Shown here one piece after another: positions 1 through 64,000 of a stretch of DNA of 64,000 nucleotides. The DNA lies in contig OZ020258.1 in assembly GCA_963971285.1 (NCBI GenBank), positions 1,674,001 to 1,738,000 on the forward strand. The letters run 5' to 3'. This DNA comes from Astropecten irregularis (taxonomy: Eukaryota > Echinodermata > Asteroidea > Paxillosida > Astropectinidae). Below the pieces are notes generated by a model. It made no database searches. It was not told where the DNA came from and saw nothing but the letters and a program-made list of their open reading frames with translations. Made by a program: the position numbers and the translations under genes. Numbering within the stretch: the stretch's first letter is position 1; the number at the start of each line of letters is the position of its first letter.

Positions 1-568
1 AATCAGGTTAACAGGTGCTTCTGCATTAATGTTACTGTACATTGAAAACGTACAATATACGTACAACCGTACATTTTGTCATCTCATGTGCAGCACAGAA
101 CATGTACAGTACTATGTACACATATGTACTGCAGACGTATACCGGTACTCAACGAAGTGTTACTCAGTATTACTTGAACCATGGAGTCTGTTTAATAGCT
201 CCATGCTTGAACTGTAAAATAATGGACATGTATGATGGATCTCAAATTTCTCAACACTTTGATCAATGTTGATGGCAGATTTTGCATGTACATGTGTACA
301 TGTACATTGATGTGTATCTGATGAAGTACAGTAATTGATGCTACATGTATGAACTAATTTTTCTTAACAGTACTATGAAATATGCAAATTAGGCTTGCCC
401 CTATTAAGGCACACTTGATGGCTGCACGAGGGCGCTTCATCTTAACAACGATCTAGCAGAGTTAGCTGGTTCATAAGCACTTTTCCCTATACGGCATTGA
501 ACACAGATGGTACTGTACGACTAGGGTCATTAAGAAGACGAATAATTAAAGGAAGTGTAATACTAATA

Positions 569-703
569 GTGTATATTTTGCCGGCACCGTCATGCATTCT
601 TCTCGTTGGCCATGCCAGCCTTCTTTCTCTAAAGGTTATTTTGCAGGAGGTACGGCAAAATAGCATTTCCAGGAAGATTGCCGGCGCCGGCAAAATATAC
701 ATG
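569..703. mobile_element. Small foldback element (135 bp)
   Basis: The arms GTATATTTTGCCGGCACCG (about 571) and its inverted partner ending GCCGGCAAAATATACATGT (about 703) are inverted copies around a 90-bp loop. There is no coding capacity. This is the pattern of a MITE or solo foldback. No clear target-site duplication was seen. Confidence 0.5.
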
Positions 704-854
704 TACACTGCCATGTAACTAATCAAAAATACGCAGCGACACAAAAAACATCACAAGACACAAGGCCAATCATTACATCTCAAGTAGTTTGCTAACTGCT
801 AACCAATCAAATATAAATCCCTGCATGATAATTGCACAAATGACCATGATGGTC

Positions 855-1641
855 TTTAAAGGTACATACATGTATGTACATGTAGTATCATATTTTGGTA
901 AGAAACCAAACCAGAAATGTTCACAGATTTACGTATAACTTACAGGGTATAAAGATGGTGGTGGTACATGTAGAAACATACATGTATCGTTAAAATTTAT
1001 CGGCCTGAAATGGTGTATTTATCCAGAAATTAGTACAATAAAACAACGACCGAAAATCTTTTTGATCTTTTAAAAGATCAAAAATAAAAGAGAAAAGACT
1101 TAAGAAATACTGTAGCTGTTTGTCACTGTTTTCTTCAAAAGTGGGCACCGTATGGGATTGTAATTTTCACAGATGACTGAAAATTAGGCCATAAAAAAAA
1201 GTTGTTGTATTGGAGTAACGAAGGGTTGGAAAATAGGGTAGGGCGGGCGGATTATTTTTTTTTTAATTTAATTTTTCCTGTATTAAATGCTTTTTTTCCT
1301 GTATATCACAGTATTTGACGAGTCAAATAAAGACAAGAAATGACATAACAACTTTAACCAGTCTGGTTTCCATCTTATGCTCCATTTAAGCTTTTAATTT
1401 GCATACAAATTTGCGATTTTTAATTTTTTTTTTTCCCCCGATTTCTTTTTTAAATTTTTTATTTTTTTTTGGTTTAAAATGTTTACGGTCGGGGCATATT
1501 TTTGGGTCGGGCCGGTTACGCCAATACAAAATTTTTTTTTTTATGGCCTTAGTGCTACTGTATCTGTCTTGATATTTTTGCTCATGAATACATGTCACAT
1601 GTATTTCTTTGATAAAAACCAAAGTATGATATTACCTTTAA
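855..1641 (+). mobile_element. Family A palindromic MITE, interrupted copy
   Basis: This is a copy of the commonest element here (consensus about 360 bp). Its ends are TTTAAAGGTAGTATCATACT and the inverse, ending in ATGATATTACCTTTAA. The middle holds the palindrome TTGATCTTTTAAAAGATCAA (about 1060-1082). This copy is stretched by a TACATGTA insertion near its left end and by a second TIR element at about 1187-1551. There is no protein-coding capacity. Confidence 0.75.
1187..1551. mobile_element. TIR element nested inside a family A MITE
   Basis: The left arm GGCCATAAAAAAAAGTTG...TATTGGAGTAAC and the right arm GTTACGCCAATACAAAA...TTATGGCC are inverted copies of about 35 bp. The interior is AT-rich with long T runs and has no coding sequence. 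It splits the right half of the surrounding family A element, so it inserted later. Confidence 0.65.
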
Positions 1642-2086
1642 ATGGTTTCAATTCACAATTTCTGCCTTACGCAGTTCAGTATTACCCACATTGCACTGCC
1701 AGGAGTTCAAAAATGATCGACTGTACTTTTCTTGTGTCAAGATATTTTCATCTATCACTTAGAATTGCTTTTCCGGTGTATACACACGAAGGTGTCATTA
1801 AGTTAAAAGGACACGGACACGGAGTATACACAGCGTATGAAATTATCACATGATCGCACATGCGTGCAGTTCCGCAGATCCCTATTAAACAATTAAGAAA
1901 GCTACAGGATTTAGAGTATGTGGAGCGTATAGGTTGTATAAATTATGGATGGGCTATCATTTAGGTATGCCTACACAGCTACAGCTTTGGCGGTGAAAAG
2001 TCATGCATACGTGATCATGTACTGTATTAAATACATGTACCACAGGTAATGGACAACTGACACAGACATCCCTCATTGCTACATAA

Positions 2087-2316
2087 GCGTTTACAAAACG
2101 GAGGCTTAGGCTCAGGCTCCAGCTCTGACATCCATGCTGAAAATATAGGTTGTGGTTTTCCATTGAAGCTGAAACTCTGTTTTCCTTTTCAAACCAGAGA
2201 ATCTACTTCAGAACCGCAGCCAAAAGCCTCTGATTTTTATATCATTTATTTCAGAATGGATTTACAAATCGAGCCGGAGCCTGAGACGAAGCCTGAGCCT
2301 CTGTTTTGTAAACACC
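2087..2316. mobile_element. Family C MITE with GC-rich TIRs
   Basis: The element runs from GCGTTTACAAAACGGAGGCT to an inverted end TGAGCCTCTGTTTTGTAAAC and is about 230 bp long. The arms are imperfect tandem strings of GGCTC(A/C)G. The interior AAGCTGAA(A/G)CTCTGTTTTC is shared with copies at 8258, 21550, 32791 and 35148. It is non-coding. Confidence 0.75.
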
Positions 2317-2574
2317 CAAACATTACAAAAACACAGTGGACTGTCAGGGACTGTGCATGTCTACTCCCTCTGTATAGTACACTGCTCAGCATCATTTATT
2401 ACAGCAAATGCATTCATAAACATCTCTCTGGTTCAACAAGCGAGGGCTCACTTCCAACTGTTCAGACAAGGTGATTCTGTCACTGCTGCATGATAATTGC
2501 ATGGTGTGTTCATTTCAGTCAGTGGGTCTGTATCTATGCAAGTTAATCCCTGCTACACGCACAAAAACAGAACA

Positions 2575-3914
2575 CCGCTGTTACAAGGGCTCCATAGGCG
2601 AAATCTAGTTTACGCGCATGCGCCAGTTTTTCATGGTGGGTCACTAAAAATGCATATTCATGAGGTGTGACCTCATAACGCCAGCTCTCAAAACGTCTCA
2701 TAAACTCCTCAAAAATTTCGTAATATAGACTTTATGGGCGGGTAAAAAGGTGATGGAACTGTTGCATATGTATATTTCAGCTGGCAAATCGCCGAGAAAG
2801 AAATTTCTGGAGGTTCGGGTAGCGCGAAATACAAAAATACAAGCAGCGCTCTTTTCTCAAGAAAGACGACGGATTCCAGAAAAAGTACGTTTTTAAGTCA
2901 TGTTTTCTCCAAGAAAGGAAGTTTTCCTAATCAGGGGATTGAAATAGCCATTAAAACCAGTTCTTACTTTACAAAAGTAAGGCCTTTTTAAAGTATATAA
3001 CCCCCACACCCGCTAGGAAATTAAAATAGAATGCGACATACAACGGGGCTCGTGGGGTGCTTTTCACCCGTGCAACGTGCATGCACCCATAGGGCAACAC
3101 GCACACTGTACTGTACAGTTAAACATGCACTGTACAGTACATACAGTATACATGTACTGTACATGTAGGCCTAGTGCGTATACAGGAGGGAAGAGTTGGT
3201 TGACTGTAGAAGCTGGGCGGGTACCAGCTAACCAGCGTGGAATAATCTCCAGGAATTTCCATACATGTACATGTATATTATACAGATAAATTAATTACAC
3301 AGTACATGTAGTTCGTTTGTCTGTTTTTTTTTTTAAATGCTGATACAAATAAATAAAAAATAAAAAAATAAATAAAGGCCCAGGGCCGCGGGAAACACTC
3401 AAAATAAGAGAGAAAGTGATGCATGATGGTATGTGGCATGTTCATATTGCACGGTTTTGCACCAACATTGAATGTGTACTAACGCAAAAGTGTATGGGTT
3501 CTGCACTCTATTTCCGTTACAAATGACTCGACAACGAATAGATCTTCATGTTGAATACAAACAATTCTCCAGGAAAACTTCCAGAGACATTATGGAAGGC
3601 AAGTAAAGTGGCCAGTCTGTGGGACTTCGGTGTAAAGACCAAAATTCACGGCGGTTTTGAAACTCGAATTACACCAAACCCTCGACACTGGGCAGCCATA
3701 TTATAAGTTCAACAGGGGAAGAGTTGACCTTATTTTACATCATTTACAAGAAAATGCTCAATATTCATTAGAAATTTACATAAAAAGGCGTAAATAAATC
3801 ATGCTAATTAAGCAGTGGACAAAGATAACCACAAGAGGGCGCGCTTTATCAATGAACGCCCACTGTAACGCCCACGCACAACCAGCTAACTAGATTTCGC
3901 CACGGAAACAGCGG
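2575..3914. mobile_element. 1.34-kb TIR element without transposase
   Basis: The left end reads CGCTGTT, then GGCGAAATCTAGTT at 2597; the right end is AACTAGATTTCGCC followed by AACAGCGG at about 3907-3914, an inverted copy. The interior contains poly-A/T, a TACATGTA block and a CTCF-like motif at 3829. I see no reading frame that looks like a transposase, so it is probably non-autonomous. Confidence 0.6.
3829..3842 (+). promoter_or_regulatory. CTCF-like motif
   Basis: CCACAAGAGGGCGC fits the conserved bilaterian CTCF core (CCA-n-NAGRKGGCGC) at almost every position. It lies inside the 2575-3914 TIR element, so the element may carry the site. Confidence 0.4.
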
Positions 3915-4029
3915 TGAGAAGAATGTAGCATACATACTGTACATGTGATGTGTACATACATGTGTACCATGGAGAAAGGAAAGTATTGTACAGTGAAGGC
4001 CTATGCCTAATTTCATGTACCATGTACAT

Positions 4030-4172
4030 GTCAGGCATGCAACTCAGACTTGACAAATGAAATCCAAATTTTTACAAGACTTTGTGCAGTGTTTTTCTAT
4101 TTCCAATGGCATGAATGTGATGAGCAAAACGAGGAAATCAGCTGATCCAAAGAAAAGTTACATGCCTGACGT
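4030..4172. mobile_element. Short hAT-type MITE, copy 1
   Basis: The ends CAGGCATGCAACT and AGTTACATGCCTG are inverted. The interior (TTTGTGCAGTGTTTTTCTAT) matches the copy at about 10630-10775. It is non-coding. The assignment to hAT rests only on the CAGG-type ends. Confidence 0.6.
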
Positions 4173-4830
4173 GTACATTTAGTAGACTCTATGGTGCACA
4201 GTGTAGTGCAGTTTGCCATACCTGGAAGGGTTCGCTTTAGGGGCACAAAGGGAATGCATCAGCTGGGACGCCAAGCCAAAATTATCTGTTTTTGATGATT
4301 GATTGTTTAAGGACAAGGGTCCATGATGTACGTATACATTGCCATCAAAATGTTGTCTGTCAAGGTTCAGACCAATTTGGCAACATGTACGTATAGCCTA
4401 TGTACATGTATTGTACATGTACTGCATACATGTACGTCTGTACAGTATACACTGTACATGGAGAAAAATAAACACACACTGTTTAATTATTGAGAGCTCA
4501 GCTAAAGACTCATCAACTACACATAGACCACTTTCCTATACACACATCATACACTTCACAGGATGGTGCTAAAGGCACAGTGCTGTATATTATGGAACTC
4601 AGAGGAATTGTTCTGCAGAGTGCCACTTGTCATCAGGTGTTCTGGTTCCCATTGAAACCACACACCTGCCAACCCAACCCCAAGCAAAAAAAAATTAGTC
4701 AAGTGACAGGCGGCAAGTCTAAACTCTATTTCAGCTCCCATAAAAATTTAAGAGGGAAAAAAAACTGCCAGAGGCCTGAAGGTTACTGAAGTGAATCACA
4801 TGACCTCATCTCTACTGGGTCTTTTGAGAA

Positions 4831-4900
4831 AGGGGAGGGGCTGAGGGGAGGGGGTGGGGGGGCTGAGGGGAGGGGGTGGGGGGGTGAGGGTGAGGAGGGG
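4831..4900 (+). repeat. G-rich tract with 22-bp tandem duplication
   Basis: Many runs of three to seven G occur on the plus strand, including two tandem copies of a CTGAGGGG-AGGGGGTGGGGGGG unit. The sequence can form G-quadruplexes. No gene start was found next to it. Confidence 0.7.
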
Positions 4901-5039
4901 CAATGAAGAGGTGGCATTGGATGTGAAGGAATTCTCTGGGGGGGGACCGGGTATGAGGGGTGTTTGGTGTTGTATGATGATAGGGCAAGAGGGACTAGCT
5001 CATATAGCCTCTTATGGTCAGGTGTCAACTGATGACTAG

Positions 5040-6133
5040 GCTCTGCTCTAGTGTTAGGTGTCAGGTGGCGTTATCGTCTTTGTTGCATAAAGGCATCTAA
5101 CTGACTGAGAAATAATGCTAATTTATAGTTTGTGGGCAAAGATCATAGATGAGAGGAACCCAAAAATGTAATTTTATAATTATTATAAGTGTACATTGTA
5201 CGTACAGTACGTACAAAAATGTTGCTTTAAAAAAATTGTATCCAAGATTTTCGGAATTTATCTGCAGGTTAAACCCACATTGATCACCTTTTTTCTTTAA
5301 GGTTAAAGCCAGTTGATGTGTACAGACATGTATTAGGATTGTTAATATATTCGTGAAATAACCACAAGGGAAACTTACTGAGTTTTTTAGATACTTAAAT
5401 TACAAAAAATACATTGCACCGCTGTACACTGTATAGACAATATTGAATGTGTACAACAAACATGTATACATTCATAATGATATTGTACATCATTTATTGT
5501 TTAAAGACCTCAACAGCCTTTACAAAGCCACATAAAAATGACATATAACACAATTCAACAGTGACATGAAAAGGGACATAAAAAAGGCTTCTAGCAAAAT
5601 CATGAATAACATCCCGGTGTGCATGCATTGCGACCATTACACACGTACGTCATGTACATCAAGTTTAGTTTGCATACTGCAGTAACATGTGTACATTATT
5701 AATGAACAGAGCGCCGTACAAACTGTGTAATATACGTACAGTACTACTGTACGCCTCCTTGTACTTACACAAATTGACATCTATCGTAAATTATGTATAT
5801 CTTTAAGATTTTGGAGGTCAACGGTCAAAAGAGAAAACAACTGAAGGAACCAATGAACCTAATGTACAGTGCACACACAGTTTCTTATTTTCTTATGCCT
5901 ATAATTTGGAAATTACATGTATGTTTGCAAAAATTTTCAAGATTGGAATTGAGCACTCCTTTATAAACTTGACAAAAATAAAGCTTGGTTAAATAAATAA
6001 TTAACGGGATGACAAATAAAATGCTGCCAGTTGCACGGGTAGTTTAGCTGAGCTCATGAAATTTGTATGTAGATTGTGTGTACACAAAGCAAATCCACTA
6101 ATACTCTATTGGCATGGAAACCATCCACTTGAC
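5040..6133. other. Intergenic, AT-rich, nothing recognised
   Basis: The sequence is low-complexity and AT-rich with a few TACATG blocks. I see no exon with paired splice sites and no clear repeat family. Confidence 0.5.
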
Positions 6134-6598
6134 AATACACCAATCGCTTAGGCCACGCCCCTTGACAAATTGACCAATCACAAAGCATTATTTAAGGTCC
6201 GACAAATTGCCACCATTTGTTCTCACAAAATGTTTTAAATTTTGTATTCTTTACTATACACTTTTCGTTGAGTTTACTTTTGTTTCGTATGCAAAAGGCA
6301 ATTCTTTTACAAACCTGAGTTTTATTCTAAACCATGGTCAGTGTCAGCAGTGTTTGGTTATCAGTGTTTGAATAAATTTTCATTGTAATTCTGACTCTCA
6401 ATACCCTGGCTGAGAGGAAATGTATGGTACATTTTTGGCCTTTTGCAAAACCAAGGTCCAACGGAGAGAGGTGCTTTCGGTGGTTGAGTGTGTGCAACGC
6501 TTTGCGCGTGGGGCGATCATGACATGTTGTGTGCGTGCGCGTGTGCGCTGTTGCTTGGATGTTGCTATGGTGGGCGTGGCCTAATGGATCGGTGTATT
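6134..6598. mobile_element. 465-bp MITE with 27-bp TIRs
   Basis: The left arm AATACACCAATCGCTTAGGC continues CACGCCC; the right arm (GGGCGTGGCC then TAATGGATCGGTGTATT) is its inverse with about three mismatches over 27 bp. It is non-coding. Its interior includes a GT-rich stretch near 6530. Confidence 0.75.
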
Positions 6599-6750
6599 AC
6601 ATCACATGGATCAACTGAAGATTGAAACATGTGTATATACAGTAGAACATACAGTGTACATGTACAGTAGGCTAAATGTACATGTACAGTATGCAATGTG
6701 GCATCCAGTAAATCAACAAATTTGTACCACGTACATAAATGTATTGTACA

Positions 6751-7221
6751 CAGGCCTTGAATTTGGTTCTGAAAGGGGCAAGGCCAATCTTTGCCATTAC
6801 AAGGGGCACTTCCATTGGAAAATCATAATGTCTAATGGAAATATTTGAAGGGGGCACGAAGGCCAAGAACTAGGGGTGCGTTTCGCTTGTGGGAACATAC
6901 ACCCTGTACAAGTACATGTTCGCTACGCTTTCGTCACGCTTTAATTTTGAAGTGGAACGCACACCAACAAATGCCAAACATGTGCACTTGCGTATTGCGT
7001 CCATCTTTCATTCAATGTAGTTAGCCAACTTCAGCTAACAGTTAACAACCTCATCTACACCGTCAATGTTAGGCGAACGTTGTGTGCGTGTTTGGCGAAC
7101 AGCACGGTCTGGTTTGAAAACGATGGCGCACATTGTGCGCCATGCGCGTAGTTAGCTGGAGTGGAACGCACCCTAGGGCAACGAAGGCCATGGCCTCCAT
7201 GGCCACCGTTAAATTCAAGGA
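6751..7221. mobile_element. TIR element with nested insertion at 6870-7176
   Basis: The outer ends CCTTGAATTT (6755) and AAATTCAAGG (7220) are inverted. Between them lies an inner element bounded by CTAGGGGTGCGTTTCGCT (6870) and AGTGGAACGCACCCTAG (7176), also inverted. Similar GGGGCA-CGAAGGCCA sequence flanks the inner element on both sides. No coding sequence is evident. Confidence 0.55.
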
Positions 7222-7798
7222 TTGGTGTACATTGTACATTGTAAATGACTAATGCACAAGTATACATGTACATATGTACGAATACATACATTGTACAATT
7301 TGTAGTACACTGTACAAGTGTACACGTACATCTACTAAACAAAATGCAATTATTCATGCTAAGCTGGATGCACATTATAAATAATCTGCGCCCTTAGAAG
7401 CATGCTAAGTGATGAGAAGGGTTCAAGCCCTCCACGTCCAGCTAGTGTATTATAATTCCAGTCCTATCATACATGTACTCTGTGCATACATGACATGATG
7501 TACACATCATACACATACCTCAATCATGATAGCTACATTAGATAGTGTTTGTACTACTAACAGCTTAAACTGCACTCACCCAATCAACTCATCATACCTA
7601 ACGTCCAGGGAGACAACATAACAAGTTACCATGGTGGGCAGATAGAGCTGAGCAGATTGATAAGGTACATCAATGAGGCTTTACAACTCCAAGCAATCAA
7701 GCACACTGATGATAACTGCTATCAATTCCAATGGGAGAGTAGAGGGGAGGGGATTCATGGTTTCCCTGTACAATGTGGATACAGTCAGTTAAAGGGAG

Positions 7799-8166
7799 CA
7801 TATAGGATTTGCAAGGCCTCAAAACAAATTATTGAGTTTGAGACAGAAAATAGACTCAACAGTTCGTAAACAGTGCAAACAGTCACCATGGGAAATCTTG
7901 GTTTATCAGATGCTAGGTTTTTCAAGCAAATCAAGATTTAGTGTCTTTTCCAAAGATCGTTCGTCCAAACGATTTTTGGAACAAACATAAAGTAAACTAT
8001 TCTTCATGTTTTATAAGAAAAATCGAGTCGGGTTTTTTCGCTATTTTCTCGTGACTCAGATGTCCGATTGAGCTCAAATTTTCACAGGTTTATTATTTCA
8101 TGTTTGATCAGACAAAGTATGAGTGCAGTCCTGTGACCTTTACCAATCATGTATTGTACCTTTAAG
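7799..8166 (+). mobile_element. Family B-related repeat, copy 1
   Basis: About 370 bp is shared with 51655-52182, including TTTGCAAGGCCTC, ACCATGGGAAATCTTGGTT and GTGACTCAGATGTCCGATTG. The right end, CAATCATGTATTGTACCTTTA, resembles the family A/B ends. The left boundary is unclear. It is non-coding. Confidence 0.65.
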
Positions 8167-8257
8167 CTCTTATGTACTTCAATGCGAATTGTAAAGAATT
8201 TGTCGTCCTGAAATTGACAACGAAGAACCCTCTTGTGTTGGAATGGGCTCAGCTATT

Positions 8258-8503
8258 AAGGCCCTTTTCCAAACCTCGGCTCCGACTCAATTTCGTGAAT
8301 CTACCGTATTCTAAAATAACAGTTATCAAAATAGAGCCTTTTGGCTATGGTTTGGAAGTTCATAGGCCTACCGTATATATTCTATTTTGAACAAGAAAAC
8401 AGAGATTCAGCTTCAATGAAAAGCTACAACCTTTATTTTCAGCATGACAGCACCAGAGCCTGAGCTGGAGCCGACATAGTACAGAGGTTTGGAATAAGGG
8501 CCC
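8258..8503. mobile_element. Family C MITE, copy 2
   Basis: The element runs from AAGGCCCTTTTCCAAACCTC to GAGGTTTGGAATAAGGGCCC (inverted). The interior matches the other family C copies. It abuts a likely minus-strand exon at 8504-8588, and that reading frame runs into the MITE. Confidence 0.75.
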
Positions 8504-8588
8504 CTAAATCAGCTTCTTGCCAATCTTTGTTGTGAATGTCCAGTTGTGATGTCAATCTGTCAACGATATTAATGTACCTTTTACCCGC
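8439..8588 (-). CDS. Candidate exon ending in a MITE, protein unknown
   Basis: On the minus strand a strong acceptor (CTTTTCTTTCAG) precedes an open phase-0 frame that starts AGKRYINIVDRLTSQLDIHN and looks like real protein. After the residues EADLG the frame enters the family C MITE and stops at 8439-8441 (TGA). No donor was found before the MITE, so the exon may have been truncated by the insertion or may splice from within it. It could belong to the gene that starts at 17741, but intermediate phases were not resolved. Family not recognised. Confidence 0.4.
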   Translation of the reverse strand, partial: AGKRYINIVDRLTSQLDIHNKDWQEADLGALIPNLCTMSAPAQALVLSC

Positions 8589-9049
8589 CTGAAAGAAAAG
8601 AAATATATGCACAGTGTTGGGCTACGTGTAAATTAGATACTGTATTAGAAAAACAGTTCCTTGATTGAGTTGATCCTTGGATGATATTTTTCATTGAATT
8701 AATTAATGGAAAATCCACCCATACACTGTACAATGTACACACTATGTAAATTCATGTACACAGTGTAAGGTACTAATCATTAATGGCGTACACTGTACAC
8801 CACATACTATGTGTATTCACAATGTTATAAGTTATCAACTTGACAATATATGAAGAAAACAAACACAAGACGTAGAATGTAAACACTACCCAAAATCCTT
8901 TTACAGAGTAAACTAAGAATATGCCATTATTGAATAATTTCTGTACGGTCGCCGGAAAAAAACCAATTATAATTTGCCACTTACTACAATGACACAATGC
9001 TCTTTACGACTGTAGGAAACATGACTAAGGTTCTTTGGCAAACTGCTTT

Positions 9050-9345
9050 TTAATCACGCTTGATTTAGCTGTGGGCGCCCCCGATCCTGAAAAATAATCC
9101 CTCCTGCTGGATGTGTATGCGCAGCCTGGCGCAGGCCGTCGGCATGTAATTTGGCCGCCGAACAAATTACATCGTCTTAAACCCAACATCCACACCCACA
9201 TGATTAAAGCTCGGCCGTAATTAGGAACCAGCTCTCGCGGGATACCGGGGAAGATGAAGCGATGATTATATCACTCTAAGCTCTGCTGGCTGCATGAGAT
9301 CAGCCTTGCAATTTTTTTTTTTTTTCCTCGCTGCATCACCGAGGC
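9050..9345. promoter_or_regulatory. GC-richer single-copy island, possible enhancer
   Basis: This stretch is clearly richer in GC and CpG than its surroundings. It holds no repeat family and no good exon. It includes homeodomain-type cores (TAATTA near 9218) beside a GCTCGGCCG block. Such islands in repeat-rich DNA are often conserved regulatory elements; this one is inferred from composition only. Confidence 0.3.
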
Positions 9346-10363
9346 GGCGAGGAAGGATGGAATGTGTTCTCACATTCTTAAACAAATTGGACTGGTGAGG
9401 GACTTCCTATTTTTATTTTGTAGGTTAAGCATTTTCTAAAAAGGCCGACGTAGATCAAAATACATGAATCCAATTTGCTTTAAACTGATCCGAATCCAAA
9501 TAAACTAGTTTACGTACAATGATATTTTTAGTTGTGCTGTACTAGGCCCGTAACCGTAGTCATGGTACATGTAAGTCTTGTTTGTGATGTTTGTGCGAAT
9601 GTACAGGGATCTCAAGATAGCTCTGTCTCCACGATCTGAATTTCATCATCAGAGATGAAAGTTTAACTTTTAGGCCTAAACTTTTGAAAATTAAATCATG
9701 GCAAATTGAAATGATCGTTCAAGGGACATGTACATGTATGTACTGCACATGTACACATGTGTAAGCCCTATGACACATTATCAGCAGTTTGATGTGACAT
9801 GATTTGGGGTTGGGGACCTTGTTGCCCTTGGTCACTGCCTTGATGCCCTTCATTGCTTCAGTGCCACTGATCACTGCCTTGGTGGTGTAACCTTGCCATT
9901 GCCTTGGTGCCCCTGCTTTGGTGCCTGTCGAACAACACTCTTGAAATAATGTAATTTACAATATGACAGACATTGTGTATGTATGTATGTGGCCCCTACA
10001 TCACTAGATAAAAGTGACAACATAATAGACAAACTTGCCCCACAGAACATGAAATAAACTGAGACAGGTAAGCCCTGTACTACCAGTTGGTAAAAATTAT
10101 GTGCCACAAGAGGCAATTAGTTACGATTGGAATGTAATTCAATAGCGCACTAATGATGTCACATGAGTGTACAAAATCCCCGGATGTCAGACAAACATTG
10201 ACTCACACACGCAGTGTACACGCCACACATTTGCATGGTTGCAATGTTTGTCTGAGCTAGTGTGCTATTTTTAGCGCAAGTGCGGACTGCGGAGTGCTAT
10301 AAGTTGCACAGTAAAGTGCTACCATGTACAATATACATGTGCATGTACGTGTACCATTTCTAC
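9346..10363. other. Non-coding, presumed intron or intergenic
   Basis: The sequence holds TACATGTA blocks near 9725-9765 and an imperfect CCTTGGTG-type repeat near 9820-9925. No convincing exon was seen. Confidence 0.4.
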
Positions 10364-10444
10364 CTCCATGGCCTAATGAAGAGAGGACCAACTTGATGAT
10401 GTCATCATGTAAATGTACAACAAGACTGCACAGAGTGGTTAGCT
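10364..10444 (-). CDS. Candidate 81-nt exon, helical sequence
   Basis: On the minus strand an acceptor (CACATTGACAG) and a donor (GGAG|GTAGAA) bracket 81 nt. It enters and leaves in phase 1 and encodes ELTTLCSLVVHLHDDIIKLV followed by LSSLGHG. The amphipathic, leucine-rich pattern resembles one helix pair of an ARM/HEAT-type repeat. Its phase is compatible with splicing from the exon ending at 14814, so it may be a downstream exon of the gene starting at 17741. No homologue recognised. Confidence 0.4.
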
Positions 10445-10629
10445 CTGTCAATGTGACATAGCTCTAGGCACTTAATTAATTAGGATAAAAGTAATGGGCA
10501 GTCGTTGAGGAAATGAACTGATTTGCATTTTAACGTCTATGAATGTTAAAGGCCTAATTGTGAATAGTGGCATTAAACAATGAACAAGCATAGAACTGTC
10601 TGATTGTGCATACACTGTAGGCAGATACG

Positions 10630-10775
10630 GGCATGCAACTCAAACTTAAGAAAAAACGAGGAAATTCCAATCTTTGCAAGACTTTGTGCAGTGTTTTTCT
10701 ATTTTCAATGACATGAGTGTGGTAAGAAAAACGAGGAAATCAACTGATCCGAGGAAAAGTTGCAAGTCTGCCTAC
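10630..10775. mobile_element. Short hAT-type MITE, copy 2
   Basis: This is the second copy of the element at 4030-4172. It starts GGGCATGCAACTC and shares TTTGTGCAGTGTTTTTCTAT and AAAACGAGGAAATCA. The ends are more degraded than in copy 1. Confidence 0.6.
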
Positions 10776-10825
10776 ATGTACATGTAGATACAGTATGTAT
10801 CGGTACACTATGTACAGTACATGAT

Positions 10826-12114
10826 CAGGGTTTGCCCTTTATTTTTTCTGACAGTAGCCCGCCGGGCTAGTAAATTGTCTTTTTTACTAGCCCGCAGAGA
10901 CTTTTACTAGCCCATGAAATATGTGAAAAAAAACCCAAACAATTAAAACAGGTTTTGACTTTTGTTCATCGTTGGCTACAAATCACTGTCGCTGGTAGTG
11001 GAGTCGGGATGTTCTTCTTAAATCGATCCATTAAAAAACCGTTTCTTCTCTGGAGCACCATGCTCAAATACATCGATTTTGCACTCAGACATGGCGAGTC
11101 AATCACGAAATTCTTTCAAGGTGCGAATCAGAAGCGATCAGGCCTCAAATTTCAATGATTTTAGGGCACTGCCATTTTGGCCCCAAGAAAGTGGACATTT
11201 TAGGGGCACTGCGGCCAAACCCAGAGGCAAAGAGGCCATTTTTTTAATGAAGGAAAGGCACCGAGGCCAAACACTGTTTTGGAGCCTACAAGTACAAAAT
11301 AATGAAGAATCGCCTTAAAACTCCTGTGAAATGACAGGGACAGATATGGAGAGGGGAATCACCTCATTTCATATTTCCTTCCTCCATGGGTACAGGCACG
11401 CCGCTAGTACTAGTACAAGTGGCGTAACAGCCAACCCTCGATCGAAAACTTGATACCTCGAATGACCATATCGTTGCGAGATCCCTGTAAAAATATTCTG
11501 ACCGTCCGTCCTTCCAAAGTACCGTAAATTGCATTTTCCTGATCAGCTAAATGTTGCTTGAATTCCAGTTGGTTATTTTGTCCATTTGGCCAAGTAGAAA
11601 AACTCTTTTCACATGCTCGATTATCGTGAATCGCCTTCCGAAAATGACGATCGCATGGAGAACGTAAACATAGCACAGGCCGCATGCATACCGACTTGTC
11701 CACGCCTGGTATCCGCGCACGTAATAGCCTCAAATTCAAAGCAAACGTGCACTAGCGAAATAGTCCGGAAGTCTACTGTGCATGCATGCAATGCAACGTA
11801 AACACGTGTGTATAGATGATGGTGGTACGGTATGTAGTGGGCGCGCTGTATGGTGCAGTTGCGGCAGGTCGGGCTCGGTACCGTGGATCGTGGCCGGATT
11901 TTCTCGGTAGGAAAACTGTTTTTTTTTTGCGTGGATGTAAGATTGGTAATTTACGGGAAATAAAAGACACAATTTCAGGGGGCACCGCTGCCGAGAAGAA
12001 AAGGGCACACATATTTTAACTAGCCCGCCGGGCAAGTTGGGCAGGGGTTTTTACTAGCCCGCAGCCGTTTTTACTTGCCATTGTACGCCGGGCTAGCGTT
12101 AAGGTCGAGCCCTG
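10826..12114. mobile_element. hAT-like element with long TIRs, 1.29 kb
   Basis: The ends CAGGGTTTGCCCTTTA and (inverse) CAGGGCTCGACCTTAACG start imperfect inverted arms of about 90 bp that share several ACTAGCCCGC units. CAGGG ends are typical of hAT transposons. The five bases ATGAT occur just outside both ends (10821-10825 and 12115-12119); a hAT duplication would be 8 bp, so the target-site duplication is degraded or shifted. The interior has only short frames and no DDE or RNase-H-like catalytic pattern, so it is non-autonomous or decayed. Confidence 0.65.
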
Positions 12115-12597
12115 ATGATGTATATATGTATGCACAAATTGCACACATTATGTACTGTATACATGTACATGTATAATGTGTAGTTTTGTGGACAGTAGAC
12201 ACGTACATGTACGTATACATGTAGCATTTTGTGTTTTTAGACTTCATGTAAATTGTATAAATTATGCAGCCAAATGTACCTCCAGTGATTCATCCCACAT
12301 GTACAGTACATGTAAATATTAGCAACATGCAGGTTGGTTGCTACATGTACACTGTATGCACACATACACGATATCATGTACAAGTACCTGGTAAGATCAA
12401 TAACTGCATTCAGTATGACTCAATGTACAGCGCACTTGTACCAATACATTTTTATTGCACTTTAACATACACGTACAAGGGGTGTGTTACTGTTAGTGTA
12501 CATTTGATAGAAATCAATTGTAATGCACAGTAGGTACTGTAAAGAGTACTCTATTTATGCACACAAATCTCTTAAATGTACATGTATACATTGATCA

Positions 12598-12839
12598 GGG
12601 GCCAATTTCATAGAGCTGCTTAGCACAAAAATTTGCTAAGCATGACATTTCTGTCTTAATAAAAACAGGATTAACAACCAAATTTCCATGTGTTGTGTAT
12701 CACTTGCAATTGTTCTTTGGCTGTTGTTCGCTGACCACGAATATCAAATGGAATTTTCAATGGTGGTTGGTTTTATTGGACAAGCTATTTTTGTGCTAAG
12801 CAATTTTTTGTGCTAAGCAGCTCTATGAAATTGGCCCCA
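12598..12839. mobile_element. Family D MITE, copy 1
   Basis: It starts GGGGCCAATTTCATAGAGCT and ends in the inverse, AGCTCTATGAAATTGGCCCC; 242 bp. Inner arms carry GCTTAGCACAAAAATTTGCT. It is the cleanest of five or six copies in the window. Non-coding. Confidence 0.85.
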
Positions 12840-13033
12840 GGGCTTGTACTGTACATGTAGCCCAGGCCTGCCAGATATTTTGCGCATTCGTTTAGCTCCC
12901 CTGGGTCGACACCAGTCAACCTCGTCCCCATTCTCTCGCTTGTTTTGTGTAGTAAAACACAACCATTCCCAGAAAGGGCTGACCCGGGGGAGCTAAATGC
13001 ACCCATTGTGAGATAATACCTTGGATGCATTAA

Positions 13034-15714
13034 GTGGGCAATTCCACGGTAACTCGCGTTACAAATAATGGGTACATTTTAGGAGAATGTGCCTATATCT
13101 CAGTCATCATTAGGATCTACAAGTTACTTTTTTCACCATGGGTAGAGTAGACATAGACCTACAAAATTAATCATAAAAGAAAAACATTGGACAAACATAT
13201 TGAGATTTGTGGCTCGTTTAATTTCGGTAACTCGCGTTACGGAAAAAGGACATGGTCAATTTCATGAAAGCCTACTTTGGCAAAGTCTCCTCATTCTAGA
13301 CAATCTTGATAAAACCTTCCCTACCTTGAATTGATAGTGGGGTGTGACTTATCAATTAATAATATCAAAGTTGAGAAATAATGAACTGGTAAAATGCAGG
13401 GAGCATATATGTCGGTAACTCGCGTTACGGTAACTCGCGTTACATCATGTCCATTCAAACAGCTCGGCACAAATTATGGACATACAAACATTCTGATGAC
13501 AGTTCATCTTGTTTTAAGTATTTTGACAGATGCCAACCTTTGTAGGTTGAACAAAATTAAACTCTAGAACACTTATTTTACTCATTAACTTCAATTTTCA
13601 AAAGGAATGTGCTAATTAAGAGCTTCGCCCACTCAAATCAAAGTGTTATATTGATCTTAGATATGTTCCGTGATTATTTGCACTATCAATGTGAAAACTG
13701 GAAAGAAAAATTTTCAACTTTGAACAAATACAAAAGTTGTAAGTCAAAAGAATTATATTCAAATTACACTGAACTTGAAAGCTTGGAATTGACAAGTAGT
13801 TTTGTTATCATTTAAACCAGATCAAACAAATGACAATATTTTAGCCAACAACACTAGTACAGCAGACATACATGTATACCATGGGATGGGTAAATGTAAT
13901 ACTTTTCATTCAGTTTTTATTAACATACATGTACAAATAACACTGTTAACACATTTTCAAATACATGTATATTTAACTTGCATAAAAGAAAAAATCTTAG
14001 TTAGTTTTTCTTCTTGGGAAATTAACATTATTTCTATTTCAGGAATTCCATGCCACACATGAATTATTCAAATACCATTAAAAAAAGAAGAAGAAGAATA
14101 CCAACTACCTTTTTTGAACATTTTCTTCAAATTGACAGAGAATTGAGATGGAATACAGTTTTCAGAACTACTACACCATGTACACATGTATAATTATGTG
14201 TACACACTTTAAATAAATGCTTAAGTTTTTAATAATGGACATGTTTATCAAACAAGTGTCCTTCAATAGATGTTGTTTGCAAGCAATGTTTGGATTTGAC
14301 TTCGTACAACTTTTGTTTGTGTTGAACTTGTAGTGACACCTATTAAATTAGCAATTGCTGGGTTTTGTATCTTGAGCAGCATGTTCTTCCTAATAGATTG
14401 CATCTAGGCGTTAGCCATTTCCAGTTTGGCCCTGCTGGCTCCATTATAGATACTTTGTAGTCATCCTGGGCACCTTCACCAGGGTATAGAATGCCAAATC
14501 ATAGTCAACTGCACACATCACACCAATCTCCTACATGTACTTGTAGGCTGCATTTCCATTTGTAGGCATCTCTTCATTGGAAGACTAGATGTCAGTAGAG
14601 AGGAGATAGCAGACAATTTCATTATTTACATGCTTTATTAAGTGCATGCAGAGGATTCCTGTTGGGATGAAAACAGAAAATAGAACATTTCAGCGCAATA
14701 GCAGGGAAACCGTATACATGTAATTCACTTTCATTTCATACGTCATAAATATTTAAGTTTTTTAATATTATTTTGATAATAGATACAGGTACAAATTTAT
14801 TGAATCCACTTACCCTCCAATGATCTTGATGTTGACAATTCAAGATGATTTGGGGTTTCAAGAGAACCTCTCAAACACTGGTACAGTATATGCACATTCA
14901 TAAGTGAAAGTGAGGCCTGGCTTGGTTCAGGATTGCTGCATGTCCTCAATGACCTTGTAATGACCTTACATAATATGCAGATTTCAATTAAAAGGCTACC
15001 CTCTTTTGTTTCAATGCAAATTATAGTCTGCATAACACTGCATCTGATTGTGTTCACTTCACTCTACAGTGTGTAGGTCGATTGAGGGTCAGGATTTGCT
15101 CATAAAGGCCGAAACTCTGTGTTTATAGACGGTAACTCGCGTTACATCGTGGTAACTCGCGTTACATAGTAACTCGGGTTACACTGTTTGATGCCATTTT
15201 TTTCTTTGATGACACTATCTATTTAGGCAAACATTTTGCTTATAGAATCAGGGTGGGGTGAATTTAGAAAATTCTGATACCCAACAAATTACCTCTACTA
15301 CTTTCTTCAGAACAAAAAAATGTTCACTTTTTTGGTAACTCGCGTTACATGACTCAAGTGCTCAACTTTTGCATAATGATGAACATTTTTGGAAGATGGT
15401 GTAGAAATATCCTTTTAGGAAACTGAAGTACATCCAATTTGCTTCCCTAAATTTAATTAATGAAAGTCCTAAAATAATTTCCCCATTAAATAAGTAAAAA
15501 ATCAATTTATTAATACATTTGAGCAGTTTCGATGACTGAAATATCTCTTCTACGCTTGTATCTGTATCTCGGAAAATATTCGACCGATTTATTTAATTCT
15601 TTTTGTTTCTTGGACTTCAACATATGGGTAAAACATAATAAGTAATTTATTTGTGGTGGGATGAACTTGAAATTTTAGTGCCATGTCCACCTTCCCATGG
15701 AATTGCCCAAATGT
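13034..15714. mobile_element. Possible 2.7-kb element with GTAACTCGCGTTAC repeats
   Basis: Inverted 15-mers TGGGCAATTCCA(C/T)GG lie at about 13035 and 15709. Inside, GTAACTCGCGTTAC occurs exactly at 13049, 13227, 13415, 13430, 15132, 15152 and 15335, plus one variant at 15169, concentrated toward the two sides. Repeated subterminal motifs are typical of transposase binding sites. The middle (13450-15130) has no transposase but does contain two tentative exons of the 17741 gene, so the boundaries may instead mark two separate elements. Confidence 0.45.
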
Positions 15715-17741
15715 CTAATTTCTTCCCCTCTATCCTGCGGCATGGAGGAACGTGGTGGGTTGAGTTGTTTTTCCGGTCATTGTCTTTCATAAAACATCTT
15801 GGTGATAATGAAATTATAAGCCTACTACATGTAACTAATAGCATCAACTAGAAAACTGCGGCAGTCAGTGGTGCGTGTTGCACCCACGATTACACAAAAT
15901 CATGTGAGCCACTTTTTTACGCAAGTATTACACATGTAAATTATCCATACATGTGAAACGCCAGGCCAAATTTCCTGGCTCTGGTAAACGGAGAATGTCG
16001 TGCTTACGATTCTCACTACTCACTTCCACAAAGTGACTTACATGTACAGGTGCAGGCTAAGCGCCAAATTTCTGCATTCCTTTTTAGCTGAATGAGTGAG
16101 AAATTAATGTTTTACCTGTCAACTACACACATGCGCATACATTAATATTATATAGGCCTAGGGTATGAAAATTCCTCCATTAATCCAGGAAATATGATCA
16201 CGTTTTTACAGTGTACATGTAAGCACAGAAATGTCTGCTTCCCAGAGCACTGATTCCATTGTAAGCATGTCAACTGTAGCCACGAATATTGCCCAGGAAT
16301 AAACTTACAATGGCTAAACAACTGCATAAATGTACATGTATCCTGTTTATTGTCATTGCAGGAAGGGATTGGATACAAAAGTAACAACAGATACACATAC
16401 TGCACATGTATACTATACACATACAGCCCATGTACCAAATGCCACTTGGTGTCATGTCCGTTACGGTCACAAGAAGTGCATTTTCTCTACAATTGTTCAA
16501 TGAAATGACATAAAATTTACTACATATGTCACTGATACAGTGATAGTTAAATGTGTCTGATAAGACTAATACAAATTGTTTGCAAACTGCCAATCCTACA
16601 TGTACTTTGTGATCCTCTGAATAAGGCAAAAACTGTGTAATTGTCATATACTGTATGTCCATTACGCTGGAATTGCCTAGATGTCACAGGAAACCACTGC
16701 ATGGTACTTCATGTACTATCTACAGTAGCTTGTAGGTCCATAGACATGCACAGGTCCACACTCCACACATTACCGGTATATTCCATCATGTACATGTATA
16801 TCGTGTACACCCGTACGGGTACACCATATATGCGTACTATGTGTACAGACTAAATGCATGGAGGTAGCCTCCATGAAATAGCTTTTTATAAGGGGCATTT
16901 CATTCCACCATGACCAAGTTGGGGCAACATTTGCAATGGTGTTGATAATTCAGTACACCGCATGTAGTAAAAAACTTCTTCACGAACAAACCAAAACAAA
17001 AGGCATGGGGGTATGGGCTCCACAATCACTTTACTTGTGTTGTTTATATTCTCTTGGTCGGACATCCTGGCTTTTTTGGTTACTGAACAATGCCTGACAA
17101 TGTGGCTGGAGTGAAAAGAAGCACGCGTAGCAAAATGCACTATAGTGAAGTTCCATTGTACTTACACAATAAGTGAAATGTTGCCGACCGACAGAATTAA
17201 TTGATTTCATGTCAACTGCCATTAAACCTTTATTTTTACAATAACAAACAATTACATGACTAATGTAATAAATGCAAACAATATTCAGGTTTTCACACTG
17301 CATGCAAATACTCACACCCTACAAAAATGACAGACACATGACAGAGCCTGAAGTCTAACGTTACTCAGTTCCGAGTTCAATCAAGTTTATAATTCTAATT
17401 TTTCAGTGATTCATTGACATTGTCATTGATTGCTTTGTGGGCAATTATTTTAAAGACAGATCGTCAGGAGAGTCGAGTGCAAACTGCAAGCAGTCAAGCA
17501 CGAAATCCTGCATTCTTTCCTCCAAAATGACCCAAGTAAATGTACACGTACCCCTCCCCAGCCCATCCCGTATGGAGTACTGTGTGTAAATCATCACATA
17601 ACCAATGCACGGTACTCGATCGAGTCATCATGGACAGCATTTCACACAAGACTGCAAAACAAAAACCCTAACACTTGACCCTGTCTCCCACTTACCGTTC
17701 GCACCAGCAGCCCCTCTTGGCGACTCTGTAACCTCGGGCAT
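14585..17741 (-). CDS. Tentative multi-exon gene, start at 17741, unknown protein
   Basis: The model is built only from splice sites. Exon 1 is 17741-17696 (ATG in a good context, MPEVTESPRGAAGAN, donor GTAAGT). Exon 2 is 16273-16210 (acceptor GGCTACAG, donor GTAAAA; VDMLTMESVLWEADISVLTC). Exon 3 is 14935-14814 (acceptor CATGCAG, donor GTAAGT; contains HILYQCLRGSLETPNHLELS). Exon 4 is 14658-14585 (acceptor TCCCAACAG; ILCMHLIKHVNNEIVCYLLS, then TDI and TAG). All four phases (1, 2, 1) are compatible. Exon 3 could instead join the exon at 10364-10444. The translation is leucine-rich and helical, perhaps ARM/HEAT-like, but no family is recognised. Exons 3 and 4 fall inside a possible mobile element, which lowers confidence. 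Confidence 0.4.
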
Positions 17742-19082
17742 GGCTACCCTCCTTCGTGTCCCTGCAAATCAAACCGATTTCCCTTGGCAAATATCTCCGG
17801 AAACGCGCCAAATGCTGAGTGAAAATCTACACATAATTTTGTTCCACCATACACCCCAGATGCTCTAGTAATTTTTTTTATTTGACAAGTTGATAGCGCC
17901 CTCTGTAGGCAGGATTTTGACAAGATTAAGGACGCGTCATAAACCGGTTGGCTAGAGCTAGGTCTAGGTATTCGCCCGTTGCAAATGCATTGGAAAATGC
18001 TGACGAGAGCCACAGCCAAAGGTCTGTTTCGTATATAATGGGCCATTTTTCTCCCTTTGCTTTTCCTTTTTATAATAATTATTTAGGCTATACCATTTTT
18101 ATGTTTATGTACACCACGATGATAGAAGTTACCTTTATTACAAAAAATCAAGGAAAAATAGAAATTAAAATACAATCGAATTAAACCACCAAGCATGAAT
18201 TGTTCTTTGAAAATTAAAATTGTGTATTATTTTTGTTTTAGTGGAAGAACTTGAATTCCCAAAACTCTGGAATGGGGTAAACAACACCTAGATATTGAAT
18301 GGACTCGTCTTCCCAGGGTTAAAGGAAAGTATGGCCATTTCAAGCAATTCGAGTACGTAGAGCCAAACTGGAGAGCAAAATGAAAGACGTTGGGGAACAA
18401 CAACAAACAAACAAATAAACATAAAACGAAGGATTAATACAAACTACAAGTGAAAAATTAATACTATTTCCACACGTTGGTTTGAAATCATAAAGTTTTA
18501 CCGATGAATCAAGTAAACAACTTTTATTTGAGATTAAATCAAAATATCTGTAATTAATTAAGAAAATAAATTATAATCTTACATATAGTAATTTTTATCA
18601 AAATATATCAAAGTTGATGTAGTCTCAATGTCTTTTAGTGATTTGCACCTGCAGGGTGAAATAGGCCCTACTGTCTATTAGTTTCACTTTTAGTTCCATT
18701 TAATTGGCAGTTTTGTGAAGGATCGGGCCCCGCCCTGCAAAGGTTTATAAACATCTTTCTTCAAATAAACCATATTGGCTCACTATTCGTTACATAATTA
18801 CCACCGATATTTCTATTAGTGTTGGCCCTCCAAAATATCACCAATCTGAATCTAGCATCACACTGTAGCTGATTTTGATGCCAACCGATATGGCCGTGCT
18901 GACAATAGACGGACTCATAAACCATTTATTTCATAAACCATTATTTCACGAGTATCCTAGCTGGAACCGATTTTGGCGTTGACGGATATGCAATTATGCA
19001 TTTCGAAAACTGGAATGAAATCCATTTTCAAAAACTTCAGTATAACTGTCCTTAATTTGCTTTTTAACATCATACTAGTGGT
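17742..19082. other. Upstream/intergenic region, AT-rich
   Basis: The part next to 17741 is GC-richer and may be a promoter or 5' UTR. Beyond about 18050 the DNA is AT-rich with no exon, RNA gene or clear repeat family recognised. Confidence 0.4.
17894..17909 (-). promoter_or_regulatory. CTCF-like motif
   Basis: On the minus strand this reads CCTACAGAGGGCGCTA, a close match to the CTCF core. It lies about 150 bp upstream of the tentative start codon at 17741, in a plausible promoter position. Confidence 0.4.
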
Positions 19083-19600
19083 ACCATACCGAAATAGAAA
19101 ACTTCACAGATGTATAGGGTATAAAAATGGTGATGGTAGAAACATACCGTTAAAGGTTTTCTGCCTGAAATGCCGTATTTATCCAGAAAAGAGTAAAACC
19201 AGTGACCAACATTATTTCCGATCTTTTAAAGATCAAACTTTAAAGAGGAAAGACTTAAAGGTAGTATCATACTTTGGTAAGACACCAAAACAGAAACTTA
19301 CAGGGTATGAAGATGGTGGTGTTAGAAACTTACCGTTAAAATTGTTCCGCCTGAAATGGTGTATTTATCCAGAAATTAGTAAAACAACGACCGAAAATCT
19401 TTTTGCGGATCTTTTTAAAGATTAAAAATAAAAGAGAAAAGACTACTGTGGCTGTTTTTCACTGTTTTCTAAAAACGTGGGCACCGTATGAGACTTAAAT
19501 TTTCACAGATGACTGTATCGTCCTTGATATTGTTGCCACGGTGATTCTGCATTTCTCTGACAAAAAACAATGTTTTGAAGGCGTACATTTGGACATATGA
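19083..19600 (+). mobile_element. Two tandem family A MITE copies, degraded
   Basis: A partial family A copy (about 19090-19255) is followed directly by a second (from CTTAAAGGTAGTATCATACT at about 19254). Both contain the ACAGGGTATGAAGATGGTGG-type segment. A 150-codon open frame through this stretch is a by-product of the repeat and not a gene. Confidence 0.7.
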
Positions 19601-19901
19601 AACTTATTAATTTATTGCAAATTTATCAAAGTACAGAAAATGAAAAAGAAAAATGTATTGGTGCATCCTTTAAAAAAAAAAAATACAAGCATCCATGATG
19701 ATAATGTAAATTTTTCCAAAATGGAGTTTTCTGTTTTTGCAAATGAACTCTTCATTATTACCTTTAAAAAAGACATGATCCATGAAGTTATCGCAGCATT
19801 GAAGCAATATCTGAGTAAACTAATCCACGATGGGCCTTTCTTATGTCAGAAGCCACCATAATGAAATTCATGATTATAATGTCACAGAATAAGAGATCGA
19901 A

Positions 19902-19917
19902 CCGCAAGAGGGCGCTT
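19902..19917 (+). promoter_or_regulatory. CTCF-like motif
   Basis: CCGCAAGAGGGCGCTT matches the CTCF core at nearly every position. It sits about 430 bp beyond the stop codon of the PPxY gene. Confidence 0.4.
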
Positions 19918-20234
19918 TTCGACTTCAAAGTTCAATAAATTAAATAAACCGAGTATAATTAAATTGATTGCCCTATATGCCTCACAGGTTGGAAATAAAT
20001 AACAAATACTATTCATAAAAGTTCCTTTATTATTTTGTTTTATGCAAATGTATCACCAGAGATCTGTTATCACAAAAGTGCTGTAAATATGTTTCTTCCT
20101 GTATTGTCTCTTATGAAAATAATAATTAATCTTATCCTGCTAGTCGAAACTCTTCAAGCCTCCCAACTCCAAGCATTTGATAAATTGTAGCCTTTCCTGT
20201 CATTATTTTTTGCCTGATGAGCAGTTTGCAGCAG

Positions 20235-20240
20235 TTTATT
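20235..20240 (-). terminator. Polyadenylation signal of the PPxY gene
   Basis: AATAAA occurs on the minus strand 107 nt after the stop codon at 20347. It is the nearest canonical signal and would give a short 3' UTR of about 130 nt. A further AATAAA is near 20030. Confidence 0.5.
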
Positions 20241-20346
20241 ACTTGTAAGTTGAAAATAATTTATGCTATAAATTATTTCAGTTCTAAAAAGAACCCTCCC
20301 AGAGTGATGGAAAATTATGTCCTGAAAACAATCATCAAAAGTTCCC

Positions 20347-23300
20347 TCAGTTCCGAAGGAACATCTCCAGAATATCCTTGGCGAGTTGTAGCCGTCGCCT
20401 GGCAACCACACCGGTGGGAATGTCCAGGCTTTTCCCGCCCTCTGCTCGTCTGAACTCGGAGAAGTCCAGAGATTTGAGAAAGAAGCCCGGACGGCGATGG
20501 ACATCCCAGATGGACCGTACTAGGGCGTGGTCGACGGGCAGGGTGTAGTCCATACAGGTGTGGTGGGATGACTGGAGGACGGAAGTTAGCTGCAAAGAAT
20601 AGGAATAATATTCACCATCATCATTCAATAACACATCGACCTTTTTTATACGAGTTAAAATTTTCATCAAAAAAGAAACTTGGAAATGTTGTCTAATGTC
20701 CATACAGTGGACAAGTGAATAATTTTCTTCCACAGAAAAATCATTGTAGTGTACAATGAATTGATCTTAAACACAAAATGTTTAAAATAATAATTGAGCA
20801 GGCTATATTTTTTTGTCGAAACAAATTTTGATACGAACTTAGTTTTGAAAGCTAACGCCCTCACTATTTCGATGTTAGTGGGGCTCAGCGGACAAGGACC
20901 ACTAAATACAACTTTGGCTCGGCCACTGGTCCCAGATGGGGTTCTTTATGGTAAATTATTTCAAAATCAGGGTTCGGATGTAAATTTTCTGTTCTGAGCA
21001 CGAAAACAGGTGATGCGTTTGAATTTCAGCGGAAAACAAACCCCTGTTTTCTGCCATTGAAACGTTGAGGGCGCACTGACGATATTTTGATACTCACCAA
21101 AGCTACGATGCGTTCGGATTCTGTTCGTGACATGTTGGCAGCGGTCTTGATTGCGCAGTACGGTAATTCTAAAATTGAGAAAAAGAACAAAAAGAACCAA
21201 CTATTCAGTAATGATCAAAAGCTTCTCAAAATATCCCGAAGTTTTAGGAGAACCGAGTCCATGCTTCATTGGTTTGTGAAAGTTTAAAATAATATTTGTA
21301 GTAATCATGTCCAAAGATGTCGCCCAATCTCGTCAAGGCAGATTGGATGGTTATTTATGTTCTTTCATCCCAAGATAAAGGGGAAAATATGCAGCTCTTA
21401 GTTTTCTGTACCCATTTTACCTCTTAACGAAAATATAAAAAAATCTCAACCATCCCTTTCTTCGTTCAACTGATTTAGTTTTCGTGCCTTTCGGTAATTA
21501 AAAGAGCGCCCTCAGTCGGTGACATAAGACCACAAAATTCAAGACAATAAGGCCCTTTTCCAAACCTCGGCTCCGGCTCAGGCTCCGGCTTCGGCGCTGT
21601 CATCCATATGCTGGAAATGTAGGTTGTGGCTTTTCATCGGAGCTGAATCCCTGTTTTCTTGTTCAAAATAGAGTATCTACTTCCAAACCGTAACCAAAAG
21701 CCTCTATTTTGATACCTGTTATTCAAAAATGGAGTCGCGAAATGGAGCCGAAGCCGGAGCCTGAGCCGGAGCCGAGGTTTGGAAAAGGCCCTAAAACAAT
21801 ATCACACAAACTGGGGACAAACTTAGAGCTACAAACATCTTTTTGTAGCTCTATGGGACAACCCATAACCGTAATGTTTACTGAGCAACCACTTTCCGAA
21901 GGTAGACGTACTGTTCTGAGTCACAATCGGGAAATCTAATAATAATAATAACAAAACTTGACTATAGGGGCGGGAAGAAGAGTTGATGGAAATGGTTGAC
22001 GTTGAGGGAAATCGCCAATAAAAGAACGCGAAAGTTCTTACCCATGAGACCGGTGAAGATGCCCCTGTATTTCCTCAGCGTCTGTGCGGTTAGACCACGC
22101 GGGACAACAACGCACAATGCCTCCAGAGAATCCGACATGCTGGTGTCGTTGCTGTTGTTGGAATTCGCGAAATTAATGTCGCCGGTGACAAAACTGATGT
22201 CATTGTCGGAATCACCCTCACCATCTCTGGGTTGGGCGTTGGCATTGATGTTTATACCCATGCTGTTGCTGCTGCAGAAGTCATTGTCGTTTCTGTTGTT
22301 GTAGTTGTGGTTATCGCAGCTGTTGTTGTTGTTGTTTATGTTGTTATTGTTGTTGTTAATGACAACTGAACATTGTGAGAATTGGAAACCCATGCAGAGG
22401 ATGAATTCCACCCAGGTCTTCAGGCTAAGGGTCGTGGGTCTGGGCACGGCCAGGGAAGCCAATCGGATGGGGCACATCTCGGAGTCGGCTTCGTAGTTTT
22501 CGGCAATACGTAGACCCTCATTTACCTAAAAGACACATGAAAAGTACCACACGTAATCAAACAATTATCTTGCTACCATAACTTGATCATTGACAGAAAT
22601 AGAAATCTTCTTTTTGTGACATCAAGGAATGGCGTTTCTGCCGAAGACCGATGAACGTATAATATTCTGACCGAGAGAGACTTCTTTAAATCTAGACTGT
22701 TCCGTACGTTGCAACGTTTTGCGTTCTTTTTCTTCAAATTATAATAATTATTTTAATGTCATTTCCTTTTTTTTTTCATTTTAGCTGAAAACGGTCACAA
22801 ATCTTTTTAAACGAGATAAATTTCATTTGAATAGATCACTGCATTTTGCCGTTTATCGAGGAAATCGAACGACAATTGAGATCTTATGTGGATCGATTTG
22901 TGGAAACACCATGTAATAATCATTCGTACTTTCGCACTTCTATTTCGTTCGCACTTCTCGCAATTAAGGTCTTAACGTTTCGACTAGTCTGCTCTAGTCC
23001 TCATTAGGAAGACTAGAGGACTAGAATTACTGATCTTGTTTTCATAACCATCGTTTCTTTCATTAACGAACGCGTTAAACTTGTAAACTATTTTCAAAAC
23101 TTTGGAAATGGGTGGTAAACTTTACGAAGCAGCGGACATCACTCATGAATGTCGTGCTTAAGAATTAATCTCTGTAAAAAAAATCACTCTGTCCATATTT
23201 TGACCTCAAAATTCGTCAAAACCGGTACACAGATAATACAAGAACATCCGTTCTACTGGGTTCCACTATTGACATTGACGGTGATCAACTCAGCTTTCAA

Positions 23301-23886
23301 GATTAATTATAAGCAAAAGAATAACTTGACAGCGTGATAAAAAAAGAGGAAGGAAAAACAACCCTGAAATTCAGGATATGGTGTGAGATACCATGTCAAA
23401 AACGAAGGGAAGAGACGAGATAAGGAACCACATCCACCGGGCATTATTAGTCTAACTCCCCCGTTGTCTAACCCCTAACTTCCCGTCACAGTAGGGGTAG
23501 TAATATCATGGGGAAGGATATCCTCGGTATAAAACATAGAGCATGATAATGAAATAGTAAATACAGTATCATGACAGTCACAGTTTCTAATTTCTAAAAA
23601 TCCCTGCTGATGATGCAGATCTTCCGTTAACAGGATGCAACTTTGTCATACCATCAATTATTTCACTGTTCAGTAATGGAAGGAGGTTCACAGGTTTTGA
23701 AGATGTCATTTCAAGTTGCATGAGTTACGGACGATTGTAATGTGTGGGGTTATTAGGTAAGACATAATGGATGAGTAGATATAGCAACTTAATGATTAGC
23801 AACAGCAGAACAACAGCAACAAAAGAACAACAATAGAACAACAACAACAACAACAACAAAACAACAACAACAGCAGCAGCAGCAAA

Positions 23887-23918
<32 letters not shown>

Positions 23919-26897
23919 CAACAACAACAAAAACAACAACAACAAGATCATCGATTTGAACTTACGAGGCATTTGAAGTGGGCCACAGTGCTTTTGAAGT
24001 TGCTCTCCAGCGTGTATTGAACTACCCATCTCATGCACTGTGTCCAGCTGCACGTGCGCGGTTGTATCCTGGTGACAACATCAGGTGCTGAGGAGTGGTT
24101 ACCGACAGAAGAAACTGAGCGAAAAAATCAGTATATAATTTAAGCAAGTTTTCAAAAAAATATGAAACGAAGATTGAAATTATCATACATGTCAGTATTG
24201 AATTCAATTCTAACTAACAGGCTTGTTCAATGAGTTAATAAATATTTTTAAGAACACAATTATGAACAAAAGGTACTATGTTAATGACACAGAGAAAATG
24301 CTCTAGTAAGACTAGTGTACCCTGTGCAACATTGGTATATCCTTTCGGCATAGGTCTTATTCATGGCGCATCCATTTTGTCACCTTCCCTGTATACCCTT
24401 CGGAAAAGATAACACCAATTCTAAAGGGAAAACGGGTACCAGACTATTTTGAATCCAAGCCTCGGTTTGATTGCGTTGCTTCGAATGCAGGATGGATGCA
24501 CAGTGAATAAGGTCTATGAATCAATCTTACTCCGCACTGCGTACCTGATGGACTTGCCCATCCGTGCCTCTGTCCGGACGAATTTGCAACACTTCTTGGG
24601 CTCGAGGTTGACGACGACACAGCGGACAGCCAATGAGAGAGTGCTGAAGAAGCCGTTGCAGATGACGGCTCTGGGGATAAGGGCGGCGGGGCGGTCGGGA
24701 TGACTTCTGTCGGAGTTGCGAACAAAGATGCGGATCGGAGGGAATGTGCGGATGACGTGACGGATGACGGTACGGATACAGTCGTGCTGCTGCTGCGACT
24801 AGCGCCCCATCCGATCCGACCGGTGCTGTGTCGTAGTTCTAGTCTGGTTGCGGGTTGCCTCACGCTCTCTTCGTATGAAGGTGGAGGATAGAATAACTTG
24901 GAGCAGTCGTTATAAGATGGAGGCGGTTCACAGACGGGATCAGGTGCAGCGAAACCGTGTCGTTTACTGTAGAATAATAGAGAACATAATACAGATGTTA
25001 TGGAGTGTGATTTTTCTGTTTTTAAAATCTGGTAACATTTTATGTTCTGTGTTTCTACAAGCATGTTTCTCTTAAAGTTGGTAAGGGTAAGGTTTACAAA
25101 TACTATATTAAGAGTTGTTTAAACTGTGCCAAACTTGTCTCTTGAAAATAATGACTAAGTAATGTATCAATTATGATGCACCTGTGGAGATGATTCATGG
25201 TCATGTACCACGTGGTTTGCATCTTGGTGATATTCAGTCCACTGCGGTAGGAGGCGAAGGTGGCGGCCTAGACTTAGGGTCAAGGACAAAGGTGGTGCCG
25301 AAACCCACAATGTGACCGCGAGCCCACAATCTGTCTTATGCACTCGCTTCATCAAGGGTCGATTTCACCAAACTTTTCGTAACTTGTTATCAATCGTAGG
25401 ACGTTTGATGCATTGCAACCCTATGTAGGATAGGCCCCCCTACGATGGGTTATCCTTCGTAACTCGAGTTACGATCGATCGCAGGGCTTCGTGAAATCGT
25501 TCCAAGGACTTTTACGAAATGAGGCTAGGGGCTAGGCTTGAGATTTATTTTGCTAACGCCATTTTGTGTTTTGAACAAAATGAGGGGCTTGAGATACATG
25601 GTGAAGCTAGAGCCTTCCTTCGGCCTCGCCCAATCCCTTCATTTCGTGTTGTGGGTCTCAAATGGCGGTAGCGAAATAAATACCAAGTCCAGCCCCAAGC
25701 CTGGTTTCGTAAAGGCCCCAGGTTCACAGCAATGCTAGCTACACATCTACAGGCTTGAGAGCAAGTCTATTAATAAGGTTTGCCTGCGTGGCACATTAGA
25801 CTGCAGTGAAGTTATGGAGATGATTGTACAATCATAATTGAACATCCTCTATAAAATAACAAGGATTTCCCTGTAACATTGTGTACTATGCAAAATGACA
25901 AAACCGAGAGCTGTGCATTATGACATAATGCACATACTAATTTGGGATCTGCAAATAGAGTACTATTAGTGTAGAAGCAATAAAGGTTTCCAGACCGTGG
26001 TATATAATAAAGTAGATCTTACACGTCAGCCCAGACATGCGCTCAGCAAAGCCACAAAGTCACAAACTACAAAATAATTAATTCATAGGCAATAGTAATT
26101 TCAAGCAATGAGCTCGAAGAACGAAACATATACAGTGTACTTTCCATATTTTGACAAAAGAATGTCTACCCATCTGTATCCTGAAGTTTACATGAGGTGC
26201 ACCTGAATGCCTCTAAAATGTGAGGGGAAAAATTATGTCAAATCATGCTGGACATTATTCTAAGTTTCTTCTTCGAATCTCACTAAAAATGCAGAGAATT
26301 ACACTGATGCATTTCCCTTCCAACATTAATCAAAGCCTTCTTTGAGTCCATGTGCCTGTTAAGTGGATATTCAATGCGAGGTCTAGATTGTTTAGTAGCT
26401 GGGAACTATATAACTCATTCGTCCGCAAAGGAGAATGGGTGGGAAAATTAAACAAGTAATTGCCACGAAATGCAGATTTAAAAAGAAGCGGGCACCCCGT
26501 TTTTTTTCAGTATTTCGTATATCCATTCATCCATCAGTGTTTTTTTTTTTTTTTGCAGGTAGGTCCGCGTAAATAAGCACTATAATTTTATGACCAGCCA
26601 AAACAATGGCACAATCCTGCAAAGTGCAAACACTTTCTAGAAAGAAAGTTCACAGTGTGGAGGGCCTGACATTTGGACTGCTTGGATAGAAACGTCTGGC
26701 CCTCCCAACTCGATCCGAGCATGTGACGTATTTTAAGGTAATTCTTTTAGTTCATTGAGCAATTTAATACTTGGACTGATTACTTGTTGAACGAAACTAA
26801 AACTGGAGATCGACAATAAATTGAAGACTTACCTTTTCTTGTGTCGAATTGGAAATCTCAGTCTGCGGTTGAAACGGGTGAGAATTCCTTGGTCCAT
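20347..26897 (-). CDS. Seven-exon gene, 440-aa PPxY-motif protein, family unknown
   Basis: Exons on the minus strand: 26897-26833, 24966-24864, 24798-24545, 24068-23966, 22525-22042, 21168-21098 and 20589-20347. Every junction is GT-AG and all phases agree, giving 1323 nt including the stop. The protein begins MDQGILTRFNRRLRFPIRHK, is basic, and has two PPPSY motifs (residues 36-40 and 49-53) of the kind bound by WW domains. Residues 57-231 are a mixed, cysteine-containing folded region (contains TQCMRWVVQYTLESNFKSTV). Residues about 232-310 are rich in Asn/Asp/Ser, partly encoded by AAC-type microsatellite. The C-terminal 100 residues look folded again (SIWDVHRRPGFFLKSLDFSE, end AKDILEMFLRN). 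No signal peptide or membrane segment was seen. Function is unknown; binding to NEDD4-type WW proteins is an inference from PPxY. The second intron is only 65 nt. Confidence 0.7.
21504..21519 (-). promoter_or_regulatory. CTCF-like motif, intronic
   Basis: The minus strand reads CCGACTGAGGGCGCTC. It lies in the intron between the fifth and sixth exons of the PPxY gene. A further GTTGAGGGCGCACT occurs at 21064-21077. Confidence 0.3.
21550..21791. mobile_element. Family C MITE, copy 3 (intronic)
   Basis: GGCCCTTTTCCAAACCTCGG at the left and GAGGTTTGGAAAAGGCCCT at the right are inverted. This is the best-preserved family C copy, with arms of about 45 bp made of GGCTCCGGCTCAGG units. It sits in an intron of the PPxY gene. 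Confidence 0.85.
22886..23030. repeat. Palindromic repeat G, copy 1 (intronic)
   Basis: TTCGTACTTTCGCACTTCTA is followed by TTTCGTTCGCACTTCTCG; a second copy with both arms is at 47872-48054. This copy has one arm plus ACGTTTCGACTAGTCTGCTC. It lies in an intron of the PPxY gene. Confidence 0.65.
23806..23945 (+). repeat. (AAC)n/(CAGCAA)n microsatellite
   Basis: About 140 bp of CAACAA with scattered CAG units, in an intron of the PPxY gene just past its fourth exon. Open frames of poly-Leu/Cys on the minus strand here are repeat artefacts. Confidence 0.9.
24355..24512. repeat. Dispersed repeat H, copy 1
   Basis: About 150 bp matches 29268-29424 at high identity, sharing ATGGCGCATCCATTT, AAAGATAACACCAATTCT and AAACGGGTACCAGACTATTT. 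It is immediately downstream of the third exon of the PPxY gene. Origin unknown. Confidence 0.75.
25356..25500. mobile_element. Family E palindromic MITE, copy 1 (intronic)
   Basis: It starts GGGTCGATTTCACCAAACTT and ends CAGGGCTTCGTGAAATCG. It contains GTAACTCGAGTTAC, a perfect 14-bp palindrome closely related to the GTAACTCGCGTTAC repeats at 13-15 kb. It lies in the first intron of the PPxY gene. Confidence 0.75.
25507..25719. mobile_element. Diverged family C-like MITE
   Basis: TTTACGAAATGAGGCTAGGG at the left is the inverse of the CCTGGTTTCGTAAAGGCCCC end. It has the same architecture as family C but with different arm units (GGGCTAGGCTTGAG). It directly follows a family E copy. Confidence 0.6.
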
Positions 26898-28148
26898 CTC
26901 GAATGACAAATGAAACTAAGTATTATTCGAGTTCTTCTCTTGAAAATGTCTCAACAGTTTGGTTGGTAGCAGTTATGTTGCTAGCTAGTGTCTGGATAAG
27001 TTCTGGTCTTTACCTGAACCAGCACTTGAATTTATACGTTCAGGAACTTAGGACATCCGTTGCAGAGAAAGCACATTGCCAAGTACTCCTATTGTTGCGA
27101 CTCTGCTGGCTTGTTCTGTGAAGTTAACTTGTTCAGGGAAGCTAATAGTTGAGGTTGGCTATTCTTTTCCCAGGAGGGTTATCACGTCCCCTTCTGCGGA
27201 TATCTCTGGATCAGATTTTTGATCAGTGAGACAGTACAAAAGTAGACCGTTGGCTGTGAGTTTCTCTTAGACGTCGGCCCAACATTCATCGGGAAATCCG
27301 TGGTGGTACTCTGCCCATGGACTTGTAAACTGAGCTGAAGAAATTCCGAACCCACCCTCTGTATGCGTAATGTCCATTTACCTATTCCACGCACACGGTA
27401 GTAACAGATTATGCCCTATATACTCCATATATTTTCCCCTTAATCGTTCTGTAAAATACATCAATATCATTTTATAACTATCAAGCCTAGGGCTATCAAA
27501 AAGGTACATTGTATCCCTTTCGAAAAAACCCAGGACCGAATCGTCTGCTACATCAATTTGAGGTCAAACGGTCGACGGGGATCATGCACCACACGCGTAG
27601 GGTGCCTATGCAGGCAATTCAATGTAATGTAAGACTGTGAACAAAGTATTCATTTTCAACGTGTTGCAGGAAAATCATTATTATTTCCCAGATAAATGGG
27701 ACCTTTGTCGCACATATACAGCGAATCAATCCCGATGTAAACAGTGCATAGGAGCTGTTTTTTCTTTGGCTCTTTCTAATAAATTCATCCATCACGTTTT
27801 TTGAAATCCCCATGTGGAGGTTTTCGACATCTGGGAGGAAAAAGTGGCCTGAAAAAAAAAGACATCGTAAACGTGCTGGTATTTATGTTCGCTTTTATAG
27901 GCCACATCAATAATGTATCCGGTATAGTTCAACGTGTTACAAAGTTACAGTATCGCACCCCTAGAAGAATAATTCTATGAAGTTATGTGGTGTTCCAGTA
28001 TGTGACTTGCAATTATGGCACACTGATACAAATTTCAAAGAAATCTAATATTCTTATAACTTCACTCGTACTTTTTGTTGTGGCATTCTCCATTGCAAAG
28101 GATGCATCGTTCCTTGTACAACTCCATGTAATGGGCCGATTTAAAGAA
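26898..28148. other. Upstream of PPxY gene, possible promoter and UTR
   Basis: The first several hundred bases must contain the promoter of the PPxY gene. No TATA box or CpG cluster stands out. An open stretch at 27182-27394 on the minus strand could be a UTR exon but has no start or splice evidence I trust. The rest shows nothing recognisable. Confidence 0.35.
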
Positions 28149-28298
28149 ATACCGTGGCCGTTTTCACTGTTTTCTCAAAAAGTGAGCAACGTATGAGACT
28201 GAAATTTTCACAGATGACTGTTATTGTTATTGAATCTTCCTTGAAATTTTTGCCCATGAATTTGTTTGACAAAAACCAAAGTATGATATTACCTTTAA
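28149..28298 (+). mobile_element. Family A MITE, right half only
   Basis: It contains GTTTTCACTGTTTTCTCAAA, ACTGAAATTTTCACAGATGA and the end AAAGTATGATATTACCTTTA. The left half is missing. Confidence 0.7.
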
Positions 28299-28762
28299 GT
28301 GTGAATTCATCTTAATTGTTATGCAACGTGCGATGTCACAATACAAATCACTATGGTGATACAGACATCAACTCATCTTTAGATTAATCCTAGTGCTTTG
28401 TGAAATCAAACCCGCAGTTTAATATTTCACTTGCATTTCAAAAATAATAAACAATAAACACCATGGCTGTTTGTACATAGTTTTTGGTTGTTGTAGTGCT
28501 TGTTTTTGACTGGACATTTCGTCCTTAATGGGAACTACAGACAGCAAGAACAAGACAACGGATGATTGTTTGTCCCTGTCACAAAATAGAGGACCTTGAC
28601 AGAAACATCTTGTGAAGTAATTCTCTGTTGACTTTTCACCCACTGTGCCGCGCACAACGAACAACGTTCTCAATCACGCCTGTAAACTGTCTTAGATTTT
28701 GTCGATGAGGGCAGTGTTTAAACGTTTAAAATTCACAGGAACTTTTCGAAAATGTCTGCTTC

Positions 28763-28890
28763 AGCTCAAGCCTCGGCATCATTTCGCACATTTTGAAGCG
28801 ACAGGTGTTAAAACAGAGGCTTTTGGCTGCAGTTTAGAAGTAGATACAGGTACTCTGTTTTGAATAAGGAACTGGAACACCAGCTCCAAT
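28763..28890. mobile_element. Family C MITE fragment
   Basis: It shares AAAACAGAGGCTTTTGGCTG and GAAGTAGATAC with the interior of family C, plus a decayed left arm (CAGCTCAAGCCTCGGC). No right arm is recognisable. Confidence 0.5.
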
Positions 28891-29267
28891 GACAAACCGC
28901 AGCGTATAATGAATGTGGATGGATGATTATAAAGACTCTGACTCGGAAGAGCACAAAGTTTCTAAGAGGTCCGTATACCAACGCCATGGTTCCACCTGTT
29001 TCAGACTCTAAACTCATGCCGGGTGAGCCAATTTCATGGAATCCGTAAGCAAAAATTCTTCACTATAGCAGACACCTTTTGCTTACGGTTAGAGTATTTC
29101 ATGTGAGATTTTTCTTTCTATCTCACATCAAGCTAAGCTAGTATTAGTATATAGACCTACATTTTGTATGACAATAAATGACAATTTCAGATGTTGTGCG
29201 TCACTTCACTTAAACATAAATTGCCAAGTTAAAATAAAAGGCACTCGAATTCACCGAACAGCACGAC

Positions 29268-29424
29268 GTTTTTCATGGCGCATCCATTTCCTCACCGTCC
29301 TTGTATACCCCTCGGCAAAGATAACACCAATTCTGAAACGAAAACGGGTACCAGACTATTTTGAATCCAAGCTTCGGTTTGATTGCACTGCTTCGAACGT
29401 AGGATGGATGAACCGTAAATAAGG
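29268..29424. repeat. Dispersed repeat H, copy 2
   Basis: This is the partner of 24355-24512; about 150 bp are shared with small differences. Confidence 0.75.
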
Positions 29425-29458
29425 CCGACTGCTAGGCCATCTTGTGTTCTCATCTCAG

Positions 29459-29532
29459 GGTGTACGGTCAGTGGGGCGGTTGTGGGCGTGGAGGGGCCGG
29501 TGTACAGTTTCGCTGGAGATTTGTACCTCTCC
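29459..29532 (+). CDS. Candidate 74-nt exon, unknown protein
   Basis: A good acceptor (TTCTCATCTCAG) and donor (TCC|GTGAGT) bracket an open phase-1 frame encoding CTVSGAVVGVEGPVYSFAGD then LYLS. The opposite strand is also open here. No neighbouring exon was identified on the plus strand, so this is a candidate only. Confidence 0.25.
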
Positions 29533-29600
29533 GTGAGTGGTCGGTATAAACTAACAGACGGCTGTTCTGTGGTTGTCTCTCGGCGAGACCTTACCACTTC

Positions 29601-29750
29601 GGGCCGATTTCACGAAGCCCTGCGATCGATCGTAACTCGAGTTACAAAGGATAACCCATCGTAGGGGGCCTATTCCACATAGGGCCGCAATGCATCACAA
29701 AGTCCTATACGATTGATAGTAAGTTACGAAGTGTTTGGTGAAATCGAGCC
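29601..29750. mobile_element. Family E palindromic MITE, copy 2
   Basis: GGGCCGATTTCACGAAGCCC to GTGTTTGGTGAAATCGAGCC, inverse in orientation to the copy at 25356. It contains the same GTAACTCGAGTTAC palindrome. Confidence 0.75.
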
Positions 29751-30086
29751 TCTGTCTTCTACAGAGAATCAAGTATTCATAGACGGTGCTTGGTGGCAAT
29801 CCTCGATCAAGGTTTCGTCCAGTAAAATCAATTGTAGAAAGGAAAGTTTTTTTTCATCGCGGTGGATTGTGATAGCAATAAAGGATGTTATGCAATTAAT
29901 CTAATTATGATTATTAAGATAAGCCTGAACTCTGATTTTTGTTTTATTAATGCAACTCAATGAATTGACTTTTCTACCGATTGTTCTACCTAATCATCAA
30001 ATAACCGCAAGGGAAACAGACTGAATGGCTTCTGACCGTCAAACGAACAAAGATAATAGTTGACTATTGGGGTTACCAACGTATAG

Positions 30087-30159
30087 GGCTGGATGGCTCA
30101 GTTGGTAGAGCGCCTGTACGGTATTCAGGAGGTCGCCGGTTCGAATCCAACTCCAGTCA
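30087..30159 (+). tRNA. tRNA-like sequence, probable pseudo-tRNA
   Basis: It has exactly the canonical 73-nt layout: acceptor GGCTGGA/TCCAGTC pairs fully (one G-U), D stem GCTC/GAGC pairs, A box TGGCTCAGTTGG and B box GGTTCGAATCC are intact, and a T run follows as a Pol III stop. But the anticodon stem has a T-T pair, position 33 is C instead of the near-universal T, and the T stem has two C-A mismatches. The loop would place GGT (Thr) at 34-36. It is most likely a decayed tRNA gene or the head of a tRNA-derived SINE. Confidence 0.5.
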
Positions 30160-30316
30160 ATTTTTATTTGTTCACTTTCCAATGACTTTAAATGCAGTCA
30201 GTTTCCCTTCTCCAATGTGAATGTTATACAGAAAGAGTTAGTGTGGGCACATAAACAAGTACCTCACACTGAAACAAGACTGATGGTCTCTCGTGAAGAT
30301 AAAAGACTGGGACTTC

Positions 30317-30525
30317 AGAACTTTTCACACGACGCCAAAAGCCTCTCAACCAATGAGAAATTCTCTCATGGTTGCGAAATCTTACAAAGGTGTCATTTTG
30401 TGAATGGACACCAATGCGTGAGAGTGACCCACGTCCCTGGTGAATCCTTGAGAAATTTTGAGCGATGTCCAGACCCGTGAAAGAATTTCTCAAGTTGTGA
30501 GTTTAGCTTCGTGTGAAAAGGCCTC
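30317..30525. mobile_element. Family F MITE, copy 1
   Basis: CTTTTCACACGACGCCAAAA at the left and TTTAGCTTCGTGTGAAAAGG at the right are inverted. The interior has AATGAGAAATTCTCTCATGG. A second copy is at 34629-34820. Confidence 0.7.
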
Positions 30526-31299
30526 AAGTTAGGGATAAAAGTAGCCCACAGCAAGGCAGCAATGGATGGAGAAACCAGTCCATCACGCACAAGACTGATG
30601 TCATCTTTACAGTACAAAGACAGTTAAGCTTGTTCCCACTTCACAGCAAGGCAGCAATGACTGCCTCTTACCCGTATGGGAAACCAGTCAGACTGAGCAC
30701 AAAGCCAGGACAACTCTGAGACAGCACCTAGTAATGGTCTCAGAAGACAGAAGGACCGCGTGTCTGGGTAACCTATAGGCCTAGTCTACTGGCAGGCAGT
30801 ACTTGACCAGTTGCCTATCCTTAATTAATTTAATTACTACAGTACAAGTGATACACAGTCCACAGCAAAGTAGATCATTCCCCAAGCCTTACGTTTACGT
30901 CCAACCACGTTCCAAGCAAGTCTTACGATCATCGCAACTAACGATCAACTTACGATCATTTGTTTTCCCGTCCAAATACTCGACATGGTGGACGTTGACT
31001 AACTTCAGTGATCTCCTCACTGACTCTTCAATAGAGCTGCATTACTTCCATGTCAACCTGCTCCAAACAAAATGGACTATAACAAATATCAGGTAATTAA
31101 GTGACAACAAGTAGAGAGCAAACTCAGCGAGAATTTTAAAATTCCAGACTTAGAAATGCTGGATTAAAAAGACAAATTTATATTTTCCTGACGATCGAAG
31201 TAATTGATAACAGAGAAGTAAAATTAGAAAGTGTCCAATGGATGTTGGAGCTAATCAACTCCCTAGTTACACCCTGACACTACCAACCAATCATATCGC

Positions 31300-31660
31300 G
31301 GCTGTCCCATCCCATCGTCCAATAATTATGCAAATTACAACCCGCATAATTACACCCAAACACACTGACACCTGTTTCAAACTGAGATCCCTCCCTACCC
31401 CCCCCCCTCCCTTCCCCCTCTCCCTCTACCCCCTTACCCATTCAACCGAAAGACAAAGAAAGCAAAACAAAACAACCCCTGGCCCGAAGTACCCAGCCCC
31501 AGTGATACCGTGTATATCTCATTAAGCCCGGGCCAGCTCCAGCACCCATATGCCGCTATCATCGGGGGGGTTATTATTCTGCCCGCAACCACCCATCAGG
31601 ATCGGGACAAAGGACTACCCCGCAACGCCGTCGCGTGCCGCTCTGCGAATGCTTAATTAG
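31300..31660. promoter_or_regulatory. Possible regulatory island with octamer-like site
   Basis: Single-copy GC-richer DNA with a C-rich tract at 31391-31436. AATAATTATGCAAATTACAA (31321-31340) contains a POU octamer ATGCAAAT joined to homeodomain cores. No exon or repeat family explains it. The enhancer idea is inference from motif content. Confidence 0.3.
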
Positions 31661-32790
31661 TTACATTGTTCCAACACTATAGGGATATTTTCCCAAACAA
31701 ATACGCTGTCTTTGTTACGCTCCCGATGTGGTTGGCTGGGATACTTTATGTTGTGGTTTTCTTGTTCTTTTCTGTTGGAAGTGCGCGGATCGTTGCGGGG
31801 CACAATTACCATTACGCGGTCGCGTGCCGAGTTCGATATTATCAATCATTCTGAGCTTGAGTCCACTTCCACGTGCCTTTTTCTTTAATCTCTCAGTTGT
31901 TTGTTCCTATGTTTGTTTTCCTTGTGAAATATTTCTTTTTAATTTCCTGTATTTTTTTGTTGTGTAGAATTGAATAATACAGCTAAATAGGATTTGTATT
32001 TATCCATTTTGTTCCGCTGATGGAACTATTATATACCTTCGAAAGGTAGGAAATGGAATTTTTTTTTCACCGGATGTTTTTTCTTTCATTTTCTTTGTTG
32101 CGTCATGGACTTGTATTGTGAGCGCATGGAATCACATTGAACCCAATTTCTAGCATGATGTTGCTCGTAGTGGATGGAGGTGGCATTTATTGGCCTTTGT
32201 TCCATGGCTACAAAGAAAGGGTCTGAAGTCCGGAGGCGCTGACCAGTAGGACTGCCGGATGGACAACAGACTGGCAACTGACCAGCGGCTCAAAGATGCG
32301 GACAGTTCAGAACTACAGAGATGGGAATGTTCAGGGAGGGCTTTGTTCCATCAGCTGACCAATTGTCTTTAAACCAGGATAATGGTTGTTAATGCCATCA
32401 AATCATTTTCTGTTATAAATCTTTGTATGTAGGCCTGTACAAAAATGAGCAGGGCACACGATTGTGCATGTCCGATGTCGCAACTGACATGAACTTCAAG
32501 CTACAATAATTTTCCCCATGCAAGGGGAAGAGAAATAAGACTGGACAAATTGAGTTGACAATCATTTTGGATTTAGGATGAAGTACTGGGATGAAAAGCC
32601 TCTGGAAGTTGTTCACTCTAAACTAGACAAGGAGACTGTCTGGGCTGAATTTCCTTGCCTTCCCACGTTGATTATGTAGGCTATGCTGTTTTGGAACTAC
32701 AGAGTGGTCAATGTGGTTACTAGGGTAGGGGTTGAGACACTGCAGGGAGGAACAGGGTCAGAATCTGGACTGCAGCCTGTCGTTCCTATG

Positions 32791-33021
32791 GCGTTTATGA
32801 AACGGAGGCTCTGGCTCAGGCTCAGGCTTTATCTCTGTCATCCATATTTTGAAAACATATAGGTTGTGGTTTTTCATTGAAGCTGAAGCTCTGTTTTCCT
32901 TTTCAAACCAAAGAATCTACCGGACCGCAGCCAAAAGCCTCTATTTTGATACCCGTTATTTTAGAAGGGATTCACGAAATGGAGCCGGAGCCTGAGCCCG
33001 AGCCTCCGTTTCGTAAACGCC
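32791..33021. mobile_element. Family C MITE, copy 4
   Basis: GGCGTTTATGAAACGGAGGC to GAGCCTCCGTTTCGTAAACG. Belongs with the copy at 2087 to the 'GTTTAC-AAACGG' subgroup of ends. Confidence 0.8.
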
Positions 33022-33198
33022 CCTGGTTTCAGTCTATGGGAGCTATGTATTTATAATTAACTCAAATAGACAAAAGGGCTGGCAATCAACAAGACACATA
33101 ATGCATGATGATAACGTCTAAAAGACTAGTGTATGGGTTGAGTATTTTCTGGCTGTGCATGGTTAGTAGGCCAAATGTTATCGTGCTTTTACTGACAA

Positions 33199-33448
33199 GG
33201 TGCCAATTTTATGGAGCTCTTAAGCACAAACAATTTGCTTGGCACAAAAGGTCTTGCCCAATAAAAGAAACCACCATAAAAATTCCATTTGATATTCATG
33301 GTCAACGAACAACATCAAACATCAACGAACAATCATGGAACTCACTACATGTATGTGGACATTTGGTTGTTAATCTTGGTTTTATTAAGACAGAGATTCC
33401 ATGCTTTTATAGCTTGGTGTGCTAAGCAGGGCCGTGAAATTGGCCCCT
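33199..33448. mobile_element. Family D MITE, copy 2
   Basis: From TGCCAATTTTATGGAGCTCT to GGCCGTGAAATTGGCCCC, with the inner TTAAGCACAAACAATTTGCT. Non-coding. Confidence 0.75.
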
Positions 33449-34255
33449 GAAGATGACCGGAGGACATTGACCGGAAGTGAGGCCAAATCTGTCAGTTCTT
33501 AGCAGGATGCCCCTCATGATGTTCCCCATGGAAATGCCCACGCGAGGAGTCATAAACCTTTACTGTGCGCCGTCGCAAAGGGTGGGATTGGGACAAGATC
33601 CAGCGTGAAAACTCTTGGCGACTAGAAAGAAGACTAATGCGCACTTTGTAAAATTAGCACAAAACAGACACCGATTGGTTACGAATACCAATCGATAATA
33701 CAATTTGATTGATCGAATATCGGTTGTACTTTTACATTTCTTACTAACACTATGGCCACATCATGTGTCAAACGGTTTACCCAGCTAACGAAATATGTTC
33801 ATATTTACAGAGGGGCCCCATTATGCAATGCACGGTGGTCATTCAACCGATGTATGTACGGTTTGTATGATAAGGGCCCAAGTTTAGCATACTGAGACAC
33901 ATGGACAAATCGTTAATGATGATTTTAAATAGACAGGTGTTCTGAGATAAACTAAACAACAATAATAACAACAATAACAATTTTAATTAGGATTTAGAAG
34001 ACATGAAAGAGGACAGTATCATCAGCATTAGTTTTGCCGGTTGTAACTCCAAAATGCTCACCCATCGGGCTTGGAGGCCACTGCACACTACTTAGACATA
34101 GGCGGTTCTAATACTATATCATGTGTCTTGAAGGGGTTGAAACAAACACCAAAAACTAACTCGATTTAGACGTTGATATCGCCGAATCGTTTCCTTCTTT
34201 GTATAATTGGCCATGATTTCCTGATAAACTTCGCGATGCGATATGCTTGAGACGA

Positions 34256-34612
34256 ACTGTACTTTGGTAAGAAACCAAAACACAAATGTTCACAGATTTA
34301 CGTATAACTTACAGGGTATGAAGATGGTGGTGGTAGAAACATACCGTTAACATATTTCCGCCTGAAATGGTGTATTTATCCAGACATTAGTAAAACAACG
34401 ACCGAAAATCTTTTTGATCTTTTAAAAGATCAAAAATAAAAGAGAAAAGACTTAAGAAATACTGTGGCAGTTTTTCACTGTTTTCTCAAAAAGTGGGCAC
34501 CGTATGGGACTGAAATGTTCACAGATGACTATTATTGACGTATCTGTCTTGGTATTTGTGCCCATGAATCTGTATTTCTTTGATAAAAACAAAGTATGAT
34601 ACTACCTTTAAT
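34256..34612 (+). mobile_element. Family A MITE, near full length
   Basis: About 357 bp with the central palindrome TTGATCTTTTAAAAGATCAA and the end GTATGATACTACCTTTAA. The left tip is slightly shortened (begins TACTTTGGTAAGAAACC). Confidence 0.85.
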
Positions 34613-34628
34613 TGAGTCAAATCTCAGT

Positions 34629-34820
34629 TGCAACACGACGCTAAAAAACTCACAACCATTAAGAAATTCTCTCATGGGTCTGGACCTCGGTCAAAATCTC
34701 TGAAGGATTCACCAGAGACGTCGGTCACTCTCAAGCATTGGTGTCATTTCACACGATTACACCTTTGTAAGATTTCGCAATTTTGTTGATAGTTTTTTTT
34801 AGCGTCGTGTGAATAGGCCT
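34629..34820. mobile_element. Family F MITE, copy 2
   Basis: CAACACGACGCTAAAAAACT at the left and TTTAGCGTCGTGTGAATAGG at the right are inverted. The interior is in opposite orientation to the copy at 30317. Confidence 0.7.
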
Positions 34821-35147
34821 TATGTCATCAAAGAAAACAGAAATATGTGGAATTTGGACCGTAAACATATATTGACTACAATTAATGTTGAATGCGTTGT
34901 TATGGAAATAAATTCTTGTTGTTTGGCTTCTCTTTTCATAAAAATGAAACAGGATCTTTTGTCTTCAAACAGTTATACATGTACCTGCCAGACTCAATAA
35001 AAGACGGCCTGTGAAGAAACGTGTAACCAATCCCCTTTGTTACTTCTGGGTTATCTTAATGTTACGAAGACGGTACACATATCTTGTTACCCACATAGAT
35101 TCACGAAGGTTGTGTGAGGATTTTTCCTGCTGGTATTATTAGTCTAA

Positions 35148-35383
35148 GACCCTTTTCCAAACCTCGGCTTCAGCTCAGGCTCCGGCTCCATTTTGTGAGT
35201 CCATTTTAAAATAAAGGGTAGCAAAATAGAGGCTTTTGGATGCAGTTCGGAAGTAGATTCTCTGGTTTGAAAAGGAAAACAGAGCTTCAGCTTCAATGAA
35301 AAAACCACAACTTATTTGTTCAGCATATGGATGACAGAGCTGGAGTTGGAGCCTGAGCTGGAGCCGAGGTCTGGAAAAGGGCC
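35148..35383. mobile_element. Family C MITE, copy 5
   Basis: GACCCTTTTCCAAACCTCGG to GAGGTCTGGAAAAGGGCCC. Same 'CCAAACCTCGG' subgroup of ends as the copies at 8258 and 21550. Confidence 0.8.
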
Positions 35384-37527
35384 CATCGGGTCTTGGCCGG
35401 ATTTAGGCACATGCTGCTCGCCGTCTGATTGCGAAGCTCGCTGGCTCTGGCTGCCGTTCAGTTGGGAGGGTAGGGAATTATGGGCACTCGCGAAGACAAA
35501 GAAAGAGACGAGAGGACTCAATGGGTGATCATGCCCGTACTGAGACGGAGCTGCTCTTGCCTAGATGTATATGCTGGTAGTGGGTGGGTACGGGCAAACA
35601 TTTGCCTCATTATGCACCAGACATGAGGCTATAACTGAAGAGAGATTCATTATGATTAGGCCTAAAAGTTTAAATCAAAATAATCTGGCACAAAGAAACC
35701 AGTCTCTTCGCAAAACATTGGCGATAATGATCATGAAATTACTTACAAAAAATAATTAGTTCATTATGAATCGATAAAAATTGATTAATGTAAATCACAA
35801 TGAAAGTATATTGTCATTTGTACTAGCAGGGATGTGAGTGGCCTCCGGTACACAAATCTCACACCAAGGGAAAAGATGGAATTTAAAAGTTCCTATACCT
35901 ATGTACACAACAGGTGTACATAAAAGCTGAAATTCTGAATTAAAATCTAAAGAAAAGAAATAAGAATTAAGATTTAAATCTGAAGTTTCACATCCCTGTA
36001 CTAGAGACATTTTAAAATGTAACTAACTGAAAATATATCAATCGAAAGATAGCAAAAGACATATTCAGAGTCAATGCACACAAAGTCGCAAAACACCCAG
36101 TAATTATATGAACTGTGTAAATACAAGAAAATATAATTACACAAAAATTTGTAAAATATTACAAAGAAAAATCTCGTGATTTCTAGTCTCACCTTTGTCC
36201 CCGTTGAATTATCTTCAATTGTTCCAGTTCCCAATCCCCTCTCCAAACTAATATGCAGAATGAATCAACATACATACAAACAAAAGAGAGGACAAAGGAC
36301 CAGTCGGATAAAGATTGATAAGTGCGGAGAGTTTATTACATTAGCATACGAGCAAAGACATATTGACGACTAACAAGTAGATGGACCAACCGACGTACAA
36401 ACGGACTCATGGTTATGATTATTAAGTGTGTAGTGTTGTCAAATCGGACGATTTTTTTCCTTCTTAAACTCGTAATGCAACCCCACATGAGGAAACTATT
36501 ACTTCCGGAATTTCAATAAAAGATCGAATTTCGTTACGTATAGGAAATTAAGCAGCCCAATACATCTTCGCAAACAAAAGAAAACTATCTCTTCACATAG
36601 AATGTTTCGAGTAATTGGAATTAATTAAATCGGCTAATCAAATTTTATTTTTTTATTATCGCTTTGTGTTCTTTATAAGAGAAGTTGTCAATGGTTTGGT
36701 TGAACTGGTTTGTATCAAGTTTTTGTCGCAAATGTATCCGTTGTTAACCACGGAGTCTATAGTCGGTTTGTTCTTGGGAATTTCTTGAAGGCATATATAC
36801 GCGCAAGCTTCTGTAAGCGACTTTCTTTGTTTGAAGGTTGCTTCATTGACGCAACAAAGGAACTGACAGTGTCTTCATACTCTCGTGTTTCTGGAAGAAA
36901 ACCAGAACAATCTCCAGCAAGTCAATTTCACGGTTAACTGGAAGCTAGCTGCGCCTAAAACATAACATTAGGACAATGTTTGAGATACAATGACAAAAAG
37001 AACATGAATGTGTTCGGGATTTTAATTCTCTTCCAGAAATGATTGATTCGTACCGGATTGTATCTCATTTTCACACAAAAAAAGTATCGACGGTGTTTTT
37101 TTGTGCGGAGTTGATGGTTCGATGACGAGCCATATGTACCGGGTCGAAGCGTCTTTGTCCCCGCCAACCCATCGCTATACACCCGCTGCAGAGACACGAC
37201 ATCGGTTGGGCACACACAACCTGCCGGAATTAGACCCCGTCGCCACAGACAAAGAACTCCCAAATTAAAAACTCCCCCTCCAAAAAAAAAGTACCCGGTA
37301 TTTGCCGTGGAAGCTAGCTAAGGTAATCGAAAAGGAAAATTACAAAACAAAAAGATGTGAGGGACAACAAACTGGGGTTTGAGACACGAGCGTCGCATAT
37401 TGATTATGTTGACATGAGAGATTGGAGTAGTGGATGGTAGTCGGAATGAAAGCAAAAAAAAAATGTCAGTGGAAGAGTAGAATAATTTATGTAAAGTAGC
37501 TATTACCCGCACGCGACTTGCCTGAGC
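35384..37527. other. Intergenic, AT-rich; nothing recognised
   Basis: After a short GC-richer stretch (35384-35560), the sequence is AT-rich without repeat family, RNA gene or convincing exon. From about 37100 CpG content rises toward the SPSB3-like promoter. Confidence 0.4.
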
Positions 37528-37640
37528 GGCGCCCAATCAGAGCTCGCCATGCCGACACGACACGAGAGCACGAAGGGCAATTAAGTGCCACTTGTTATGC
37601 AGTCGGCCAAAGCGATTCTCGTTTTCCGTTATAAATACGC
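37528..37640 (+). promoter_or_regulatory. CCAAT/TATA promoter of the SPSB3-like gene
   Basis: CCAATCAG (37533-37540), the optimal NF-Y box, lies about 97 bp before TATAAATA (37630-37637). This spacing and order are classic for a Pol II core promoter. Transcription would begin near 37660 and give a 5' UTR of about 290 nt before the ATG at 37953. The surrounding DNA is CpG-rich. Confidence 0.5.
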
Positions 37641-37952
37641 CATGTTTGACGGGACGAATTATCAGATGAGAGCTCGTGCTTCAAACCGCACCATCATGTG
37701 AGCGACAACCTTACCTCATCGCTTTCTTTTTTGTTTTTTAAACCGGCGAGTGCGGTCAGCAATGTGCCTGAGACGAGGATGGAAACATCGTCGCCTGAAA
37801 TCGTCTCGATCTCACCCTGAGAGCATCGCTTTGTAGCTATACACAGGCGACTACTTGCTGTATGTGTGCACGGGGAGGAAAAAACCACCTTGCATACTCA
37901 CTGCCTGCATTGCATTTCACTATCATTAGCATCACACCAAGCATCATCCAAA

Positions 37953-38619
37953 ATGGCGACCATGATACCGCTGCCTGACGGATGTGAGGATCGCTGGTCG
38001 TGGAGTACGACCGATAAATCGCATGAGGTGAAGATCGAGGGACCCATGAACGAGACCGCGGTGTTCCATCCCAACTGGTCTAACGGCACGGCAGGGGTGC
38101 GAGGAACCAGGGTGCTGAACCGGGGGAGGTTCTACTGGGAGCTGAAGCTGTCCCGTCGGGTGTTCGGCACCAGCATGATGTTCGGCATCGGCACGAAACG
38201 AACGCGACTCCATATCGACGAGTTCATCAACATGTTGGGGGAGAACGAACAGAGCTGGGGCTTGTCCCACAAAGGGTTGTTATGGCACCAGGGGACCTCC
38301 ACACCCTTCACCGCCCCGTTCCCGGAGAAGCAACCCACCACACTTGGACTCCTCTTCGATGGCATCAAGGGGACCCTGACCTACTACAAGGACGGGGTGT
38401 GTCTCGGCGAGGCCTTCACGGGACTCAACCGCCATAACTGCGAGCTGTACCCCTTCGTCTGCTCCACGGCCGCCAAGACAGAGATGACACTGGCCAACAT
38501 GAGACGTGGGATGGTCTCCCTTGAGGACCGGTGTTGCGTCACCATAGCGAGGCATCTTCGGAGCGAGACCGAGGCTGGAGGTCTCATCCTACCCTCCCTG
38601 CTTAGAAACAACATCATAC
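37953..38619 (+). CDS. SPSB3: SPRY domain/SOCS box protein 3-like, first coding exon
   Basis: By similarity to the SPSB family this is a substrate receptor of a Cullin5-Elongin B/C ubiquitin ligase. The SPRY domain covers about residues 14-185: WSWST near the start, RFYWELKLSRRVFGTSMM, SWGLSHKGLLWHQG, LTYYKDGVCLGEAF, then YPFVCSTAAKTEM. A SOCS-box-like segment follows (SLEDRCCVTIARHL, then LILPSLLRNNII). In detail it is closer to SPSB3 than to SPSB1/2/4. I start at 37953 because ATG is in the AAAATGGCG context and the family similarity begins right after; an in-frame ATG at 37866 would add 29 unlike residues. The exon ends at a strong donor (ATAC|GTGAGT, 38619/38620) in phase 1. No 3' exon was found. 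If unspliced, the frame stops at 38690. Codons are GC-rich compared with the surroundings. Confidence 0.85.
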
Positions 38620-39714
38620 GTGAGTGTTTCCGTCAATGTCCCGCAAACATAGGAATGTCGACCCTCAAAGCACCCTGTGGGGTGACATGACAACCAAAAA
38701 AACTATCGCCAATTTCTAACCAGTGACTAAACTTTACAGCAAACGTGTTTTGTTTTTCTCAATTCTTTCCGCACCTGTAACTCTACTGAATAACACTGGG
38801 TGATGTGAACATTAAGATAATTATCTGATCATAAACTTCTTCTATTTTATTGAATTCCCAACAAAATGCTACATGGAAACCGATCACATTGACTCAAATT
38901 CACAATTCAGTTCTGTTTTCCCTCCCCGAGACTCCACAAGCGAACAGTGTTTGACAAAACATCATCATTCGAATGTGAGGCGACACAATATCAATGCACG
39001 AACGTCTGTCGGACAACCAAGGGGCGGCCATCTTGTCTATCTATGACGTCATCTACGAGAGGAACATCTGTCGCTCGTGCATGTCACCATTTTTATTTAA
39101 GAGAGAGAGACTGGGTGAAAAATAATTACACCCCAAAACAAACAGTGACAAAGGAGGTCGAGGGATGGAGGTGTCCACGTGCGCAGTAAACTGTTACTGC
39201 GAGAGCGTGAAAAGCAAGACCGCTACAGAACACAGAACCTATCGATTTTAAACATCAGCCCATCGCGTGCAGATATCGACGGCTGTTCCATGATCATCCA
39301 CTTCTTCTGTTTGTTTCCAACCCAAATCTGGACAATTAAATCATTGCAGTCACAAGCTCAAATTTGCGTCTTCAGCACTAAAATCATGTTATTAACATTA
39401 ATCAAATTAAGATGTGTTGCTAGAGATACGTTTAACCTGACAAAGATTGTTACTTTGTCCCCCGAAATTAAACTGAATTGCTATTTCTATGCCTTCGTCC
39501 CTTGTGATGAACAAGTCGCTCGATAGCTGCAACTCTAGTTCTTTGTTCTCCAAAATGATAAAAAAGGGCAACAGACGGCAAGATTCCCATGGAAACAAGA
39601 GAACATCCTCGACCATGTGACCACTCAAAGAGGCAACAAAGAGGCTAGTGGAAGTCTTTGTTCCTGGTGGGGTTTTAACTCTCTCCCACTGGGTCGTAAA
39701 CTTCGCCATATGAC

Positions 39715-40060
39715 CGACCCCAGAGGTACACCAGCAGGACGGCTGTCGGTGATGGATTGGCCGGCTAATTAGACGCTAGCGGGCCCGACTCGACCGGGCA
39801 CGGGGGGACACAAGGCCGCGGCAGATCGCCTCCACGGCCTCCACGAGCTCGGCACGCGCGGCACGGTGCGGCCCGTGGGATACCGGACCTCTCATCGTGT
39901 GCCACCGAGGAATCTGTCAACATCGGCAATGGACTCCAAGGAGACGAGGCAGCGTGGGCAGCCATTGGTCCTCCTGAAGACGGTACAGTACCCTCCTCCT
40001 AGCTGGTCACTCCGGCCATTCATATTCGAGATAAGGCCATAATCACTGGTCCGATAAGAC
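39715..40060. promoter_or_regulatory. GC/CpG-rich single-copy island
   Basis: It is strongly GC-rich relative to its neighbours (for example GCTAGCGGGCCCGACTCG near 39777) and contains TAATTAG. No supported exon. Could be a CpG island, alternative promoter or conserved element. Confidence 0.3.
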
Positions 40061-41480
40061 AAAGGAACCAAGGCAAAAGGCAATTACCCCATCTTATTGA
40101 TTTCATCCATTTAATATGTGCCCATCAATTTGGAAATAAGACCTCTATTATCTTAAAAATCTATTGTTTAAAAAGTTATCTAGGAAACACCCTAAAAATC
40201 GAAATTCATTGTTGTGGCATCAAAACAGTAAAGTCAATTGCTTGGAAGTTGGAAACAAATTTCACCCTTCGGAAACAAAATCCAAAATTACAGTAAGTTT
40301 TCTTTCAAACAAAATACCGGCTGTTGGTGAAACAAAATAACGAAGACAGAAACCTAAACCGTGCTTTATTTGTCACAAAATATTCTCGATTTTGTTTTCT
40401 TGCGTTGATCAATTTGAATGTAAATATGAATAATTGGCAAAGTTATTGTCCAATTACACCATTGTACAAAATCCAACCCCTGCGATATTTTTCTAATATT
40501 TATGAAATTTTGAAATTTGGACTGCAACTTTAATGTGAAGGTTCAAAGTGTTCTACCCAACAACTCATATCATTATAAAACGTAGATGTAGACAAAATGT
40601 AATTAAGCATTTTTCTTGAATTTAAAATTAATGTTCAAAAACGTATGGATTCGATCCAATGTTTCGTCATTGTTTCGTCACTGTGCCGTCAAAAGTGTTC
40701 TGAAAACAACTCATTTTGTTAGTAGTATAGAATTTTCTTCTTTTGTCGAGACGGACGAGAGTTCGTGTATCAATGTGAAAAACTCATAATGACCACACGA
40801 CGACTCTTTCATGTAGCAATTTCATTCCTGAAAATAAAAATACACAACAATCAGTACATCGTGTGAAAACAGAAAATAGTTAAATATGATCATATAAATC
40901 AATTCTCTGTGCAATGTATACGATCGCTATAATTATGTTGATATTACGACCTTTCACCTTGATCGCTGTTGAATATTCAGATAATATTTATCAATAATGA
41001 TTCATTAATCCTGCTTGTTGTGCTACATTATTGAACGTTCGATTGGTCTGTACATAATCATGTTACCCGATATAACGCCCAGTGGTCGTTTATAGCGACA
41101 ATTACATTGTGCTGTTTGCATGTTTTGCTTTGGCTCGTAGTCGTTTATTACGAGGCAATGTGTTCGTTTACAACGAGCACTCCACACTTTGCGAACAGAT
41201 TATTAACAATGATAATATATAATTATTAAGTGTTAATTTATTATTATTCGTTGAAAATAATGAAAGGAAAACAAAAACAATCTTCGTAATATAAAAGGAA
41301 AGAGAATGCTACAATATGTAGAGATTTTAAACGCTTTAACGTACAGGTTATGTTGCACTTGTCGGCAAATATGGACGCCCTTGTTTGAAACAATAACCTG
41401 ACTGATAGAGAACAACTCTTGTCTAATTATTAGCACTGGAGACTAAAATACTGAATGTTCTGTCAGTCGTTTGATTGTAT

Positions 41481-41495
41481 CGACAGAGGGCGCCA
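41481..41495 (+). promoter_or_regulatory. CTCF-like motif
   Basis: CGACAGAGGGCGCCA. An oppositely oriented motif (minus strand TTATAGAGGGCGCTCT) lies 430 bp away at 41918-41933, so the two point toward each other. Confidence 0.35.
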
Positions 41496-42597
41496 TTCTT
41501 GTTTAAAAGTGTTACATCATCATAGAAAAACAGTATTATTTCATCAGAAACTAGACAGTAATGATTAGAGATTATGAAAAAAACCATAAACTGCCTGTGT
41601 ATAGTCCGTCTGCTCATTATCCCTGATCAGACTTACTTTAAACCCGCTCAAACGCTGCCTATAACCGAAGTAGAAATTCGAATAATCACTAGAAGTAATA
41701 ATTGTAGTTATCTAAATCGTAGTTAAGTGTTGATTTGCAGAGCACATGTTAGTCTGATATAATTATAGCGGTGGTGTTGGGAAATATGATGTTTATTGGG
41801 TGTGTTTTCATTTCAGCAGCTGCCAATTATAATTGTTGTTCATCTACAACGGAACTATACTTGCTTGGAATGTGTGCTAGTCCTTACGACATTGACCTGT
41901 TGTTGCACTGTAAACGAAGAGCGCCCTCTATAATGACGGTGTGTCATCCAGGACATTGTCTTAAGGCTCACGAGTTTGGTGACATAAAATCGCTAATAAT
42001 TTGTGATAATCTCTACACATGAGTGCACTTGTTAATTGTACCGCGTAGTTCCTGTTGCTAGACAAACCGCTCTAGATAATGCTTTAACGACTGTCATCAA
42101 CTACATTGTACAAAATGGTGCTTCATAGTTCACTGTGGGGGAAATTGAGGTCAATGTGTTTGTGTAGGTTTAGAAGCGAGATATGATTCTATGTAAATAG
42201 CTATTACTATTTATTACGTGTAATTAATATTAGTATCAAATACTTAAACACCATTACCTGTTGATTGTAGCAGTAATGAATGCTTGTATCTAATACTAAT
42301 CTATTATTACCAGTTATGAGGCCGGGAAGGTGCAATATTAATAATGATTAAACTAATCTGTGTTAAATCTATGTGAATTGTAATTGTTATAATCACATAA
42401 ATGTGCAAGAATACATTCCAAAATGTTGTAGTGTCAGTGAAAGAAATGTAGTGTTTCGTCTGTGAGATGAAAATGTAGTGAAATCGTGTAGTATCTCGTC
42501 GATATTAGTAATTTAATCTAGAATTGATCTTATATATAGTTATATTAATTGGGACTGCCATTCTAGTCACGGTGGAAGCCATCTTGTTTTGGTGTTC

Positions 42598-43338
42598 ATT
42601 TTTCAAAAAATCGAACGAGGCCCAGATAATCTGGTTCCTGCTGATGACGTGTGAAGCAATATACACGTTGACGGTAGGGAACTAGTCCAGAAGAAGATGG
42701 CTGCCGTTTAACTCCACTCACTCTGTCTTTCTGGAATGGCGTTTACAATGTTAGTCTTTTACTAGTAGAGGACTAAGTAAAAAGAAAAAGAAGAGGAAAA
42801 AAACAACCTTTTTACCGCTGCCGTGTGCTATTGAACGTAGGTGTATAATAATGTTAAGTGATTGTTCTTCAGAACTTGTTCTAAGTTAAATGCATCACCT
42901 TGTACTAAATGAATAATTACTTGATCCAATTAGTTATTTATTCTGGTTGTAAATAATGATTGACCATTTTTTCTTTGTTTTATTAATTATTATTCTGAGC
43001 TATGGAATCTTGCTATTAATGATGTAGCACATCAAAGACTGGTCGACTTGCCATTCTGCAGAGTGCGCATGCGCAGTCACGTGAACAGCATCGGTGTATT
43101 CAGATGTGTGGTAGATTAGAATGAAAAATAATATGGAAATATATTCAGAATTGACGTTTGACAACAACAACAACAGCAACAACAAAACAACAGCAACAAA
43201 AGTGAAACAACAGCAACAAATCAACAGCAACAGAACAACAGCAACAAAACAACAACAAATCAACAACAACAACTGATCAACATCAACTAATCAACATCAA
43301 CAAAACAACAGCAACAAAACAACAGCAACAAGAACAAG

Positions 43339-43375
<37 letters not shown>

Positions 43376-43612
43376 GCAACAAATCAACAACAAACAACAA
43401 CAAAAAATAACAACAACAACAACATCAGTTACAACAACAAACAAACAAATTACAATAATTATGAGCGCTGCTGTGGTAAATGTACTCAATGATTAATTCT
43501 GTTTTTCCTTTGTAAGTTAGAACTTCGTTAATCTTAAAATAATGATTTCTCGCTATCAGGTATTCATATTGTAACATCTCTCATTATCACTGCGTCTTGC
43601 ATACAATGCTCT
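42598..43612 (+). repeat. 1-kb direct duplication, left copy
   Basis: It runs from TTTCAAAAAATCGAACGAGG to TCTTGCATACAATGCTC and matches 43739-44640 nearly throughout, with small indels and a different-length (AAC)n tract (about 43160-43450). High identity suggests a recent event. Confidence 0.85.
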
Positions 43613-43738
43613 GAACATACTCGTTTATAGGTATGCTGCTGCTTGTTCTGTTGTAATTTCGTCATGGCTCGCTGGTAGTTCATGTACTTGTTGGTCTCTT
43701 GTGCAAGATCATCTACGTAATCCATCAACAGCTCCAAA
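43613..43738 (-). pseudogene. Duplicated EIF3H exon fragment
   Basis: About 115 nt are nearly identical to EIF3H exon 6 (49338-49473) in the same orientation: [20 protein letters not shown], then [18 protein letters not shown] is intact. The copy also carries some intron next to the exon donor, which has changed from GGTACGT to AGTATGT. At the other side homology stops inside the exon, before its acceptor, so it cannot splice as the parent does. It lies exactly between the two copies of a 1-kb duplication and about 4.8 kb from the EIF3H stop codon. Only a few substitutions separate it from the parent. Confidence 0.85.
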
Positions 43739-44640
43739 TTTTCAAAAAATAGAACGAGGCCCAGATAATCTGGTTCCTGCTGATGACGTGTGAAGCTATA
43801 TACACGTTGACGGTTGGGAACTAGTCCAGAAGAAGATGGCTGCCGTTTAACTTCACTCACTCTGTCTTTTTGGAATGGCGTTTACAATGTTAGTCTTTTA
43901 CTAGTAGAGGACTAAGCAAAAAGAGGAAGAGGAAAAACACTTTTTACCGCTGCCGTGTGCTATTAAACGTAGGTGTATAATAGTATTAAGTGATTGTTCT
44001 TCAGAACTTGTTCCAAGTTAAATGCATCACCTTGTACTAAATGAATATTACTTGATCCAATTAGTTATTTTTTCTGGTTGTAAATAATTATTGACCATTT
44101 TTTCTTTGTTTTATTAAATATTATTCTGAGCTATGGAATCTTGCTATTAATGATGTAGCACATCAAAGACTGGTCGACTTGCCATTCTGCCGAGTGCGCA
44201 TGCGCAGTCACGTGAACAGCATCGGTGTATTCAGATGTGTGGTAGATTAGAATGAAAAATAATATGGAAATATATTCGGAATTGACGATTAACAACAACA
44301 ACAGCAACAACAAAACAACAGCAACAAATCAACAGCAACAAAACAACAACAGCAACAAAACAACGGCAACAGAACAACAGCAACAAAACAACAACAACAG
44401 CAAGAAATCAACAACAAAAAACAACAACATCAATAACAAAAACAACAACAAACAAATAAATTACAATATGAGCACTGCTATGGTAAATGTATTCAATAGA
44501 TAATTCTGTTTTTCCTTTGTAAGTTAGAACTTCGTAAATCTTAAAAATAATGATTTTTCACTGTAGTTTACTGTTCGCTATCAGGTATTCATACTATTGT
44601 AACATCTCTCATTATCACTGCGTCTTGCATACAATGCTCA
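43739..44640 (+). repeat. 1-kb direct duplication, right copy
   Basis: Partner of 42598-43612; begins TTTCAAAAAATAGAACGAGG. The (AAC)n tract (about 44290-44460) is shorter here. It ends at the same TCTTGCATACAATGCTC, after which the exon fragment is absent. Confidence 0.85.
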
Positions 44641-45539
44641 ATGGCTGCTGCTCGTTAAATATTCAATGAAACACACTGCTACAACGTCCTGATTTTGACG
44701 GAGTTCCTTCTCATAACCTGAATACAAAGAAACAACAGATATGAACTTTTGAAATATTATTTCGAGTTATTCAGGAAAAGGGTTAACTCTCTGCCAGGTC
44801 TCTATTGTTTATGTATGAACTGCTGACATGTTTGAATATATTACATTCGTCTCTTCATCAGTAATTGTTGGTTTTACTTTTAATTTATTCAAATTATTTA
44901 TCGAATTATTTATTCGTTTAAATTTATGAAATTCTAAACCAGCTAGTACTTTAATTCAACTATTTATTACTTTTCTTATTTATTGACTTCAAGCATGCAT
45001 ATTGTGGTTGTAATTAATCAAACAGTGTAATTATTGCTATGTTCGAATCCTGTTTTTGAAATACAGCTGCTTAATGTATCATTCTTATTTATTAATTAAT
45101 TAATGAATTTATTCATTTGGTTTTGATTAGATTGTAATGATTGAAATGTAATTATTAATTAATTTTTTTTTTAATTCTGACGATATGGTTATTCTGCTTC
45201 CTGGTCATACAGGATAGCAGGTAACCACGCCTAGTCTCTGCCCACTTGCCAGTGTCAAATAAAGTAGTCAGTCTATCAAATACAAATGTCTACTTGTTTT
45301 ATTTTAATCAATTTTTAGTTGTTGTTTTTTGTAAGTTTATTTGCTTTGTTCTTGTTTATTTTAATTTTGTTTTGCTTGTTTGTTTGTTTTGTTTATTTCA
45401 ATTAATGTTTTGTTTCGTTTTTTTTTATTTGATTGTTTTTTACTCGTTTCTTGGGGAATTGGAACAAATTGCAAGTATAGTCTTGAACAAACAAAATTAT
45501 GATTTGTACATTATTTTGTACATTTTACAGCACTACAGC
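44641..45539. other. AT-rich intergenic DNA
   Basis: Runs of TTTATT/ATTAATTAATTAAT and T-rich sequence; no gene or repeat family recognised. Confidence 0.4.
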
Positions 45540-45918
45540 ACTTTAAAGGGACGGTACAGAATTGGTAAGACAAAATACACGTCATGATCACAGATTCACA
45601 TATAACTTACACAGTATAATAGTGATGATAGGAGAAAACATCCCATGAAATGTTTTTGTCTGAAATGCCATATTCGTTGAGAAATAAATGAAACTATTTT
45701 CCGATTGGAATAAATCGCTTCGAAGCGTTTTATTCATTCGTTGAAAAGTGTACAGCTCTCTGTACACGGGTTTTCACTATTTTCTCGTGACCCAGATGGC
45801 TGATTGACCTCAAACTTCTAAAGGTTTGTCAGTTAAGGTATATGATGGATTACATAACGTGCTTTCACTGTCAGCAACGGTTTTGTCGCAAAAACTAGTT
45901 CTGTACCATCCCTTTAAA
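45540..45918. mobile_element. Family B palindromic MITE
   Basis: CTTTAAAGGGACGGTACAGA at the left and AGTTCTGTACCATCCCTTTA at the right are inverted. The centre has the palindrome AATCGCTTCGAAGCGTTTTA-like block (about 45715-45735). The design parallels family A, which it directly abuts on the right. Confidence 0.8.
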
Positions 45919-46280
45919 GGTACTATCATACTTTGGTCGCATACCAAAACAGGAATCTCCACAGATTTACTTTTAACTTATACGGGGTATGAAGATGGTG
46001 GTGGTATAAACCTACCGTTAAAATTGTTCCGCCTGAAATGCAGTATTTATCCAGAAATTAATAAAACAACGACCGAAACTTTTTTTGATCTTTTAAAAGA
46101 TAAAACATAAAAGAGAAAAGACTTAAGAAATACTGTGGCCGTTTTTCACTGTTTTCTCAAAAAGTGGGCACCGTATGGGACTGAAATTTTCACAGATGGC
46201 TGTTATTGTATCTTCTTTGATATTTTTGCCCATGGACCTGTATTTCTTTGACAAAAACCAAAGTATGATATTACCTTTAA
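45913..46280 (+). mobile_element. Family A MITE, full length
   Basis: TTTAAAGGTACTATCATACT to ATGATATTACCTTTAA, 368 bp, sharing the TTTAAAGG junction with the preceding family B element. Contains AACGACCGAAACTTTTTTTG and the GATCTTTTAAAAGAT centre. Confidence 0.9.
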
Positions 46281-46647
46281 CACACTGAACATGTGAAGTT
46301 ACACTGGATTGGGTTGGGTAGAGTTTGCAGTGCCATTCAAACCGTGGACTCATAACAAAAGGGACAATAGGGTCCACGATTGGAAAGCATGTACAAAACC
46401 AATGGAGCTGCTGCCCAAAAGTTTAAGTCCAAACAAAAGAGGAACAATAGGCGGGTCCACGATTGCAGGCGTTTACACAGTGTGGGTGGGTGGTTAGGGG
46501 TGGGGTCATTAGGGTGGGGTACACACACACACAGATAACGAGTATACAGGAATGAAACAATGTGGATACAGAATAATAATGATAACAGCAACATGGATAC
46601 TGAAAAAACAAGGGAAACGATGCAAATAGGACTAACCAAAAATATCA

Positions 46648-46863
46648 GGGTCTAATTTCATAGAGCTGCTTAAGCTTAAGCAAATCACAATTACCAACCA
46701 AATGTTCATGTGATGTTTACTGCTTTTGACTTGTATCCGGTCATTGTTTGCTGAGCATAACATTCACAAGGAGTTTGGGCTGGCATATTGGTTTCATTGA
46801 CCAAGGTTTCTGGTGCTTATTAAGCAAATTTTGGTGCTTAAGCAGCTCTATGAAATTAGCCCC
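46648..46863. mobile_element. Family D MITE, copy 3
   Basis: AGGGTCTAATTTCATAGAGC to GCAGCTCTATGAAATTAGCC. Slightly shortened interior. Confidence 0.8.
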
Positions 46864-47196
46864 AGGTCGCAGGTCCATAACTCTCAAATAGTTCTCAAGA
46901 AAAACACCAAACACTTCAACAGACTTCATTTTCTACCAAACATCTTACATTTAAAGATTTTATTGATATACATTCCTGGACAAGGAACATTGAAACACGG
47001 ATTCATTTGTTACATGTTCAAAAGAAATTTGAGTATATCAAGTCTAGGCACCAATCTAAGGCCAGTTCCGAAACGGGCTTCCAGAGCTATGGCTAGGTCT
47101 ATTGTCTTGGTGTCTCCGCGTATTTCCAATGGAGCAAGACCTAGACCTAGCTCTAGACAACAGCACCTGGAAACAAAATACATTGTCCATAATTTG

Positions 47197-47212
47197 CCAC
47201 TTGAGGGCGCTA
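47197..47212 (+). promoter_or_regulatory. CTCF-like motif
   Basis: CCACTTGAGGGCGCTA, a close match to the CTCF core, 1.2 kb beyond the EIF3H stop codon. Confidence 0.4.
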
Positions 47213-47672
47213 CACACATTTAACATCTACTTAAAAACTTGGTGACTGTGAAGAAGGAATAAATTAATACCCAGGCTGCAGTGCAGGTGATCACAGCCTC
47301 TGATTGGCTGTTTAATGCATAAAACCTCATGCATATTTATGAGATAATAAATTACAGCAATCTCATTGGCCACTGTCATTCACCAATGAATGGATGGGTG
47401 CATCAACCTCAACCTCTACAAGAATGAAGCATATTGCTGACAGATTTGATTCCGATGAAAACCCCCTGTGACTGCGGTTGTCGCTTTCACAGACAATCCG
47501 GGGACCCTTTCGGTGAAGAAATGCATTTGTGGGACAGTTTCCGTTAAAATTTTGAACACAAAATCGCAGACTGGACTTTTCTGTGAAAGGGTCTACTTAT
47601 AACATTTGGAGAGTGATACAGTTAGAATAATAGAATGGGCTGGAGTATGGGCAACATGTGACCTAGCCCCCA

Positions 47673-47772
47673 GGGGTCGATTTCACCAAACTCATCGCAA
47701 CTTACTATCAATCCTAGGACTTATAATGCATCCTTTGACCGATCGTAGTAGGGCTTTGTGAAATTGAAACCC
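47673..47772. mobile_element. Family E MITE, internally deleted copy
   Basis: CAGGGGTCGATTTCACCAAA to GGCTTTGTGAAATTGAAACC; about 100 bp, lacking the central GTAACTCGAG part. Confidence 0.65.
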
Positions 47773-47871
47773 AGGATTTATAATAAGACTGGGTGTAATC
47801 AGCCTGTACAGATATTAAAACATGCTACATCTAGAAAGATTTGAGGCTTTGCATAGTGACAATTGGTATGT

Positions 47872-48054
47872 GGATTGGTTTGCGGAAACACCATGTAAGA
47901 ATTGTTCGTACTTTCGCACTTCTTATTTCGTTCGCACTTCTCGTAAGCCCGTGTCTCCTGATAATGACTAGAGCAGGCTAGTCGAAACGTTGAGATCTTA
48001 CGAGAAGTGCGAACGGAATAGAAGTGCGAAGGTACGAACAATTCTTACATGGTC
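47872..48054. repeat. Palindromic repeat G, copy 2
   Basis: A near-perfect hairpin: ACCATGTAAGAATTGTTCGT...GCACTTCTCGTAAG on one side and CTTACGAGAAGTGCG...AACAATTCTTACATGGT on the other, with a loop containing GCAGGCTAGTCGAAACG. A one-armed copy is at 22886. Confidence 0.8.
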
Positions 48055-48397
48055 CACATGCTACATCTAGTTTGAACCTCCTGCATTAGTTTGGACATGA
48101 TCGGAGGAATGCAGTAGAAAATTGTCGCATACATGTCAAAAAGCTCCCTTGCAACTCTTTCCGCCAGTAAACGCGTCACTGCTTTTGATCAAAATGTGTT
48201 CTTCTACCAATTTCTGGTGTCAGATCACAAGACGCCAAAAGCAGACGCCAACACCTAGTGATACTAGCTAAATTGGGTTAGATACAGCATTTGTCTGGGG
48301 ACGAGTTTCTAAAGGGATGAGTTTGCAAGCAGCCGATGTTGAGCTGCTACCCAGTAGAGACGTGACATTAAGAGTAAGCCTAGCCCTCCATTCCAAC

Positions 48398-51300
48398 CTA
48401 TGTACTAGAGCCTTGAGTCTGCAAGGCATCGGCCATGAAGAGCTTCCCGAAGCTGGACGCAGCCATCCGGTTGATCTCCGTGGCGTAGTTCTTCATCTGA
48501 CCGGCCATCATCATGCTCTCCAGTCGGAGGGGAGGCTGGGGCGCCTTGAAGAGCTTGTTCAGGTCCTCGTCGGGGAGGGGAGGTTCGCCCCGCTGCTGCC
48601 TGGCTTGATTCTCTTGTTGCTGCGAGGGGAGAGAGAAAGAGAGAGAATGATAAAACATTAATGGATTCTCCAATGGTTTGGTGGGAAGGGGCTTACCATG
48701 GACAAGTCATGGCCTTGTGTGGTCAAGATTGACCAATGGATTCACTGGGGATTAGGGGTACTTGGACTTCCTTATGGTTGGTATCGGGAGGGAGATGGCA
48801 TTAAGATGGAAGAGGGAGGGGTCTAGAGGGTCATCATCTCTTGATCCCTTTTGGACATCCCGTATTAATGGGGGTAAAACAGGTTGAACAGGGCTTGGTT
48901 TGATGAGATTCCAGGGGTCGATTTCACGAAACCCTACAATCGATCGTTAACTCGAGATACGAAGGATAACCCATTGTATCCTTCGACTTCTACGATTCTA
49001 CGATTGATAGTAAGTTAAGATGAGTTTAGTGAAATCGACCCCAGGACTATTCATGATGAAGTTAAGAAGTCAAGAATAGCTTGCGGTGACACCATGTTAA
49101 ATTGTGAGTTTGAGTGGTGACGTCTGTTTCCTGACGACGGACAGAGCATGCTGTTTCCGAAACGTTGAGTCTCTCAGTTCTCCTCAGAACCACACAAAAC
49201 TCACAAAAAAGATTATGCATATGGCGCCACTGCAAACTATTCTTAACTTGGTTTCTTAAACAGCTGGAGAGAAGCTTTATCTGCAGATGAAATTTCTCTT
49301 GTGGAAGACGAGGGGGATTTATCTGCTCTGAACGTACCCGTTTATAGGTATGCTGCTGCTTGTTCTGTTGTAATTTCGTCATGGCTCGCTGGTAGTTCAT
49401 GTACTTGTTGGTCTCTTGTGCAAGATCATCTACGTAATCCATCAGCAGCTCCAGATTCTTCTCCAGCATATTACTAGTAAGTATAATGAAAACACAAACA
49501 AAATTAGGAATTACTGCATATTCATGAGCCTGTGGACAAATCTGATTGGCCAATGTAAATAGAATTGTGAATCACTGCATATTCATGAGCTTGTGGCACA
49601 ATCTGATTGGTCAATAATGTACTGTGATGCTACATTCTGCTCAAGCATGCATAAATGAGGCTGATGTTGGCTAATACCAAACCTCATAAATATTCATGAC
49701 CTAGAGCTGAATCCCAATTGGTCAATTCACCATCATGTGCCAGTGGATATAATTATCATAATTATCATAATTATCCACGTAGGCCGGGGAATCTCTGAAG
49801 CAACTGTTACACATGTAACATCTCACTGTGCACGTAACATCTCACTGCACATCTATCCTAGTTTGCAGTGCGCGTGCGTGAACTAGATGAAATTTACGAA
49901 AATGAACGTTTTACTGCACTTCTCGACAAAATTGTGGACAATAAAGAATATTTGTGAGGTATAGTAAAACAAATATCATATGGTTTATTTCGGGTGGACA
50001 GTCGATTCTAGCTTTCCTCGGAGTTGGAAGTCGACAAACTATAGTTTGCTCGGCTTCGCCTCAGGAACTATAGTTTGTCAACTTCCAACACCTCAGGGAG
50101 CTAGAATCAACTGTCTACCTGAAACCATGTGATATTTGTATACTGACGCAGGTGATAATTAAGGCATAGGGGAGTCTGAAACCAGACTTGCCCTGATGGC
50201 AAACTCAAGGAGCTATCTTAGTAATAAGAAGTCAAAATCAGTAGAGTGATGCCAGCAGAGGGATGATTTGAAAGGCATCGTGGAGGTAGGAAGTTCAATA
50301 ATAATAATAGAGACATTTATAACGCGCAACATATCGACCCAGAGGGTGCTCAAGGCACTTACCATTATTATCCCTGGTCATCAGACCCCACTAACATTCC
50401 TGAAACAATCTCAACTCCCTGGCTACTGTAAAGTGCACGTAGGCTAATTAAGCTCACAAAGCCATCTTTACCCTCACAGGTACCCATTTACTCCTGGGTG
50501 AAGAGAAGCAACATGTGGCAAAGCGTCTTGCCCAAGAACGCAAGCACCACTAGCCCATGGCTGGATTCGGACCCACAATCTGTAGATTGACCACAAGATT
50601 TTGAGTCCGACACGCCAGACCACTAGGCCACAGCAACCCACAGCTTGCAATTGAGAGGGGAGTGGGAATCTCTAAGGGTTTCTGTCTTACCCGGATGATA
50701 AACTCAGGAAGTTGTCTCCTATCGGAGGCGTGATCTCCTTCAGCTCACACAGTAGAGTGTTGATGAGGTAGGAGTTATGAATGACGATTGGGATCTCTTC
50801 AAAGATATTCTCATAGCACAGACCTGTCTTCTTCAGACTGTTGAGTGAACAGAAAACAGAAATTGTGAAATTTCACGATACACATTCACAGACTTTTTAT
50901 GATCACGTGCCAATACGATGGCTTTGCTTACCGTAAGCATAGAATTGGCAATTATGGAAGCAGAAAATCCAGCACTTTTTCAGGTGGATATATTTTTGCG
51001 GTATGTTTCTACCGGCTCCATCTTCATACCCTGAAAGTTACAGGTAAATCAGATAACATTTCTGTTTGGGTATGCTACCAATCCTGTACTGTACCTTTAA
51101 AGATATGAACATCCAAAGCAGCCGTGTAATATTCCTAGTGTTTGATACAAGGATGTAAAATTCTTTAGGATTTAAGTTTGCAACGCTATTAAGTCTCTAC
51201 AAAAGGGTAACCCTTTGAACAGTGAACTTACGCATCCGTTGAGAAGTCATAGTCTTTGTAAGACTCCATGGCACTCTGGGTCAACCTGTAGGCCTTCAGG

Positions 51301-54300
51301 CTTAGCGTAGACTTGGACGTCTTCAGTGGATCTACATCAGTGGATAATCAATAGGGAAATACAGATAGTCAATCAATGCATCGTCCACATAATGGGATTT
51401 AGGTCCTGCTTGTTTAACACACAGGATCCCAGATTTATGGATCCACGTCCTATGCAGGGAACCTTAAAATGGGATCCGGATCAGTAGAATCCGTGATCCT
51501 GTGCATTAAACAAACAGGCCCTTAGTGATGACGCAAGGAAAATTCAATCAAAGAAAGAATCACTGCCATCATTGGATGGAGTGTATGAGGCACTGGAAGA
51601 AACAACGAGGAGGCGGAAACGTCAATAGTTTGGACAAGAGGTTCTTTTTTAGGAAGCATACATGATTTGCAAGGCCTCCAAAAAAAAGTTATTGAGTTTG
51701 AGACAGAAAATGGACTCAACAGTTCGTAAACAGTGCAAACAGTCACCATGGGAAATCTTGGTTCATCAGATTTCAAGGAAATCAAAATTTGGTGCCTTTT
51801 CCAAAGATCGTTCGTCCGAACGAGTTTTGGAACAAACATAAAGGATACCCTCACTTGAGTTGTTTTAGTTATCCCCTTTCACTCAAGGTATGAAGATGGT
51901 GCTGGTAGAAACATACCGTTAAAATATTTCCACCCGAAATGCTGTATTTATCCAGAAATTAGTAAAACAAATACTGAAAACAGTTTTGATCTCGGGGTAA
52001 GATCAAAACCATTCTTCATGTTTTATAAGAAAAATTGAGTCGGGTTTTTGCTATTTTCTCGTGACTCAGATGTCCGATTGAGCTCAAATCTTTACAGGTT
52101 TATAATTTCATGTACTTCTTTGATCAGACAAAGTATGAGTGATGTCCTGTGATCTTTACCAATCATGTATTATACCTTTAATACCACAAATTACCACCAA
52201 AACCACACTGTGACCAGTGTATTGTGGTAATCAGGATACCACACTAACCTCATGTTAGTGATATGCAGGAAGGTTAGGGTTAGTTAAACTCACCGTATAT
52301 GAGAACCACAGACTCCTCTATCGAATGCTGATAGTTGAACTGTGAGTCCAGCAAAGCCTTGTTCAAGAAGGTTCCATACTGAGTAGACTGGTACCAGCCA
52401 ACGTGCAGATGGTCTATATTGACATGCCGCAGGTTCCTCATCATTTCCATTTGGTACAAGACTGTAAGGAGATGATAGCAACATATTGTCATTCATATAT
52501 TTTTGCATTATCCAAAATCTTGCAACTGGATCGAACCCCCCAGATTCTTTTCAACCCTTTTCAAACTTGAACATTTTCAATCCCAAGTCAACCCGGGTAG
52601 GACGGCCTAGCTGGATCGAAATCAACCCTGGTAGGGAGCAGCCTTGAAAATCTCAACCCGGTTCCAAACTAAATTTTTGCCATGATCTGTGTTGTATGAG
52701 CCGGTACACCAAAAAACATAATGTGAAAATTGCATCTCTCCTATCGGTTAAAAAACTTGCCGGGCTGAACCGGGCGGATCCGGGTTGGTTTCAACACGGA
52801 TATACAAGGCCTATACATTACAAAGATGGTCCAGAATTTTAGACGAGTTTACATACCATCATCAAAGTTTTCTTCATCTGCGTGTTTGGGAAAGGGGAAA
52901 CAGTTGGTGATCTCTAAGGTGTTATCTTGAACCAGGCCAAGCAGTACTCCCTGCACCAGCTCTCCGGCACTACCACCTTCCTCCTCACAATGCTTGATGA
53001 TCTTCAGTACAACCTGTAAATCATCAAAATAAACAACAACAGTTTATAAGCAAGCCGTTCCACTCCAATGCACCCTTAGCATCCTCTACCTTATAAACAG
53101 CATCCTCTGAGTCAGGCAACCAGTCACCCTCGAATCCTGAAGACGAACTGTTTGGAATGTTGAGTGTTCACCACCAGTTCTTCTCAGAACCACACACTCA
53201 TAGAAGAGATTCTTACTTTGTTTTGCATCTAGCCTATGCATCCACATTCCTATGACGTCACATAAGGTGGACACTCAATGTTCTGAACAGTTTGCTCTGT
53301 TCGTCTTCAGGAGGGTGACTGGTTGCCTTTCAGTAGCCCTTCTGTCTAGAGGATCTGCTGTCAAGCAAGCCATTCTGCTCCAGCTTTCCACAATGAAATA
53401 TAAACAGAATTCCACCTTGTATGGAAAAATGAATATTTGTAGAGTTAAATAACTGGACAAGTTATGATGAACTTCAATTTTCAACTAGGCCTATGTAACA
53501 CACTGAGGTAAAAGTGAGTTTTACAGGGTTTTGTTACCGACAATGTTGGGACAATGTCAATGTCGATACACTTCGAATAGATCAACGCGGAGTGACGTCA
53601 TTCCAACTCGCCGACCCATGGAGCCGATGAAAACAAAGCATTAAGTTGTATGGTTTTTAAGACAAAAAGCTGCCAGAATTATTTAATCTTATTACAGGAC
53701 GGTACTTCAAAGAAGGATATTGTCTGAGGAAAAACTATGACTCAACAATGAAAGTCATACAGAATACAATTTCTGCTTCTTGACAAAAGTGATTTGTCCA
53801 TAGTTCGCGCCGGTTTGCGCCATCTACACGTTAGTTTTCATCGGTTGTCAAGTTACTTATGAGAATGAAACTGAAAGTACTAAGTAGGGCCTACCCGGAT
53901 TAGGCCTATTTAACTTAAGTTAAGACTTAAAGTTGAAATTTATAATACTAAAAAGCCGCAAGGAGGAAAGCAACAATTCATGAATTCAGCTGACATGTAC
54001 ATGCATGATGTAAAAACAAGGAACATGACTCAATGACAATGAATAATTAATAATAATATAGCCTACACAAACGCATGCTGTGAAAAATAGTCGGGCTCCC
54101 TATTCGCAATAATACGTACTAAAACGCCTGTGCATACTGGGTGCTATTCGTAAAATTGCAATAAAAATTTTCTAGAATGACCCGCCAGATGGGGGCCGAA
54201 TTTCTAAGGTTTTAAACCAACGAGTTGCTCGAACGTTGCATTTTCATGAAGAAGGATTCGTGATGAATCAATGTAAGATGTTAGAAATATAAGAATCGTG

Positions 54301-54370
54301 TTAATTCTCTCACCAATCCATCGATTTGTACGCGTCCGACCGGCGCTTCCAATGTACTTGCGGTCGCCAT
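48398..54370 (-). CDS. EIF3H: Eukaryotic translation initiation factor 3 subunit H, complete
   Basis: Cytosolic subunit of the eIF3 complex that loads mRNA on 40S ribosomes. Exons on the minus strand: 54370-54314, 53013-52857, 52461-52294, 51331-51232, 50837-50691, 49473-49338 and 48619-48398, all GT-AG with compatible phases (987 nt, 328 aa; human protein 352 aa with a longer disordered N-terminus). Residues about 20-180 form the MPN domain ([32 protein letters not shown] with H89 and H91). The Ser and Asp expected at JAMM positions after the two His are not there, as in other eIF3h, so it is a non-catalytic MPN. The C-terminal part is helical ([20 protein letters not shown]) then [15 protein letters not shown] and [10 protein letters not shown]. 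The start ATG lies in CCAAAATGGCGACC. Introns hold a SINE (50297), MITEs and palindromes. A fragment copy of exon 6 lies at 43613-43738. Confidence 0.95.
48914..49042. mobile_element. Family E MITE, copy 4 (EIF3H intron)
   Basis: GGGGTCGATTTCACGAAACC to TTAGTGAAATCGACCCC. Its centre has TTAACTCGAGATAC, a mutated form of the 14-bp palindrome. Between exons 6 and 7 of EIF3H. Confidence 0.7.
50297..50639 (-). mobile_element. tRNA-derived SINE in an EIF3H intron
   Basis: On the minus strand it begins GGGTTGCTGTGGCCTAGTGG, a tRNA-Leu-like head (GGACTCAAAATC with a CAA anticodon position and B-box-like GGGTCCGAATCC). A body follows with CTTGGGCAAGACGCTTTGCC and TTCACCCAGGAGTAAATGGG, then GTTATAAATGTCTCTATTAT and an (ATT)n tail. 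That body resembles the conserved central block of widespread invertebrate SINEs, from memory. It has the same orientation as EIF3H and lies between exons 5 and 6. Confidence 0.75.
50979..51100 (-). mobile_element. Fragment of family A/B MITE (EIF3H intron)
   Basis: Includes ATCTTCATACCCTGAAAGTT (family A interior) and ends CCAATCCTGTACTGTACCTT, closer to the family B end, so it looks like a hybrid half element. Confidence 0.6.
51655..52182 (+). mobile_element. Family B-related repeat, copy 2 with family A piece inside
   Basis: The outer parts match 7799-8166. At about 51890-52010 a segment reads as family A (GGTATGAAGATGGTGCTGGT, ATCCAGAAATTAGTAAAACA), which is absent from the other copy. 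In the intron between exons 3 and 4 of EIF3H. Confidence 0.65.
53112..53330. repeat. Inverted repeat (hairpin) in EIF3H first intron
   Basis: AGGCAACCAGTCACCCT and TGAAGACGAACTGTTTGGAA at the left recur inverted as GTTCTGAACAGTTTGCTCTG, TTCGTCTTCAGGAGGGTGAC and TGGTTGCCT at the right. A related sequence (CCGAAACGTTGAGTCTCTCA near 49155) occurs beside exon 6. Confidence 0.65.
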
Positions 54371-54391
54371 TTTGGAAAAAGAAATATTTAA

Positions 54392-54407
54392 CCAAAAGAG
54401 GGCGCTA
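54392..54407 (+). promoter_or_regulatory. CTCF-like motif at the EIF3H start
   Basis: CCAAAAGAGGGCGCTA sits 22 bp upstream of the EIF3H ATG, within the presumed shared promoter or 5' UTR between EIF3H and the plus-strand exon at 54664. Confidence 0.4.
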
Positions 54408-54663
54408 TTCATTATGGTCCACAAAAAAATTGCACCTGTACAGGTTTTGCAGGTTCGCAAAGTTTCTGCTCAAAGTTGTGACAGATTTCGCTCACTTTTC
54501 TGGAGGTTTGGTAGAGTTCATTACCAAAACCTTGAAGAGGACAGGTTTGTGGTTGAGAAAGCGGCATGCATTGTCCACGAGTAGAGGGAAAATGCCGCTA
54601 TTTTGGTCGTGCTGGAATGACGTCATTTCGCCGACCAAACTTTGTGGAAGTTTACCATTGGGC

Positions 54664-54691
54664 ATGTCAACTTTTCAAGATGGCGGGAAAG
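54664..54691 (+). CDS. Candidate first coding exon of a gene divergent from EIF3H
   Basis: ATGTCAACTTTTCAAGATGG encodes MSTFQDGGK and ends at AAAG|GTAAGC. A second ATG at 54680 (AAGATGGCGGGAAAG) gives MAGK and has the better context, within a YY1-like motif. The exon is 294 bp from the EIF3H ATG in head-to-head layout, so a bidirectional promoter is likely. No downstream exon was found in the 9 kb to the window end, so the product is unknown. Confidence 0.4.
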
Positions 54692-54880
54692 GTAAGCAGA
54701 CGTTTTCACTAAACTTTTTCTGAATCAATGAGCGCCTTTTAAGTTTTGCCTGCCATTTTTACAAGCAGGTTCAGTTAGAGACAGTTTTTACCAGGAAGGG
54801 GTACCGGGTGAGACCTAAAAACGAAGCGAAAGCTTCATAATTAATCATAATATCACAGTCCTGACAGTAAAACATGTTCA

Positions 54881-55120
54881 GGGGCCAATTTCATGAACCT
54901 TTGAAGCACAAAAATTTGCTAAGCATGACATTTCTGTCTTAATAAATACAGGGTTAACAACCAAATTTCCGCGTGTTGTGTACCACTTGTGATTGTTCTT
55001 TGGCTGTTGTTCGCTGACCATGAATATCAAATGGCATTTTCAATGGTGGTTTGTTTTACTGGGCGAGACATTTTTGTGCTAAGCAAATTTTTGTGCTTAA
55101 CAGTTTTGAAATTGGCCCCT
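54881..55120. mobile_element. Family D MITE, copy 4
   Basis: GGGGCCAATTTCATGAACCT to GCTTAACAGTTTTGAAATTG and GCCCCT. Interior nearly identical to the copy at 12598 (TTGTTCTTTGGCTGTTGTTC). Confidence 0.85.
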
Positions 55121-55375
55121 GTTTGTAAATGTTATCTACCTGTCTACGTAGGCCTACATAAGTCATAACTTCCTTAATGCGTTGAAAGATGTAAACACGG
55201 ACTTGGTGTACATGTATAATATGTTTTCTGGAATCTTTAGTGAAGCATTTTTTTGGTCTGCTCTTATGAAACCATAAGATGACAGAAAAATTTGTTTATT
55301 TCAAGCGAACTGCAATAATAATAGGCCTACTCCATTTTTGGTTTTATCATCGTAAGAAAAAATTCAGTTCCATTT

Positions 55376-55749
55376 TTTAAAGGTAGTATGGCCTATCATA
55401 CTTTGTTTTTTTGTCAAAGAAATACATATTCATGGCCAAAAATATCAAGGAAGATACAGTAAGGGTAATCTGTGGAAATTTCAGTCCCATACAATGCCAA
55501 CCTTTTGAGAAAACAGTGAAAAACGGCCACAGTATTTCTTAAGTCTTTTCTCTTTTATTTTTGATCTTTTAAAAGATCAAAAAGATTTTCGGTCGTTGTT
55601 TTATTAATTTCTGGATAGATACACCATTTCAGGCGGAAATATTTTAACGGTAGGTTTCTACCAGCATCATCTTCATACCCTGAAAGTTATATGTAAATCT
55701 GTGAACATTTCTGTTTTGGTCTCTTACCAAAGTATGATACTACCTTTAA
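55376..55749 (-). mobile_element. Family A MITE, full length, reverse
   Basis: TTTTTTAAAGGTAGTATGGC to AGTATGATACTACCTTTAAG, 374 bp, opposite orientation to those at 34256 and 45913. Has the intact centre GATCTTTTAAAAGATCAA. Confidence 0.9.
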
Positions 55750-56040
55750 GCACTGGAATATATTTGTGTAGTTATACACTACAGGTTGCCAATCATAATT
55801 CCAAGTGATGTACATATCCATTGCTTGGAGAGCATTATGCCTCAACATAAATAACTCAGACAGTGTTACTGATAAAGTGTATCAGTAACAATGAGCTTTT
55901 TGCAATACATGCACTAAGAATGCAAAATGTTGGATTTGAATTAATGTGGACAGGTCTCAGCCGACCTTTCTTTATGACATAGAATAATGCTTAATAAGAA
56001 TAAGAATTCTCAATCATGCTAAACTAAAGAGCTCAGTCAA

Positions 56041-56270
56041 CGGTTCCAGGCTAGGCACCCATAAGCAATTTTATGTACCTTCTTTATACAAAATGACTTA
56101 GCATGTAATTAACAAACAAGTTTTTTTTAAAAGTTTTCTTAGCCAATGCTGATTACCAACTATAATCCATTATAATGTGTATTGTTAGTGATTGGTTACC
56201 AGCTGATATAGCATGTTTGCTTAGCATCATTATTTTAGCGCTAAGCAGGACAATGATTGAATTGGCACCC
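56041..56270. mobile_element. Diverged family D-like element
   Basis: CGCTAAGCAGG...GAATTGGCACCCT at the right resembles family D ends; the left (CACCCATAAGCAATTTTA) is weaker. Possibly an older relative. Confidence 0.4.
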
Positions 56271-56397
56271 TCTCATAAGACACACACACCTACTGCACAC
56301 GCCAGTTTTTGTTACGTCCAGTCAATGTGAAGTGCGCCCCCAATGTTGTAGAAAATAGGTCTGCATAACATCATTATTAAAATAATTTTTGCCCACG

Positions 56398-56757
56398 TTT
56401 TAAAGGTAGTATCATACATTGGTTTTTGTCAAAAGAAATACAGATTCATGGGCATAAATATCAAGGACGATACAATAAAAGTCATCTGTGAAAATTTCAT
56501 TCCCATACGGTGCCCACTTTTTGAAAAAATAGTGAAAACGGCCACAGTATTTCTTAAGTCTTTTCTCTTTAAAAGATCAAACAGATTTTCGGTCGTTGTT
56601 TTACTAATTGCTGGATAAATACACCATTTCAGGTGGAAGAATTTTAACTGTATGTCTCTATCACCACCATCTTCATACCCTGTAAGTTATACGTAAATCT
56701 GTGAACATTTCTGTTTTGGTGTCTTTATACCAAAGTATGATAGTATACTACCTTTAA
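56398..56757 (-). mobile_element. Family A MITE, full length, reverse
   Basis: TTTAAAGGTAGTATCATACA to AGTATGATAGTATACTACCT. The centre of the palindrome is shortened (CTTTTCTCTTTAAAAGATCA). Confidence 0.9.
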
Positions 56758-56969
56758 CCTGCGATGGGTGGGCTGGCGATAATAATGTCGTTGAGGGCGC
56801 ATTGCATCTTTCCATTCATTAGCTTGTAGATTTTCCTGCCAATGATTTTATGCAGAGTTTGAAGCATGAAATTGGTTCTAAGTGAAACTAAAGTTTTGTA
56901 TAACCTTATTTATAAACATGCATTGTATAAACCCTAAAAATAATGTGATCATTATGATTGTTAAAATTA

Positions 56970-57226
56970 ACCGAGGATGGGACCTTAGGGAGACTTTCCC
57001 ATAGGGTCATGCACAAACTTTACTTACCTATTTATAAACATCTTCCAAACCAATGAACTTGAAATTGACATAAAAAATTATGTTCATATTGAGAGCATTC
57101 TCTGTCTTCTATTAAAATATGGACAATAAAAATATGTCTTTAAAAGGTAGCATCGAAAAGTCTCCCAAAGTCACGATGTCTCCTAATGTCCACTTTTAGA
57201 TGCTAATGTGTCTCCCTAATACCCCA
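56970..57226. repeat. Inverted-repeat pair, left member
   Basis: Contains TTCCAAACCAATGAACTTGA, TTCTATTAAAATATGGACA and GTCTCCCTAATACCCCA. The same units recur inverted at 58880-59153, and the unit itself has foldback ends around GGAGAC. Confidence 0.7.
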
Positions 57227-57539
57227 TTTGTAATTATTAGCAGGACAAAGGTCAACATTATTGTCCAAATGGCTCAATTTCCCACAAATCTTTGACACCG
57301 GATTATGGTTCATTTTTTGGCTGCTCCGTTTTCTACCAACCTTTTTTTTAATTAAAATTAATCATCCGATTATATTATAATCATCCGGTTTGATTGTTGG
57401 TGTGATTTTTATCAAAGGTTCATCCCCAAAATGGTTGTAATGCTGTTTTGGTCCCGTGCATTTTATGATTTTAGTGCATGAACCTTTGTGTTGTTGACAC
57501 GACCCTTCCCATGTTGGCTTTGTTTTCCCAATCTCGGTC

Positions 57540-58500
57540 TCTGACTTGATCCCGTCCGTGATGTCATTCACCTCAGCATCCATATAAACAGATTGTCATA
57601 ATTAGATGATTACAACGATATTCAATTTGGCGCGCTAGTGTGGGTGTTTGTGCCGTGTGCTGGATGATGAGCGAGCCTGGCCGGACCAGCAGTGCCGTTC
57701 CTACGGGTCTCTTTTCCATCCCCAGCTTGCTGCTCCGACGTTCTTTGCCAGCAATCTCCCGGTATGAGTTGTGTCCCTAGACTTGATTATCTTGCTTCCC
57801 ATCCACCGCAAACCATCCCAGAACAGATTGTTTTCATCCTTGGCTCTCCCTATAACTTTGCCGTCCTCCAGATCTCTCTGCGGTTTCAGTCTTCCCCACT
57901 ATAGTGTGCATGCTGCATCATCCCCCCTTCTCGTCTTGGTCCAAGTGCAGTTTTCCCCCGCGGGTAAAAATAGGATTTTGGCCGGGGCGTTTGGTTGAGC
58001 GAGACGGCGCACACAGCGTGCCAGCCGATCTTTATCTTGCTCCTCGTGTCTAATCTTCAATAAACTTAAGTGATGCAGAATAAAGATTTGTCTGTGCAAG
58101 GGGGTGTATATAATAATAATATAGTTGCGGCGTTGGGGGAGGTTATGGTGAGGTTAAGGGGGGAGCAACTTGCCCCTTATTCCATCACGAAGGCGTGGCC
58201 GACCATTTCATAATTGGGTTTCGATTTTGACCCGGGTGGGTTTTAATAATCATCCCCTGTGTTCTTTGGAAACCCGATGCTATAGCATGTTGGATTCAAC
58301 GTCAATGTTATCTCATTGCGACTTGTATATATTTTGTGTTCTGATATCTTCCAGGAATGGTATCAGTTGGAGATCGTGTTCGGTCCTCCTTAATTTTGGA
58401 CGGAATCGCGCCGATTACTCACCGCAATTAGTCTTGTTTATAAAATTGGAGGATAAACTTCCGAAGGGGTTGTTTCTCCCCGAGAGAGGAAAAAACACCT
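57540..58500. promoter_or_regulatory. GC-richer island between inverted repeats
   Basis: About 1 kb of single-copy, GC-richer DNA (for example AATTTGGCGCGCTAGTGTGG) between the two inverted repeats at 56970 and 58880. Open frames on both strands are short and lack splice support. Might be a conserved regulatory island or an unrecognised UTR. Confidence 0.3.
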
Positions 58501-58879
58501 TGATTTAGAGCTGATTGCCGACCGGCACGGTGTGCTTATAGTCTCACTTGAGACAAAGCCACTGCGTCCTCTTTGGTGGATAGGAGGGGAGACTGTCTTG
58601 GTTCCCTCCATGGACTCTTGTACAATCCATATATTCTAATAAATTGATAACAAATACTCAGACTTCTGCAGAAACAACCGTGACTTGAACGTCGTGTATA
58701 GTATGAACACTTGCTAATGTAAAATAGCGCCCTCAAAAGTTAAATTTACATGCCCGTTACCACATCATGACTTATTTTCGTTATTGTTTAAATTATGATA
58801 TTTATTCTTCTTCTTCTTCTTCTTCTTATTTTATTATCATAATTTCTAATGTTAGCTTTGATTTATTTAAATTGCATAT

Positions 58880-59153
58880 AAGGGAAACTCACTTTAGCGT
58901 CTAAAAGTGAACATTTGGGAGACATCTGCAAAATAATATGGAGACTTTTCGGTGTCTCCCTATTTTACCATGCAGCTACCGTTTAAAGACATATGTTTAC
59001 TGTCCATATTTTAATAGAAGACAGAGAATGCGCTCAATGATCAGAATTTATGCCAATTTCAAGTTCATTGGTTTGGAGGATGCTTAGAAAATATAAATAC
59101 ATGTAGGTAAGTAAAGTTTGTGCACGACCAAATGAGAAAGTCTCCCTAATGAC
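58880..59153. repeat. Inverted-repeat pair, right member
   Basis: Reverse partner of 56970-57226, with TGTCCATATTTTAATAGAAG and TTTCAAGTTCATTGGTTTGG. Preceded by a (TTC)n run at 58806-58829 and a CTCF-like motif at 58725-58739 (minus strand). Confidence 0.7.
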
Positions 59154-59329
59154 CCATTCCCGATAATTATAATCTTCGATATTATGAAATTCCCTTGACG
59201 CAAGTTAGTACGCAAGTTAATATGTATGCAAGGTAACAAGTAAACAAGCAAACACAGACAAACGAACGAACACCCTGACATACTAAACATCCAACCACCC
59301 ATCCAGTACTCCTAGCAACACACCAACTA

Positions 59330-61530
59330 ACAAACCAACCAACACGCCCACAAAAAAACCCAACAGGCAAACACGAAACCCAAACAAGCAAGCAAGAATC
59401 CAAACAAGCAGGAAACCAAACAAGCAAGCAAGAATCCAAACAAGCAGGAAACCAAACAAGCAAGTAAGAAACCAAACGGGGAGTAAGCAAGAAACCAAAC
59501 AAGCAAGCAAGAAACCCATCAAGTAAAGAAACCCAACAAGTAAGCAAGAAACCAGACAAGTAAGCAAGAAATCCACCAAGTAAGCACGAAACCAGACAAG
59601 TAAGCAAGAAACCCAACAAGCAAGAAAGAAATCAGGGGAGGGGACCAAGTAAGAAACCAAACAAGCAAGTAAGAATCCAAACAAACAAGCAAGCATCCAA
59701 ACAAACAAACAAACAAACAAGCAAGAAACCAACAAAGCAAGCAAGCAAGAAACCAAACAAGCAAGCAAGAAACCAAACAAGCAAGTAAGAAACCAAATAA
59801 GCAAGTAAGAATCCAAACAAGTAAGCAAGAAACCAAACAAGCAAGTAAGAATCCAAACAAGTAGGCAAGAAACCAAACAAGCAAGCAAGAAACCAAACAA
59901 TCAAGCAAGAAACCAACAAAGCAAGCAAGCAAGAAACCCATCAAGTAAATAAACCCAACAAGCAAGCAGGAAACCAACAAAGCAAGCAAGCAAGAAACCA
60001 AACAAGCAAGCAAGCAAGAAACCAAACAAGCAAGCAATAAACCAAACAAGCACACAAGAAACCCAACAAGCAAGCAAGAAACCCAACAAGTAAGCAAGAA
60101 ACCAAACAAGTAAGCAAGAAACCAACCAAACAAGCAAGCAAGAAACCAAACAAGCAAGCAAGAAACCAAACAAGCAAGCAAGAAACCAAGCAAGCAAGCA
60201 AGCAAGCAAGAAACCAAACAAGCAAGCAAGAAACCAAACAAGCAAGCAAGAAACCAAACAAGTAAGCAAGAAACCAAACAAGTAAGCAAGAAACCAAACA
60301 AGCAAGTAAGAAACCAAACAAGCACACAAGAAACCAAACAAGCAAGCGAGAAACCAAACAAGTAAGCAAGAAACCAAACAAGCAAGTAAGAAACCAAACA
60401 AGCACACAAGAAACCAAACAAGTAAGCAAGAAACCAAACAAGCAAGTAAGAAACCAAACAAGCACACAAGAAACCAAACAAGCAAGCGAGAAACCAACGA
60501 AACAAGTACGAAAAAAGTGACAAGTAAGCAAGAAACCAAACAAGCAAGTAAGAAACCAAACAAGCAAGTAAGAAACCAAACAAGCAAGCAAGAAACCAAA
60601 CAAGCAAGTAAGAATCCAAACAAGTAGGCAAGAAACCAAACAAGCAAGCAAGAAACCAAACAATCAAGCAAGAAACCAACAAAGCAAGCAAGCAAGAAAC
60701 CCATCAAGTAAATAAACCCAACAAGCAAGCAGGAAACCAACAAAGCAAGCAAGCAAGAAACCAAACAAGCAAGCAAGCAAGAAACCAAACAAGCAAGCAA
60801 TAAACCAAACAAGCACACAAGAAACCCAACAAGCAAGCAAGAAACCCAACAAGTAAGCAAGAAACCAAACAAGTAAGCAAGAAACCAACCAAACAAGCAA
60901 GCAGGAAACCAAACAAGCAAGCAAGAAACCAAACAAGCAAGCACGAAACCAAGCAAGCAAGCAAGAAACCAAACAAGCAAGCAAGAAACCAAACAAGCAA
61001 GTAAGAAACCAAACAAGTAAGCAAGAAACCAAACAAGTAAGCAAGAAACCAAACAAGTAAGCAAGAAACCAAACAAGTAAGCAAGAAACCAAACAAGCAA
61101 GTAAGAAACCAAACAAGCACACAAGAAACCAAACAAGCAAGCGAGAAACCAAACAAGTAAGCAAGAAACCAAACAAGCAAGTAAGAAACCAAACAAGCAC
61201 ACAAGAAACCAAACAAGTAAGCAAGAAACCAAACAAGCAAGTAAGAAACCAAACAAGCACACAAGAAACCAAACAAGCAAGCGAGAAACCAACGAAACAA
61301 GTACGAAAAAAGTGACAAGTAAGCAAGAAACCAAACAAGCAAGTAAGAAACCAAACAAGCAAGTAAGAAACCAAACAAGCAAGCAAGAAACCAAACAAGC
61401 ACACAAGAAACCAAACAAGCAAGCCAGAAACCAACGAAACAAGTACAAAAAAAGTGACAAGTAAGCAAGAAACCAAACAAGCAAGCATGGAACCAAACAA
61501 GCAAGCAAGAAACCAAACAAGCAACTAAGT
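59330..61530 (+). repeat. 2.2-kb array of a 20-bp satellite
   Basis: Unit about AAGAAACCAAACAAGCAAGC with variants (GTAAG for GCAAG, CACAC for CAAGC, ATCC for AACC). The plus strand is almost free of T. A higher-order duplication is visible: the marker CAATCAAGC occurs at 59898 and 60661 and the marker ACGAAACAAGTACGAAAAAA at about 60497 and 61292 (offsets 763 and 795). Long minus-strand open frames of up to 539 codons result because the unit has no stop in any minus-strand frame. Confidence 0.9.
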
Positions 61531-61570
61531 TATTGCTTGTTATAGTGCTTAGTTGATAGATGATACAGCT

Positions 61571-61960
61571 TTGTTGACTAATGAGTTGGTATCAGTGTCT
61601 CTTGAAGTGATTGGTTGATCAGTGCTATGGCTACGGCTAGGTTTGTTGATTAATGAGTTGATATCATCGTCCCTTGAAGTGAGTTGTTGATCAGTGCTAT
61701 GTCTACGGCTAGGTTTGTTGATTAATGAGTTGATATCAGTGTCCCTTGAAGTGATTGGTTGATCAGTGTTATGTCTATGGCTAGGTTTGTTGATTAATGA
61801 GTTGATATCAACGTCCCTTGAAGTGATTGGTTGATCAGTGCTATGTCTAATATAGGTTTGTTGATTAATGAGTTGATATCAGTGTCCCTTGAAGTGAGTT
61901 GTTGATCAGTGTTATGTCTACGGCTAGGTTTGTTGATTAATGAGTTGATTATCATTCTCA
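61571..61960 (+). repeat. 72-bp minisatellite, about five copies
   Basis: Unit begins TTTGTTGATTAATGAGTTGA and ends CTACGGCTAGG; successive copies differ at a few positions (for example CAGTG/CATCG/CAACG). It directly follows the 20-bp satellite. Confidence 0.85.
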
Positions 61961-63251
61961 TTCAGTAGAATGGCTGGTTTGTTCTGTGGATTTCTTTGTT
62001 GACTATTATTAGTTGATGTCAGTCTCGCCCATTGCCTGGCCGGTTGGTTCTACGGGTGTTGGTTCTAAGTTAGTGTTGTAGTGTTTAGGCTAGTGCTCTG
62101 TCTAGTTTTGTTGATCAATGCCTTCATATCAGTCTCGCTCAGTGATTGTGTCCAAAGAGTTGAAAGTATAATGATAATTATTAGCCAAGTTCACCGGACC
62201 CTTTTTAAAACCGAAGCATAATTATACCCAATGACTGTGGCTGATGAAATTCAGCAAAGTGCCTTGCTCACAGTGACACAAATACCAAGATCACGTGACT
62301 GGGATCGGATTCTCGATTCATGTAATTCACCACCTAGGTGCCGTTATTGACACCATTAAGTAAGTTGTTATTAGTTGAAGTGTTGTTTCTATAACTTTGA
62401 ATGCAACAAGTCAATTTTCTGATAAGAACTATAAAAAAATATATACGGTGGCTATGACCGGTCATCGTTACTCCTTGTCAACTTCTTGCGCACGAACTTC
62501 CCGACGGCCCCACATTTTGCTTATTTCGGGGAGAGAGGGAAAAAACTCCATCAGCCCTTTACCTCTTAGTTTCTTTGCTGCAGTGTAGTCATTCATACTT
62601 GGTGGTGATCGCTCCCCTATCAATTATTGTAAACTAAAACAAATTATAACGGGCCCGTCAGCGGGTAAGCACCGGCAAGGCGAACGGAACCGAGTATCGT
62701 ATCACCCTGGCTTCTGCTGCTACTGCTACACCGTATACCGTGGCGTACTTGGTGCACACTACGCTCGATCGCAGGCAGGGCAGGCGTGTTTCGCTTGAAA
62801 ATCTCCCCGGGGAAACGCCCCAGGACCGGGTAACGGAATACTGTTGTTGTTGGGTATTTTGATGTTCCACCCGCTCTCTGTCTCTTCGGACTTGACGAAG
62901 CCCGGTCTATGGTGCCCCCCGTCCAGGCCTACAGATAATGCCCATGCACTCATCTCTATCAAATACCAAGCGCTGTTTTATTTATTTATATAATTTTTTT
63001 TGGTTCCATGGGGGAAGTTATACCCCGGGTGTGGTATGCATATGGCGTATTCATATTTTTTGTTTCATGTCATACACCGGTGTAACTATTTTTTCTCTGT
63101 TGGAAGAGGTATGTCGATAAACAAAGCCACGCGTTGCTTGTATTCTCGCGAGACTTTGAAAGTTCCAAACGGCAGTTTCAGAGAACTCTGGATGACTGGG
63201 AGAACAAAAATGGCGCCGTATTGGTACCATAACTATTTCATTGTCTTATCT
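61961..63251. other. Intergenic with GC-rich island at 62640-62940
   Basis: The island (AACGGGCCCGTCAGCGGGTA near 62650, CTCCCCGGGGAAACG near 62803) is single-copy and CpG-rich. No supported exon. Otherwise no feature recognised. Confidence 0.35.
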
Positions 63252-63493
63252 GGGGCCAATTTCATAAAACTGTTAAGCACACAAATTTGCTTAGCACAAA
63301 AATGTCTCGCCCAATAAAACAAACCAGCATTGAAAATTACATTTGATATTCATGGTCACCGAACAACAGCCAATGAACAATCACAAGTGATGCACAACAC
63401 ATGGAAATTTGGTTGTTTACCCTGTTTCTATTAAGACAGAAATGTCATGCTTAGCAAATTGTTGTGCTTATTAGTTTTATGAAATTGGACCCT
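63252..63493. mobile_element. Family D MITE, copy 5
   Basis: GGGGCCAATTTCATAAAACT to TTATGAAATTGGACCCT, with TTGATATTCATGGTCACCGA inside; reverse to the copy at 12598. Confidence 0.85.
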
Positions 63494-63820
63494 GCTTGGA
63501 GTTAGGAGGGCCTGACGCGTTTCGATCCTAGCAGGATTTTTATCGAAGGCTAAATGTCATTGTCTTATCTATTTGTACACTTTGATATTGTTTTATGTTG
63601 TTCAAACCTCAATAATTGTATTTTTTTGTGATTGAGAATCGGCGTTACCGTACAGACAGTTTGTCCTCCAATCTAATCCTAGCTATACAAATCGTCATTC
63701 TGAATTATATGTTAATTAAAACAATGGTTTCCACAAAGTTATATCATTCATGCTTCAGAGAATTTATCAGACGGTATACCGTCATATAACATTGTGGTCA
63801 GGCATTGCACCCGGCTTCAT

Positions 63821-64000
63821 TAAAGGTAATAACATACTTTGGTTGGTGTCAAAGAAATGCAGATTAATGGACAAAACTATGAAGGAAGATACAGTGCCGG
63901 TAACAGTCATCTGTGAAATTTTCAGTCCCACACGGTGCTCATTTTTTATTAGAAAACCGGTAAAAACACCCACAGTATTGAACAAAAAAATCACCGTTAT
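63821..64000 (-). mobile_element. Family A MITE, cut by the window end
   Basis: TTAAAGGTAATAACATACTT followed by AGATTAATGGACAAAAC and AAATTTTCAGTCCCACACGG-like sequence; the second half lies beyond the window. Confidence 0.8.

Follow-up and report, generated by a model that had tools for sequence, protein, structure and literature searches.

How did part of an exon of EIF3H come to lie outside the gene, at the very seam of a directly repeated 1-kb sequence? The question is raised by the window analyzed here, a stretch of 64,000 nucleotides from Astropecten irregularis (contig OZ020258.1, positions 1,674,001 to 1,738,000), in which an earlier note had placed a fragment of EIF3H exon 6 between two 1-kb direct repeats, about 5.7 kb from its parent, and had proposed either capture by a mobile element or replication slippage as its origin.

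The exon 6 fragment, its parent gene and the flanking repeats

The minus strand of the window reads as seven EIF3H exons, of which the sixth is the one copied (Table 1). In the PDB, the translation of exon 6 matched seven distinct sequences named eIF3 subunit H, with 40 of 40 residues aligned (E = 2.5e-5 to 3.5e-5); the other four PDB matches listed for it were to syntaxin (E ~0.9). Exon 7 matched the Pfam domain eIF3h_C (E = 7.6e-27) and exon 2 matched JAB (E = 2.7e-9), while exons 1, 3, 4 and 5 were presumptively assigned by their resemblance to human eIF3h. The donor of exon 6, CGG/GTACGT (the slash marks the splice boundary), joins in frame to the acceptor of the last exon, CTCGCAG/CAACAAGAG. 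Short repeats also occur near these exons, namely, an inverted 48-nt pair around the last EIF3H exon (47670-47717 and 48998-49045; 90% complementary, 1,280 nt apart) and adjoining 59-nt direct repeats on the acceptor side upstream of exon 6 (49496-49554 and 49557-49615; 83% alike). The exon copy itself sits 4.66 kb past the end of the EIF3H coding region, between EIF3H and an opposite-strand SPRY-domain gene that we take to be SPSB-like.

In a pairwise alignment of the trimmed pair, the copy and its parent segment were identical at 126 of 130 bases, with no gaps, and all four mismatches were transitions. A repeat search of the window paired 43607-43740 with 49324-49457 (134 nt, 97%) at a spacing of 5,717, in keeping with the ~5.7-kb distance first proposed. 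Direct copies of a ~1-kb unit, hereafter U, abut the exon piece exactly on either side, and the exon piece is likewise in direct orientation relative to its parent segment in EIF3H, which begins 4,686 bp beyond the right copy of U. The arrangement described in the earlier note was thus confirmed, and its coordinates proved right to within a few bases. Once the bases shared at junction 1 are set aside, the unambiguous insert spans 43612-43738.

The two copies of U differ in length mostly because of a (CAA)n tract, which accounts for 120 gap columns in their alignment; 8 and 27 gap columns fall in two other parts. The tract measures 288 nt in the left copy (43160-43447) and 168 nt in the right copy (44291-44458). 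Given this strong length difference, the tract has been altered since the duplication.

We searched the A. irregularis assembly that contains the window (475,729,200 bases in 168 contigs) by a method that passes over frequent words and limits scoring to its best candidates. The probes took in the exon piece, the flanks and, for U, the two parts outside the (CAA)n tract (42600-43159 and 43448-43611). The exon probe (43613-43738) found two places in the genome, its own (E = 1.4e-58) and that of the parent (E = 1.8e-53), and these E values indicate that the match is not due to chance. Each U probe had two genome matches among the best-scored candidates, both at this locus, whereas the flanks at 42300-42599 and 44640-44880 had one genome match each. 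The 1-kb sequence, for which the earlier note had considered dispersal, was therefore found by these probes at its two local copies and, among the best-scored candidates, nowhere else in the assembly.

At gathering thresholds, a scan of the whole window revealed no Rfam match at the locus; the sole match at gathering score was a tRNA gene at 30087-30159. No phage record matched 42600-44640. Elsewhere in the window, self-comparison identified a dispersed family whose copies are 77-90% alike, lie in both orientations and are in some cases nested near one another. At 59356-61524, a 20-bp unit (AAACCAAACAAGCAAGCAAG) is tandemly repeated in 106.8 copies, and a 72-bp unit (5.3 copies) follows at 61570-61954.

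Table 1. Coordinates of features of the locus and its surroundings, numbered from the first base of the window
Feature	Coordinates	Strand	Evidence
U, left copy (1,012 nt), with (CAA)n-rich tract at ~43160-43447	42600..43611	+	Alignment, divergence; head and tail at only two genome places
U, right copy (901 nt)	43739..44639	+	Alignment, divergence, genome matches of U probes
Copied EIF3H exon 6 fragment (118 exon and 12 following-intron bases)	43609..43738	- (sense)	126/130 identity; two genome places
Left flank of the duplication, single genome place	42300..42599	+	Genome search
Right flank of the duplication, single genome place	44640..44880	+	Genome search
Template segment inside the parent gene	49326..49455	-	Alignment with the copy
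Junction 1, microhomology TGCTC between U's end and the EIF3H intron	43607..43611	+	5 bp; simulated junctions
Junction 2, 2-bp exact microhomology inside 7-bp microhomeology	43735..43743	+	Junction comparison
EIF3H with its seven coding exons (limits approximate; start codon ~54371, stop ~48400)	48398..54420	-	Exon reading; Pfam eIF3h_C and JAB; exon 6 PDB matches
Parent exon 6 (136 bp); acceptor TAG precedes 49473, donor GT occupies 49337-49336	49338..49473	-	Exon reading; PDB matches
Exon of SPRY-domain gene pointing towards the duplication	37953..38621	+	Pfam SPRY, E = 1.8e-17
Copies of the dispersed family	34260-34611, 45914-46280, 55394-55749, 56397-56745, 882-1179, 19113-19582, 63820-63979	both orientations	Self-comparison

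Origin of the U-exon fragment-U structure

Outside the CAA tract, the two copies of U differed at 21 of 711 aligned bases (2.95%), and the exon copy and its parent differed at 4 of 130 (3.08%; P = 1.0, Fisher test, with low power because the exon contributes four differences). Equal divergence of U and the exon is what a single event predicts; with four exon differences only, it counts weakly for template switching when taken alone.

The junction strings connect the end of U to the exon segment, and the far end of that segment to where U begins. Junction 1 has the 5 bp TGCTC in common between U's right end (ACAATGCTC) and the EIF3H intron (TCTGCTCTG), and microhomology of at least 5 bp was present in 0.70% of 200,000 simulated random junctions from these loci. 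The exact overlap at junction 2 is 2 bp, which is reached by 17.4% of random junctions and is unremarkable by itself as a mark of template switching. ATTCTTC in the parent exon and ATTTTTC at the start of U nevertheless agree at 6 of 7 positions around this overlap, with a frequency of 0.2% per register, uncorrected for register choice.

The layout, the divergence and the junctions suggest that one ancestral replicative template-switch event, a miniature DUP-NML-DUP rearrangement of the FoSTeS/MMBIR type, made the whole structure, a reading to which we assign a probability of about 0.68. A nascent strand that had copied the single-copy intergenic U would have come off its template at the TGCTC where U ends on the right and paired with the identical pentamer in EIF3H intron 6, ~4.7 kb along the same arm of the chromosome. 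After copying 130 bp of EIF3H (12 bp of intron and 118 bp of exon), it would have returned to U by way of the ATTYTTC-like homeology at its left end and run through U again. The expected product is an array of U, exon fragment and U in direct orientation; EIF3H would remain unaltered, and the copies would afterwards have drifted ~3% apart. Replication slippage, as proposed in the earlier note, would be correct in substance, since the equal divergence and the microhomology and microhomeology at the junctions point to a replication error, but a switch across 4.7 kb is not slippage proper.

Repair of a staggered double-strand break could also have generated the locus: long overhangs would have been filled in, duplicating U, and the ends joined with an EIF3H patch, by either patch-mediated repair or a polymerase-theta templated insert. 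The final sequence is identical for replication and break repair, and the short microhomologies are compatible with the latter. Tandem duplications arising from breaks with overhangs have been shown in mouse cells (PMC5730883), and rice insertions of 10-1000 bp, which include tandem duplications and short duplications of ectopic donors, are ascribed to inaccurate break repair in a review (PMC7407515). At ~1 kb, however, U is long for an overhang, and the small duplications attributed to this route in PMC8355091 are <100 bp. We consider break repair unlikely to have been the source. It is very probable that the locus stems from a single templated event, be it template switching in replication or break repair.

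An assembly fault, in which two haplotypes of U were placed end to end and the exon fragment belongs to one of them or was misjoined, is improbable. A difference of ~3% between alleles is within the range of outbred marine invertebrates, and the divergence of the U copies would fit. A false join would, however, leave unexplained the exon fragment from 4.7 kb away, the equal divergence and the 5-bp microhomology at junction 1; furthermore, the flanks are single copy, the contig extends over 16.46 Mb, and the window is free of N.

The repeat-insert-repeat layout and the equally diverged repeats would also be expected if U were a mobile element, for example, an LTR or TRIM element with the exon captured between its long terminal repeats. 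We judge this reading to be very improbable and, on sequence grounds, largely refuted. The two U probes match just two local copies in 475.7 Mb, and when U was compared with the rest of the window under relaxed scoring, only weak matches were obtained (best E = 0.038), whereas other repeat families recur many times in the window self-comparison. The ends of U (TTTTCAAAA...AATGCTC) do not have the form TG...CA, no target-site duplication was found beside U (the 4-mer TTCA is all that its 30-nt flanks have in common), and comparison of the ends by eye showed neither a terminal inverted repeat nor a primer-binding site. Given the genome counts and the ends of U, U is evidently a single-copy stretch of this locus that underwent tandem duplication rather than a mobile element. 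Exon capture by such an element, the first of the two origins considered in the earlier note, is consequently not supported, U being present at two places with single-copy flanks and no element-type ends.

Two further candidates were rejected. A DNA transposon of the Pack-TIR type does not fit, as U is without terminal inverted repeats in the by-eye comparison, and neither does a Class 1 (LINE-mediated) templated insertion or retrocopy, as the insert runs into the intron and has no poly(A) at its ends. Since the copy includes intron, spliced mRNA is ruled out as its template.

Least likely of all is a stepwise origin, in which a tandem duplication of U came first and the exon fragment later entered exactly at the seam, or the reverse: four exon differences are too coarse to speak against a gap in time, but two independent breakpoints would have to agree to a few bases on either side of the insert, and equal divergence would be unexpected.

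Coding content and splice sites of the exon copy

The copy holds 118 of the 136 bases of exon 6 and 12 bases of the following intron; the first 18 exon bases and the acceptor are absent. Both the flanking intron on the donor side and the missing acceptor are thus as first described, and so is the in-frame, nearly identical coding content: the exon parts of copy and parent agree at 115 of 118 bases, and the differences affect 3 of 39 codons, all synonymously. For these codons, the chance that three of three changes are synonymous is ~4% if transitions of any kind occur at random and ~10% if G/C-to-A/T transitions do, so the pattern proves nothing. It is not the simplest prediction for the drift of an inert copy, although chance or changes on the parent side suffice to explain it.

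The donor reads CGG/GTACGT in the parent and CGA/GTATGT in the copy, with changes at positions -1 and +4. The mutated donor of the earlier note is therefore only partly right, as its GT is intact. Its suggestion that the copy is not spliced as the parent is likely holds on account of the missing acceptor, not through destruction of the donor GT. Indeed, since it has no acceptor, the copy would be unable to act as an internal exon in the manner of its parent. We likewise rejected a functional tandem exon duplication or exon shuffling, as the copy is an incomplete exon, short of 18 bases and the acceptor, and is placed outside the gene, 4.66 kb from where EIF3H coding sequence stops.

Given its location outside EIF3H and the loss of the acceptor, the exon copy is probably an inert scar for which no function is expected. 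It is highly improbable that a plus-strand RNA, from the long 3' part of the SPRY-domain gene or from another, passes through the copy and acts as an antisense or small-RNA brake on EIF3H. Such an RNA would carry 118 nt antisense to EIF3H exon 6 and would account for the all-synonymous differences.

Comparison with known rearrangements

If the template-switch origin is correct, the locus provides a small and clean case in which one copying error moved a piece of an exon along with a duplication, with no transposon needed. Scars of this type would supply exon shuffling with raw material, and each of the two segments serves to date the other. As a single case, it adds little on how often template switching, as opposed to mobile elements, moves exons in this lineage.

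The rearrangement is of a known kind, of which this locus is a further example. It resembles the break-repair duplications and patch insertions covered in PMC5730883 and PMC7407515, in that a tandem duplication may be accompanied by DNA from an ectopic donor, although the duplicated unit here is longer than in the small duplications made by break repair. With class 2 templated sequence insertion polymorphisms, as characterized in PMC5110952, it shares an insert of distant origin, microhomology and the lack of a target-site duplication or poly(A); unlike class 2 insertions, which are described there without duplication of the recipient, it has 1 kb of the recipient duplicated around the insert. 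The templated-insertion cycles of human cancers, which correlate with tandem duplications (PMC7025897), also string a distant template into a locus such that each segment gains copies. Those cycles are somatic and usually run between chromosomes, whereas the present event is local and inherited.

The comparison with human DUP-NML-DUP rearrangements (FoSTeS/MMBIR), such as those at PLP1, extends to several features described in PMC6902434. In both, two direct duplicated segments enclose an interval, of normal copy number in the human cases and presumably so here, and a switch from the end of segment one to the start of segment two is followed by another that leads back. The human junctions show microhomology or microhomeology, one such case having microhomology at both junctions, and microhomeology is proposed there as a mark of replicative repair; here, junction 1 has the 5-bp microhomology, and junction 2 has 2 bp within the 6-of-7 homeology. 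Unlike the human rearrangements, the A. irregularis structure measures 1 kb plus 130 bp and is a germline-fixed or segregating scar with no known change in gene function, and it may represent the same type of event in miniature.
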